A stretch of 44,860 nt of DNA, from assembly GCA_946186495.1 (NCBI GenBank), contig CAMHNQ010000021.1, positions 1 to 44,860 of the forward strand. The letters run 5' to 3'. Below, piece by piece: positions 1 to 44,860 of the stretch; positions within the stretch are counted from its first letter, which is position 1, and each line of letters begins with the position of its first letter. Both the position numbers and the translations under genes were made by a program. Below the pieces are notes generated by a model. That model did not search any database, was not told where the DNA came from, and saw only the letters and a program-made list of their open reading frames with translations. This DNA comes from an uncultured Bacteroidales bacterium (GTDB taxonomy: Bacteria > Bacteroidota > Bacteroidia > Bacteroidales > WCHB1-69).

Positions 1-140
1 GTATTGTTGGCGATGTCAACACTCTCGTTCGCACACTATTTCCGGCCACGGCACATCGTGCCGATGCGGGACAATGCGGCCGGAAACATTCTTCACGCAC
101 TTATTTTTCCTCTTTTTCTAACATGCGAAACTTGAATAAC

Positions 141-175
141 TATTCACCAATCACTAATCACCAATCACTAATTGA
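141..175. repeat. Heptanucleotide tandem repeat (5 units)
   Basis: Five successive 7-mers, TATTCAC CAATCAC TAATCAC CAATCAC TAATTGA, keep an exact period of seven with one or two changes per unit. The array abuts the MITE-like element that begins at 173. It belongs to the window-wide family of heptad arrays, whose consensus differs from site to site. It is not coding as far as can be seen. Confidence 0.8.
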
Positions 176-273
176 GTCCACCTGAAAAAGTCAAAATTGA
201 CGATTTTTTTGCTTGTAACACATTGACAATCAAATATTGGTTTTAATGAAAACCACTTTTTCAAGCGGACTCA
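173..273. mobile_element. MITE-like element, 101 bp with 19-bp terminal inverted repeats
   Basis: The left end TGAGTCCACCTGAAAAAGT (173-191) and the reverse complement of the right end at 255-273 (TGAGTCCGCTTGAAAAAGT) match at 17 of 19 positions. The 63 bp between them are AT-rich and encode no protein. This is the layout of a miniature inverted-repeat element or the joined ends of a deleted insertion sequence. No clear target-site duplication is visible. The parent family was not identified; the purine-rich GAGTCC...GAAAAAGT end resembles insertion-sequence ends, but this is an inference. Confidence 0.6.
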
Positions 274-339
274 GAGATAAAAAAAAACAAGCCACTATAC
301 CGAAAAGAGAACAAAAAACTCACAGAATACTATTCAGGT

Positions 340-459
340 GAGTGGACCGTTACCTGGAACGGAAAGGTGGTGTGGCAAGGAAGAGTAGTGGGAGCCGGGG
401 CGGGAATGCAGGACACGGCAGGCAGTCTGCCGAAAGAAGAGACAGGAGGCCACAAATGA
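340..459 (+). pseudogene. Possible 3' remnant of a coding sequence
   Basis: One frame from 340 to the TGA at 457-459 reads as a plausible protein tail, starting EWTVTWNGKVVWQGRVVG. It has no start codon in a sensible place, and the stretch upstream (274-339) is low-complexity A-rich DNA. The remaining bases from 1 to 140 show no recognisable gene. The segment could be a decayed gene end left by insertion of the element at 173-273, or chance. No family was recognised. Confidence 0.2.
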
Positions 460-515
460 AACAGAGGGAAGCAAAGCGGGTCGGCATAGTCGAGGAAACG
501 GGCTGCTAAAAATTG

Positions 516-523
516 TATTTTTG
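516..523 (+). promoter_or_regulatory. Bacteroidota -7 box TATTTTTG
   Basis: TATTTTTG ends four bases before the ATG at 528, so the predicted transcription start falls at or next to the start codon. The mRNA is probably leaderless. An upstream in-frame TTG at 513 lies inside the promoter and is not a credible start. Confidence 0.6.
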
Positions 524-527
524 CCGC

Positions 528-962
528 ATGGTAAAACGAATCACCACCCTCATCGCCCTCATCGTCTTCTTCGCCGTCACAGGCGAAGCCCAGACCGTCT
601 ATCAAAAGGACAAATGGGGCGCGAAGCTTTTCTACATGCAAGAGAACACCATCCGGATGAAGGACCGCTGGGGCGATCCGCTGCTATGGTATGACGCGGC
701 CACGCAGCAGGTGCGGCTGAAAGACCGCTGGGGGCAGCCCCTGATCTACATGGACGGACAGACGGTGCGACAAAAGGACCGCTGGGGCGAGCCGCTGCTC
801 TACTTCGACGGGCTGACCATCCGACAGAAAGACCGTTGGGGTACTGCGCTCTATTACCTCGACGGACAGACCCTGCGGCAGAAAGACCGCTGGGGAGCGC
901 CAGTCTATTACTTTGATTTCATCCCCGACCGCTGGCAAATCGCCTGCCTGATTCTGATGTAG
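528..962 (+). CDS. Secreted tandem-repeat protein (KDRWG repeats)
   Basis: This 144-residue protein begins with a signal peptide (MVKRITTLIALIVFF, then AVTGEAQ). The rest is almost entirely about six repeats of 18 to 21 residues. Each has the core KDRWG, then a P-L-x-Y strand and a DG or equivalent turn, then a basic residue pair before the next unit. The KDRWG core resembles the KWG element of WG-repeat proteins, but the unit here is shorter and far more regular. The start at 528 is chosen because the open frame upstream runs through the promoter box. No catalytic motif is visible. It is probably an exported beta-structured binding or structural protein; function unknown. Two other WG-type proteins occur in the window, at 13543 and 43257. 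Confidence 0.7.
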   Translation: MVKRITTLIALIVFFAVTGEAQTVYQKDKWGAKLFYMQENTIRMKDRWGDPLLWYDAATQQVRLKDRWGQPLIYMDGQTVRQKDRWGEPLLYFDGLTIRQKDRWGTALYYLDGQTLRQKDRWGAPVYYFDFIPDRWQIACLILM

Positions 963-983
963 CCCGGCCGCATAAACCCACAC

Positions 984-1011
984 AAGTCACAAATCACTAA
1001 TCACAAATCAC
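984..1011. repeat. Heptanucleotide tandem repeat (4 units)
   Basis: AAGTCAC AAATCAC TAATCAC AAATCAC, period seven, ends 17 bases before the next start codon at 1029. No TAnnTTTG box is visible between the array and that gene. Confidence 0.75.
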
Positions 1012-1028
1012 TATCCGAATTTTTCCAT

Positions 1029-2435
1029 ATGAAAGATAACCCTTTAGACAACCTTTTTGAGCTTATACCGGAGTCGGACATTTATGCTTTCTGCAAAAAG
1101 CTGGCCTATCAAGATGAAAAGGTCGGCAATGCGCTGCTAAAGCATTTCAAGAAAAAACTGCCCTCCGCCGAGGTCGTCCCTGACCGCAAAGGGCTGGAGA
1201 AAGAGATTGACAAATGCTTCAACCACACGTACCCCTCCCGTGGAAGTTATTATGACGACGGATATGAGGAGGTGGACTGGGAAAGGGTCGGCAAGGATTT
1301 GAAACGCTTGGTTTCCAAACTGCATCAGCTGAAGGACTTGGGCCACAAAACGCTTGTGGCGGAACTGGCTATGTACACCTTGCAGGAAATAGACCGCAAT
1401 TTCGAGGATTACCTCTTTGACGATTATGATTTCGATTTCGACGACCTCCATGCCGAAGAATTGAGGGATCTCTTGATCGACACCCTCAATTCGGGCAAGA
1501 TTTCCAAGGAGGTGCAGCTCGCCGTGGCGGACGGTTTGGACAAATTGAGCCATAGTCTTGCCTTTGACCACATCGACTTTAATTCCATCGTGCAAGACAT
1601 TCGTGAAGAGTTGCTGACGGATGACGAGCGGATTGGCATTTTAAGGCGAAAGTTCGAAGAGGCGTTCCGAGACTACGAAAAGCACAGTGCAGCGAGGCAC
1701 CTATGGGACTATCTAATGGAACTTGGCCGAAGGGATGAGGCCGTGGCCTTTTATCAGCAGCATAAGGAAATCACCGACCTCCGCGACCGTTATGTAGAGT
1801 TATTGGAGAAAGAGAGTAACTACAAGGAGGCCTTGCAGGCGCTAGACGAAGGTATAGCCCTCGAAAGACAAAAGTACGGGGGCAGCTTGCGGTGGGAGAA
1901 CGACAAGTTGCGGATTTACGAGAAGGTAGGTGACCAAAAGAACATCGTCAAGCAGGCCGAGAAGTTGTTTTTGGAGGGATACTCCCCGAAGGAATACTAC
2001 ACGCACCTCAAGAAGGCAGTTGATCCGGACAAATGGCCCGACTATTTGCGGAAATTGATCAAGAAAAGGAGTTTTGGCATAGGTTTCAACAGCGATCTGG
2101 CCGAAATCTATCATAAAGAAGGTTGGATAGAAGAATTGTTCCAATATCTGAAAAAACTGGAATACGGGATTTTCCAGCCTTTCTGCCAGTATGTGAAGTT
2201 GTTCGACGACTCGCAGCGGGCAGAGCTTCTGCTTCTTGTTGAACAAGATTTCAGAAGGGGGTTGACATACACGAGGCCGCGCAAAGAGTATCACGAACTC
2301 ACCTCTGAGCTCATCACCCTCCGCAAGACCTGCTCCCTCGGTGCGAAGTCCGCCCAAAAGTTGGTGGATGAATTCCGAGCCGCTTACCAGAAGCGCCCCG
2401 CCCTGATCGAAGAGTTGAGAAGATTCGACAAATGA
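1029..2435 (+). CDS. Helical-repeat (TPR-like) protein of unknown function
   Basis: This 468-residue cytoplasmic protein has no signal peptide or membrane segment. The N-terminal 50 residues and the stretch at about 95-210 are charged helical sequence, with an acidic run rich in D, F and Y near residues 130-145. From about residue 215 onward the pattern of paired helices (for example RDRYVELLEKESNYKEALQA near 258-277) looks like degenerate tetratricopeptide repeats. Such proteins usually act as scaffolds. No family was recognised with certainty. The gene sits alone between a heptad repeat and the methyltransferase promoter, and its base composition is between that of the GC-rich core and the AT-rich island downstream. 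Confidence 0.75.
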   Translation: MKDNPLDNLFELIPESDIYAFCKKLAYQDEKVGNALLKHFKKKLPSAEVVPDRKGLEKEIDKCFNHTYPSRGSYYDDGYEEVDWERVGKDLKRLVSKLHQLKDLGHKTLVAELAMYTLQEIDRNFEDYLFDDYDFDFDDLHAEELRDLLIDTLNSGKISKEVQLAVADGLDKLSHSLAFDHIDFNSIVQDIREELLTDDERIGILRRKFEEAFRDYEKHSAARHLWDYLMELGRRDEAVAFYQQHKEITDLRDRYVELLEKESNYKEALQALDEGIALERQKYGGSLRWENDKLRIYEKVGDQKNIVKQAEKLFLEGYSPKEYYTHLKKAVDPDKWPDYLRKLIKKRSFGIGFNSDLAEIYHKEGWIEELFQYLKKLEYGIFQPFCQYVKLFDDSQRAELLLLVEQDFRRGLTYTRPRKEYHELTSELITLRKTCSLGAKSAQKLVDEFRAAYQKRPALIEELRRFDK

Positions 2436-2525
2436 TAGAATGTCAAGGTATTGGCAAACATCCGATTGACAACCAACAGTTTGTTTTTCTGCAAAACCGA
2501 TTTACGGAATGGAATGAAAAATGAT

Positions 2526-2533
2526 TATCTTTG
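2526..2533 (+). promoter_or_regulatory. -7 box TATCTTTG for the methyltransferase island
   Basis: TATCTTTG lies 25 bases upstream of the ATG at 2559. It is the only clear promoter before the run of overlapping genes 2559-6697, so it probably drives them as one operon. Confidence 0.6.
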
Positions 2534-2558
2534 CGGGTTTGTTTTAAATTAACGGTAA

Positions 2559-3800
2559 ATGGCGGCAAGTCAGAAATATAGGGCAAACGGCACCCCCACG
2601 GTGATCGACCTTTTCGCGGGAGCGGGAGGGTTGTCGCTCGGTTTGTACCAAGCGGGTTGGGAAGGCTTGTTTGCCATTGAAAAGAACGCTTTCGCTTTTG
2701 AAACACTGAAATACAATCTGATTGACAATAAAAAACATTTCAACTGGCCAGATTGGTTGCCGCAAACCGAACATGATATTAATGAGGTGTTGAAAAAGTA
2801 CCCGAAACAGTTGAAATCGTTGAGAGGTAGGGTTGATTTGGTTGCCGGAGGGCCTCCGTGCCAAGGTTTTTCTATGGCAGGTAAACGTGTTGAAGAAGAT
2901 GTTCGTAACCAATTGGTGTTTTCTTATATCAAGTTCATCGAATTGGTGCAGCCCAAGATGATTCTTTTTGAGAATGTCAAGGGGTTCACATACGCCTTTG
3001 ACAAAAACAAAAAAGATGGTTCTGAACCATATTCGCATAAAGTGATTCGTGGGTTGGATGAATTGGGCTATAATGTAAAGCCCCATGTAATTGACTTTTC
3101 CAATTATGGTGTTCCGCAACGCCGTAAGCGTTTCATCTTAGTGGGTGTTCGAAAGGATGTCGGTTCTCCCGAGAATTTCGAAAATCTATTGATGGAAAAC
3201 AGAGACAACTTCTTGTCGCAAAAAGGATTGAAGCCAACCGTAACACTAAAGGAAGCCATTTCCGATCTGTTGCGTTCCAATGGTGAAGAGCCGACTCCGG
3301 ATCGCAAAGGGTTCTATTCCGGAAAGTATGGCAACAAGAAACTGACGGCATACGAGAAACTGATGCGTGGGGATTATCCTCAAACGCATGATATAGCAGA
3401 CAGTCACAGCTTCGCCAAGCAGACACCTGACAAAATCGCCTGCTATAAACGGTTGTTGGCCGAATGTCCGCAAAGAGGCAAGAGGATTGACAAAGAAGCC
3501 CGTGAGCAATGGGGCATCAAGCAGCGTGGCATCACCATCTTGGATTCCGATACGTTTTCTCCTACGATTACCGGTCATCCTGATGACTACCTGCATTACT
3601 GCGAACCCCGTATCATGACTGTGCGTGAATGTGCCCGCATCCAATCGTTTCCGGATTGGTACGAAATCAAGAAGAAATACACCACTGGCGGCAAGATGCG
3701 CAAGTTGGAAGTGCCTCGATACACACAAGTTGGCAATGCCATTCCGCCGCTGTTTGCGGAGTTGGCGGGAAAAGTGGTTTTGAAATATATGCTTAAATGA
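2559..3800 (+). CDS. DNA (cytosine-5-)-methyltransferase (Dcm type, orphan)
   Basis: This 413-residue protein transfers a methyl group from S-adenosylmethionine to carbon 5 of cytosine in a DNA target. The family motifs appear in order: motif I DLFAGAGGLSLGL (residues 17-29), motif IV GGPPCQGFS with the catalytic Cys101, motif VI FENV (137-140), motif VIII QRRKR (187-191), and a C-terminal QVGNAIPP motif X. The variable target-recognition region lies between motifs VIII and IX (about 195-330). The stop overlaps the next start by four bases, so it is co-translated with the unknown gene at 3797. No intact cognate endonuclease is adjacent. A truncated HNH-family gene at 6751 may be what remains of one. 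The recognition sequence cannot be predicted. Confidence 0.92.
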   Translation: MAASQKYRANGTPTVIDLFAGAGGLSLGLYQAGWEGLFAIEKNAFAFETLKYNLIDNKKHFNWPDWLPQTEHDINEVLKKYPKQLKSLRGRVDLVAGGPPCQGFSMAGKRVEEDVRNQLVFSYIKFIELVQPKMILFENVKGFTYAFDKNKKDGSEPYSHKVIRGLDELGYNVKPHVIDFSNYGVPQRRKRFILVGVRKDVGSPENFENLLMENRDNFLSQKGLKPTVTLKEAISDLLRSNGEEPTPDRKGFYSGKYGNKKLTAYEKLMRGDYPQTHDIADSHSFAKQTPDKIACYKRLLAECPQRGKRIDKEAREQWGIKQRGITILDSDTFSPTITGHPDDYLHYCEPRIMTVRECARIQSFPDWYEIKKKYTTGGKMRKLEVPRYTQVGNAIPPLFAELAGKVVLKYMLK

Positions 3801-4822
3801 TTGTTTTTATGAACAACACATATTTCATATTATCAAACAAGTCAATAGCAATAGAACGACTACACATTTGTACGTGGGATTTTATTGGCTCAAAAGCGGC
3901 TTTTGAAATAGGCATAGAGTTTATGCCAAATCCGTTCGTTAAAAATGTCGAGATTAAGTTATCTCTTCCATTTCTAAAGAAAACAGACAAGGCAACATGT
4001 CTAATGGGCTCTTTAATACGTGACGATGACAATTGCAAGTTCATATTTAACGATACTATTAAAGCAACTCATCCAATTAATGGAGACAAGCGGAATGGTG
4101 CTATTGTGGAGTTTAATTCCCGTAATAGTTTATCTGTACTGCCGGTAAAGAAACTGAATGTTGAAGATGGCGTTTGCTCCTTTACGGTTGACAATCTTAA
4201 TCAAACAACAAGGAACTACGTTAGATTGTATGTCCAAACAACTGTTCAAAATCTTGCTGTTGTAAAAAAAGGTATTGCGAAAACTTCATATATCTATGAC
4301 ATAAAAGTAAATGAGAAGAGAAATTTACCTGATCATATAAATGAATTATTGAATAATGGTTTTGTGTTGTGCGACAAAATCAATGCTTGCTTCTGTTTTC
4401 ACGTTATACCGAGTCACTATAATATTTCATACTTAAACAATAACAAACTGAAAAACATAAGAATTCTTGAATCGGAAGCTTTTAATAAATATCTTCCGAA
4501 CATTGAGAAAATGGAAAATAATGAATCTCTTATTGTTTTCAACAAAAGTGAAAAAGCGACAGATGGAACCCACACCTTCTTTTCCGAGTTTGAAAAAGAG
4601 ACAATAGGAAACAAACAAATTGTTTTGGCAATTGGCGCAAATGTCTTGTGTAGCTTGTTGTTTGGCATTTTGTCATTAAGAGATTGGGAAAAAGGGACAA
4701 AATGGTATGAATGGTTACCATGGGAGTTCTGGCTTGCGATAGTGATTCTGATTGTATTGATAGGTTTTTTGTTTGTCCCTTGGAAAAAAATGTTTCGTAG
4801 AATAGGAGAAATTTTCAAATAA
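3797..4822 (+). CDS. Unknown protein with two C-terminal transmembrane helices
   Basis: The protein is 341 residues if started at 3797 (ATGA overlap with the methyltransferase stop), or 337 from the ATG at 3809. The first 270 residues are beta-rich, soluble sequence with no recognised motif. The end holds two hydrophobic spans separated by a short Trp-rich loop: roughly VLAIGANVLCSLLFGI, then FWLAIVILIVLIGFLFV, followed by a basic tail. A large soluble domain tied to a small membrane hairpin is a common layout for membrane-acting effectors in defence loci; applying it here is inference. Its stop TAA shares its last base with the next ATG. The gene is strikingly AT-rich compared with the flanking chromosome, a sign of horizontal transfer. 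Confidence 0.7.
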   Translation: MIVFMNNTYFILSNKSIAIERLHICTWDFIGSKAAFEIGIEFMPNPFVKNVEIKLSLPFLKKTDKATCLMGSLIRDDDNCKFIFNDTIKATHPINGDKRNGAIVEFNSRNSLSVLPVKKLNVEDGVCSFTVDNLNQTTRNYVRLYVQTTVQNLAVVKKGIAKTSYIYDIKVNEKRNLPDHINELLNNGFVLCDKINACFCFHVIPSHYNISYLNNNKLKNIRILESEAFNKYLPNIEKMENNESLIVFNKSEKATDGTHTFFSEFEKETIGNKQIVLAIGANVLCSLLFGILSLRDWEKGTKWYEWLPWEFWLAIVILIVLIGFLFVPWKKMFRRIGEIFK

Positions 4823-6348
4823 TGAAAGCACTACTTGACACAAATATTATCATTCATCGGGAAACACCTAATGTTAGAAATCTTTCTATAGGTACTTTGT
4901 TCAAATGGCTTGACAAGGCACATTATGAAAAATGTGTCCATCCTGTTACGGTAGAAGAATTAAACAATAATTCAAATTCGGACACTCGAAGTAATTTTAA
5001 TGCCAAGATTCAAAGTTATGTGCTTCTCAAAATGGTGGCTCCAATGCACTCAAAAGTAGCGGAGATATCCCATTTGATGGATGTGACAGAAAATGACAAA
5101 AAGGATACAGTTTTATTAAACGAAGTCTATTGCGATAGGGTTGATATTCTAATAACAGAAGATAAAAAAATCCATTTCAAAGCCCAACAACTAGGTATCG
5201 AGGATAAGGTTTTTACAATAAATTCTTTCCTTGAGATGGTTGTCTCTGAATACCCAGATCTGATAGATTATAAAGTACTTGCTGTTAAGCAAGAATATTT
5301 TGGGAATATAAATCTGTCTGACAACTTCTTTGATTCATTAAAAGACGACTATCCTGGATTTGAAAAATGGTTCAACAAAAAAGCCGAAGAAAAAGCATAT
5401 ATCACATATAACAAAGGTAAAGTTCTGTCTTTTTTATACTTAAAGATTGAATACAACGATGAAAACTATAACGACATAACTCCTGTTTTTTTACCAAAGA
5501 AACGTTTGAAAGTTGGCACTTTCAAAGTTGTTAGTAATGGAGTGCGATTAGGAGAAAGATTTATAAAGATTATTTTTGACAATGCCGTTAGTAATAATGT
5601 CAATGAAATTTATGTTACTGTATATGATAGAACGGAGGAGCAAAAACGTTTAATCTCTTTGATGGAGGAATGGGGATTCAAAAAGCATGGTACGAAAGGA
5701 ACTAACGGAGAACTAGTATATGTTCGAGATTTTTCAAAAAAGTTTAATATTGAGAACCCTAAAATAACCTACCCGTTTATACCGACGAATACCAACATTT
5801 TTATTATTCCAATATACCCCAAATATCATACGGAACTTCTACCAGATTCTTTTCTTAGAACCGAATCGCCTGATAATTTCGTCGAAAGCGAACCTCACAG
5901 AAATGCAATTTGCAAAGTTTATATTTCTCGCTCAATCCAAAGAAATATAAAACGGGGTGATGTTCTTGTTTTTTATAGGACAGCACCTAAAGATAAATCA
6001 GCATATTATCACAGTGTAATAACTACTATTGGTATAGTGGAAGACAAGCAAGATAATATTCAAAATGAAAAAGAATTCATAATGAAAGCTCGTAAGAGAA
6101 GCATCTTTACAGATGAATATTTGAGCGAATTTTGGAATTACAATCCGAGATATCGGCCTTTTTTGATACGGTTTTTATCTACTTATTCGTTTAAATTAGG
6201 AAATCGTTTAAATCGTAAACAATTACTAGAAATGAATATTTTAACAGGCGAGGAAAATGAATTAAGAGGTTTGAAACAAATCTCAAAGGAACAATTTGTT
6301 GAAATTCTTAAATGTACCAAAGTAAATGAAAGTGTTATTGTCTATTAA
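4822..6348 (+). CDS. Three-domain fusion: PIN nuclease, GNAT acetyltransferase, PUA/EVE-like domain
   Basis: This 508-residue protein has three parts. Residues 1-140 are a PIN ribonuclease domain with LLDTN (Asp6), VEEL (Glu45/46) and ILITEDKKIH (Asp114), the usual acidic metal-binding set. Residues about 165-305 look like a GNAT N-acyltransferase: the acetyl-CoA loop is plausibly VRLGERFIK at 241-249, followed by strand-helix sequence ending in EEWGFKKHG. Residues about 355-500 resemble a PUA-superfamily (EVE/ASCH-like) module with GDVLVFYRT and a following strand-rich region; this module class reads modified bases or RNA. The gene overlaps its upstream neighbour by one base and the ASCH gene by 23 bases, implying coordinated translation. 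PIN is confident, GNAT moderate, the last domain tentative. Confidence 0.75.
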   Translation: MKALLDTNIIIHRETPNVRNLSIGTLFKWLDKAHYEKCVHPVTVEELNNNSNSDTRSNFNAKIQSYVLLKMVAPMHSKVAEISHLMDVTENDKKDTVLLNEVYCDRVDILITEDKKIHFKAQQLGIEDKVFTINSFLEMVVSEYPDLIDYKVLAVKQEYFGNINLSDNFFDSLKDDYPGFEKWFNKKAEEKAYITYNKGKVLSFLYLKIEYNDENYNDITPVFLPKKRLKVGTFKVVSNGVRLGERFIKIIFDNAVSNNVNEIYVTVYDRTEEQKRLISLMEEWGFKKHGTKGTNGELVYVRDFSKKFNIENPKITYPFIPTNTNIFIIPIYPKYHTELLPDSFLRTESPDNFVESEPHRNAICKVYISRSIQRNIKRGDVLVFYRTAPKDKSAYYHSVITTIGIVEDKQDNIQNEKEFIMKARKRSIFTDEYLSEFWNYNPRYRPFLIRFLSTYSFKLGNRLNRKQLLEMNILTGEENELRGLKQISKEQFVEILKCTKVNESVIVY

Positions 6349-6697
6349 ACCCGAGTTTGCCGAAAAAATATTTGATGGAACAAAAAAATTTGAGTTCCGA
6401 AAAACTATCTTTAAGGACACCAATGTGCGCAAGGTGGTAGTGTATGCATCCGCGCCTGTGCAAAAAGTAATAGGTGAGTTTGCCATTTCCGATATTTTGA
6501 ATGATGATGTTGATACTATTTGGAAGAAAACATACCGTTATTCAGGCATATCCCGTGATTTCTATTTGTCTTATTTTTCAAATAAAGAAAAAGCGTATGC
6601 AATAAAAATAGGAAAAATTACACGATATAGACAAGCGCGTGATTTAAGTGATTATAATCTGAGTTTTGCCCCACAATCTTTTGCTTATTTAAGATGA
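6326..6697 (+). CDS. ASCH domain protein
   Basis: This 123-residue protein is a single ASCH (PUA-like) domain. The family signature GxKxxExR is present as GTKKFEFR at residues 18-25, after the first strand MKVLLSIKPEFAEKI. ASCH proteins bind RNA or nucleosides, and the E. coli member YqfB removes the acetyl group from N4-acetylcytidine. That activity is known for YqfB only; here it is a hypothesis. The start lies 23 bases inside the end of the PIN-GNAT fusion gene in another frame, so the two are translationally coupled. An acetyltransferase domain coupled with a possible deacetylating or modified-base-binding domain is notable. Confidence 0.8.
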   Translation: MKVLLSIKPEFAEKIFDGTKKFEFRKTIFKDTNVRKVVVYASAPVQKVIGEFAISDILNDDVDTIWKKTYRYSGISRDFYLSYFSNKEKAYAIKIGKITRYRQARDLSDYNLSFAPQSFAYLR

Positions 6698-6750
6698 AGA
6701 AAAAACAAACATTCAAAAACTTGTTCACCTGCGCTAATAAATAAACCATC

Positions 6751-7026
6751 ATGCCTAAACGACTTTGGACACGGGACGAAATGATACTGACGTTGGCACT
6801 CTATTTTCAGTTGCCATTCGGTCGGTTGAACCATACCACACCGGAGGTCAGAGAGTTGGCCAAGCTGATGAGCAGGACAGAAAATGCCGTTGTACTGCGT
6901 TTGGTGAATTTTGCCGCCTGCGATAAGTATACTATAACCACCTTATATGATAGTGCTTTCTTGTCACTCTTTCAAAGAGAGTACAAAGCACGACTCCTAC
7001 TTGAAGACTGTTTGTTCATTGCTTAA
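6751..7026 (+). pseudogene. Truncated HNH-endonuclease-family gene (N-terminal domain only)
   Basis: Residues 1-58 (MPKRLWTRDEMILTL... to NFAACD) match the N-terminal helical domain common in Bacteroidota HNH endonucleases: WTR-D/E-E, then LPFG, a PEV/PEI-x-x-LA stretch, then a segment equivalent to GRTPSAVAMKLxNFASLDP. After NFAACD the sequence departs from the family, and the frame ends 33 residues later with no HNH motif. I read it as a 5' gene fragment whose catalytic part was lost when the Sau3AI-like system arrived or during later decay. It could still be made as a small DNA-binding protein. It was probably the partner of the methyltransferase at 2559, which is inference. Confidence 0.6.
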
Positions 7027-7051
7027 TTATATGTGTATAAAGCATTTGATT

Positions 7052-8476
7052 ATGACTTTAATCTCTAAAAACAAAACATCTTTACCTTATGATATCACCA
7101 AGGCCACAAGTATCTTTGAATACAGCAAGAGTTTATTGGGCAAAACTTTGCGCGATTTCGTCCGGGATGATTATGAGCCAAAGAAAGGTAAAGGAAGTCT
7201 TGGACAAATGGTGGAGAATATCTTCTTTTTGCTCGAAACTAACAACTATGCCGGTGCCGACTTCTCGGAAGCTGGAATGGAACTGAAATGTACACCACTG
7301 AAGAAAAGCAAACAGGACAATTACCTCATTAAGGAACGTCTTGTATGCAATATGATTAACTACTGCGATGTCGTAAAAGACGATTTCGAGCATTCTCATT
7401 TCTATCTGAAATGTCAGTTGATGCTGTTGCTCTTCTATCTACATCAGAACAATTGTGACAATCTTGATATAGAATTTATATTCTCCGTTCTGTGGAAACT
7501 GCCAAAGAAAGACTTGCTGATTATTCGCCACGATTACGAAGTCATCATTAACAAGATAAAACAAGGAAAGGCTCACGAACTCTCAGAAGGTGACACGATG
7601 TACCTCGGAGCTTGCCGTAAAGGGCAGAAGGGTGATAGTTTGATGAAACAACCTAACAACCCTGATATCGACGCCCCGCGCAGAGCTTTCTGCTTAAAGA
7701 TGGCTTATATGCGCACCGTATTGGATTATGTAGTTAAAAGCGGAAAAAACGCTGTTTCCAATGTGGTAGGAGCAAAATCGGAACTGGTTTGCACAAATGC
7801 TCTGTTAAAGAAACCTTTCGACGACATTCTGCTTGCTCGATTCAATCCATTTCTGAACATGCCTTTTGAGAAAATTGCGAAGCGGAAGAAGGTAGATATC
7901 TCTAACAATCCGAAGAACAAGTTCGCAATGGTGGCAAATGCGATTGTTTCTTCTACTAAATGTCCGAATGTAAATCGTTCGGAAGAATTCCTCAAAGCTG
8001 GTTTAACGATGAAGACCATTCGTATCCAAACCAACGGTATCATCAAGGAGGCCATGTCTTTCGAAAACATTGACTACATTGAAGTAGCGGAGTGTGAAAA
8101 TTGGATTGATTCACGTCTTTATGAGCTTTTTTCTAGTAGATTTATGTTTGTGGTATTTAAGGAACAAACAAAAAATAAAGAAGACTATGTTCTTGAAGAT
8201 GTCTTTTTTTGGACTATGCCACAAAAAGATTTAGATTGGGCAGAGAAATATTGGAATCACATCAAAGACAACATACTTGCAAATCATATCTCAGAGGAAT
8301 ATTGGTGGAAAGGTACAGACAAGAAAAAGTTCCATGTTCGCCCTAAAGCTCAAAAAGCGAAAGATCTTGCACCAACACCAAATGGCGGAAGAGCGAAGAA
8401 ATATTGTTATTGGTTTAACAACGATTACGTAAGAGAAATTATAGACAGTAGAAATATTGAAAGAAATAATGGCTAA
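7052..8476 (+). CDS. Sau3AI-like type II restriction endonuclease (MutH superfamily)
   Basis: This 474-residue protein is close to the length of Sau3AI (489). The MutH/Sau3AI active site is visible in the N-terminal half: a conserved Glu in GQMVENIF (Glu55), then Asp70 in GADFSEAG, then Glu77 and Lys79 in MELKCTP. This is the D-(x)n-E-x-K core of the PD-(D/E)XK fold. The C-terminal half is the second MutH-like, probably DNA-binding, domain typical of Sau3AI. The expected substrate is unmethylated GATC, based on the family and the neighbouring methyltransferase. I chose the ATG at 7052 because the upstream frame (from 6947) is unlike the family and overlaps the HNH fragment; ATG 7031 is an alternative. 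The stop overlaps the methyltransferase start by 8 bases. Confidence 0.88.
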   Translation: MTLISKNKTSLPYDITKATSIFEYSKSLLGKTLRDFVRDDYEPKKGKGSLGQMVENIFFLLETNNYAGADFSEAGMELKCTPLKKSKQDNYLIKERLVCNMINYCDVVKDDFEHSHFYLKCQLMLLLFYLHQNNCDNLDIEFIFSVLWKLPKKDLLIIRHDYEVIINKIKQGKAHELSEGDTMYLGACRKGQKGDSLMKQPNNPDIDAPRRAFCLKMAYMRTVLDYVVKSGKNAVSNVVGAKSELVCTNALLKKPFDDILLARFNPFLNMPFEKIAKRKKVDISNNPKNKFAMVANAIVSSTKCPNVNRSEEFLKAGLTMKTIRIQTNGIIKEAMSFENIDYIEVAECENWIDSRLYELFSSRFMFVVFKEQTKNKEDYVLEDVFFWTMPQKDLDWAEKYWNHIKDNILANHISEEYWWKGTDKKKFHVRPKAQKAKDLAPTPNGGRAKKYCYWFNNDYVREIIDSRNIERNNG

Positions 8477-10196
8477 AAAACAACATAAAATCCGTGTAGT
8501 AGAACTCTTTGCTGGTGTGGGCGGTTTCCGCATCGGACTTGAAGGTGCATCTGATACCTACGAAACCATTTGGAACAATCAGTGGGAACCATCAACCAAA
8601 CACCAAGATGCGTCGTTGGTGTATGTAGCGCGTTTTGGTTCCAAAGGGCATTCCAACAAAGATATCAACCTCATACCAACAACAGACATTCCCGACCATG
8701 ATCTATTGGTTGGTGGTTTCCCTTGTCAAGACTATTCTGTGGCTGCAACATTGAGTCGATCAGGCGGCATCGAGGGCAAGAAAGGTGTGCTTTGGTGGCA
8801 GATTTATCGCATTCTTCATGAGAAGGGTGACAAGCGGCCACAATATATTTTTTTTGAGAATGTTGACCGCCTATTGAATTCACCCGCTACTCAACGTGGA
8901 CGTGACTTTGCAATTATTCTTGCTTCTTTAGCAGACCTCGGCTATATCGTTGAATGGCACATTATCAATTCAGCAGACTATGGTATGCCCCAACGACGAC
9001 GCAGGACTTATATTGTTGGCTTCTTAAAGACTTCCTCTATAGCCGAAAAGATTGAGAAGATGGAAGATTGGGTAGAATACGATGGCGTTATGGCAAGAGC
9101 ATTTGAGTTCAAGCCTAAGATTGGCACAATGTCTGAATTTGACATTGAGGGTTCTATTAAGGAAGTATCTGACAACTTCAACAAAAGCAAGAAAGAAAGT
9201 CCTTTTGGTAATGCTGGTATGATGATGGACCGCCATGTGTATTCTGTCGATGCTGAAGCTATTTATGATGGGCCTCGACAAACTTTGGGCGGAAATCTTG
9301 TTGATGAAAACCTTGTACCTGAAGATTTCTTTATCACAGAAGAAGAACTACCTAGATGGCAATACGAAAAAGGGGCTAAAAAGATTGAACGAATTTCCAA
9401 AGAAGGCTACAAATACACTTTCTCTGAAGGAGGCATGGCTTTTCCGGACAGCTTAGAACAACCTTCGAGAACCATTATCACTGGCGAAGGCGGTACAGCT
9501 CCATCTCGTTTTAAACATGTTGTGAGAACAAAATCTGGCCGTTATCGCCGATTGCTACCTATCGAATTAGAACGAATGAACATGTTCCCCGACAACCACA
9601 CATATCATCCTGATGTCTCAGATGGCCGTCGAGCTTTCCTTATGGGCAATGCCCTTGTATGTGGAGTTGTAGAGGCGATAGGTAAAAGTCTTTACCAGGC
9701 TATTTTTGACGAAGCACCTGTTTCCTCACGTCCTATCTTTACAGTACGCGATTCAAAGCCGATGCTGGACTTGAGTTTGTTTGATGATGTGGAAAAACCT
9801 TTATTAGTGAACCTACCTAAAAAGCAATATGCGCTTGACCCGACAAAGCACCTACTGATTGGTCTGGTAAAGAAAGATAATGAAGAATACTTTCTTAAAG
9901 AAGAACCAACGAAATTATATTATACGGGGAAAAACAAAACATTCCCATCAACTGTTGCCCTCAACAAACTTTACTATTTCATGCCTTATATCAAAGAAAA
10001 AGGTGTTCGCGATTTATACTTGATTCGTGTAGTCCGTATTGGCAACAAAGCAGAAATCCACCCCGAATCAGCTGACGAGGAACCAAGATTAATATTTGAA
10101 TTGGAGTACTTGAAAAGTTTGCCAGCATACCAGAAAGTACAATTATACAGGTATTGGTACAAAGATTCTTTGCTGGGAAGAATAATCAAAGAATAA
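8469..10196 (+). CDS. DNA (cytosine-5-)-methyltransferase, Sau3AI-type partner
   Basis: This 575-residue enzyme protects the site cut by the endonuclease at 7052; by analogy with M.Sau3AI it should methylate the cytosine of GATC. Motif I is VELFAGVGGFRIGLE (11-25), the catalytic Cys86 lies in GGFPCQDYS, motif VI is FENV (129-132), and motif VIII is QRRRR (175-179). The C-terminal 140 residues, after the methyltransferase core, form a strand-rich extension (LLIGLVKK ... FPSTVALNKLYYF ... RDLYLIRVVRIG) that looks like a PUA-type module. Its role is unknown, perhaps target recognition. The start ATG lies inside the end of the endonuclease gene, so the pair is coupled. An upstream in-frame TTG (8457) is a less likely start. 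Confidence 0.9.
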   Translation: MAKKQHKIRVVELFAGVGGFRIGLEGASDTYETIWNNQWEPSTKHQDASLVYVARFGSKGHSNKDINLIPTTDIPDHDLLVGGFPCQDYSVAATLSRSGGIEGKKGVLWWQIYRILHEKGDKRPQYIFFENVDRLLNSPATQRGRDFAIILASLADLGYIVEWHIINSADYGMPQRRRRTYIVGFLKTSSIAEKIEKMEDWVEYDGVMARAFEFKPKIGTMSEFDIEGSIKEVSDNFNKSKKESPFGNAGMMMDRHVYSVDAEAIYDGPRQTLGGNLVDENLVPEDFFITEEELPRWQYEKGAKKIERISKEGYKYTFSEGGMAFPDSLEQPSRTIITGEGGTAPSRFKHVVRTKSGRYRRLLPIELERMNMFPDNHTYHPDVSDGRRAFLMGNALVCGVVEAIGKSLYQAIFDEAPVSSRPIFTVRDSKPMLDLSLFDDVEKPLLVNLPKKQYALDPTKHLLIGLVKKDNEEYFLKEEPTKLYYTGKNKTFPSTVALNKLYYFMPYIKEKGVRDLYLIRVVRIGNKAEIHPESADEEPRLIFELEYLKSLPAYQKVQLYRYWYKDSLLGRIIKE

Positions 10197-10293
10197 ACTG
10201 TAAAGCCTGCAAAGTTCTTTCTACACGCTCCCTTTACTCACATTTTATCCCTCCCCAAGCTCAGATTTTTCAAAATCAAAAAAACTAAAAATT

Positions 10294-10560
10294 ATGCCCC
10301 ACACCCTCTACAAAACCCAAGGCACCTGCTCGCAGTTCATCGATGTGACCGTTGATGACGAGGGCTTTATCCAGCAGGTCTTCTTCATGGGCGGATGCGA
10401 CGGAAACCTCCAAGGCATCTGCCGGCTGGTCGTCGGACAGAAAATCGACGACATCATCCCGAAGCTCAACGGCATCCGCTGCGGCGGCAAACCCACCTCC
10501 TGCCCCGACCAGCTCTGCCGCGCACTGGAATCGCTGAAACAGACCGCCCACGAAAAATAA
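10294..10560 (+). CDS. TSCPD domain protein (TIGR03905-like)
   Basis: This 88-residue protein is a single TSCPD domain: YKTQGTCSQFIDV, then an internal GGCDGNLQGICRLVVG, then a C-terminal GKPTSCPDQLCRAL that gives the domain its name. Conserved cysteines at the GTCS, GGCDG, IRCGG, SCPD and QLC positions suggest metal binding. The domain also occurs at the C-terminus of some B12-dependent ribonucleotide reductases, but the role of the stand-alone form is unknown. It is followed after 12 bases by the membrane protein at 10573, probably in the same transcript. GC content rises sharply here relative to the island upstream, marking the return to core chromosome. Confidence 0.85.
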   Translation: MPHTLYKTQGTCSQFIDVTVDDEGFIQQVFFMGGCDGNLQGICRLVVGQKIDDIIPKLNGIRCGGKPTSCPDQLCRALESLKQTAHEK

Positions 10561-10572
10561 CACAACCCCCTG

Positions 10573-11481
10573 ATGCTCTCCTCCTCGCTGAAACGGAATG
10601 TTGCGGTCGCACTTTTCCTCACCCTCATGGTGGCGGTGGCGGATGCTTCGGAACTACGCGAGATCGTCTTCCCCGAGGCGGCCGCGCTGTGCGTAGGACT
10701 CTGGCTGATGCCCAAGGCGGTGTGGAACATACGCGGATGGCAAATCCCCCTCTACCTGACGGCCGCGGCCGCCATCGGACTGGCCCTCAATCTGTGGCTT
10801 CCCGCCTGCCTCGAGATCCGCTTCGCTTTCGCTTTCGTCCTCATGATGGGGCTGCTGCGACTGGTGCGCTGCAATATGTACCCCACCGTTTCGGCGGCCA
10901 TGCTGCCCGTACTGATAAACACCTCCTCGTGGCTCTATCCCGTGTGCGTGCTCGTGATCTCCACGCTGCTGGCTCTCGGCAGAGGCTGGCTCCGGCAAGA
11001 GGAACGACCGGAATACCACCCCTTCGGAGGAGGACAGTTGGCCCTGCTCACGGTCGCCGTGTGCCTGCCATTAGTCGTCACCCACTGCGCTCCCATTCCC
11101 ACCATGCGCTTTCTTGCGGTGCCTCCTCTGGTGGTCACTATGATCGAGTTCTCCAACCGCCGCAGCGGCTTCCGCATACGCCCGTGGACCATCTGGGGAC
11201 TCATCGTCGCTGCCGCTACTTTGGGCACCCTCACTGGCCTTCTGTTCCATCATCGTTGGGGTCTCCCGATGGCGGTGGGCACTTTCGTGACCGTGCCGCC
11301 GATGCTCTTTCTTTTCAGACGGTTCAAGCCCTTCGCGCCTGCTTTGGCCATCGCCATCGTACCAGCACTGCTGCCCTGCGAGGTGCTCCCGTGGTTCCCG
11401 CTCTTGGCCGCCCTCGGCGGAGGTTGGTTCATCCTCGCCGGAATGCTGCTCCCCAAATGGATGCCGTCTGGAAAAGCATAA
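10573..11481 (+). CDS. Multi-pass inner-membrane protein
   Basis: The protein is 302 residues with about nine or ten hydrophobic segments spread over its length. It starts MLSSSLKRNVAVALFLTLMV and ends with ALGGGWFILAGMLLPKWMP. A segment near the middle (CNMYPTVSAAMLPVLINTSSW) has a Pro/Ser-rich re-entrant look, reminiscent of HPP-family or aromatic-acid-exporter-like membrane proteins, but I cannot assign a family with confidence. It follows the TSCPD gene closely. No lipoprotein or cleavable signal is evident. Substrate unknown. Confidence 0.7.
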   Translation: MLSSSLKRNVAVALFLTLMVAVADASELREIVFPEAAALCVGLWLMPKAVWNIRGWQIPLYLTAAAAIGLALNLWLPACLEIRFAFAFVLMMGLLRLVRCNMYPTVSAAMLPVLINTSSWLYPVCVLVISTLLALGRGWLRQEERPEYHPFGGGQLALLTVAVCLPLVVTHCAPIPTMRFLAVPPLVVTMIEFSNRRSGFRIRPWTIWGLIVAAATLGTLTGLLFHHRWGLPMAVGTFVTVPPMLFLFRRFKPFAPALAIAIVPALLPCEVLPWFPLLAALGGGWFILAGMLLPKWMPSGKA

Positions 11482-11508
11482 TTTTGAAAAGTAACATAGC
11501 AAGGTGGC

Positions 11509-11540
11509 TTATTTTACTTTCGTTGCCAAAAGTAAAATAA
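11509..11540. promoter_or_regulatory. Perfect 12-bp inverted repeat upstream of fic
   Basis: TTATTTTACTTT (11509-11520) is followed after 8 bases by its exact reverse complement AAAGTAAAATAA (11529-11540). The same half-site, AAGTAAAATA, recurs at 11571-11580 with an imperfect partner near 11550-11562. The arrays stop just before the -7 box at 11589. This placement suits an operator for autoregulation of fic, or an AT-rich terminator for the gene upstream. Confidence 0.5.
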
Positions 11541-11588
11541 CGGTGTTTCTATTTTTACCTTTCGGTCAAAAAGTAAAATAAAAAGTTG

Positions 11589-11596
11589 TATTTTTG
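11589..11596 (+). promoter_or_regulatory. -7 box TATTTTTG for fic
   Basis: TATTTTTG is located 21 bases before the ATG at 11618. A TTG at 11594 that opens the same frame lies in the promoter box and is not the start. Confidence 0.6.
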
Positions 11597-11617
11597 CATC
11601 CAAATAATACAAATGAG

Positions 11618-12757
11618 ATGATAGCATTAGAGAACTACCAGTCAGGACATTATGAACAAGGGACAGGATATAAGTATTTCGTCCCCACTAAAATAAATGA
11701 CGAATGGACGTGGAAAGATCCGGCTATAAGCAATCTTTTGGAAAAGGCATCCTTACGACTTGGAGAGCTTAACTCGTACTCTCGTCTTGTGCCAAATATA
11801 GACCTGTTCATTCAACTTCACGTCACAAAAGAGGCCGTGCTTTCAAGCCGCATTGAAGGCACGCAGACCCATATTGATGAGGCCCTTTTGCCACAATCTG
11901 AGGTGCGTGAGGAACGTCGGAACGATTGGCAAGAAGTACGCAACTATGTCAATGCCATCAACGACGCCATCAAAAACCTTGACAAACTCCCAATATCGTC
12001 ACGGCTTATTCGTTCTACACATAAGATATTGTTGAATAGCGTTCGCGGAGAGCATAAAATGCCGGGTGAATACCGGACAAGCCAAAACTGGATTGGCGGC
12101 AATGCCATTGCGGACGCCCGTTTCATACCCCCTCATCATCAACTTGTCGGTGAATTGATGGGGAATCTTGAGAATTTTCTGAATAATCCAGATGTAAATG
12201 TCCCTGATTTGGTTAAAATAGCTATCGCCCATTATCAATTTGAGACTATCCACCCGTTCCTTGATGGTAATGGACGTATTGGCCGACTTCTGATCACCCT
12301 TTTTATGGTGAAGGAAAAGATACTTGACAAACCTCTGCTTTATTTGTCCACATATTTTGAAAAAAGAAAGGATCTATACTATGATAACCTTAACATGGTT
12401 AGGGTAAACAATGATATGTTACATTGGGTAAAATATTTTCTTGTGGGTATTGAACAGACAGCGACACTTGCGGTTCAAACTCTTACAAAAATTATTCAAT
12501 TCAAAGAAGGAATAGAAAACCACATCCGTATTCATTATGGTCGGCGGAGTACGAACACCATATTACTTATACACCGACTTCTTCAAGATCCGGTAATAAC
12601 AGTCGATGATGCTGCTCATATTTGTGGAATTTCATACAAAGCCGCTAACGACATTGTCAAACTTCTTTGCAATGATAAATACCTTGTGGAATCCACAGGC
12701 CAAAGTCGTAACCGGTTGTTCACATTCAAACCATATACAGATATTTTTGCAGAATAA
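11618..12757 (+). CDS. Class II Fic protein (predicted AMPylator)
   Basis: This 379-residue protein belongs to the Fic family, which usually transfers AMP from ATP onto a hydroxyl side chain of a target protein. The catalytic motif HPFLDGNGRIGR is at 212-223. The N-terminal inhibitory motif S/T-x-x-x-E-G/N of class II Fic proteins is present as SSRIEG (76-81), so the enzyme should be auto-inhibited by Glu80 until released. The C-terminal 90 residues end in a winged-helix-like segment (DDAAHICGISYKAANDIVKLL). Length and layout match SoFic-type proteins of Shewanella and Bacteroides. The inverted repeats just upstream may allow autoregulation. The target protein is unknown. The promoter of the next gene lies inside its 3' end. 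Confidence 0.88.
   Translation: MIALENYQSGHYEQGTGYKYFVPTKINDEWTWKDPAISNLLEKASLRLGELNSYSRLVPNIDLFIQLHVTKEAVLSSRIEGTQTHIDEALLPQSEVREERRNDWQEVRNYVNAINDAIKNLDKLPISSRLIRSTHKILLNSVRGEHKMPGEYRTSQNWIGGNAIADARFIPPHHQLVGELMGNLENFLNNPDVNVPDLVKIAIAHYQFETIHPFLDGNGRIGRLLITLFMVKEKILDKPLLYLSTYFEKRKDLYYDNLNMVRVNNDMLHWVKYFLVGIEQTATLAVQTLTKIIQFKEGIENHIRIHYGRRSTNTILLIHRLLQDPVITVDDAAHICGISYKAANDIVKLLCNDKYLVESTGQSRNRLFTFKPYTDIFAE
12742..12749 (+). promoter_or_regulatory. -7 box TATTTTTG inside the end of fic
   Basis: TATTTTTG precedes the ATG of the YqaE-like gene (12778) by 28 bases and overlaps the last codons of fic. It could give the small membrane protein and the Nudix gene expression independent of fic. Confidence 0.45.
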
Positions 12758-12777
12758 TCAAGATAAATTATCTCCTT

Positions 12778-12933
12778 ATGTCCATTTTCCGCGTCATCCT
12801 CTCCATCATCTTCCCGCCTTTGGCCGTCATCGACCGCGGGTGCGGGTCCATCCTCATCGTCTTTATCCTCACCTGCGCTGGATGGGTGCCGGGCGTCATC
12901 GCCGCGTTGGTCATCCTCAACAAGAATGAATAA
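12778..12933 (+). CDS. YqaE/Pmp3-family small membrane protein
   Basis: This 51-residue peptide has two hydrophobic segments. The first helix contains IIFPPLAVIDRGCG, equivalent to the family's PPLAV motif and following Gly/Cys turn. The second contains FILTCAGWVPGVIAALVIL, equivalent to the LTLLGWIPGIIHA motif. YqaE/Pmp3 proteins sit in the cytoplasmic membrane and are linked to ion homeostasis and stress; the mechanism is unclear. The gene follows fic by 20 bases and precedes the Nudix gene by 3. Confidence 0.85.
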   Translation: MSIFRVILSIIFPPLAVIDRGCGSILIVFILTCAGWVPGVIAALVILNKNE

Positions 12934-12936
12934 GTT

Positions 12937-13413
12937 ATGAAACATATCACCGTTTCCGCCGCCATCATCCACGACTCCCAAAACCGCATCTTCGCCACCC
13001 AGCGGGGCAGCGGCGACTGGAAGGACTGGTGGGAGTTTCCCGGCGGCAAGATCGAACCCGGCGAGACGCCCGAGGAGGCCGTCCGCCGCGAAATATGGGA
13101 AGAATTGGACACCCGCATCACCGTCGGGGAACTGCTGCACACCGTCGAGTGGGACTACCCCAAGTTGGCCTGCGGCCCAAGCTGCTCACGCTCGGGAGAG
13201 TCAAAGCAAACTTTGCTCTCCCCTCGCTCAACCGCAGCTTTTCACCTCACCATGCACTGCTTCCTCTGCACCGTGGAGAGCGGCTCGCTCACCCTCCTCG
13301 AACACGAGGCCGCCCGCTGGCTCGCCCCGGACGAGCTCGATAGCGTGCAGTGGCTGCCCGCCGACTGGGAGGTGATCGAAAGGCTGAAACAACGATATAA
13401 TAATCAGCGTTAA
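12937..13413 (+). CDS. mutT: MutT-like Nudix hydrolase carrying an in-frame palindromic insert
   Basis: This 158-residue enzyme is expected to hydrolyse oxidised nucleotides such as 8-oxo-dGTP to the monophosphate, preventing mutations. The Nudix box is complete: GGKIEPGETPEEAVRREIWE and following EEL, with Gly and the REIWEEL metal-binding glutamates at about 34-55. Typical MutT proteins have 129-135 residues. Here 26 extra residues (encoded by 13162-13239) separate WDYP from FHLTMHCFLC, which are directly joined in family members. Removing them gives 132 residues. The inserted DNA is an imperfect palindrome. The insert lies in a surface loop between strands, so the enzyme may still fold. 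It starts three bases after the YqaE-like gene, probably in the same transcript. Confidence 0.85.
   Translation: MKHITVSAAIIHDSQNRIFATQRGSGDWKDWWEFPGGKIEPGETPEEAVRREIWEELDTRITVGELLHTVEWDYPKLACGPSCSRSGESKQTLLSPRSTAAFHLTMHCFLCTVESGSLTLLEHEAARWLAPDELDSVQWLPADWEVIERLKQRYNNQR
13179..13240. repeat. Imperfect palindromic element inside the Nudix gene
   Basis: AAGCTGC at 13179-13185 pairs with GCAGCTT at 13234-13240. The inner arms pair as GGGAGAG with CTCTCCC and CAAAG with CTTTG around a short AA-rich centre near 13209. The element lies within the 78-bp in-frame insertion 13162-13239. Size, palindromy and in-frame residence inside a gene recall Rickettsia palindromic elements, though the sequence is not claimed to be related. 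Confidence 0.7.
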
Positions 13414-13502
13414 TCTGCGGAATCTGCGGGAGAATAATATGCCCGCAGAACTCGCGGAAATACGCAGGCGGGATCTTATATTTAAAAGATTCAATGGGAT
13501 AA
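13391..13502. repeat. Dispersed intergenic repeat, copy 1, with GC hairpin
   Basis: About 110 bp here closely match 16051-16157, including the core from TAATCAGCGTTAATCTGCG to GATTCAATGGGATAA. Within it TCTGCGGG (13423-13430) pairs with CCCGCAGA (13442-13449) around an 11-base loop, giving a strong hairpin that could end transcription of the Nudix operon. The copy begins inside the last codons of the Nudix gene and ends just upstream of the promoter of the next gene. Confidence 0.8.
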
Positions 13503-13514
13503 TTAAATGATGTG

Positions 13515-13522
13515 TATCTTTG
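13515..13522 (+). promoter_or_regulatory. -7 box TATCTTTG for the WG/TonB-C gene
   Basis: TATCTTTG lies 20 bases before the ATG at 13543, which opens a clear signal peptide. An in-frame ATG at 13507 lies upstream of the box and is rejected. Confidence 0.6.
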
Positions 13523-13542
13523 CAGCGTTAAAACCACCTATT

Positions 13543-15342
13543 ATGAACCGCGCCCTCATCACCGCCATCCTGCTGCTCCCGCTCTTTGCGTGGGGACAGA
13601 TGAAACCGACCGCATCTCTGCTGCCCGAGGAGAGTCGTATTCGATTGCAACAACTCGGCGACTCCCTGCGAAAATACGACCGATTCGAGAATTTTGACCG
13701 CTACGGATGGATAGTGGTGGAGAAAGTGACCAAAACAACATACGGTTCCTATTCGTCCGCTTACGGAATCATAAACGACAAGGGGCAAACCATATTGCCG
13801 TGCGAATACTCCTGCATCCGCTTCCAAGACCATTCCGATCTGATTATGGTGGCGAAGAACAGTCATTCGGCAGGCTTCATGAACCGGCAGCTGGAATGGG
13901 TCATTCCTCCAGAGTTTAGTGAGTCTTTATGGTGCGATTTGGAAACGGACAACTTGTTTTCCTACGGGATGATCGTCGTGGAGGACAGCAGTTCCAAATA
14001 CGGTGTGGTGGATTCCTTTGGGAATGAGGTTCTGCCTTGCCGTTATCAATGGTTGGAAATTGCCGGACCTGACCTTTATGTGATTAATGAAGACAAGGCG
14101 GGCGTTATCAACCAGAACGGCGACACGGTGTTTCCGTTTGTTTATGAATATCTTCGCTTCTTGGGGAACAATTCATTTGAAGCGAGAAAGCAAGGCCAAT
14201 GCGGGGTGATTTCAACCTCTGGTCGGGAGATTCTCCCTTTCGTGTATGAAAGTATATTAGCTTGTGACAAAGGACTTTATTCGGTCAGTCAGAACGGCAA
14301 ATGGGGCGTGGTGGATTCTTTGGGGAATGTTGTCATACCGCTCAAGTATGAGACACAGCATATATGGTTTGTCCGCGGCATGGATTTGGTGGAGATGGGT
14401 GGCTTGTATATGAACAACGGTATGGATCGGGACGACCCTGAGAAATGTAAACTGCTCAACAAAAACGGGGAGGTGCTAATCCAAGGTTACGATGCCAGCA
14501 TTCCAGGCAAATCCGGCGAACGAATAGCGGTGTTGTTTTACAATGAGGACTGGGATGCCACATGTGAAATTTACGACCGCAATGGAAAGAAGTTGGATGC
14601 TTTCGACGAGTTTTCGTTTGATGGCATTGACTGGGTGAACGACGTGACGATGATTCCCGTGAAGCGCAACGGCAAATGGGGTTTCGTCAACCGCGACTTC
14701 GAACTGATTGTGCCGTGCCAGTATGACAGTCCTGTCAGCGGCGGTTATGGTTACGGCACCGCGACAACCGACGACCATCAGACAGTACTGCTTAACGAAC
14801 AAGGCGATACACTTGTGACAGGTCCTTACCGGTGGATTTGCCCCTCGGTGAACGGATGGTTTCAAGTGAAAACCATTTCAACAGATTCTTACGACTCGGA
14901 GGGCTTGTCAGGTTTCATCGACCGCTACGGTAACTGCACCTTTACGGAGACGGCGGAACCTACCCCAAAAGCCCTCATAGACTGGGAATTGATTGACGAT
15001 GAGGAAAATTTGGTGCCTTTTGCTGATATGCCTCCCGAGTTCCCCGGCGGTCCAGACTCCCTGCACGCCTATCTCTCACGAACAATCCAATACCCCCAGG
15101 ATGCCCGCGACAAAGACATCTCCGGCACGGTGCTCGCCGAGTTTGTGGTGGAGAAGGACGGGCGTGTCGGACAAGTCACGATCAAGGTGCCGCTCTTCCC
15201 CTCCTGTGACGAAGAGGTAACCCGTGTCCTCCAGCAGATGCCCCTTTGGAAGCCCGCTACGAACCAAGGCCAGCCCATCCGCTGTTTCTTCGCGGTACCG
15301 GTCACGTTCAGGAACGACACTTCGTTGGAAAGAGGTGATTGA
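13543..15342 (+). CDS. Secreted WG-repeat protein with C-terminal TonB-like domain
   Basis: This 599-residue protein begins with a signal peptide (MNRALITAILLLPLFAWG). About ten WG/KWG-type beta repeats follow, over roughly 45-480: for example YGIINDKGQTILPCEY, KYGVVDSFGNEVLPCRY, KWGVVDSLGNVVIPLKY and KWGFVNRDFELIVPCQY. The end (about 505-595) is a TonB C-terminal domain of the energy-transduction type, with PPEFPGGPDSLHAYL, then YP-x-x-A-R, then G-T-V-L-A-E-F-V-V-x-x-D-G. It is probably periplasmic or bound to the outer membrane. WG repeats are thought to mediate protein binding; no enzyme motif is seen. It has its own promoter. Confidence 0.85.
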   Translation: MNRALITAILLLPLFAWGQMKPTASLLPEESRIRLQQLGDSLRKYDRFENFDRYGWIVVEKVTKTTYGSYSSAYGIINDKGQTILPCEYSCIRFQDHSDLIMVAKNSHSAGFMNRQLEWVIPPEFSESLWCDLETDNLFSYGMIVVEDSSSKYGVVDSFGNEVLPCRYQWLEIAGPDLYVINEDKAGVINQNGDTVFPFVYEYLRFLGNNSFEARKQGQCGVISTSGREILPFVYESILACDKGLYSVSQNGKWGVVDSLGNVVIPLKYETQHIWFVRGMDLVEMGGLYMNNGMDRDDPEKCKLLNKNGEVLIQGYDASIPGKSGERIAVLFYNEDWDATCEIYDRNGKKLDAFDEFSFDGIDWVNDVTMIPVKRNGKWGFVNRDFELIVPCQYDSPVSGGYGYGTATTDDHQTVLLNEQGDTLVTGPYRWICPSVNGWFQVKTISTDSYDSEGLSGFIDRYGNCTFTETAEPTPKALIDWELIDDEENLVPFADMPPEFPGGPDSLHAYLSRTIQYPQDARDKDISGTVLAEFVVEKDGRVGQVTIKVPLFPSCDEEVTRVLQQMPLWKPATNQGQPIRCFFAVPVTFRNDTSLERGD

Positions 15343-15384
15343 ACTGCTGAAAAAAGGTTCCGGATAACAATCAGAATATGACGA

Positions 15385-15436
15385 ACGATAATCAACCAAA
15401 TCCATTGCTTCTTGCGATGTTTTGGTTGGTTATCGT
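15385..15436. terminator. Long inverted repeat, candidate terminator
   Basis: ACGATAATCAACCAAA (15385-15400) pairs with TTTGGTTGGTTATCGT (15421-15436) over 16 bp with one wobble. A related partial inverted pair, AATCACCAAAA with TTTTGGTTGATT, follows at about 15446-15486. It lies in the gap after the WG/TonB-C gene and may end its transcript, but it lacks a classic T-tract. Confidence 0.45.
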
Positions 15437-15501
15437 TTCGGATAAATCACCAAAATCATATTGTTTTATCCTGTTTTGGTTGATTATCTGAAATTATTTT
15501 C

Positions 15502-15509
15502 TATCTTTG
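15502..15509 (+). promoter_or_regulatory. -7 box TATCTTTG
   Basis: TATCTTTG precedes the ATG at 15533 by 23 bases. The same frame is open further upstream, but that region is repeat and promoter. Confidence 0.55.
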
Positions 15510-15532
15510 CCGACACAAAAGAAATTCTATTT

Positions 15533-16018
15533 ATGATTGGAAACAAGTTCTTTTGGGCCTATTTTGCGATGTATATGACAGTATGGGTGGTAGGCATTAT
15601 CATCACTTTTGTTTTCGCTGGCACCAAATACTTTCAAGATTATTTTAATGGAGCGATATTTGGCATCGGCTTCTTTTTTTCCATTGCTTTAGCGGCCGTA
15701 CTTGGCATCGTTCCTGCCTTAATCCTCCACAATTCCAAGAAAAAAAATCATATCTATTTCTGCGTATTGGGGTTCTTTCTTATCAACCTTTTGGCAGTTG
15801 CCACAATAGGTTCCGTTCTTAAAATATTAAGTTTGATACCTGTACTGTACGATCTTCCTTTTCTCTTGATTTTGGACGTACTACCCTTGCAAAATCCGTC
15901 CGTTACAGACTATTCTTTTGCATCGAATCTGTTTTTTCTCGCCATACTTCCGACAATGTACTATTTCCTGCAGATACGGACAGCCCTTCTCCTATCACAC
16001 CGCTCACGAACCCATTAA
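15533..16018 (+). CDS. Small four-TM membrane protein of unknown function
   Basis: This 161-residue protein has hydrophobic spans at roughly 10-31, 45-68, 75-103 and 125-155, with short loops (for example the basic NSKKKNH between spans 2 and 3). No conserved motif is recognised. The start at 15533 fits the promoter box 23 bases upstream. The gene stands alone between two repeat regions and has no functional context. Confidence 0.65.
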   Translation: MIGNKFFWAYFAMYMTVWVVGIIITFVFAGTKYFQDYFNGAIFGIGFFFSIALAAVLGIVPALILHNSKKKNHIYFCVLGFFLINLLAVATIGSVLKILSLIPVLYDLPFLLILDVLPLQNPSVTDYSFASNLFFLAILPTMYYFLQIRTALLLSHRSRTH

Positions 16019-16050
16019 GTTTCAAGATTATCCATTTTCGTCTTGCAAAA

Positions 16051-16157
16051 AACGGTGTAATAATCAGCGTTAATCTGCGTGGCCTGCGGGAGAATAATAT
16101 GCCCGCAGAACTCGCGGAAATACGCAGACGGGATATTTACAAGATTCAATGGGATAA
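16051..16157. repeat. Dispersed intergenic repeat, copy 2, with GC hairpin
   Basis: This second copy of the repeat at 13391-13502 differs from it mainly in a few bases around the hairpin and near its 3' end. CTGCGGG (16084-16090) pairs with CCCGCAG (16102-16108). It again lies between the end of one gene and the promoter of the next. Confidence 0.8.
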
Positions 16158-16195
16158 CTCAGAAAAATATTCCTTGCCGGTTTCAATATTATTCG

Positions 16196-16203
16196 TATTT
16201 TTG
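16196..16203 (+). promoter_or_regulatory. -7 box TATTTTTG, leaderless arrangement
   Basis: TATTTTTG is followed by four bases and then the ATG at 16208, exactly the same spacing as at 516-528. The transcript is probably leaderless. Confidence 0.6.
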
Positions 16204-16207
16204 CATC

Positions 16208-17074
16208 ATGATTATTACGAAAAAGTTCGTAACGAAAAAATTCAGAACCTGGCTGCTGGCGTTCTTCACAGCCTTCATCTCCCTTGCCACGCCACTCCTT
16301 GTTGGCAGTGCAGTCGTCCTGACCTCCTGCACCACCGAAGAGGTTATTGTCTCCCGCCTGACCATCGAGCGGATCCAGCAACGGGGAAAGCTACTCGTCG
16401 GCACCACGGGCGACTACCGGCCGCTGACCTTCCGCGAGCCCGAAACCGGCGAATACTGGGGCTTCGGCATAGAGCTGGCACAGGCAATAGCCGACAGTAT
16501 CGGGGTGCCCGTAGCATTTGTCAGGACCTCGTGGCCAACACTGACCGCCGATGTTCTGGCGGAGCCCCAGACCTTCGACCTCGCCATCGGGGGCATCACC
16601 ATCACCGAGGCGCGACTTGCCACCATGCTGATGAGCGAAGGATACTTGGCCAACGGCAAGACCATCCTCTGCCAGACGGAGGACACGGCCCGCTTCCACT
16701 CGTTGGCGGACATCGACCGTCCCGACGTGCGCGTGATGGTGAACCCCGGCGGTCTTAACGAGCAGTTTGCCAACCAAAACCTCACCCACGCCACCATCAT
16801 CGTGCATCAGAATAACGAAGAGATACCGTCGCTCATCGCCAAAGGGCAGGCTGACGTGATGATTACGGAGATCACCGAAGCACCCTGGTACGTGCAGACA
16901 GACCCACGGTTGGCGGCGCCGCTCCTGAACGCCCCTTTCACCCACGGGGAAATCGGCGTGCTGATGCGCAAAGGACAAAACGACCTGCTCGATATGGTGA
17001 ACGGTGTCATTCGCCGGATGAAAGCCGACGAGTCGCTACAGCGTCTGCGAGAGAAATACGGGCTGATGCCGTAA
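16208..17074 (+). CDS. PheC-like periplasmic lipoprotein (solute-binding fold, possible cyclohexadienyl dehydratase)
   Basis: This 288-residue protein has a basic N-terminus, a hydrophobic stretch and a lipobox-like LTSC, so it is probably a lipoprotein. The mature part is a type II solute-binding fold: LLVGTTGDYRPLTF, FVRTSWPTL, GGITITEAR, VMVNPGGLNEQFA and VHQNNEEIPSLI. These segments match cyclohexadienyl dehydratase (PheC) of Pseudomonas better than ordinary amino-acid-binding proteins. PheC converts arogenate or prephenate to phenylalanine or phenylpyruvate. The glutamate in the ITEITEA segment aligns with the E of PheC's TDAIEA segment, which I believe carries its catalytic glutamate. 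It may be an exported dehydratase or an ancestral-type binding protein. No transporter genes adjoin it, which slightly favours an enzyme. Confidence 0.75.
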   Translation: MIITKKFVTKKFRTWLLAFFTAFISLATPLLVGSAVVLTSCTTEEVIVSRLTIERIQQRGKLLVGTTGDYRPLTFREPETGEYWGFGIELAQAIADSIGVPVAFVRTSWPTLTADVLAEPQTFDLAIGGITITEARLATMLMSEGYLANGKTILCQTEDTARFHSLADIDRPDVRVMVNPGGLNEQFANQNLTHATIIVHQNNEEIPSLIAKGQADVMITEITEAPWYVQTDPRLAAPLLNAPFTHGEIGVLMRKGQNDLLDMVNGVIRRMKADESLQRLREKYGLMP

Positions 17075-17080
17075 TTTCTG

Positions 17081-17088
17081 TATCTTTG
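17081..17088 (+). promoter_or_regulatory. -7 box TATCTTTG with a long leader
   Basis: TATCTTTG starts seven bases after the previous stop codon. The leader to the ATG at 17219 is about 125 bases, long for this window. It opens with a small hairpin, GCCTC (17102-17106) pairing with GAGGC (17115-17119). No known riboswitch was recognised. Confidence 0.55.
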
Positions 17089-17218
17089 CCGGATTACGAT
17101 AGCCTCATAAAAGGGAGGCCGTTGCCGCCTTCATCATCAGTAATATAACTATATCACTATCAAGCATATCCATATTTCTCAACAGAAACAATAAACAACA
17201 AACAAAAACAGAATCAAT

Positions 17219-17593
17219 ATGGAACAAAAACGAACCACACCAGAGTTTATCACCGAACTTCAGCCGGGCGAGATTTTTGTTTTTGGCAGCAACTTGCAGG
17301 GAATGCACGGCGGCGGGGCGGCCCGGATCGCCCATCGCAATTTCGGAGCCATTATGGGGCAAGGTGTCGGGCTGCAGGGCCAAAGCTATGCCATCCCCAC
17401 GATGCAGGGCGGCGTGGAGACCATCCGCCCGTATGTGGATGAGTTTATCGCATTTGCAAAGGCGCACCAGGAGCTGACCTTCCTCGTGACCCGTATCGGT
17501 TGCGGAATCGCTGGCTTCACCGATGCGGAAATCGCACCGCTCTTCACTGAAGCGCATAACGTAGGGAATATTGTATTGCCAGAAGGTTGGTAA
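17219..17593 (+). CDS. Macrodomain-like protein (A1S_2505-type)
   Basis: This 124-residue protein has the glycine-rich segments of a small macrodomain-like family: EIFVFGSNLQGMHGGGAA, then GAIMGQGVGLQGQSYAIPT, then FLVTRIGCGIAGFTDAEIAP. Macrodomains bind or hydrolyse ADP-ribose and related nucleotides. The GSN and GGGAA segments here would form the ligand pocket. Its stop codon overlaps the start of vsr (TAATG), so the two are made together. A link with DNA repair is suggested only by this neighbour. Enzyme activity is unknown. Confidence 0.75.
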   Translation: MEQKRTTPEFITELQPGEIFVFGSNLQGMHGGGAARIAHRNFGAIMGQGVGLQGQSYAIPTMQGGVETIRPYVDEFIAFAKAHQELTFLVTRIGCGIAGFTDAEIAPLFTEAHNVGNIVLPEGW

Positions 17594-18147
17594 TGTCGGA
17601 CCGAATGACACCCCAACAGCGCCACAACTGCATGTCGCGCATCCACAGTAAGGACACTAAACCCGAGCTGAAGGTGCGCCGTTGGCTTTGGCGGCACGGC
17701 TACCGCTACCGCCTCTGCGTGAAGGGCGTGCCCGGCAAACCCGACATCGTGATGCGCAAATACCGAACGGCCATTTTCGTGAACGGGTGTTTCTGGCACG
17801 GACATTTTGTTCAATTCATAATGCATAATGCACAATGCACAATTGAGGATTCAACGTGTTGCAAGATTCCGAAGACGAATCGGGAATTTTGGGTGGCGAA
17901 GATTCGGCGGAACCAGGAGAGGGATCAGAAGAATTATGAGATTCTCTCCGAGAACGGCTGGCAGGTTATCGTGGTGTGGGAATGCCAACTGAAGCCCAAA
18001 ACATTGGAGCAGACAATGTTACAAGTTGAGCAACAGCTGCTCGACTATCACATCAAGACCTTCGACCGCAAATCCAGATCCTACATCCGAATTGACGAGG
18101 ATAGCCTGCCCATGGCGGCAGAAGACCCCGAAGAGTATGGAATATGA
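17593..18147 (+). CDS. vsr: Very short patch repair endonuclease Vsr with internal repeat insert
   Basis: This 184-residue protein nicks DNA 5' of T in T:G mismatches that arise from deamination of 5-methylcytosine. The family core is intact: MSRIHSKDTKPELKVRRWLW, KPDIVMRKYRTAIFVNGCFW with the catalytic Asp, then WHGH with the active-site histidine, then PKTNREFWVAKIRRNQERD and VVWECQLK. Between WHGH and PKTN there are 21 residues instead of the usual 8 or so. The extra residues include QFIMHNAQCTIE, encoded by a heptanucleotide repeat at 17813-17847, and they sit where zinc-binding residues are common. It starts at the TAATG overlap with the macrodomain gene. A C5 methyltransferase lies about 14 kb away, not adjacent. 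Confidence 0.9.
   Translation: MSDRMTPQQRHNCMSRIHSKDTKPELKVRRWLWRHGYRYRLCVKGVPGKPDIVMRKYRTAIFVNGCFWHGHFVQFIMHNAQCTIEDSTCCKIPKTNREFWVAKIRRNQERDQKNYEILSENGWQVIVVWECQLKPKTLEQTMLQVEQQLLDYHIKTFDRKSRSYIRIDEDSLPMAAEDPEEYGI
17813..17847. repeat. Heptanucleotide tandem repeat inside vsr (5 units)
   Basis: AATTCAT AATGCAT AATGCAC AATGCAC AATTGAG keep an exact period of seven inside an open reading frame. The outer ends are complementary (TCAATT at 17811 and AATTGA at 17841). The array is much more AT-rich than the surrounding gene and accounts for most of the extra residues relative to other Vsr proteins. Confidence 0.8.
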
Positions 18148-18153
18148 AAATCA

Positions 18154-18723
18154 ATGATCATGATTGAAATCACCCAAGCAAGCAAATCTCATGCCTCCGA
18201 CATCGCCAACCTGATCATGACGGCCATGAGCGACGAGTGCTGTCTCTATTTTTGCGGCGAAGGCTACGGGTTAGACGACTTCCGCCGGATGATGACCGGA
18301 CTCGTGGAGCGAAAAGACTCGCAATACAGCTACCAAAACACCTTAGTCGCAGTGGACAACGGAAAGGTGGTCGGCGTCTCCGTGAGTTACGACGGCGGAA
18401 AGCTGCACGAGCTGCGCAAAGCATTCCTCGCAGCCGCCAAGGCCCAGATCGGCAAGGACCACACCGGCATGGACGATGAGACGCAGGCCGGGGAACTCTA
18501 CTTGGATTCGTTGGCCGTGCTGCCCGAATACCGGCGCAGAGGTATCGCCAAACGACTGCTGATGGCCACCAAACAGCGCGCCGACGAGATGGGACTGCCA
18601 GTGGTCGGACTTTTGGTGGACAAAGGAAACCCCGGCGGGGAGGCACTCTACGCCAGCGTCGGATTCCGCTACGTGAACGACAGCCTCTGGGGCGGCCATC
18701 CGATGAAACACTTGGTGCTATAA
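18154..18723 (+). CDS. GNAT-family N-acetyltransferase
   Basis: This 189-residue protein (187 from the ATG at 18160) is a GNAT acyltransferase. The acetyl-CoA site is clear: YLDSLAVLPEYRRRGIAKRLL, with the R-R-x-G-I-A pyrophosphate-binding loop near 128-132, followed by GLLVDKGNPGGEALYASVGF, the usual motif B ending in a Phe. The substrate cannot be told; the closest general relatives are single-domain ribosomal or small-molecule acetyltransferases. It starts seven bases after vsr and is probably the third gene of the macrodomain-vsr operon. Confidence 0.88.
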   Translation: MIMIEITQASKSHASDIANLIMTAMSDECCLYFCGEGYGLDDFRRMMTGLVERKDSQYSYQNTLVAVDNGKVVGVSVSYDGGKLHELRKAFLAAAKAQIGKDHTGMDDETQAGELYLDSLAVLPEYRRRGIAKRLLMATKQRADEMGLPVVGLLVDKGNPGGEALYASVGFRYVNDSLWGGHPMKHLVL

Positions 18724-18755
18724 GGCATCGAAAACACGTAAAATAGAATATTGTG

Positions 18756-18763
18756 TATTTTTG
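18756..18763 (+). promoter_or_regulatory. -7 box TATTTTTG
   Basis: TATTTTTG lies 60 bases upstream of the ATG at 18824, in the gap after the GNAT gene. Confidence 0.55.
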
Positions 18764-18823
18764 CAGCGGTGACATTGTTGAACTTTATACGAAATCTAAT
18801 AATAATAACTACTACATCAAAAG

Positions 18824-19591
18824 ATGAATACCTATCACAATTTTGAACATTCGACAAAAACAAAAGTCGTCGGAAGTGCCCCAGGGGGACAATTGGAACT
18901 CCTTCAGCCCCTGAATTTTAACAGTATGCAAAATCGCGATGAGTTGCCAAAACAATCGAAATTCAGGCTAAAAGGGAACTCTCACCTTACAGATTTACTC
19001 TATTGCCTGAATATTAGCACTATCAATAACTTTATTGTCAGTTCAAAAATGTATTCAATATTGAAGGAATTCAATATTCAAGAACACCAATGGGCGAGCT
19101 GTACCATTAGAAAAAAGGACAAAACCTGGGACTATCATCTGCTCAGATTTGCGCAACCGCGCGATAAAAAAAGGCGTCCTCAGCTCTGTTGTCCAGAAAT
19201 GGTGGATTGGAAAAATTCGGTTTTTTTTGAAGATTCCTATGCCCGATTTGGGGGAATAAAAGGGAATGAGCCCATCTTAAAAATCGACAGTTACGATGAC
19301 TATTTGAAAGTACAAGCCGAATATAATCGCAAATTCGATGAACATGAAAACATAGACTTGGCAATAGGTGTTATGAAATTTGCTTTCAAAGAGGAATATT
19401 TGGAGAAAAACAACCCCGATATGTGTTGGTTGTACCCATTGCATTCAAATCCGTTGATTTCGGAAAGACTAAAAACAGCATTGGAGGAAAACGATATCAC
19501 CAGCGTGGAAACGATGGAAATAAACTCCTATCTCTGTCGCAACGATGCCGAAGTACTGGGAAATATCTTTAAGGAACTCGGCGGGCGGTAA
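18824..19591 (+). CDS. Imm11/DUF1629-like protein (possible immunity protein)
   Basis: This 255-residue cytoplasmic protein has no signal peptide. The segment INNFIVSSKMYSILKEFNIQEHQW (residues about 66-89) resembles the signature of the DUF1629/Imm11 family, where a strand ends in FVVS and is followed by a helix and then the word Q-x-x-P or similar. A later GDE/PEMVDW-type stretch around residues 123-135 also fits. Imm11-type proteins often neutralise polymorphic toxins, but no toxin gene adjoins this one. The gene is more AT-rich than its neighbours, suggesting acquisition. The assignment is tentative. Confidence 0.55.
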   Translation: MNTYHNFEHSTKTKVVGSAPGGQLELLQPLNFNSMQNRDELPKQSKFRLKGNSHLTDLLYCLNISTINNFIVSSKMYSILKEFNIQEHQWASCTIRKKDKTWDYHLLRFAQPRDKKRRPQLCCPEMVDWKNSVFFEDSYARFGGIKGNEPILKIDSYDDYLKVQAEYNRKFDEHENIDLAIGVMKFAFKEEYLEKNNPDMCWLYPLHSNPLISERLKTALEENDITSVETMEINSYLCRNDAEVLGNIFKELGGR

Positions 19592-19612
19592 AGCGGAATT
19601 TTGTAGATTTTG

Positions 19613-19620
19613 TATTTTTG
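19613..19620 (+). promoter_or_regulatory. -7 box TATTTTTG
   Basis: TATTTTTG precedes the lipoprotein ATG (19660) by 39 bases. Confidence 0.6.
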
Positions 19621-19659
19621 CACTCCGTTTTTTATCGAATAAATTATATCCCCAATAGT

Positions 19660-20598
19660 ATGAAAAAAATCCTGATTTTTGCCATCGCCGTGCTGCTGTT
19701 TGCGGCATGTAGTGATTCTGAAAAACAGCTGCAGAAACGTGCGGCCGAGCTGTGCCAGTACATCCCCGACCACGAACTGTCGGAGAAGTCGAAACCGTAT
19801 ATGACGGCGGATTTCTACAACGTGCTGGACACGATGTTCAACCAACTGCCGAAGTTCGAGGCCATGGACCACGAATGGCTCTACTATTTCGTGACCGGCA
19901 ACGGCGGCACCATCGCCGACTTTGAAGTGACCGGCGTGGAAAAGACCGACAACACCCACGCGGTCGCGACCATCAAGGTGCGCCAGAAATGGGAGGATGG
20001 CTCCTTTGATGAAAACTCTGACATAGAGGAACATAAACTCTATATGGAGAAAGTGGACGGCCAATGGCTCATGTCTGACTTCGACGGGCACAAGGCCGAC
20101 TGCATCCGGCACATCGCCATCAACAAAAAGGAACAGGCCGTGCGCAACGCCGTCAGCGACTATTTGGTGAACGGGATCGGCAGCAACTATCTGAGAGGCG
20201 AGATCTGTGTGCCTACGCTCATGATGGTGCACGAATCAGAAGAAACTGACAATCAAACACTTGTATGGGGCGACTTCTGGATTGACTGGTTCAATGTTGC
20301 CGGCGACACGCTCAAGGCCGTTTCGGGGGGCAGCCATTCGGGGCTGATGACCCTGAAGAAGGAGGGCGACCAATACAAGGTGGTCTCGTTCGAGCAAACC
20401 GTTGACGGGGCAGGGAATGACGCCAGTGCGCGCCGCATCTTCGGTCCACACTATGACATTTACCAAAACATACATTCGAATCAGGATGTGCGCGAAGCCG
20501 CCCGCAAGGAGCAGCTGCGCGAGTATGTGAAAAAACACAACCTTAACGTCAAATACTATCAGGACTACGGCTGGCCTGCGGTGGCGATAGAGGAGTGA
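19660..20598 (+). CDS. Lipoprotein of unknown function
   Basis: This 312-residue protein has a lipoprotein signal with lipobox LFAAC (MKKILIFAIAVLLFAACSDS), so it is anchored by a lipidated Cys17. The rest is soluble. It has a segment TTD-like FEVTGVEKTDNTHAVATIKV and a repeat-like pair of beta segments. No catalytic motif is visible. A decayed copy of its residues 47-100 lies at 22261-22425, beyond the CDF gene, so this gene was once duplicated. The CDF transporter starts 21 bases after its stop, probably in the same transcript. Confidence 0.8.
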   Translation: MKKILIFAIAVLLFAACSDSEKQLQKRAAELCQYIPDHELSEKSKPYMTADFYNVLDTMFNQLPKFEAMDHEWLYYFVTGNGGTIADFEVTGVEKTDNTHAVATIKVRQKWEDGSFDENSDIEEHKLYMEKVDGQWLMSDFDGHKADCIRHIAINKKEQAVRNAVSDYLVNGIGSNYLRGEICVPTLMMVHESEETDNQTLVWGDFWIDWFNVAGDTLKAVSGGSHSGLMTLKKEGDQYKVVSFEQTVDGAGNDASARRIFGPHYDIYQNIHSNQDVREAARKEQLREYVKKHNLNVKYYQDYGWPAVAIEE

Positions 20599-20619
20599 TG
20601 TTGAAATACTGCACAGAAC

Positions 20620-21720
20620 ATGAACAGAAACAGACAGATTGTACGGGTTAGCATTGTTGGGATTTTGGCCAATGTTTTGTTGGCTACATTCAAGGCTATT
20701 GTGGGTTGGGCAGCCGGTGCCATCGCCATCGTGATGGACGCGGTGAACAATCTCAGCGACGCCCTATCCTCGGTGATCACCATTGTAGGCACCAAACTGT
20801 CGGAGCGCCCCGCCGACCGCAAACACCCTTTTGGTCACGGTCGGGTGGAATATTTCAGTGCCATTGTCATCTCCCTTATTGTCATCATTGCGGGCACAAC
20901 CTCCTTGGTGGAGTCTGCAAAGAAGATCATCCACCCCACGACACCTTCTTACACTGCATTAACTCTGACAGTCATCATCGTGGCCATTGGTGTGAAGTTA
21001 TTGCTCGGCACTTACGTGAAACGGCAGGGCAAGACCCTCAAAAGCGACGCCCTCATCGCCAGCGGAGCAGACGCCCTTTTCGATGCATTGGTGACACTCT
21101 CCACCCTCGTATGCGCCGGCATCATGTTGATTTGGAACGTCAACCTCGACGGGATTGTCGGCACTCTTATCTCCATTCTCATCATCAAAGCGGGCCTCGA
21201 AATGCTGGCCTCGCCCGTGGGTGAACTGCTCGGCAGCCGCATCTCGCCTGAATTTGTGGCACAACTGAAAGAAACCGCCCTCTCTTTCAAGGAAGTGCAC
21301 GGAGTCTATGACATCATCGTGAACAACTACGGACCCAACGTCCTCATCGGGTCACTGCACGTCAGTGTTCCCGACAATATGACCGCCCGCGAGGTGCATC
21401 TGCTCACACGCACCATGGCCGAAAAATTCTTCGAGAAATATGGCATTATCATGACCGTCGGCATTTACGCTCTTTACACTGGCGACACGCCGATGGCTCG
21501 CCTGCAACAGTCTGTGCTACAAGCCGCAGCTGCACACGAAGGGGTGATTCAGACGCACGCCTTCTATTACTACGAAGACCGTAATTTGATCACTGTTGAT
21601 ATCGTGCCTGACGAAAGTGTGGAGAACGACCAGACCTTTGCAGAAACGATGAACACATACCTGCACGAACAATTTCCGGCATACCATTTCAACATTGTGG
21701 TGGACCATAACTACAGTTAA
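20620..21720 (+). CDS. Cation diffusion facilitator (CDF) metal transporter
   Basis: This 366-residue protein is a CDF-family antiporter, which expels Zn2+, Fe2+ or similar ions in exchange for protons. The six-helix core contains the metal-site helix VMDAVNNLSDALSS (D-x3-N-x2-D pattern) in TM2, then the cytoplasmic HPFGHGRVEYF after it, then the TM5 site SDALIASGADALFDALV. The C-terminal cytoplasmic dimerisation domain runs from about 210. It lies 21 bases downstream of the lipoprotein gene. Confidence 0.9.
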   Translation: MNRNRQIVRVSIVGILANVLLATFKAIVGWAAGAIAIVMDAVNNLSDALSSVITIVGTKLSERPADRKHPFGHGRVEYFSAIVISLIVIIAGTTSLVESAKKIIHPTTPSYTALTLTVIIVAIGVKLLLGTYVKRQGKTLKSDALIASGADALFDALVTLSTLVCAGIMLIWNVNLDGIVGTLISILIIKAGLEMLASPVGELLGSRISPEFVAQLKETALSFKEVHGVYDIIVNNYGPNVLIGSLHVSVPDNMTAREVHLLTRTMAEKFFEKYGIIMTVGIYALYTGDTPMARLQQSVLQAAAAHEGVIQTHAFYYYEDRNLITVDIVPDESVENDQTFAETMNTYLHEQFPAYHFNIVVDHNYS

Positions 21721-21724
21721 GTGA

Positions 21725-22240
21725 CGCGTTATCTATGGAGTTGCCATCGGCCTGATTTTCCGAAGCGGCGCTACAAGCGGGGGCTCGGATATCGTTTCGA
21801 TGATCGTTCACAAATACACAAATATCTCTCTCGGAACCATGGTGATGATTGTGGACGGCATCATCACATTGAGTACACTGATTGCTTTCGGTGATGTCAG
21901 ACTCCCTATCTATTCCGCTATCATCATTTTTATCGAGGGGAAAGTTGCAGACATCGTGGTTGACGGGATGAAGAGCTACAAGACCGTCTTTATAGTCACC
22001 GACAATCCAGAACCTGTTCGCCAGTATATCCACTTTGAATTGAAACGTAGCGGCACATTCATTACAGGCAAAGGCGTTTTTCATGGTAAAGAACATCAGA
22101 TTCTGTATTTAGCCCTTGACAGGGCCGATGTGGCAAAACTCCGCTTAAAACTGCACGAACTCGATCCAAAAGCATTTGTGAACATTTTGGACAGCTCAGA
22201 AATTATGGGCAAGAAATACAAATCCATTCCAACAGAATAA
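21725..22240 (+). pseudogene. 5'-truncated YitT-family gene
   Basis: The frame from 21725 reads VIYGVAIGLIFRSGATSGGS followed by DIVSMIVHKYTNISLG, typical of the middle of a YitT family membrane protein. It then continues through a TM span and the C-terminal DUF2179 domain (VTDNPEPVRQYIHFELKRSG, GKGVFHGKEHQILY) to a normal stop. YitT proteins have about 280 residues; here only about 172 remain. The first 110, including the first TM helices, are missing. An in-frame TGA at 21722 precedes the fragment, two bases after the CDF stop. The remainder is undamaged, so truncation is recent. An ATG at 21800 could start a soluble DUF2179 product. Confidence 0.75.
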
Positions 22241-22260
22241 AGCAGCCTTTTTGGGACAAC

Positions 22261-22425
22261 ATGACGGCAGATTTCCTATACCGTTTGGAATACCATGTTC
22301 AAGGCAGCCAAGGTTCGGGGCGATTGACCACGAGTGGCTCCACTATATCGTGACGGGCAACGACGGAGTCATTGCGGATTATGAGGTGACCGGATCTATT
22401 ACCAGGACGACGGTGGAATTATAAA
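22261..22425 (+). pseudogene. Decayed duplicate of the lipoprotein gene at 19660
   Basis: This stretch aligns with 19800-19960. Shared runs include ATGACGGC-GATTTC near the start, GACCACGA-TGGCTC, TATCGTGAC-GGCAACG, GATTATGAGGTGACCGG and their diverged counterparts. The frame is broken by an indel near 22300 and by a stop, so it is not expressed as protein. Nothing else is visible between 22241 and the end of the next minus-strand gene at 22486. Confidence 0.75.
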
Positions 22426-22485
22426 AACATAATGAAACAAACGGCAGAGACGTAAAATCTTGTGTTTCCACCTGTTGCCCCCTAC

Positions 22486-24762
22486 CTATTGTCTCTTTCT
22501 CAAATATTCGTCAATTGCTTTCGCGGACTCCTTGCCGGCGCCCATGGCGAGGATAACCGTGGCCGCACCAGAGACAATGTCGCCACCGGCAAATACCCCT
22601 TCTCGGGATGTGGCACCTGCCTGGTCGGCTACAATGCAACCGTGACTGTTGACATCCAGACCTTGCGTCGTAGTGTAAATCAGCGGATTGGGCGAAGTGC
22701 CGATGGACATAATCACCATGTCGGTGTCGAGGACGAATTCAGAGCCAGGGATTTTCACCGGACGGCGGCGACCCGAGCCATCCGGCTCAGTCAGCTCCAT
22801 GCGCACACACTCCATGCCGCATACCCAGCCTTTGTCGTCACCAAGAATACGCACCGGATTCGTCAACATCTCGAACTGGATGCCCTCCTCTTTGGCATGA
22901 TGGACTTCCTCGCGGCGGGCGGGCAGCTCCTCTTCGGAACGGCGATAGACGATGTGAACCTCTGCACCAAGACGGATAGCCGTGCGTGCAGCATCCATAG
23001 CCACATTGCCGCCACCCACCACCGTCACCTTCTTGCCAACGAAGTTCGGAGTCTCGTAATGCTCCTTGTAGGCGAACAGGAGGTTGTTCCTCGTCAAAAA
23101 CTCGTTGGCGGAAACGACCCCGCACAGGTTCTCGCCCTCAATGTTCATGAAGTTGGGAAAACCTGCGCCAGAGGCGATAAACACGGCATCGTAACACCAT
23201 TTGTTCACTAAGTCATCCACCGACATGGTGCGGCCGATCACCACATCGCTCTCGAAACGGACTCCGAGGTCCTTGATAGTTTCGATTTCAGGTTTCACAA
23301 TGTCTTTTTTCGGCAAACGGAATTCCGGAATGCCATAAACGAGCACGCCGCCAAATTCATGAAGCGCTTCGTATACGGTGACATCGTAGCCCATACAGCG
23401 CAGCTCTTTGGCGCAGGTGAGGCCTGCGGGACCACTTCCCACCACAGCCACTTTCTGACCTTTTCGAACCGTAGGCTTCTGAGCTACAATACCTTGCTTC
23501 ATTGACCAATCGCCGATGAAACGTTCCAGTTTGCCGATAGCCACGGAATCGCCCTTACGCCCGAGGATACATTTGCCCTCGCACTGGCTCTCTTGCGGAC
23601 ACACCCGTCCGCAAACCGACGGCAGGGCGGTGTCTTCTCGAAGCAGTGCAGCCGACTTCTCGAACTGACCATCCTTGATCAGGGAAATGAAGTCAGGGAT
23701 GCGGATGTGCACTGGACACCCCTCCATGCAAAGCGGCCGTTTGCAGTTGAGACATCGGCGAGCCTCTTCCACCGCCTCTTCGGCATTGTAGCCGAAACAA
23801 ACCTCCCTAAAGTTCGAACGTCGCACCTCAGGCGACTGCTCGCGTACGGGCACGCGTGATTTTGGTGGAAGGGCTTCATGTGTGATACCGCCGATGTGGC
23901 ATTGGTGATTTTCTCGTAACTCTTCCTCTTCCAAAAGCTTGCGCCCCTCTACATGGTCATACATAGCCTGCCGATGCATGCACTCGTCGAAGTTGATGAG
24001 CGCCCCGTCGAACTCGGGTCCGTCCACGCAGGTGAACTTGGTCTGGCCACCGATTTCCACGCGGCATGCTCCGCACATGCCTGTACCATCCACCATCAGC
24101 GAATTGAGACTCACCACGCAGGGAATACCTAATTCCTTGGCTTTCAGCGACACGAATTTCATCATGACCATCGGCCCAATGGCCGTGATTTCATCGTAGC
24201 GACGACCCTCCTCCTTCACCAGTTTGTCTAACATGTCCGTCACGGTACCTTGGAACCCCATAGAACCGTCATCGGTGGTGATATAGAGATTATTCGTGAT
24301 CTTGCGGAACTGCTCAATGTAGAAGAGCAGCGATCGGTTGCGGGCCCCGATGATGACATCGCACTCCAGTCCGTGTTGTGACATCCACTTTACCAATGGA
24401 AAAACCGGCGCGATGCCAACACCTCCCGCAATGAAACAGTAGCGCGACCGGCGTAACATGCCGATCGGTCGGTGGATGAAAGCCGAAGGATTGCCCAATG
24501 GTCCCACCACGTCGTGGAAAAAACCGCCTACCGGGTAGGAGACTATTTTACGGGTTGACACTCCTATCGCTTTGATGACCAAGGTAATAGTTCCATCTGG
24601 CAGAAACGTGTCACTGACTGTTAACGGGATGCGCTCGGCCGTTTCATTCGCTTTGACGATGACGAACTGACCGGGCAGAACAGATTGCGCAATCTTTGGC
24701 GCTTCCACTTCCATCAGGAACGTGTCCTGGCCCAACTCCTCCTTTTTGACGATTTTGTACAT
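22486..24762 (-). CDS. NfnAB-like fusion: ferredoxin-NADP reductase-type subunit joined to glutamate-synthase small-subunit-type subunit
   Basis: This 758-residue protein fuses two flavoprotein subunits. Residues 1-270 are a ferredoxin-reductase/PyrK-like domain that ends in a [2Fe-2S] loop, DGTGMCGACRVEIGGQ with Cys230, Cys233 and Cys245 plus Asp225, a ligand set known from NfnA. Residues about 310-758 resemble the GltD/NfnB subunit: CLNCKRPLCMEGCP and CGRVCPQESQCEGKC cysteine clusters for two [4Fe-4S] centres, then GSGPAGLTCAKEL and VVGGGNVAMDAA nucleotide-binding loops. Nfn proteins bifurcate electrons between NADPH, NAD+ and ferredoxin. Databases often call this fusion a bifunctional DHODH-B/glutamate synthase; the neighbouring FprA favours a redox role. 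The start ATG at 24762 begins MYKIVKKEEL, like family members; the upstream extension is rejected. Confidence 0.85.
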   Translation of the reverse strand: MYKIVKKEELGQDTFLMEVEAPKIAQSVLPGQFVIVKANETAERIPLTVSDTFLPDGTITLVIKAIGVSTRKIVSYPVGGFFHDVVGPLGNPSAFIHRPIGMLRRSRYCFIAGGVGIAPVFPLVKWMSQHGLECDVIIGARNRSLLFYIEQFRKITNNLYITTDDGSMGFQGTVTDMLDKLVKEEGRRYDEITAIGPMVMMKFVSLKAKELGIPCVVSLNSLMVDGTGMCGACRVEIGGQTKFTCVDGPEFDGALINFDECMHRQAMYDHVEGRKLLEEEELRENHQCHIGGITHEALPPKSRVPVREQSPEVRRSNFREVCFGYNAEEAVEEARRCLNCKRPLCMEGCPVHIRIPDFISLIKDGQFEKSAALLREDTALPSVCGRVCPQESQCEGKCILGRKGDSVAIGKLERFIGDWSMKQGIVAQKPTVRKGQKVAVVGSGPAGLTCAKELRCMGYDVTVYEALHEFGGVLVYGIPEFRLPKKDIVKPEIETIKDLGVRFESDVVIGRTMSVDDLVNKWCYDAVFIASGAGFPNFMNIEGENLCGVVSANEFLTRNNLLFAYKEHYETPNFVGKKVTVVGGGNVAMDAARTAIRLGAEVHIVYRRSEEELPARREEVHHAKEEGIQFEMLTNPVRILGDDKGWVCGMECVRMELTEPDGSGRRRPVKIPGSEFVLDTDMVIMSIGTSPNPLIYTTTQGLDVNSHGCIVADQAGATSREGVFAGGDIVSGAATVILAMGAGKESAKAIDEYLRKRQ

Positions 24763-24867
24763 AATTTGGATTTTTTGTCTTTGTCCACACACTACGCTTC
24801 GCTTGTGTGGGGTTATTGGCACTTCGTACTTCTTGTCTCTTCGAGACTATTTAATGAAAATATTCTT

Positions 24868-26067
24868 TTATAATGATTCGACAATTGTATTTGCAAGGGT
24901 CTCCAATTCGGCACGTTGCGTTTCTTTCATCGCGGACTTGAACGTGACAGCGGGTTCCAAAACAGTGGTGTTTTTCATCTCGCTGAGGATAGCTTTGATA
25001 GCATTGCCGGAGACAGGCGCCCAAGAGCCGTTTTCAATGACGGTGAAGGTACGGTTCTGCAGCAGATGCGCCTTGATGTCGAGCAGATAGTTCTCCATCG
25101 GGGGATAAAGGCCGCCGTTGTAGGTCGGGGCAATCAGCACGATGTGGCTGCAACGGAACGATTCCGAGACCAGGTAGGAGACGTGGGTGGCGGAGACATC
25201 GTACATCTGGAGATTGCGGCAACCCTTGTCGGCAAGCAAACCAGCCAGAACCGTCGCCACTGATTCCGTATGCCCATACATAGATCCATATACAAGAAGA
25301 ACGTTCTTGTCCTCAGGCTCATAACGACTCCATTGGTCGTATTTTTCGATGAATTTGGAAAAATCCCGACGCCAAATCGGTCCGTGCAGCGGGCAAATCA
25401 TGGCGATGTCGAGAGTGGCGGCTTTCTTCAGAAGATTCTGAACCTGAATGCCATACTTACCTACTATATTAGTATAGTAACGACGAGCCTCGTCCATCCA
25501 TTCGCGCTCGAAGTTGACCTCGTCGGCATACAAGTTGCCGCTCAGCGCCCCGAAAGTGCCGAAAGCGTCGGCAGAGAAAAGGACCTTGTCCGTGGCATCA
25601 TATGAGACCAGCACCTCGGGCCAGTGTACCATCTGCGCCCCCACGAAATGCAAAGTATGTTTGCCTGTATTCAATGTATCGCCTTCTTTAACAATCTGTA
25701 TCTGAACACTTTCCGGAATATCCATAAACTGTCTCAACATACGTGAAGCCTGTAAGCTGCACACAATGACGGCATTTGGCCAGCGCACGAGCACTTCCTG
25801 CAGGGAGGCCAGATGGTCGGGCTCCACATGGTGGATGACAATGTAGTCGAGCGCACGGCCGGCCATCACCGCAGTCAGGTTTTCAAGGAACTGTGCGCCT
25901 ACCGCCTGATCCGCCGTGTCCAACAACACTGTTTTCTCATCAGCCAGAACATACGAATTATACGAAGCGCCACGGGGAACGGGCATCATGTTCTCAAAAA
26001 GGGCTATGCGCCTGTCAGAAGCTCCAATATACCATAAATCATTTGTGATTTTCCTTGATGTATTCAT
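24868..26067 (-). CDS. FprA-type flavodiiron protein (A-type flavoprotein)
   Basis: This 399-residue enzyme reduces oxygen to water or NO to N2O in anaerobes. The N-terminal metallo-beta-lactamase-like domain holds the diiron site: H80-V-E82-P-D84-H85, then His147 in MVHW, Asp166 in SADAFG and His227 in CPLHGP. The C-terminal flavodoxin domain starts near 254 with YGSMYGHTES as the FMN phosphate loop. It precedes the Nfn-like gene on the same strand. The 105-base gap contains short inverted repeats (24785-24810 and 24834-24846). Co-transcription would link NAD(P)H/ferredoxin oxidation to oxygen detoxification. Confidence 0.93.
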   Translation of the reverse strand: MNTSRKITNDLWYIGASDRRIALFENMMPVPRGASYNSYVLADEKTVLLDTADQAVGAQFLENLTAVMAGRALDYIVIHHVEPDHLASLQEVLVRWPNAVIVCSLQASRMLRQFMDIPESVQIQIVKEGDTLNTGKHTLHFVGAQMVHWPEVLVSYDATDKVLFSADAFGTFGALSGNLYADEVNFEREWMDEARRYYTNIVGKYGIQVQNLLKKAATLDIAMICPLHGPIWRRDFSKFIEKYDQWSRYEPEDKNVLLVYGSMYGHTESVATVLAGLLADKGCRNLQMYDVSATHVSYLVSESFRCSHIVLIAPTYNGGLYPPMENYLLDIKAHLLQNRTFTVIENGSWAPVSGNAIKAILSEMKNTTVLEPAVTFKSAMKETQRAELETLANTIVESL

Positions 26068-26125
26068 AATTATTCTAAATTTATACTGTTTTTCACTTAT
26101 TAAAAAACTATTTCAAATGAATCGG

Positions 26126-26133
26126 CAAAGATA
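26126..26133 (-). promoter_or_regulatory. -7 box TATCTTTG for fprA (minus strand)
   Basis: The plus strand reads CAAAGATA, giving TATCTTTG on the minus strand about 58 bases upstream of the fprA ATG. It diverges from the protease promoter at 26203. Confidence 0.6.
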
Positions 26134-26202
26134 CAAAAAACTCCTGAAACCGAAAGAAAATTTAAAATCTGAGAGCGCGTTCATTTTGATTTGATTTTTT
26201 TG

Positions 26203-26210
26203 TATTTTTG
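26203..26210 (+). promoter_or_regulatory. -7 box TATTTTTG for the C10 protease
   Basis: TATTTTTG lies 48 bases before the ATG at 26259. A TTTG at 26185-26188 is about 18 bases upstream, in the right place for the -33 element. Confidence 0.6.
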
Positions 26211-26258
26211 CGGGCTTTAATATTAATTGGAGTAAGTATAAATAAAATTCTATAAAGT

Positions 26259-28523
26259 ATGAAAAAATTTACCTTATTAGCATCTTTGTTGATGTTCATC
26301 GCAATGAGCTACGCGACAAATGTTATCCCTGTAGAGGATGCCATGAAAGCGTCCAAAAACTTCCTTTCCGAACGCATTGGCACTGCTGGTGCCAGCCAAT
26401 TGGATTTGGTTTTGGAGAAAACCGAATACTCCGAAACCGGAGTACCTGTGACCTACCGCTTCCGCGTGGGTGAGAATGGTTTTATGATCGTGTCCGCCAC
26501 AGATTTGGCCAACCCGGTACTGGCCTACTCCTTGGAAAGCAATTTCACAGAAGGCACCGGTGCTGACCTCTACACCGAAAGCTATGTCAAGGAATTGTCA
26601 TACCTGATATCAAACCCCTCATCAGCTTTGGGAAAACGCAATTCCTGGAATCACTATCTGGCATCCAACTTCAAGCCCTACTCCGTCAAGGGGACTCCGA
26701 ATGTTGAGCCCCTGGTCACCACCCGCTGGACCCAGGAGAAATATTACAACACGATGTGTCCGTACAACCCAATGAACTCTTACGCAGACGACTACCACAC
26801 TCCGGTGGGCTGTGTGGCGCTGACCATGTCCAACATCCTTTTCTACTACCGCTATCCTGAAAGCGGCTTTGGATCCGTGTATTACATCCCTCGCGAATAT
26901 GATGACGAAGGTAACCTGACCTATACCTATCCCATGCAATCCGTAAACTACACCCAAGCCGTCTATGACTATGATGCCATCGCAAACAGCCTGGACCAAT
27001 ATGACGGCGAACTGGCAAAACTGCTCCACCATTGCGGTGTCTCCGTTCGCATGAGCTACGGATGGGACGGCTCCGGCTCCCAGTCCGAATACGCCATGGA
27101 AGCCCTGCAAAACCACTATTTCTTCTCCGACAAGGCGCAATACCAAAACATGAGCGATGTAGTCACCACTGACACCAGCATCTGGGTTGAAAAAGCGAAG
27201 AATGAACTTGACCAGCACAGACCCTTGTTCTTCTCCGGCAGAAGCGCCGCCGCTGGCGGCCACGCCTGGATTGTGGACGGCTACACCACCATCGGCAACG
27301 CCACCTATTTCCACGTCAACTGGGGATGGGCAGGCAACAGCAACGGCTATTACCTCATCAACGCTCAAAACACCCAAGGATCCGGTATGTTCAACGAAGG
27401 CAACGCCATGATGGTGAACCTGATGCCTGACAGCACCGCCATCGCCAAACCGGCTGAAAGCTTCAGACGCGTCACCGCCAGCCTCGGTACCATCAGCGAC
27501 GGCGCCGGCAATATGAAATACGCCCAAAACTCCAACCGCAGATGGGTCATCTCCTGCCCCGATGCCACCGCCTACAAATTCCAATTCTCAAAACTGAAAG
27601 TGAAAAACGGCGACAAAGTCATCATCTATAACGGCGGCACCGAAGCCTCCGGCATCAAACAACAATACAGCGGCAACTACCTCATGGCAGCCTGCAATGA
27701 CTATACTAACATCCCCGGATGCCAACACGGCGACTTCACCGGCGAACCCCTGCCCGGCGCTGTCACTGTCAATGCCGACAGTGTCTTGATTGTCTTCACC
27801 TCAACCGCAAACTCCGAAACCGACTACGGCTTCGTCCTCGACTACGAGGTCACCAACTTCAGCAAATCCACCTGTTCCTCCAAAACCTATACCGACCAAT
27901 ACGCTGTCCTCACCGACAAGCAGGATAACATCATCAGCGACGACACCTACCGCGCCGCCTCTGTCTGCGAATACACACTGAGACTGAAACATTGTGACCA
28001 ACTGGTTTATTCTTTCCCGAAATTTGACCTCAAAGAAGGTGATTTCGTTGATATTTACAATCAATTGAGCGTCAACAAAAAAGAGTTGATTGCCCACTTT
28101 GACATGAACAACCAGCCTAACCAAGTCTACACTTTCGACGCTCCTCTCTATAATATCGCAGGCGTTCCGAGTTCCTCTTTCGTCATTCGCTTCGCTTCCG
28201 ACAACAAGTTCCAAGGTACCGGTTTTGAACTGGAATATTATGGCCTCATTACCGGTGTCAACCAATACGACAATGTCGAAATCAACGTCTATCCTAACCC
28301 GGCTTCCACTTACGTGAATGTCGAAGTGGCCGCTGACGAGGCTCAACAATTCAATGCAAAAGTGGTGGACATGATGGGCAAGACCGTCTACACGGACAAT
28401 TTCAACCACAATGGCGGTACAGAACTGTACACGATCCCGGTGAACGACCTGGCAAAGGGTGTCTACTTCCTGCACTTGGACAACTCCAACGGCAGCACCG
28501 TCCAAAAATTCATCGTAAAGTAA
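26259..28523 (+). CDS. C10-family (streptopain-like) secreted cysteine protease with T9SS sorting tail
   Basis: This 754-residue protein has a signal peptide (MKKFTLLASLLMFIAMSYA), then an inhibitory propeptide of the Spi/C10 type to about residue 150. The catalytic domain has Cys185 in TPVGCVALTMSN and His335 in GGHAWIVDGY, with the NWGWAG motif (354-359) after them. One or two CUB-like beta domains follow, about 405-665 (YKFQFSKLKVKNGDKVIIY, GFVLDYEV). The last 75 residues are a type IX secretion sorting domain: VYPNPASTYVNVEV and a final KGVYFLHL...VQKFIVK. It is presumably released or anchored on the cell surface. A strong terminator follows. The divergent neighbour is fprA. Confidence 0.92.
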   Translation: MKKFTLLASLLMFIAMSYATNVIPVEDAMKASKNFLSERIGTAGASQLDLVLEKTEYSETGVPVTYRFRVGENGFMIVSATDLANPVLAYSLESNFTEGTGADLYTESYVKELSYLISNPSSALGKRNSWNHYLASNFKPYSVKGTPNVEPLVTTRWTQEKYYNTMCPYNPMNSYADDYHTPVGCVALTMSNILFYYRYPESGFGSVYYIPREYDDEGNLTYTYPMQSVNYTQAVYDYDAIANSLDQYDGELAKLLHHCGVSVRMSYGWDGSGSQSEYAMEALQNHYFFSDKAQYQNMSDVVTTDTSIWVEKAKNELDQHRPLFFSGRSAAAGGHAWIVDGYTTIGNATYFHVNWGWAGNSNGYYLINAQNTQGSGMFNEGNAMMVNLMPDSTAIAKPAESFRRVTASLGTISDGAGNMKYAQNSNRRWVISCPDATAYKFQFSKLKVKNGDKVIIYNGGTEASGIKQQYSGNYLMAACNDYTNIPGCQHGDFTGEPLPGAVTVNADSVLIVFTSTANSETDYGFVLDYEVTNFSKSTCSSKTYTDQYAVLTDKQDNIISDDTYRAASVCEYTLRLKHCDQLVYSFPKFDLKEGDFVDIYNQLSVNKKELIAHFDMNNQPNQVYTFDAPLYNIAGVPSSSFVIRFASDNKFQGTGFELEYYGLITGVNQYDNVEINVYPNPASTYVNVEVAADEAQQFNAKVVDMMGKTVYTDNFNHNGGTELYTIPVNDLAKGVYFLHLDNSNGSTVQKFIVK

Positions 28524-28543
28524 ATCCTGCATATTAAATGTGT

Positions 28544-28573
28544 AAGGCGGGCATTGATGTCCGCCTTTTTTTT
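28544..28573 (+). terminator. Rho-independent terminator after the protease gene
   Basis: AAGGCGGGC pairs with GTCCGCCTT around a short ATTGAT loop, and the 3' arm runs into a tract of eight T bases. This is the clearest terminator in the window. Confidence 0.9.
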
Positions 28574-28610
28574 ACCCTCTTCCAAATCAAATACCAAATC
28601 ATAAATAATG

Positions 28611-28618
28611 TATATTTG
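28611..28618 (+). promoter_or_regulatory. -7 box TATATTTG for ftcD
   Basis: TATATTTG is 49 bases before the ATG at 28668. Confidence 0.6.
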
Positions 28619-28667
28619 CACACTTTTTCTATAGATATAAAATTATTAGTAATCAATATATTATACA

Positions 28668-30365
28668 ATGAAACAGTTAATCGAATGTGTTCCTAATTTC
28701 AGTGAAGGCAGAAACCAAGACATCATCAACCAAGTGGCCGACGTGATTCGTCAGGCAGAAGGCGTGACATTGCTGGATGTGGACCCCGGCGCCACCACCA
28801 ACCGCACGGTCGTCACCTTTGTGGGCGAACCCCACTATGTGGTCGATGCCGCCGTGAAGCTCATCGCCAAGTGCCAGGAGCTGATCGACATGCGTAACCA
28901 CCACGGCGACCACCCGCGCTTCGGCGCCACCGACGTGTGCCCGCTCGTGCCCATCGCCAACATCACGATGGAAGAGACCGTGGAGTATGCCCGCAAGCTG
29001 GCCGAACGGGTCGGCAAGGAGCTGAACATCCCCGTCTATTGCTACGAGAACGCCGCGTTCAAGCCCGAACGCCGCAACTTGGCCAACTGCCGCCAGGGTG
29101 AGTACGAAGCCCTGAAGGAGCGCATCACATCCAAAGAGTGGAAACCCGACTTCGGGCCCAACAAGTTCACGGAGAGCGTCGCCAAGAGCGGTGCCACGGC
29201 TGTGGGCGCCCGCGACTTCCTCATCGCCGTCAACTACAACCTCAACACCACCTCCACGCGCCGCGCCAACGCCATCGCCTTCGACGTGCGCGAGAAGGGC
29301 CGCCCGAAACGCGAGGGCAACAAGATCACCGGCAAGAAAGTGCTCGACGAGAACGGCAACGTGGTGATGCTCCCCGGCACGCTGAAGGGCACCAAGGCCA
29401 TCGGCTGGTACATTGAGGAATACGGCATCGCCCAAGTCTCGATGAACATCACCGACATCAACGCCACGCCGCTACACGTCGCCTTCGACGAGGTGACCGC
29501 CAAGGCCGCCAAGCGCGGCATCCGCGTCACGGGTGCGGAAATCGTGGGCCTCATCCCCAAGAAGGTGCTCATCCAGGCCGGCAAATACTACCTCGCCAAA
29601 CAGAAACGCTCCCTCGGCATCGACGAGAAAGAGATGGTGAAGATTGCCGTGAAATCCATGGGACTGGACGACCTCAAACCGTTCAATCCCGAAGAGAAAG
29701 TTATCGAGTATCTGCTTGAGAAAGAAGACACTACGCCGAAGTTGGTCAACATGACCTGCACTGGTTTCGCCAACGAGACGGCCTCCGAAAGTCCGGCTCC
29801 CGGCGGCGGCTCCATCTCCGCCTACATGGGCTCCCTCGGCGCCGCCCTCGGCACGATGGTCGCCAACCTCTCCTCCCACAAACCCGGTTGGGACGACAAG
29901 TGGGCATATTTCTCCGAATGGGCCGAAAAGGGACAACTCGTGAAGGATCAGCTGCTTGCTCTCGTGGATGAGGACACCAACGCCTTCAACGTAATCATGA
30001 ACGCGTTCGGAATGCCGAAGGGCACGCCCGAAGAGAAGGAAGCCCGTTCGCAGGCCATCCAGGACGCCACCAAATACGCCACCGAAGTGCCGATGCGCAC
30101 CATCGAGACCTCCTTCAAGGTGTTCGAGATCTGCGAGGCGATGATCAACAAGGGCAACCCCGCCAGCGTCTCCGATGCCGGTGTCGGTGTGCTCTGCGCC
30201 CGTGCGGCCGTCCACGGCGCCTACCTCAACGTCAAAATCAACGCCTCCTCGCTGAAAGACAAGGAATGGGCCGAGATGATGATCAACAAGGCGCACGACT
30301 ACGTGGTCAAGGCCGACCAAATCGAACGCCGTCTGATGAAGAAGACGGAGAAGGTGATCGGTTAG
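28668..30365 (+). CDS. ftcD: Bifunctional glutamate formimidoyltransferase/formimidoyltetrahydrofolate cyclodeaminase
   Basis: This 565-residue fusion carries the last step of histidine degradation to glutamate. Residues 1-320 are the formimidoyltransferase, which moves the formimino group from formiminoglutamate to tetrahydrofolate: IECVPNFSEGRN, then GEPHYVVDAA, then NHHGDHPRFGATDVCPLVP. Residues about 365-565 are the cyclodeaminase, which yields methenyl-THF and ammonia: SESPAPGGGSISAYMGSLGA with the Gly-rich folate loop, then GNPASVSDAGVG. The length fits the vertebrate-like two-domain arrangement. No hut gene lies beside it in this window. Confidence 0.95.
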   Translation: MKQLIECVPNFSEGRNQDIINQVADVIRQAEGVTLLDVDPGATTNRTVVTFVGEPHYVVDAAVKLIAKCQELIDMRNHHGDHPRFGATDVCPLVPIANITMEETVEYARKLAERVGKELNIPVYCYENAAFKPERRNLANCRQGEYEALKERITSKEWKPDFGPNKFTESVAKSGATAVGARDFLIAVNYNLNTTSTRRANAIAFDVREKGRPKREGNKITGKKVLDENGNVVMLPGTLKGTKAIGWYIEEYGIAQVSMNITDINATPLHVAFDEVTAKAAKRGIRVTGAEIVGLIPKKVLIQAGKYYLAKQKRSLGIDEKEMVKIAVKSMGLDDLKPFNPEEKVIEYLLEKEDTTPKLVNMTCTGFANETASESPAPGGGSISAYMGSLGAALGTMVANLSSHKPGWDDKWAYFSEWAEKGQLVKDQLLALVDEDTNAFNVIMNAFGMPKGTPEEKEARSQAIQDATKYATEVPMRTIETSFKVFEICEAMINKGNPASVSDAGVGVLCARAAVHGAYLNVKINASSLKDKEWAEMMINKAHDYVVKADQIERRLMKKTEKVIG

Positions 30366-30369
30366 TAGA

Positions 30370-30397
30370 GACGTGAGACGTCGGACGTAAGACGTTA
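30370..30397. repeat. Heptanucleotide tandem repeat (4 units)
   Basis: GACGTGA GACGTCG GACGTAA GACGTTA, period seven, begins just after the ftcD stop codon. It resembles the array at 43240-43267 in sequence. Confidence 0.8.
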
Positions 30398-30400
30398 GAA

Positions 30401-30450
30401 AATGCCGTTGTGAAGATGCGATCAACGTATCCGCGCAACGGCATTCTTCT
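30401..30450 (+). terminator. Terminator-like hairpin after ftcD
   Basis: AATGCCGTTG (30401-30410) pairs perfectly with CAACGGCATT (30436-30445) across a 25-base loop, followed by TCTTCT. The long loop makes it an unusual terminator, but the position after ftcD fits. Confidence 0.6.
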
Positions 30451-30477
30451 ATTCACTGCTCACTATTCACTGTTCAC
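30450..30477. repeat. Heptanucleotide tandem repeat (4 units)
   Basis: TATTCAC TGCTCAC TATTCAC TGTTCAC, period seven, ends ten bases upstream of the -7 box at 30487. Two arrays of different consensus therefore flank one hairpin here. Confidence 0.8.
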
Positions 30478-30486
30478 CAAAAATTG

Positions 30487-30494
30487 TATCTTTG
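30487..30494 (+). promoter_or_regulatory. -7 box TATCTTTG
   Basis: TATCTTTG is followed by a leader of about 24 bases and the ATG at 30519. The leader (GATGTTCTTAAAAACTGATT) is close to those at 31290 and 35355. Confidence 0.6.
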
Positions 30495-30518
30495 CCGATG
30501 TTCTTAAAAACTGATTTC

Positions 30519-31214
30519 ATGAAACGCCTGTTCTATAGCATTTTCATCACAATACTTCTCTTCTTTATTCCCATAGGAGTTTATGCCTCTGCCATTGCTG
30601 TTGAAGTTCATGACACCATATACAAACCTGGAAACATCTTTATATTTGAAGCAAAAGTGGACTCTGTTTCCAAGAACACGCAGCATTCCTGTTATATTGT
30701 CATGCGTGTTTTGGACAAGGAAATGTACCATCAAGGGGTGATCACGTATGATTATTACGACTCCCTGCCTGATGATCCCGCAGCATTGGATTCGACCTCT
30801 TCGATTGACCAAAACGGTTTCATTGAGACTACGGAGATTTTGGAAAACAGCAAACTTTTGTGGATTCATCCCCCGAGAACGCACGGTTTTGGTCTTCTCC
30901 AATATTATCCTTTTCCTGAAATACGCTATCCCGTTAAAATCGGGAAAAAATACAAGCGTTCCTTCCTTTCATTCAATGATCCCCTATGCCAATGCACCTT
31001 GCTCTTGCGGTACAAAATGCAATATTTGTCTTATTCCCAATGGAAATACCAGAACCGACTTGTAGAGATTTGCGAACAAAGCGGTTTTGCAAAGTCAAAA
31101 AGAGGTTCATTCTCTGTCACTTACCGATATAACGAACGGTTAGGGCTTGTGGAGGCGATTTACGATTACAATAATGAAGTTCGGATACGTTTGTCTTTGA
31201 TTAATGTGTTATAG
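30519..31214 (+). CDS. Secreted protein of unknown function
   Basis: This 231-residue protein has a signal peptide (MKRLFYSIFITILLFFIPIG). The mature part is beta-rich with two cysteines near the middle (DPLCQCTLLLRY) and no recognised motif. The start at 30519 is chosen because the preceding in-frame codons are leader. Its promoter-leader-start region resembles those of the genes at 31538 and 35379, although the mature sequences do not look alike. Confidence 0.7.
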   Translation: MKRLFYSIFITILLFFIPIGVYASAIAVEVHDTIYKPGNIFIFEAKVDSVSKNTQHSCYIVMRVLDKEMYHQGVITYDYYDSLPDDPAALDSTSSIDQNGFIETTEILENSKLLWIHPPRTHGFGLLQYYPFPEIRYPVKIGKKYKRSFLSFNDPLCQCTLLLRYKMQYLSYSQWKYQNRLVEICEQSGFAKSKRGSFSVTYRYNERLGLVEAIYDYNNEVRIRLSLINVL

Positions 31215-31282
31215 CAGATAAACAGTAGCGTGCCTTCAGCACGACGCGGCCAGAAAGGATCGTTTGGGATTTGAAAAAAGTG

Positions 31283-31290
31283 TATTTTTG
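31283..31290 (+). promoter_or_regulatory. -7 box TATTTTTG
   Basis: TATTTTTG precedes the ATG at 31315 by 24 bases, with a leader like those at 30495 and 35355. A small CGTGC...GCACG hairpin (31229-31243) lies upstream, in the gap after the previous gene. Confidence 0.55.
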
Positions 31291-31314
31291 CCGATGCTTT
31301 TTTAAAACTTCATT

Positions 31315-31521
31315 ATGAAAAAGAAACCATATCAAACAAAAGAAAAAACAGTGTCTTGTGTAGAGGAAGCGGCGGTTGCTTACGGTCAGCAAATCATTAA
31401 TGGAAACGATAGTGTTTCGACAGAGTGTCTATCCTTTGATACTGCAACTTGCAAGTCAAATCGATTGACCGTTTCGGAATATTTTGATGAAATCAGAACC
31501 GTACTGAGAAAAAAAGTATGA
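31315..31521 (+). CDS. Small cytoplasmic protein of unknown function
   Basis: This 68-residue protein, MKKKPYQTKEKTVSCVEEAA onward, ends in LTVSEYFDEIRTVLRKKV, a helical end resembling the C-termini of small Bacteroidota proteins found beside toxin-antitoxin genes. I cannot assign it. It follows a good promoter and precedes the secreted protein at 31538 by 16 bases, so the two are probably co-transcribed. Confidence 0.55.
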   Translation: MKKKPYQTKEKTVSCVEEAAVAYGQQIINGNDSVSTECLSFDTATCKSNRLTVSEYFDEIRTVLRKKV

Positions 31522-31537
31522 GAACAAAATAGATGTC

Positions 31538-32113
31538 ATGAAACGTCTGCTCCATTGCATTTTCCTATTGGTCATCCTTTGTCCGGTCAAGCTCCAGGCG
31601 CAAGAAGGGCAACCGTTGGATATGCTCATTGCCAGCACCGCCGATGCGCTTGTTGATTCGATGTATTCGTTCAACCATATCAGAGCCAAAGACGTGAAAT
31701 TCGGTCATTTATATGATACGGCAATGTACATCCAAACGGGCAGCGGTTTTTCCAATGAGACCGTTAAATATATGGCTCATAAACTTAACGCTGTTTCCGA
31801 TCAAAAGGATGGCATGGTATTGATATACACCTATCAAGAAAACAGTGAACAATTGTGGCATCGGACAAAAAAGGTCAGATTGCAAAAGGAAATGACCATC
31901 AACATCATGGAACGACCTTCCGTGAAGTTTTTTCAAGATACTCTATCAATTGTAATTTGGTCGTCTTACCTGCAATGGGGAAACTACCATAAAGGAGAAT
32001 GGCATAGCAACGGTTGGTACATTGGCAAAAGCGATTGGATCGTGTGTAAATACATTTACTCAAATACAGAAGAAAGATGGGTGATGGTGGAAAGCGACTT
32101 CGGCGGGATATGA
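31538..32113 (+). CDS. Secreted protein of unknown function with shared signal cassette
   Basis: This 191-residue protein has a signal peptide, MKRLLHCIFLLVILCPVKLQ then AQ, that is almost the same as the one at 35379 at the DNA level. The mature part (residues 23-191) is not similar to the other protein. It contains alternating strands and ends in RWVMVESDFGGI. No motif is recognised. It ends just before the left copy of the 60-bp direct repeat. Confidence 0.7.
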   Translation: MKRLLHCIFLLVILCPVKLQAQEGQPLDMLIASTADALVDSMYSFNHIRAKDVKFGHLYDTAMYIQTGSGFSNETVKYMAHKLNAVSDQKDGMVLIYTYQENSEQLWHRTKKVRLQKEMTINIMERPSVKFFQDTLSIVIWSSYLQWGNYHKGEWHSNGWYIGKSDWIVCKYIYSNTEERWVMVESDFGGI

Positions 32114-32123
32114 AACCCAACCC

Positions 32124-32183
32124 AGCTTCAATAACCCATAACCTATAACCCATAACCTATAACCATTAAAATTGTATCTTTGC
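32124..32183. repeat. 60-bp direct repeat, left copy, containing heptads
   Basis: AGCTTCA, then five 7-mers of the form ATAACCN (32131-32165), then TTAAAATTGTATCTTTGC. The right copy at 38156-38215 is also exactly 60 bases with the same number of heptads, and 55 of 60 positions agree. The two flank the three AAA genes and one secreted gene. The end of the repeat includes the promoter of the first AAA gene. Confidence 0.85.
32175..32182 (+). promoter_or_regulatory. -7 box TATCTTTG of AAA copy A
   Basis: TATCTTTG is followed by a leader, CACTCTCCAAAAAACATTCG, and the ATG at 32207. The same leader with one base changed precedes copies B and C. Confidence 0.65.
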
Positions 32184-32206
32184 ACTCTCCAAAAAACATT
32201 CGGATT

Positions 32207-33754
32207 ATGAAAAAACTGCCCATAGGAATACAGAGCTTCAAATCACTCCGGGAGGACGGCTTCCTTTATGTCGATAAGACACGCCAGTTGTTCGAACTCA
32301 CCAAGGAGGCCAAATATTACTTCCTGTCGCGGCCGCGCAGGTTCGGCAAAAGCCTCTTGCTCTCCACACTGAAAGCCTTCTTCCAAGGGAAAAGGGAACT
32401 TTTCGAGTGGCTGGCCATCGCCGATATGGAGAAAGAGTGGAAGAGCTATCCTATCCTGTATCTGGATCTGAATGTCGGCTTATACACTTCCGTGGAAGGG
32501 CTGATAGCAGCCCTTGACTCCAATCTCACTTTATGGGAGGAGGAATATGGACTTCAGAAACCGGACAGCGATGTGGCCCAACGCTTCAAGAATGTTATTC
32601 TCTCTGTTTCGAAAAAGGAAGGGAAACAGGTGGTCGTCTTGGTGGACGAGTACGACAAGCCACTGCTGCAAGCCATTGACAACGAACCGCTGCTGACCGA
32701 GTTCCGCAATATCCTCAAGGGTTTCTATTCCAACCTCAAGACCTGCGACGAGCACATCCGCTTCGCCTTCCTCACCGGCGTGACCAAGTTCTCGCACGTC
32801 AGCATCTTCAGCGACCTGAACAACTTGCAGGACATCTCGCTCAACAATGCCTACGCCGACATCTGCGGTTTCACCGAAGAGGAAATCCGGCAGGCTTTCC
32901 CCACCTTCATCCAGAAATTCGCGAAACAGGAGCAGGTGGACGAGGATGCGATGATGGGAAAGTTGAAGGCCATGTACGACGGCTACCACTTCTCGCCGGA
33001 TATGTCGAAGGATGTCTATAACCCGTTCAGCGTATTGAATGCGTTGAGCAGCTGCCAGTTGCAAAACTACTGGTTCTCCACCGGCACCCCGACGTTTTTG
33101 GTCAAATTGCTGAAAGACGGGCAATATAAGATTCAACATCTTTCGGAAGGTGACATTACGGCCACCGACCTTTCCGGCAAGGACTCTCTTTTCACAGAGC
33201 CTGTGGCTTTGCTGTATCAGACTGGTTATCTGACGATTAAGGGCTTCGACAAAGATTTCGACAGCTACAGTCTCGGATTTCCCAACAAGGAGGTGGAGTT
33301 GAGTTTCCTGCGTTTCCTGCTGCCGAAATATGTGGGCGGCACGGAAAACCAGTCGAGCTTCTACATCGAGCATTTCGTGCGCGACCTGCGCAAGGGCGAC
33401 ATCGACGGTTTTATGGAACGGATGGAAGCCTTCTTCGGCGACACCCCCTACGAGCTGGTCCGCGACTGCGAGAACCACTTCCAGAACGTGCTGTTCACCG
33501 TCTGCCGGCTGATGGGCTACCACACCATTGCCGAGTACCGCACCTCTCGCGGGCGCATCGACATGGTGGTGAAGACCGACGACTACACCTACGTCTTCGA
33601 GTTCAAATTCGACAAATCGGCGCAGGAGGCACTGCAACAGATTGACAGCAAAGAGTATATGATTCCGTTCACCGCCGACGGCCGCCAAATCGTCAAGGTC
33701 GGAGTGAACTTCTCGAAGGAGACCCGGAATATTGAGGGCTGGGAAGTGAGGTAA
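32207..33754 (+). CDS. AAA-ATPase/PD-(D/E)XK protein (DUF1703 type), copy A
   Basis: This 515-residue protein has an AAA-ASR-like ATPase domain: phosphate loop YFLSRPRRFGKSLLLSTL (Walker A-like, Lys48) and Walker B VVVLVDEYD (143-150). At the end is a PDDEXK_9 nuclease-fold domain with IAEYRTSRGRID (Asp452), then YVFEFKF (Glu465, Lys467). Such proteins occur in many copies per genome in Bacteroidota; their function is unknown and they have been suggested to be selfish or nucleic-acid-acting elements. Copy A shares residues 1-67 with copy B and 311-385 with copy C; it differs from both at 68-142. The promoter-leader is shared by all three. Confidence 0.88.
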   Translation: MKKLPIGIQSFKSLREDGFLYVDKTRQLFELTKEAKYYFLSRPRRFGKSLLLSTLKAFFQGKRELFEWLAIADMEKEWKSYPILYLDLNVGLYTSVEGLIAALDSNLTLWEEEYGLQKPDSDVAQRFKNVILSVSKKEGKQVVVLVDEYDKPLLQAIDNEPLLTEFRNILKGFYSNLKTCDEHIRFAFLTGVTKFSHVSIFSDLNNLQDISLNNAYADICGFTEEEIRQAFPTFIQKFAKQEQVDEDAMMGKLKAMYDGYHFSPDMSKDVYNPFSVLNALSSCQLQNYWFSTGTPTFLVKLLKDGQYKIQHLSEGDITATDLSGKDSLFTEPVALLYQTGYLTIKGFDKDFDSYSLGFPNKEVELSFLRFLLPKYVGGTENQSSFYIEHFVRDLRKGDIDGFMERMEAFFGDTPYELVRDCENHFQNVLFTVCRLMGYHTIAEYRTSRGRIDMVVKTDDYTYVFEFKFDKSAQEALQQIDSKEYMIPFTADGRQIVKVGVNFSKETRNIEGWEVR

Positions 33755-33759
33755 ATTTG

Positions 33760-33767
33760 TATCTTTG
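33760..33767 (+). promoter_or_regulatory. -7 box TATCTTTG of AAA copy B
   Basis: TATCTTTG starts six bases after the stop codon of copy A, so each copy travels with its own promoter. Confidence 0.65.
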
Positions 33768-33791
33768 CACTCTCCAAAAAACGTTCGGATT

Positions 33792-35342
33792 ATGAAAAAA
33801 CTGCCCATAGGAATACAGAGCTTCAAATCACTCCGGGAGGACGGCTTCCTTTATGTCGATAAGACACGCCAGTTGTTCGAACTCACCAAGGAGGCCAAAT
33901 ATTACTTCCTGTCGCGGCCGCGCAGGTTCGGCAAGAGCCTCTTGCTCTCCACGCTGAAAGCCTTCTTCCAAGGGAAAAGGGAACTTTTCGAGGGGCTGGC
34001 CATCGCCGAATTAGAGAAAGATTGGAAGAGCTACCCCGTATTGTATTTAGACTTGAACACTGGGAATTACAACTCCGCAGGGGCTTTGGAGGAGCGCCTT
34101 GGCTATATTCTTTCCGAATGGGAGGAGGAATTTGCCATTGTTCCGGAAAAGACTCAGTCTGTGGCCACAAGATTTCAGGTGGTGATTAAGCATGCGGCGA
34201 AAACCACGGGACAACAAGTGGTCATCTTGGTGGACGAGTACGACAAGCCGCTGCTGCAAGCCATCGACAACGAACCGCTGCTGACCGAGTTCCGCAATAT
34301 CCTCAAGGGTTTCTATTCCAACCTCAAGACCTGCGACGAGCACATCCGCTTCGCCTTCCTCACCGGCGTGACCAAGTTCTCGCACGTCAGCATCTTCAGC
34401 GACCTGAACAACTTGCAGGACATCTCGCTCAACAATGCCTACGCCGACATCTGCGGTTTCACCGAAGAGGAAATCCGGCAGGCTTTCCCCACCTTCATCC
34501 AGAAATTCGCGAAACAGGAGCAGGTGGACGAGGATGCGATGATGGGAAAGTTGAAGGCCATGTACGACGGCTACCACTTCTCGCCGGATATGTCGAAGGA
34601 TGTCTATAACCCGTTCAGCGTATTGAATGCATTGAGCAGCTGCCAGTTGCAAAACTACTGGTTCTCCACCGGCACTCCGACGTTCTTGGTCAAATTGCTG
34701 AAAGACGGGCAATACAAGATACAGGATTTCTCTGAAAGTGAGATTACCACTCGCCACCTTGCCGCTATGGACAACCTGTCACAGAACCCCGTTGCGTTGT
34801 TCTATCAGACAGGATATCTCACCATCAAAGGATTTGACAAGGATTTCGGGAGCTACCGCCTCGGATTTCCAAACAAAGAGGTGGAGGAGAGTTTTCTGGA
34901 CTATTTGTTGCCGAAATATATGAACATCACCGAAGACAAATCTTCGTTCTACATCGAGCATTTCGTGCGCGACCTGCGCAAGGGCGACATCGACGGTTTT
35001 ATGGAACGGATGGAAGCCTTCTTCGGCGACACCCCCTACGAGCTGGTCCGCGACTGCGAGAACCACTTCCAGAACGTGCTGTTCACCGTCTGCCGGCTGA
35101 TGGGCTACCACACCATTGCCGAGTACCGCACCTCTCGCGGGCGCATCGACATGGTGGTGAAGACCGACGACTACACCTACGTCTTCGAGTTCAAATTCGA
35201 CAAATCGGCGCAGGAGGCACTGCAACAGATTGACAGCAAAGAGTATATGATTCCGTTCACCGCCGACGGCCGCCAAATCGTCAAGATCGGGGTGAATTTC
35301 TCGAAGGAGACAAGGAACATTGAGGGCTGGGAAGTGCGGTAA
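33792..35342 (+). CDS. AAA-ATPase/PD-(D/E)XK protein, copy B (mosaic)
   Basis: This 516-residue protein has the same order of motifs as copy A: SRPRRFGKS, then LVDEYDKPLL, then IAEYRTSRGRID with FEFKF. Residues 1-67 are the same as in copy A. Residues 68-142 (LEKDWKSYPVLYLDLNTGNY onward) instead follow copy C. Residues about 311-385 (DFSESEITTRHLAAMDNLSQ, then SFLDYLLPKYMNITEDKSS) are unique. The rest is nearly identical in all three. The pattern indicates gene conversion between copies rather than simple duplication. Confidence 0.88.
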   Translation: MKKLPIGIQSFKSLREDGFLYVDKTRQLFELTKEAKYYFLSRPRRFGKSLLLSTLKAFFQGKRELFEGLAIAELEKDWKSYPVLYLDLNTGNYNSAGALEERLGYILSEWEEEFAIVPEKTQSVATRFQVVIKHAAKTTGQQVVILVDEYDKPLLQAIDNEPLLTEFRNILKGFYSNLKTCDEHIRFAFLTGVTKFSHVSIFSDLNNLQDISLNNAYADICGFTEEEIRQAFPTFIQKFAKQEQVDEDAMMGKLKAMYDGYHFSPDMSKDVYNPFSVLNALSSCQLQNYWFSTGTPTFLVKLLKDGQYKIQDFSESEITTRHLAAMDNLSQNPVALFYQTGYLTIKGFDKDFGSYRLGFPNKEVEESFLDYLLPKYMNITEDKSSFYIEHFVRDLRKGDIDGFMERMEAFFGDTPYELVRDCENHFQNVLFTVCRLMGYHTIAEYRTSRGRIDMVVKTDDYTYVFEFKFDKSAQEALQQIDSKEYMIPFTADGRQIVKIGVNFSKETRNIEGWEVR

Positions 35343-35346
35343 TTTG

Positions 35347-35354
35347 TATCTTTG
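35347..35354 (+). promoter_or_regulatory. -7 box TATCTTTG
   Basis: TATCTTTG starts five bases after the copy B stop codon and precedes the ATG at 35379 by 24 bases. Confidence 0.6.
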
Positions 35355-35378
35355 CTGATGTTATTAAACACCGATTTC

Positions 35379-36560
35379 ATGAAACGCTTCCTCTATGGCA
35401 TTTTCCTATTGGTCATCCTTTGTCCAGTGAAACTCCAGGCGCAGAAGTTCTTAACCCCCGCGACCGATTTTGGAAGTCCAGAATATCAGGATCGACTTTA
35501 CCGGGAACTGCTATACGATGACCACCACCAACCATTTGGAGAAAGAGGTCACATTTTTGAGGCTTTCTATCTTGCTCTTCCGGATGCACATGGCAATCCT
35601 AATCCAACGCCACCAGAATATGCTTTTGTAGTGAAAGACAGTATGATTGTCTTGAGACGAGCGAAATCTAACATTAATGATGCATTGTTTGCCCAAAATA
35701 GGATCAAGTACCATTACATCAAAGGATATGATGCCGAACAACATCAAAGGATGAGAAAGGCAGCAGCATCGTTGAAATCCTATCAAGCGGATGTTTGGAC
35801 AATGTCTGTCAGCCCCAACTTCTGCCGATGCATCAACGACCTTTTCGAGGTCGCCAACCTTACCGCCACATACTTGGAATGTGAGGATAAAAGCAGTATC
35901 CAGGAAAAATCCACTGTTCAAATGGAAAAAATGACATTAGGACATCATGGCTACCGCTATTTTGGCTATTGGGAGAAACTTTCGCACTTATACGCATCGG
36001 AAAATGGCTCCCGTACAGGAAGATTAGTCCTGCTGGCCGATAGCATCTGCTATGCTGTTGAACATCACGATACAGCGGTGATCAATCGGCAACACATTAT
36101 ATGCAAGGCACTTGCAAAAGAGTTTAAGCAGGATATCCCCGTCTGCTATTTCACACCGTGGTGCAATAAGTCAGCAGGAACCAGAAAACCTTGGCAAGTC
36201 CAATTATTTAATTCCCGAGTTCAAGGAGATTTTTGGCTGTATTTCAACGTTGACCGGATAGCGGACGAAGCTATGGTTGAGGAATACCGTCAGTTGTATG
36301 CGGATAGTGTGGCGATATGGACGCGCGAGGCCTATATGATTAATCCTGTCAGATGTCCGAAGATTACCGTAGAAGAGAACAATTCAGCTGAATGCCATAT
36401 CTATGCAGAGCAATATAACGCAAAATATCAGGAGATATGTGAGGTCTGCATTCCGAAAGCGTTGCTGCGGCGGGACATTTTCTTGAGCGTACTGGAACTG
36501 CCCCTCGGACGGTATCGACTAGGTGCTGAAAACCGTTGGGTGCCATTGTCTGTTCACTAA
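35379..36560 (+). CDS. Secreted protein of unknown function between AAA copies
   Basis: This 393-residue protein has a signal peptide (MKRFLYGIFLLVILCPVKLQ then AQ) almost identical to that of 31538. The mature part is unrelated to the latter as far as can be seen; a C-x-C-like pattern does not recur. A feature is YLECEDKSSIQEKSTVQMEK near 166-185, charged and helical. The gene lies inside the 6.0-kb unit bounded by the 60-bp direct repeats, between AAA copies B and C. No family recognised. Confidence 0.7.
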   Translation: MKRFLYGIFLLVILCPVKLQAQKFLTPATDFGSPEYQDRLYRELLYDDHHQPFGERGHIFEAFYLALPDAHGNPNPTPPEYAFVVKDSMIVLRRAKSNINDALFAQNRIKYHYIKGYDAEQHQRMRKAAASLKSYQADVWTMSVSPNFCRCINDLFEVANLTATYLECEDKSSIQEKSTVQMEKMTLGHHGYRYFGYWEKLSHLYASENGSRTGRLVLLADSICYAVEHHDTAVINRQHIICKALAKEFKQDIPVCYFTPWCNKSAGTRKPWQVQLFNSRVQGDFWLYFNVDRIADEAMVEEYRQLYADSVAIWTREAYMINPVRCPKITVEENNSAECHIYAEQYNAKYQEICEVCIPKALLRRDIFLSVLELPLGRYRLGAENRWVPLSVH

Positions 36561-36566
36561 AATTTG

Positions 36567-36574
36567 TATCTTTG
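36567..36574 (+). promoter_or_regulatory. -7 box TATCTTTG of AAA copy C
   Basis: TATCTTTG starts seven bases after the preceding stop codon, again followed by the CACTCTCC leader and the ATG at 36599. Confidence 0.65.
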
Positions 36575-36598
36575 CACTCTCCAAAAAACGTTCGGATT

Positions 36599-38146
36599 AT
36601 GAAAAAACTGCCCATAGGAATACAGACTTTTGAGAAAATACGTTCAGACGAATATGCGTATGTGGACAAAACAGCTCTCCTTTCCCAGTTGGCCAAAGGG
36701 GGATATTACTTCCTCTCGCGGCCGCGCAGGTTCGGGAAAAGCCTGTTCCTCTCCACGCTGAAAGCCTACTTCCAAGGCAAGCGGGAGCTGTTCGAAGGTT
36801 TGGCCATCGCCGAATTGGAGAAAGATTGGGCGAGTTACCCTGTATTGTATTTAGACTTGAATACCGGGAATTACAACTCTGCAGAGGCTTTGGAGGAGCG
36901 CCTTGGCTATATTCTTTCCGAATGGGAGGAGGAATATGCCATTGCTCCGGAAAAAAAACAGTCTGTGGCCACAAGATTCGAGGTGGTGATTAAACAAGCG
37001 GCAAAAACGACAGGTCGGAAGGTGGTTATCCTGGTGGACGAATATGACAAACCGCTGTTACAAGTCATTGACAACGAACCGCTTTTGGCTGAGTACCGCA
37101 ATATCCTCAAGGGTTTCTATTCCAACCTCAAGACCTGCGACGAGCACATCCGCTTCGCCTTCCTCTCCGGCGTGACCAAATTCTCGCACGTCAGCATCTT
37201 CAGCGACCTGAACAACCTGCAGGACATCTCGCTCAACAATGCATACGCGGACATTTGCGGCTTCACCGAGGAGGAAATCCGACAGACTTTCGCCCCTTAT
37301 ATACAGAAATTCGCGAAACAGGAGCAGGTGGATGAGGATGCGATGATGGGAAAGTTGAAGGCCAGGTACGACGGCTACCACTTCTCGCCGGATATGTCGA
37401 AAGATGTCTATAACCCGTTCAGTGTGTTGAATGCGCTGAGCAGCTGCCAGTTGCAGAACTACTGGTTCTCCACCGGCACCCCGACGTTCTTGGTCAAATT
37501 GCTGAAAGACGGGAAGTATAAGATTCAGGATCTTTCGGAAGGGGACATTACAGCCACCGACCTTTCCGGTAAGGACTCCCTTTTCACCGAGCCTGTGGCG
37601 TTGTTGTATCAGACTGGTTATCTGACGATTAAAGGTTTCGACAAGGATTTTGACAGCTACAGTCTCGGATTTCCCAACAAGGAAGTGGAGTTGAGTTTCC
37701 TGCGTTTCCTGCTGCCGAAATATGTGGGCGGCACGGAGAACCAGTCGAGTTTCTACATCGAGCATTTCGTGCGCGACCTGCGGAAGGGCGACATCGACGG
37801 TTTTATGGAGCGGATGACGGCCTTCCTCGGCGACACCCCCTACGAGCTGATCCGCGACTGCGAGAACCACTTCCAGAACGTGCTGTTCACCGTCTGCCGG
37901 CTGATGGGCTACCACACCATTGCCGAGTACCGCACCTCTCGCGGGCGCATCGACATGGTGGTGAAGACCGACGACTACACCTACGTCTTCGAGTTCAAAT
38001 TCGACAAATCGGCGCAGGAGGCACTGCAACAGATTGACAGCAAAGAGTATATGATTCCGTTCACCGCCGACGGCCGCCAAATCGTCAAGATCGGGGTGAA
38101 TTTCTCGAAGGAGACAAGGAACATTGAGGGCTGGGAAGTGCGGTAA
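36599..38146 (+). CDS. AAA-ATPase/PD-(D/E)XK protein, copy C
   Basis: This 515-residue protein has the same domains as copies A and B. Its N-terminus is distinct (IQTFEKIRSDEYAYVDKTAL), residues 68-142 match copy B, and 311-385 match copy A (DITATDLSGKDSLF). The 3' end from about 37880 is nearly identical in DNA to both others. Just after its stop lies a broken promoter, TTTGTATC, joined directly to the right 60-bp repeat, as expected of a recombination junction. The start at 36599 is chosen by the shared leader; the longer frame from 36536 runs through the promoter. Confidence 0.88.
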   Translation: MKKLPIGIQTFEKIRSDEYAYVDKTALLSQLAKGGYYFLSRPRRFGKSLFLSTLKAYFQGKRELFEGLAIAELEKDWASYPVLYLDLNTGNYNSAEALEERLGYILSEWEEEYAIAPEKKQSVATRFEVVIKQAAKTTGRKVVILVDEYDKPLLQVIDNEPLLAEYRNILKGFYSNLKTCDEHIRFAFLSGVTKFSHVSIFSDLNNLQDISLNNAYADICGFTEEEIRQTFAPYIQKFAKQEQVDEDAMMGKLKARYDGYHFSPDMSKDVYNPFSVLNALSSCQLQNYWFSTGTPTFLVKLLKDGKYKIQDLSEGDITATDLSGKDSLFTEPVALLYQTGYLTIKGFDKDFDSYSLGFPNKEVELSFLRFLLPKYVGGTENQSSFYIEHFVRDLRKGDIDGFMERMTAFLGDTPYELIRDCENHFQNVLFTVCRLMGYHTIAEYRTSRGRIDMVVKTDDYTYVFEFKFDKSAQEALQQIDSKEYMIPFTADGRQIVKIGVNFSKETRNIEGWEVR

Positions 38147-38155
38147 TTTGTATCA

Positions 38156-38215
38156 AGCTTCAATAACCAATAACCAATAACCAATAACCCATAACCATTA
38201 AAATCGTATCTTTGC
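38156..38215. repeat. 60-bp direct repeat, right copy, containing heptads
   Basis: AGCTTCA, then five 7-mers of the form ATAACCN (38163-38197), then TTAAAATCGTATCTTTGC. It is the partner of 32124-32183. Beyond it the leader still shares AACGTTCGG with the AAA leaders, so the promoter of the glycosyltransferase appears derived from, or exchanged with, that of the AAA genes. Confidence 0.85.
38207..38214 (+). promoter_or_regulatory. -7 box TATCTTTG of the glycosyltransferase
   Basis: TATCTTTG lies at the end of the right direct repeat. The following leader contains an inverted repeat CCGAAC (38219-38224) with GTTCGG (38230-38235). The ATG is at 38261. Confidence 0.6.
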
Positions 38216-38260
38216 CGTCCGAACAGAACGTTCGGCATTTTAAGTCGTAATATTGTCGAA

Positions 38261-39418
38261 ATGAAGATATTAGTGGTCCTTTCCCGCATTCCCTTCCCGT
38301 TGGAGAAGGGCGACAAGCTGAGAGCCTACTACCAGATCCGGGAGCTGTCGAAATGGCACGACCTCTATTTGGTGGCCCTCTACAGTCATGCCGTGCCGTC
38401 GGAGGCGATGCGCGAGCTGACCCCTTTTTGCCGCGAGGTGCATTTCCTCCGGCAACACCCGGTGCGCAGCGCACTCAATATGGCGGGGGCGTTTCTCTCG
38501 GGGTTGCCGGTGCAGTGCGGCTACTTCTACAGCCAGCGCAACCACAAGGAAATCGACAAAATCATCCAGGAGGTGCAGCCGGACAGGATCTATTGCCAAC
38601 TTTTCCGAATGGCGGAATACGTCCGCAACTACCGGATTCCCAAAGTGCTGGACTACCAAGACGCTTTTTCCATGGGGATGGAGCGCCGCGCCCGGAAAGC
38701 CATTCCCCTCTTTCGCTCCTTCTTCCGCATGGAAGGCCGCCGCATCGCCCGCTACGAGACCGACATCTTCGACGATTTCGAGGGCAAGACCATTATCACC
38801 GCCTTGGATAGGGAACTGATACAACATCCTATGAAAGAGGAAATTGTGGTGGTCCCGAACGGAGTGGATTTCGCCAAGTTCAGCCACGATGAGGTGCCGA
38901 AAACCCACGACCTGATTTTTTCCGGCAACATGAACTATCCGCCCAATGTGGATGCCGCCGTCTATTTAGCCAAGGAGATCCTGCCTGAGTTGCGGAAAAG
39001 GCATCCGGAGGTGAAGCTGATGCTCGCCGGCGCCGATCCCGCCAAGAAGGTTCGCGCCCTGCAGAGCGACCACGTCACGGTCACGGGTTGGGTGCCCTCC
39101 ATGACCGACTGCTACGCGCAATCCCGCGTCTTCATCGCCCCGATGAGAATGGGTACCGGCCTGCAGAACAAACTGTTGGAGGCCATGTCGATGAAATTGC
39201 CGTGCGTGACCTCGCCGTTGGCCGCCAAGCCATTGGATCCCGCCGCGCAGGAAGGGGCTGTCGTGGCATGCGGCACTACCCTGCAATATGTGGAAACCCT
39301 CGACCGACTGCTCACGGATTCCGCTTATTATCAGCAGCTTGCGGAACATGGTCACCGTTTTGTACACGAGCACTACGATTGGACGAATGCGACGCGGAAA
39401 TTGAATGAATTGTTTTGA
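38261..39418 (+). CDS. Family 4-type glycosyltransferase
   Basis: This 385-residue cytoplasmic enzyme has the two-domain GT-B fold of GT4. The N-terminal acceptor domain starts MKILVVLSRIPFPLEKGDKL, with the GDKxR-type loop. The C-terminal donor domain has VVPNGVDFAKF, FSGNMNYPPNVDAA, then VTGWVPSMTDCYAQS and a Glu-rich PMRMGTGLQNKLLEAMSMKL ending in the E-x7-E-like nucleotide-sugar site. It presumably builds a surface polysaccharide or glycolipid. No other glycan gene is adjacent. The sugar donor cannot be predicted. Confidence 0.88.
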   Translation: MKILVVLSRIPFPLEKGDKLRAYYQIRELSKWHDLYLVALYSHAVPSEAMRELTPFCREVHFLRQHPVRSALNMAGAFLSGLPVQCGYFYSQRNHKEIDKIIQEVQPDRIYCQLFRMAEYVRNYRIPKVLDYQDAFSMGMERRARKAIPLFRSFFRMEGRRIARYETDIFDDFEGKTIITALDRELIQHPMKEEIVVVPNGVDFAKFSHDEVPKTHDLIFSGNMNYPPNVDAAVYLAKEILPELRKRHPEVKLMLAGADPAKKVRALQSDHVTVTGWVPSMTDCYAQSRVFIAPMRMGTGLQNKLLEAMSMKLPCVTSPLAAKPLDPAAQEGAVVACGTTLQYVETLDRLLTDSAYYQQLAEHGHRFVHEHYDWTNATRKLNELF

Positions 39419-39570
39419 GGCGTGTTGTAAAGGCGCGAAATTTTACGTTTCGGCAACTTCATTTAACCAATAATCACCCGTTTTTTGCACAAAATGTGTT
39501 AACAAATCATAATAATCCGATTAGAGTGCGAAAAAGGTCGGGAAGGGTGTTGAAATTCCAAGAAAAATCG

Positions 39571-39578
39571 TACTTTTG
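39571..39578 (+). promoter_or_regulatory. -7 box TACTTTTG of mutS
   Basis: TACTTTTG lies 16 bases before the ATG at 39595. The same variant occurs on the minus strand before the sigma factor gene. Confidence 0.55.
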
Positions 39579-39594
39579 CCATCTTAAAAAATGA

Positions 39595-42213
39595 ATGATG
39601 GAAAAGAGTGCCGAGACCCCGTTGATGCGACAGTACAACCAATTCAAGGCCAAACATCCCGATGCCATTTTACTGTTCCGAGTGGGGGATTTTTACGAGA
39701 CTTACGGCGAAGATGCCGTCAAAACGTCCAAGATTTTAGGTATCACGCTGACCCGACACGGGAAGGGCGCGTCGCAGACTGAGCTGGCGGGTTTTCCCCA
39801 CCACGCCCTCGACACGTACCTACCGCGGCTCGTGCGCGCCGGCTACCGCGTGGCCATCTGCGAGCAGCTCGAAGACCCCAAACTCACCAAAACCCTCGTG
39901 AAACGCGGGATCATTGAGTTGGTCACGCCCGGCGTCTCCATCAACGACAAGGTGCTCGAACAGCGCGAGAACAACTTCCTCGCCGCCCTCCACCTCACCG
40001 ACAAACAGAGCGGCATCGCCTTCCTCGACATCTCCACCGGCGAGTTCTACCTCGCCGAGGGCAACGACGAATACTTGGACAAGCTGTTCCAGAACTTCAA
40101 GCCCATGGAGCTCGTCATCCAAAAGGGCAAGACACAAGCCTTCAAACAGCGCTTCGGCGAGAAAATGCTGCTCACCCAACTCGACGACTGGGTCTTCAAA
40201 ACCGACTACACCCGCGAACTGCTGACCAAGCACTTCCACACCAAATCGCTCAAGGGCTTCGGCGTGGAAGACCTTCCGCTCGGCATCATCGCCGCCGGCG
40301 CCGCCTTGCATTACATTTACGAAACGCAGAACCATAAGATTCAGCATATCACCAAGATAAGCAGGATTGAGGAAGACCGCTTCGTCTGGTTGGACAAGTT
40401 TACCATCCGCAACCTCGAACTCATCCACTCGCCCAACGAAAACGCCGTCACTTTGCTTGATGTGCTCGACCAGACCCAAACCCCGATGGGATCCCGTATG
40501 CTGCGCAAATGGATTCTCATGCCGCTGAAAGAGAAGGTGCTCATCGACGAACGACTCTCTGTTGTTGAGTATTTGATTAACAATCAAGATTTTACAACAC
40601 AACTGACAGAAATATTCAAGCCAATGGGCGATATGGAACGCATGGTCTCCAAAATCGCCACGGGGAAAATCAACCCGCGCGAGGCGTTGCAGTTAGCCGT
40701 CTCCCTGCGGGCCACCGAACAGCTGAAAGCCCTCTGCGAAAGTGCGCAATCCCCTATTTTGAAGGATATTTCGGATAAACTGAATCCTTGTGCCAATATC
40801 GCAAAACGCATCGAGAAGGAGATTTGCGAAGAACCGCCGGTGGTGCCGAGCAAGGGCGGCATCTTCCGTCGCGGTGTCAACGCCGAACTCGACGAGCTCA
40901 CCGACTTGGCCACCAACAGCCGGGGCATCCTGGCCGACATCCAGCAGCGCGAAGCCGCCAAGACCGGTATCAACTCGCTGAAAATCGGCTTCAACAACGT
41001 GTTCGGCTATTATCTTGAGGTGACGAACACCTACAAGTCGAAGGTGCCGGCGGAGTGGACCCGCAAGCAGACCCTCACTGGCAGCGAACGCTATATCACC
41101 GAAGAACTTAAAGAGCTGGAAACCAAGATTTTGGGAGCGCAGGAAAAGATTCTCGAAATCGAAGTACGGCTCTACAACGAGCTGGTCGTCAGTCTCGCCG
41201 ACTACATCCCCATCATCCAGAACAATGCCCGCCTCGCCGCCCGTCTCGACGTGCTCAACGCCTTCGCCTACTGTGCCGTGCAATACCAATATACCAAGCC
41301 GGTCATCAGCAACTTCCAGAGCATCGACATCAAAGAGGGTCGCCACCCGGTGATCGAGCGGCAACTTCCGCCCGAGGAACCCTACATCGCCAACGACATC
41401 CACTTGGACACGGACAAACAGCAGATTATCATCATCACCGGTCCGAACATGTCGGGTAAGTCGGCGTTGCTACGGCAAACCGCCCTCATCACGCTGATGG
41501 CGCAAATGGGCTGCTACGTGCCCGCCCGCGAGTGCACCATCGGCATCGTCGATAAGGTTTTCACCCGAGTGGGCGCCTCCGACAACATCTCCACCGGCGA
41601 ATCCACCTTCATGGTTGAGATGAACGAGACCGCCAACATCCTTAACAACGTCACCAACCGCAGTTTGGTGCTATTGGACGAAATCGGCAGGGGCACAAGT
41701 ACTTACGACGGCATCTCCATCGCGTGGTCCATCGCCGAGTACCTGCACGAGAACCCGCTCCACCACGCCAAGGTGCTGTTCGCCACGCACTACCACGAGC
41801 TCAACGACATGGCCGCGCAATTCCCCCGCATCAAGAACTATCACGTGTCGGTGAAGGAACTCGACAACAAGGTCTATTTCTTGCGCAAGTTGGAGGAAGG
41901 CGGCAGCGAGCACAGTTTCGGCATCCACGTGGCCCGCATGGCCGGTATGCCACCCGCCGTGCTGCGCCGCGCCGAAGAGATCCTCAAGCAGCTCGAAGAG
42001 TCCCGCGCCCGCCGCGAAGAAAAGGGCGAGGAGGTGCACATCGAGAAACCCAAGGACGACAGCTACCAGCTGAGTTTCATCAACTTGGACGACCCGCTGC
42101 TCCTCGAAGTCAAGGAGACCATCGTCGGTTTGGACATCAATAGCCTCACGCCCGTGGAGGCGTTAATGAAGTTGAACGAGATACAGGGGCTGCTGACAGG
42201 GAAGAAGAAGTAG
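39595..42213 (+). CDS. mutS: DNA mismatch repair protein MutS
   Basis: This 872-residue ATPase recognises mismatches and small loops and starts repair. The mismatch-reading F-x-E motif is FRVGDFYE near residue 32-39. The ATPase has Walker A GPNMSGKS near 615, then STFMVEMNETANIL, then Walker B LVLLDEIGRGTSTYDG and the FATHYHEL histidine switch. A helix-turn-helix dimerisation end follows. The start ATG at 39595 gives MM at the N-terminus; the second ATG at 39598 is equally possible. The frame of an earlier ATG (39591) is not the gene. Mismatch repair here may act on the repeats and on the many repeated genes in the region. Confidence 0.96.
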   Translation: MMEKSAETPLMRQYNQFKAKHPDAILLFRVGDFYETYGEDAVKTSKILGITLTRHGKGASQTELAGFPHHALDTYLPRLVRAGYRVAICEQLEDPKLTKTLVKRGIIELVTPGVSINDKVLEQRENNFLAALHLTDKQSGIAFLDISTGEFYLAEGNDEYLDKLFQNFKPMELVIQKGKTQAFKQRFGEKMLLTQLDDWVFKTDYTRELLTKHFHTKSLKGFGVEDLPLGIIAAGAALHYIYETQNHKIQHITKISRIEEDRFVWLDKFTIRNLELIHSPNENAVTLLDVLDQTQTPMGSRMLRKWILMPLKEKVLIDERLSVVEYLINNQDFTTQLTEIFKPMGDMERMVSKIATGKINPREALQLAVSLRATEQLKALCESAQSPILKDISDKLNPCANIAKRIEKEICEEPPVVPSKGGIFRRGVNAELDELTDLATNSRGILADIQQREAAKTGINSLKIGFNNVFGYYLEVTNTYKSKVPAEWTRKQTLTGSERYITEELKELETKILGAQEKILEIEVRLYNELVVSLADYIPIIQNNARLAARLDVLNAFAYCAVQYQYTKPVISNFQSIDIKEGRHPVIERQLPPEEPYIANDIHLDTDKQQIIIITGPNMSGKSALLRQTALITLMAQMGCYVPARECTIGIVDKVFTRVGASDNISTGESTFMVEMNETANILNNVTNRSLVLLDEIGRGTSTYDGISIAWSIAEYLHENPLHHAKVLFATHYHELNDMAAQFPRIKNYHVSVKELDNKVYFLRKLEEGGSEHSFGIHVARMAGMPPAVLRRAEEILKQLEESRARREEKGEEVHIEKPKDDSYQLSFINLDDPLLLEVKETIVGLDINSLTPVEALMKLNEIQGLLTGKKK

Positions 42214-42233
42214 GGACGCGATTCATCGCGTCC
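42214..42233. terminator. 20-bp palindrome after mutS
   Basis: GGACGCGATTCATCGCGTCC has 8-bp perfect arms around a four-base loop. It begins at the base after the mutS stop codon. A related shorter copy lies at 42244-42259. It could serve as a terminator for both converging genes, although it lacks a T-tract. The same word lies in frame inside the sigma gene at 43719-43740 and 44337-44356. Confidence 0.65.
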
Positions 42234-42273
42234 GAACAAAAATGCGATTCATCACGTCCACGTTGCCAAAGGA

Positions 42274-42294
42274 TTCAAGTTTCAGGTTTCAAGT
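42274..42294. repeat. Heptanucleotide tandem repeat (3 units)
   Basis: TTCAAGT TTCAGGT TTCAAGT, period seven, lies in the short gap between mutS and the head-GIN gene, which converge. Confidence 0.65.
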
Positions 42295-42299
42295 CCGCG

Positions 42300-43220
42300 T
42301 TATTCCCGGACAATTTTTCCGCCGCCATGAATGGTGACCCTCCCGAGTTCGGACTTGTCGGTAAGATAAGCGGTACCCGTTACAGTGGCGATGATGTAGC
42401 CGACACTGGCGTGCGTGATGTGCGCGGTAGTAACTTTCAGAAGTTGCGTGTTGACGTTGCCGGCACCTGTGTTTTCCAGCGTCATCTCTTCCGCCTTGCC
42501 GTTCATTAGCATCATATCACCCGGGCCTTGGTTCCGCAGCTCTATCCTTTTTGCCGTGATATTTTGCATTTTAATGTCCCCCGCACCTCTATTCTGAAGA
42601 ATCAGTTCTTCGGTAGGGATGCTCATCAGGTTCACCGAAACATCACCTGGTCCTATGTTATTGACAACCAATGAACTACTGGTGGAACTGGCCATGACTT
42701 TCACATCGCCCGCTCCCGAGTTGTTGATGAGCAAGGCCTCTTGTCTGATGGCATCGGAGACGGGGACGATGATGTCACCTGGGCCTTTGCTGTGCAATTC
42801 CAACGTTTTTTCAATCTTCAGGCATTGGAGGGTGCAGTCGCCCGCGCCCATATTAATGATTGTCAGTTGCGGCTCGTTCCGTTTTTCTACCACCACGTCA
42901 CCCGGACCAGACAGGGACAACTCCTCCAGATGGGGCAGCCGTATCTCTACTCGGATATCTGTTTTCCCTTGGGGTGCCTTTTTGTCCATATAAATGGAAA
43001 GTTTCCCATCCTTTACATCCGCATGGGTATGCTCTATGAAACTGTAATCGCTTGCCTTGATGATAACCTCATGGTTCGTGGTGCTTTGCTTTATGACCAC
43101 ATCACCTATAAAATGAATGTCCACAGTGGTGAAGGGTTCCAAGTCTGAAATAATACGGGACTGCGCAGACAACACGCTGACAGACAGTAAGATTGCGGTG
43201 ATTAAGACTAATTTTTTCAT
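42300..43220 (-). CDS. Head-GIN (DUF2807) exported adhesin-like protein
   Basis: This 306-residue protein has a signal peptide (MKKLVLITAILLSVSVLSA). The rest is a right-handed beta-helix of the head-GIN/DUF2807 kind. Eight turns carry G-P/A-G-D/N motifs at residues 105, 125, 146, 169, 190, 212, 232 and 252. They alternate strictly between GPGD and GAGD, ending with GAGN. Such proteins are surface or periplasmic; some act as adhesin-like modules. It follows the sigma-factor fusion gene by 36 bases without a visible -7 box, so it is probably in the same transcript. Confidence 0.85.
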   Translation of the reverse strand: MKKLVLITAILLSVSVLSAQSRIISDLEPFTTVDIHFIGDVVIKQSTTNHEVIIKASDYSFIEHTHADVKDGKLSIYMDKKAPQGKTDIRVEIRLPHLEELSLSGPGDVVVEKRNEPQLTIINMGAGDCTLQCLKIEKTLELHSKGPGDIIVPVSDAIRQEALLINNSGAGDVKVMASSTSSSLVVNNIGPGDVSVNLMSIPTEELILQNRGAGDIKMQNITAKRIELRNQGPGDMMLMNGKAEEMTLENTGAGNVNTQLLKVTTAHITHASVGYIIATVTGTAYLTDKSELGRVTIHGGGKIVRE

Positions 43221-43239
43221 TGTATTTGGATTAATTTAT

Positions 43240-43267
43240 GACGTGAGACTTAAGACTTAGGACTTTG
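43240..43267. repeat. Heptanucleotide tandem repeat overlapping the sigma gene's stop
   Basis: GACGTGA GACTTAA GACTTAG GACTTTG, period seven, crosses the end of the sigma-fusion gene so that its last codons and stop lie in the array. The word resembles that at 30370. Confidence 0.75.
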
Positions 43268-44615
43268 GGACGAGGTTGGACTTTTTGTGCGTCACCGGCA
43301 CAACCTCCTTGCCGGCAGTGTTGATGAAGCCGTAGAAGTTCCCTTTCCGCACAAGGGCACAGCCTTCGCGGTAGAGACCGAATTTGCCGATTTCGTCATA
43401 TTGCGGGTGCACGACCTCCTGACCGGTGCTATCCACAAACCCCTTGAACCCGAATATCTCCACCATTGCCCAACCGGTCCGGTATTCGTCAAACGGCTGT
43501 ATGTCCGTGTATTTCGGATATACCACGATGTTTCCTTTTTCGTCTTGGAAACCGTAGTAGCCGTTGCGCTCGAACTTCTTCAGGCTATGATTAGAAGCCG
43601 GCGCGGACGTGCCAGACGTTGCGGGCAATGGTGAAACAGATGATTCGGTTCCTTTTACTTGCTGTTCAGGATATGGGGAGTCGGCGGTGGACGCGAGGTT
43701 GGTGGATGCGGGGTTGGTGGGCGCGATGAATCGCGTCCCCTCGGCGGCGGTATCGTTGCTTGCGTGCGTGGTATCGGAATCAATTGCAACACACGTGGTT
43801 ACCCCCGTCTCTTGCGGGGTCGGGCCGGCGGGTGGTTGCGCGGGTTGCGCCTGCCACGCGATGACGGAACCCGTCACGGCCGTGGCGACCACGCCCGTGG
43901 CGATGGCGGGGGCTTTGGCGGCGGTGACGGCCATCCAGACACCCGGCTTCGGCGCGGCGGTCCAGTTGACAGCGGACAAAGGCGACGGTGCGGCGGGCGA
44001 CAACGCCAGATGTTTCAGCTTCGCACGGCAAAGACGATCAATGGCGTGCGATTTCCAGGGGAGAAAGGGAAGCAGTATCATAAGTCCAGATTTTTTGTGG
44101 CGGACAAGGTTATTCAGGGCGTTTTGCAACTGCACCCGCGCCTCCGACAGGTAACGTTTCGAACTGCGCACCCCGATTTGCAACGCTTCCGCGATTTTCG
44201 CATGGGATTGGTTCTCAAAGACATACAGGTTGAAAACGGTCCGTTGCTTGTCGGGCAGGGCTGCGATGGCGGAGAGTATTTCGGATTCGGAGAGGTCGGA
44301 TGCAGCGATACAGGTTTCATCAGGTTCGTCGGATTCGGACACGATAAATCGCGTCCCCACGGTATCGTCATCCATCGACAGAAATTGCGGTTGCCGCCGC
44401 AGGTAATCCATCGTGGTGTTGAGGTTGATGCGCATCAGCCAACCGTCGAAACTGCCGAGGCGGCGGTAGCTTCCGGACTTCTCGATGGCCTTGAGGAACG
44501 CCTCGTGCGCGAGGTCCTCGGCCACCGCGCGGTCGCCCACATAGCGGCAGCACATCCCGACCATCCTCGCGATGTTCCGCTGGTACGCCTTCGTCCAAAA
44601 CTGTTTTGCCTGCAT
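43257..44615 (-). CDS. ECF-type sigma factor fused to a membrane segment and WG repeats
   Basis: This 452-residue protein joins three parts. Residues 1-75 are sigma-70 region 2 (MQAKQFWTKAYQRNIARMVG then DLAHEAFLKAIEK and GWLMRINLNTTMDYLRR). Residues 110-165 are region 4 (ALPDKQRTVFNLYVFENQSH, KIAEALQIGVRSSKRYLSEA). A hydrophobic stretch at about 235-253 may cross the membrane, then a Thr/Ser/Pro linker runs to 345. Residues 346-445 hold about three WG-type repeats (NGYYGFQDEKGN, FGFKGFVDSTGQ, NFYGFINTAGK). The layout suggests a membrane-tethered sigma factor with an outer sensor. GTRFIV (87-92) and GTRFIA (293-298) come from the palindrome also found after mutS. The ATG at 44615 begins a canonical sigma N-terminus; the frame upstream runs into the promoter. 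Confidence 0.85.
   Translation of the reverse strand: MQAKQFWTKAYQRNIARMVGMCCRYVGDRAVAEDLAHEAFLKAIEKSGSYRRLGSFDGWLMRINLNTTMDYLRRQPQFLSMDDDTVGTRFIVSESDEPDETCIAASDLSESEILSAIAALPDKQRTVFNLYVFENQSHAKIAEALQIGVRSSKRYLSEARVQLQNALNNLVRHKKSGLMILLPFLPWKSHAIDRLCRAKLKHLALSPAAPSPLSAVNWTAAPKPGVWMAVTAAKAPAIATGVVATAVTGSVIAWQAQPAQPPAGPTPQETGVTTCVAIDSDTTHASNDTAAEGTRFIAPTNPASTNLASTADSPYPEQQVKGTESSVSPLPATSGTSAPASNHSLKKFERNGYYGFQDEKGNIVVYPKYTDIQPFDEYRTGWAMVEIFGFKGFVDSTGQEVVHPQYDEIGKFGLYREGCALVRKGNFYGFINTAGKEVVPVTHKKSNLVPKS
43719..43740. repeat. Palindrome inside the sigma gene, copy 1
   Basis: GGGCGCGATGAATCGCGTCC, on the coding strand GGACGCGATTCATCGCGCCC, matches the 20-bp palindrome at 42214 with one change. 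It encodes GTRFIA at residues 293-298, inside the Thr/Ser-rich linker. Confidence 0.7.
44337..44356. repeat. Palindrome inside the sigma gene, copy 2
   Basis: The coding strand reads GGACGCGATTTATCGTGTCC, two changes from the palindrome at 42214. Beyond it, GAA also agrees with the sequence following the palindrome after mutS. It encodes GTRFIV at residues 87-92, between regions 2 and 4. Confidence 0.7.
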
Positions 44616-44640
44616 TTTTCGCTCTTTTACAATGATGACG

Positions 44641-44648
44641 CAAAAGTA
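44641..44648 (-). promoter_or_regulatory. -7 box TACTTTTG for the sigma operon (minus strand)
   Basis: The plus strand CAAAAGTA gives TACTTTTG on the minus strand, 25 bases upstream of the ATG at 44615. Confidence 0.6.
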
Positions 44649-44666
44649 CAAAAAAGGGCCAACATC

Positions 44667-44694
44667 AGCTGTTGGTTGTTAGCTTTTAGCTAAT
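44667..44694. repeat. Heptanucleotide tandem repeat (4 units)
   Basis: AGCTGTT GGTTGTT AGCTTTT AGCTAAT, period seven, is the last array of the window. It lies upstream of the sigma promoter. Confidence 0.7.
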
Positions 44695-44712
44695 TAAGAC
44701 CTCTCCCCCTGG

Positions 44713-44735
44713 CCCCTCTCCAAATTGGAGAGGGG
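44713..44735. repeat. REP-like palindrome
   Basis: CCCCTCTCCAA (44713-44723) pairs perfectly with TTGGAGAGGGG (44725-44735) around one base. The CCCCTCTCC / GGAGAGGGG word is a widely occurring intergenic palindrome in bacteria. Nothing coding is seen from 44652 to the end of the window. Confidence 0.75.
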
Positions 44736-44782
44736 AGGCATCAGCTTGTACATACGTTTTCTTATAGTGTTGTCTTTGGACT

Positions 44783-44803
44783 CCTCCCCCATTTTGGGGG
44801 AGG
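44783..44803. repeat. REP-like palindrome
   Basis: CCTCCCCCA (44783-44791) pairs with TGGGGGAGG (44795-44803) around a three-base loop. It is a second palindrome close to the one at 44713. Both lie in the gene-free end of the window. Confidence 0.7.
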
Positions 44804-44860
44804 CCAGCAGGGCTTACGCATCAACTTCCAAGGACTCCGACTGCACGGGGTTTTGAAGTG

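Follow-up and report, generated by a model that had tools for sequence, protein, structure and literature searches.

A 75-bp palindromic insert in a mutT-like gene, probably one copy of a dispersed palindromic element of Bacteroidales

Introduction

Rickettsia and Wolbachia are the best-known hosts of protein-coding palindromes. A 2024 MITE review (PMC10969869) describes Rickettsia palindromic elements (RPEs) as being about 150 bp long and as forming in-frame fusions. Palindromes inside genes are also described, in PMC3733652, for GTAG- and CGTC-tagged REPs, which are mostly intergenic, with some lying entirely within open reading frames, many of these in genes of DNA synthesis and repair; CGTC repeats are reported there from Bacteroidetes among other phyla. 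PMC6006769 adds that tyrosine transposase genes of Bacteroidetes are flanked by atypical structures with copies elsewhere in the genome. Among the open-licence PMC papers listed in searches for a protein-coding palindromic element of Bacteroidales, none described one.

The window analysed here, a stretch of 44,860 nucleotides from an uncultured Bacteroidales bacterium, contains a mutT-like gene with a palindrome inserted in frame. The features of this locus are as follows, with the strand given where one was assigned.

12937-13413, + strand: mutT-like Nudix hydrolase gene, 158 aa (open reading frame, family models, comparison with 3gwy, AlphaFold)
13165-13239, can slide to 13167-13241: palindromic insert of 75 bp, 25 codons (75 extra columns in the alignment with the mutT of the relative G002; residues 77-101 absent from homologues)
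13167-13177: small terminal hairpin GGCC-TGC-GGCC at the 3' end of the element (- strand), followed by AA; helix 3 of the covariation test
13179-13185: outer stem, first arm AAGCTGC; helix 1 of the covariation test
13185-13195, - strand: conserved block CCGAGCGTGAG, required by the search pattern
13194-13200: inner stem, first arm GGGAGAG; helix 2 of the covariation test
13202-13215: apical hairpin CAAAG-CAAA-CTTTG, with stem CAAAG/CTTTG at 13202-13206 / 13211-13215; helix 2
13216-13222: inner stem, second arm CTCTCCC; helix 2 of the covariation test
13223-13231, - strand: conserved block TTGAGCGAG, of which the search pattern required all but one base
13234-13240: outer stem, second arm GCAGCTT; helix 1 of the covariation test

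Results

The insert and its host gene

The initial annotation had described a 78-bp in-frame palindrome at 13162-13239 of a MutT-like Nudix gene, adding 26 residues between WDYP and FHLTMHC. The host gene was identified correctly, as PF00293 matched the product of open reading frame 12937-13413 above its cut-off (E 9.4e-24), indicating a Nudix domain, and the best NCBIfam model, the MutT equivalog TIGR00586, scored 92.8 bits, just below its cut-off of 97.9. The in-frame palindrome, its position (between WDYPK and FHLTMHC) and both pairs of arms, AAGCTGC/GCAGCTT and GGGAGAG/CTCTCCC, were likewise found where they had been placed. The lengths had to be revised: alignment with the mutT of the nearest relative, G002, left exactly 75 inserted columns, and the extra part consists of 25 residues (77-101). 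A run of T makes the ends of the insert ambiguous by two bases.

Folding of the stretch as originally delimited was more stable than all 200 of 200 dinucleotide shuffles (-32.1 versus a mean of -22.35 kcal/mol, z -3.18). By the family model the element is oriented on the - strand, with the covariance match spanning 13161-13243 (-); the model was built from 69 copies including this one, which scored 88.2 bits and matches by construction, and it found no further match within the window at E up to 10. The invariance of the blocks CCGAGCGTGAG and TTGAGCGAG says little because the search pattern demanded them. A second imperfect inverted repeat, with 24-nt arms that are 71% complementary and a doubled AATCTGCGG, runs from the last bases of mutT into the sequence behind the gene (13407-13465). 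Elsewhere in the window, a 54-base tandem repeat (3.4 copies, 74% matches) lies at 712-895.

In E. coli, mutT is a mutation-avoidance gene. The solved Nudix/MutT chain 3gwy_A, from the same protein family as the window gene, is contiguous at the insertion site and has no insert. In the best AlphaFold model (20 aligned sequences; mean pLDDT 78.8, mostly confident outside the insert), residues 78-98 had pLDDT under 50 and lay between strands 61-74 and 102-113; the remaining four models had mean pLDDT of 45.4-59.6. Residues G37, E40, G42, E43, R51, E52, E55 and E56, which lie within the Nudix box, were invariant in the 20 aligned sequences. Between the window and G002, eight of 132 compared mutT codons had changed synonymously and three non-synonymously (junction codon omitted). 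Structure prediction, residue invariance and codon changes are together compatible with a predicted working enzyme that carries a floppy extra turn.

A dispersed family with a conserved layout

The family is dispersed in Bacteroidales and occurs in many genomes. Searching 100 genomes at the DNA level turned up related stretches that share one layout, while an exact 29-base stem search of genome_contigs gave no match, so a gapped pattern was adopted. Its strict form detected 12 copies, spread over 8 of 118 genomes (own included; reversed control 0), and in genome_contigs the pattern matched at least 120 stretches, those listed all having record titles of Prevotella, Prevotellaceae, Bacteroidaceae, Bacteroidales, Bacteroides, Muribaculaceae, Paraprevotella or Salinivirgaceae. 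Thirty genomes, namely the window's own and 29 holding such loci, had 1 to 13 copies each by the pattern (control 0). The covariance model found the element in 26 of the 60 genomes of the relatives search, own included, and at E up to 0.1 it counted at least 45 copies in G121, at least 10 in G139, at least 7 each in G125 and G130, at least 2 each in G002 and G134, and one in the window's genome. These copy numbers are lower bounds because only 76 (60-genome scan) or 150 (seven-genome scan) first-look candidates were scored per genome. In the window's genome, the mutT copy was the sole match at E up to 0.1 among the 150 of 769 first-look candidates scored, and the only copy found by the strict pattern. 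Phage or plasmid carriage of the element was not supported: the gapped pattern had 0 matches in viral_contigs, and the window copy as query had no match in plasmids at E 0.01.

Read in element orientation, the copies consist of an outer arm, TTGAGCGAG, inner stem, variable apical hairpin, inner stem, CCGAGCGTGAG, outer arm, a small hairpin and AA. The element hairpin covaries in its outer stem, inner stem and apical hairpin, and usually has the small terminal hairpin in addition. From 129 distinct copies, 113 formed the type-B set (the rest had longer cores, another following motif or insufficient flank), and 69 of these remained in alignment A1 after near-duplicates had been removed. The gapped search pattern fixed many A1 columns, whose invariance therefore means little; covariation rests on the free columns, of which the outer stem, inner pair 24-50, the apical hairpin and the small hairpin are informative, the short terminal hairpins being misaligned in A1. 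In the 69 copies, 81.6% of the cells of proposed pairs were standard versus 65.6% in shuffles, 247 cells had changed on both sides versus 85.1 +/- 6.9, and the covariation score was 0.396 versus 0.129 +/- 0.008 when shuffled and 0.150 at best when partners were slid. Two of the five measures stayed near the shuffles: pairs with changes on both sides (15 versus 13.9; 142 of 500 shuffles as high) and further pair types (48 versus 43.0; 16 of 500 as high). Four of the 23 pairs (columns 6-65, 22-52, 26-48 and 30-44) were unpaired in 32 to 55 of the 69 copies.

The element ends were also recognisable. On the left flank, A stood at -2 in 108 and at -1 in 106 of the 113 copies, with TGAA, GGAA and TCAA the commonest forms. 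In 76 of 113 copies the terminal hairpin had an arm of at least 4, versus about 15 expected from letter-shuffled tails; counting terminal hairpins of any arm length, 104 copies have one, and AA followed it in 76 of them. Copies thus mostly stand behind an AA and mostly stop within or just ahead of another. The AA at both element ends is compatible with a 2-bp duplication or with a fixed flank, and no long terminal repeats were seen. The idea that the element is designed to be open in many frames was not supported, as 2.71 of 6 frames were open versus 2.79 after shuffling (102 distinct copies).

Several repeats were seen around or beside the family. Related longer repeats of about 130 bp, roughly ATTCCCCTTCT ... 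GGGGTAGTAATAT, with the core hairpin in common, occur in the window's family (L039-L042, L045-L049). Many element copies in other genomes lie within short arrays such as GAGTGAAGAGTGAAG, and similar arrays of 7- or 14-base units stand in the window at 135-172, 987-1013, 30449-30477, 32131-32164 and 38161-38201. In the Muribaculaceae genome G130, the element sits in the middle of a longer repeat of about 280-300 bp with inverted ends like GGGAACTTCTATAAATT (by eye) at L070, L074, L094 and L110, the repeats of L070 and L094 being cut by the contig end. Some copies may travel as passengers of such a longer repeat, as in G130, as if a MITE had swallowed the element.

Copies inside other genes and their empty alleles

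Copies within open reading frames, with at least 20 codons on either side, made up 24 of 101 evaluable copies versus 439 of 610 random windows, a deficit that is partly built in because a gene-breaking copy counts as outside; the other 77 evaluable copies lay outside open reading frames by the same rule. A further 28 of the 129 copies were too close to a contig end for this test, and some of the 24 reading frames are probably not genes. By strand, the 24 copies split into 12 along the strand of the gene and 12 opposite, and 11 of the 12 copies read on the element's own strand used one frame, KAAIEREQS...SAEREQARPKVK. Hosts with the element in frame belong to at least nine unrelated protein families (seven by models, mutT, and the P-loop protein of L292):

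L123: aldo/keto reductase; PF00248 runs across the element, 318 residues for 290 positions
L135: N-acetylneuraminate lyase/DapA family lyase; family model across or on both sides of the element
L151: UmuC-like; PF11799, 142 residues for 109 positions
L128: iron alcohol dehydrogenase; PF25137, 223 residues for 192 positions
L120: methyltransferase; family model across or on both sides of the element
L142: DbpA-like helicase; family model across or on both sides of the element
L153: acyl-ACP thioesterase; family model across or on both sides of the element
L292: P-loop protein; no Pfam or NCBIfam match, the name being my own reading
L078: PurF, less certain; model on one side only
L285, L031: RHS proteins, less certain; model on one side only
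L159: less certain host; AAA-ATPase-like model before the element, nuclease-like model after it
L328: FMN reductase-like, less certain; my own reading

Empty alleles were seen for three hosts: mutT, the reductase of L123 (empty in G173, G177 and G193, 25 residues shorter) and the P-loop protein of L292 (empty in G008, G061 and the C69 homologue of the window's own genome, 24 residues shorter). In L314 and L315 (G168, G192), the L123 reductase site is occupied by an unrelated loop that exceeds the empty form by seven residues, which makes this site naturally variable. Diverged in-frame copies were noted in RHS-type proteins of genomes from two families (L285 618-1898 (-), G002; L031 1285-2559 (+), G076), apparently at one site, just before a GR(L/F)YDP stretch.

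The mutT site in relatives

When the protein was searched against 60 genomes, 23 of them, counting the own, had mutT matches at E up to 1e-15. The query aligned in two blocks, about 1-76 and 102-155, in 21 of the other 22, and these blocks abutted or overlapped by at most 3 bases; the 22nd, G076, had an N-terminal match only. At the DNA level, the junction was an empty site in 20 of 21 mutT loci, the exception being L191, which the script motif missed and whose blocks abut in the protein search. The element occupied the same place of mutT, on the same strand, in three further genomes, all MAGs: L059 (Tb.RUG.324), L118 (RGIG6784) and L137 (RUG13967). The mutT nearest to that of the window, from G002, is empty, 97% identical and paired with it at 100/98 support.

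A tree with the four filled mutT genes as one clade was rejected (p-AU 3.84e-45). Three changes are required to explain the filled/empty label on the mutT tree, two of them forced by starred branches, and 53 of 500 label shuffles needed as few. The tree has 26 rows, as 3 of 29 sources (L180, L191, L192) had no open reading frame under the script rule, and it carries warnings of long branches (G061, G139b, G015) and of odd letter make-up (RUG13967, G139b, RGIG6784, G061). Repeated insertion at a permissive or attractive site of mutT is the likely reading of these sequences because the four genes do not form one clade and the nearest relative is empty. In principle, a history of one gain followed by two losses would also account for the three label changes; an old single gain is disfavoured because a gain predating the genus needs many losses among its empty rows, and a single old gain with many losses is a remote prospect. 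Two RAYT-like genes adjoin mutT-like genes in G139: one lies directly after the element-bearing mutT (L118 5254-6405 (-) and 6409-6879 (-)), the other directly before another mutT-like gene without the element (L235 1324-2328 (+) and 2375-2821 (+)).

Discussion

The insert is probably a single representative of a non-autonomous palindromic element, about 75 bp long and dispersed in Bacteroidales, which would be mobile and translated when in frame; filled and empty sites point to the mobility, and the open frame to the translation. The initial annotation had arrived at a mobile small palindrome that can enter genes and be translated, and the sequences compared here support that proposal. Further copies turned up, as it anticipated, inside and outside reading frames of relatives, with none found elsewhere in the own genome, and mutT was found with and without the palindrome. 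A loop shared among MutT relatives without palindromic DNA was not what was seen, since the three loop-bearing MAGs have the palindromic DNA as well.

Copies of the element would move as single-stranded hairpins, which a trans-acting transposase would insert beside (R/C)AA targets. Damaging insertions would be purged, and the survivors would be those whose length is a multiple of three and which fell into a permissive turn, to be translated from then on as a disordered loop. The window copy would have entered a beta-hairpin turn of MutT, probably after its lineage split from the nearest sampled relative. Several findings count against this explanation: a single copy turned up in the own genome, the searches found no mobilising enzyme and RAYT-like genes were not enriched at element loci, and the recurrence of a similar element at one mutT site across four genomes exceeds what random insertion would predict. 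On the same side stand the covariation measures near the shuffles, the element frames that are no more open than after shuffling, the partly built-in deficit inside reading frames, the copies within a longer repeat in G130 and the low pLDDT of the other four AlphaFold models.

It is scarcely credible that the 25 extra residues form a loop normal for some MutT subfamily, with the palindrome arising by chance: three further mutT genes do have the loop, but the abutting blocks in nearly all other matching genomes, the empty nearest relative and the contiguous 3gwy chain speak against it, as does the same DNA in unrelated genes and outside open reading frames; a family-wide MutT loop is refuted by empty alleles and dispersed copies. 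An assembly artefact deserves equally little credence, for although the genome is a draft of 130 contigs and 92.33% complete, the insert recurs at the same mutT site in three records of other isolate series, and clean insertions are present in other genes of other genomes. Retention for an RNA role, as terminator, mRNA stabiliser or attenuator with the coding copies as by-products, is improbable. The many copies outside open reading frames would suit it, and the stems covary, though covariation cannot tell RNA from single-stranded DNA; the patchy distribution, the empty sites and the even strand split of the copies inside reading frames do not. A known RNA family was not supported, as an Rfam scan at E up to 0.1 of six element loci gave no match at the element (one sub-gathering match lay elsewhere in L118).

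More weight has to be given to recombination, the main rival to repeated insertion, in which the window mutT would have gained its element by gene conversion with a filled mutT such as that of Tb.RUG.324 and not by transposition; I consider this unlikely on balance but a real possibility. Among the 69 aligned copies, those nearest to the window's are L059 (92%) and L118 (88%), against a mean of 72% between copies, and both share its site and strand. Yet no donor-like tract stands beside the insert among the 12 substitutions between the mutT genes of the window and G002, position 13245 differs from all three possible donors, and in columns free of the pattern the L118 element is as near to non-mutT copies (0.83) as to mutT copies (0.81). 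That the four mutT genes are not one clade counts against whole-gene descent, not against a short conversion. A REP-type identity, with movement by a REP-associated tyrosine transposase (RAYT), is doubtful for the element. The hairpin architecture would fit; RAYT-like matches at E up to 1e-10 occurred in 43 of 62 genomes, and NF047646 matched all five RAYT-like proteins scanned, though at 33-43 bits where its cut-off is 80. In L118 the element-bearing mutT is directly followed by the start of a RAYT-like gene; L238 has such a gene close to the element, and L273 a fragment of one. Of the 29 element genomes, 9 nevertheless have no RAYT-like match at E 1e-10, the consensus ends of A1 showed neither a GTAG nor a CGTC tag by eye, and a RAYT-like gene lay in 1 of the 120 listed element loci where about 0.8 was expected, so that RAYT as mobiliser is not supported by proximity, such genes being no nearer than chance. 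Together, PF01797 in 14 genomes, a profile made from 8 RAYT-like proteins and run on 62 genomes, and a scan of the 120 loci (859,189 bases) yielded one neighbour; the expectation is a hand count based on 80 matches, with split ones entering twice, across 29 genomes that total about 89.7 Mb, and the E limits differed (1e-10 for genomes, 1e-8 for loci).

With a mobile element as the preferred reading, its repeated use of one mutT site is the most unexpected part. A bolder version, tentative and rather unlikely as a whole, is that self-spreading hairpins throughout Bacteroidales recurrently enter one and the same permissive turn of a given protein (mutT, in two or three apparent events; RHS proteins of two families), with locally targeted transposition continually adding 25-residue disordered loops to working proteins. 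Because filled and empty alleles exist in close relatives, the mode of movement and the effect of the 25-residue insert on the enzyme are testable. Annotators may meet the KAAIEREQS... peptide in unrelated proteins, where it should be recognised as an insert.

Comparison with known systems

The element resembles several known systems. With the Porphyromonas gingivalis MITEs (PMC4596501 and PMC5771137) it shares being a small non-autonomous repeat in the same order; no long terminal inverted repeats of its own were seen, whereas the larger repeat around it in G130 has such ends. The enterobacterial RU-type repeats, as outlined in PMC2759123, are likewise small mobile sequences with open frames found inside and between genes, and are set apart by description at 127, 168 and 103 bp and by their hosts. 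GTAG and CGTC REPs are similarly palindromic, mostly intergenic and sometimes inside open reading frames, but they measure 20-40 bp and carry an unpaired tag, whereas the element is longer and has two hairpins, with no tag seen. The closest likeness in mode of action, which the initial annotation had already drawn and which fits by analogy, is to Rickettsia palindromic elements and Wolbachia palindromic repeats: these too are dispersed and lie in frame in unrelated genes. They differ in size and host, RPEs being about 150 bp and from Rickettsia, the element about 75 bp and from gut Bacteroidales. I therefore file it as a protein-coding palindromic element as a kind, not as an RPE or a tagged REP: a distinct hairpin family that appears to enter genes in frame across several groups of gut Bacteroidales, and that would act in these gut bacteria much as the Rickettsia palindromic elements do.
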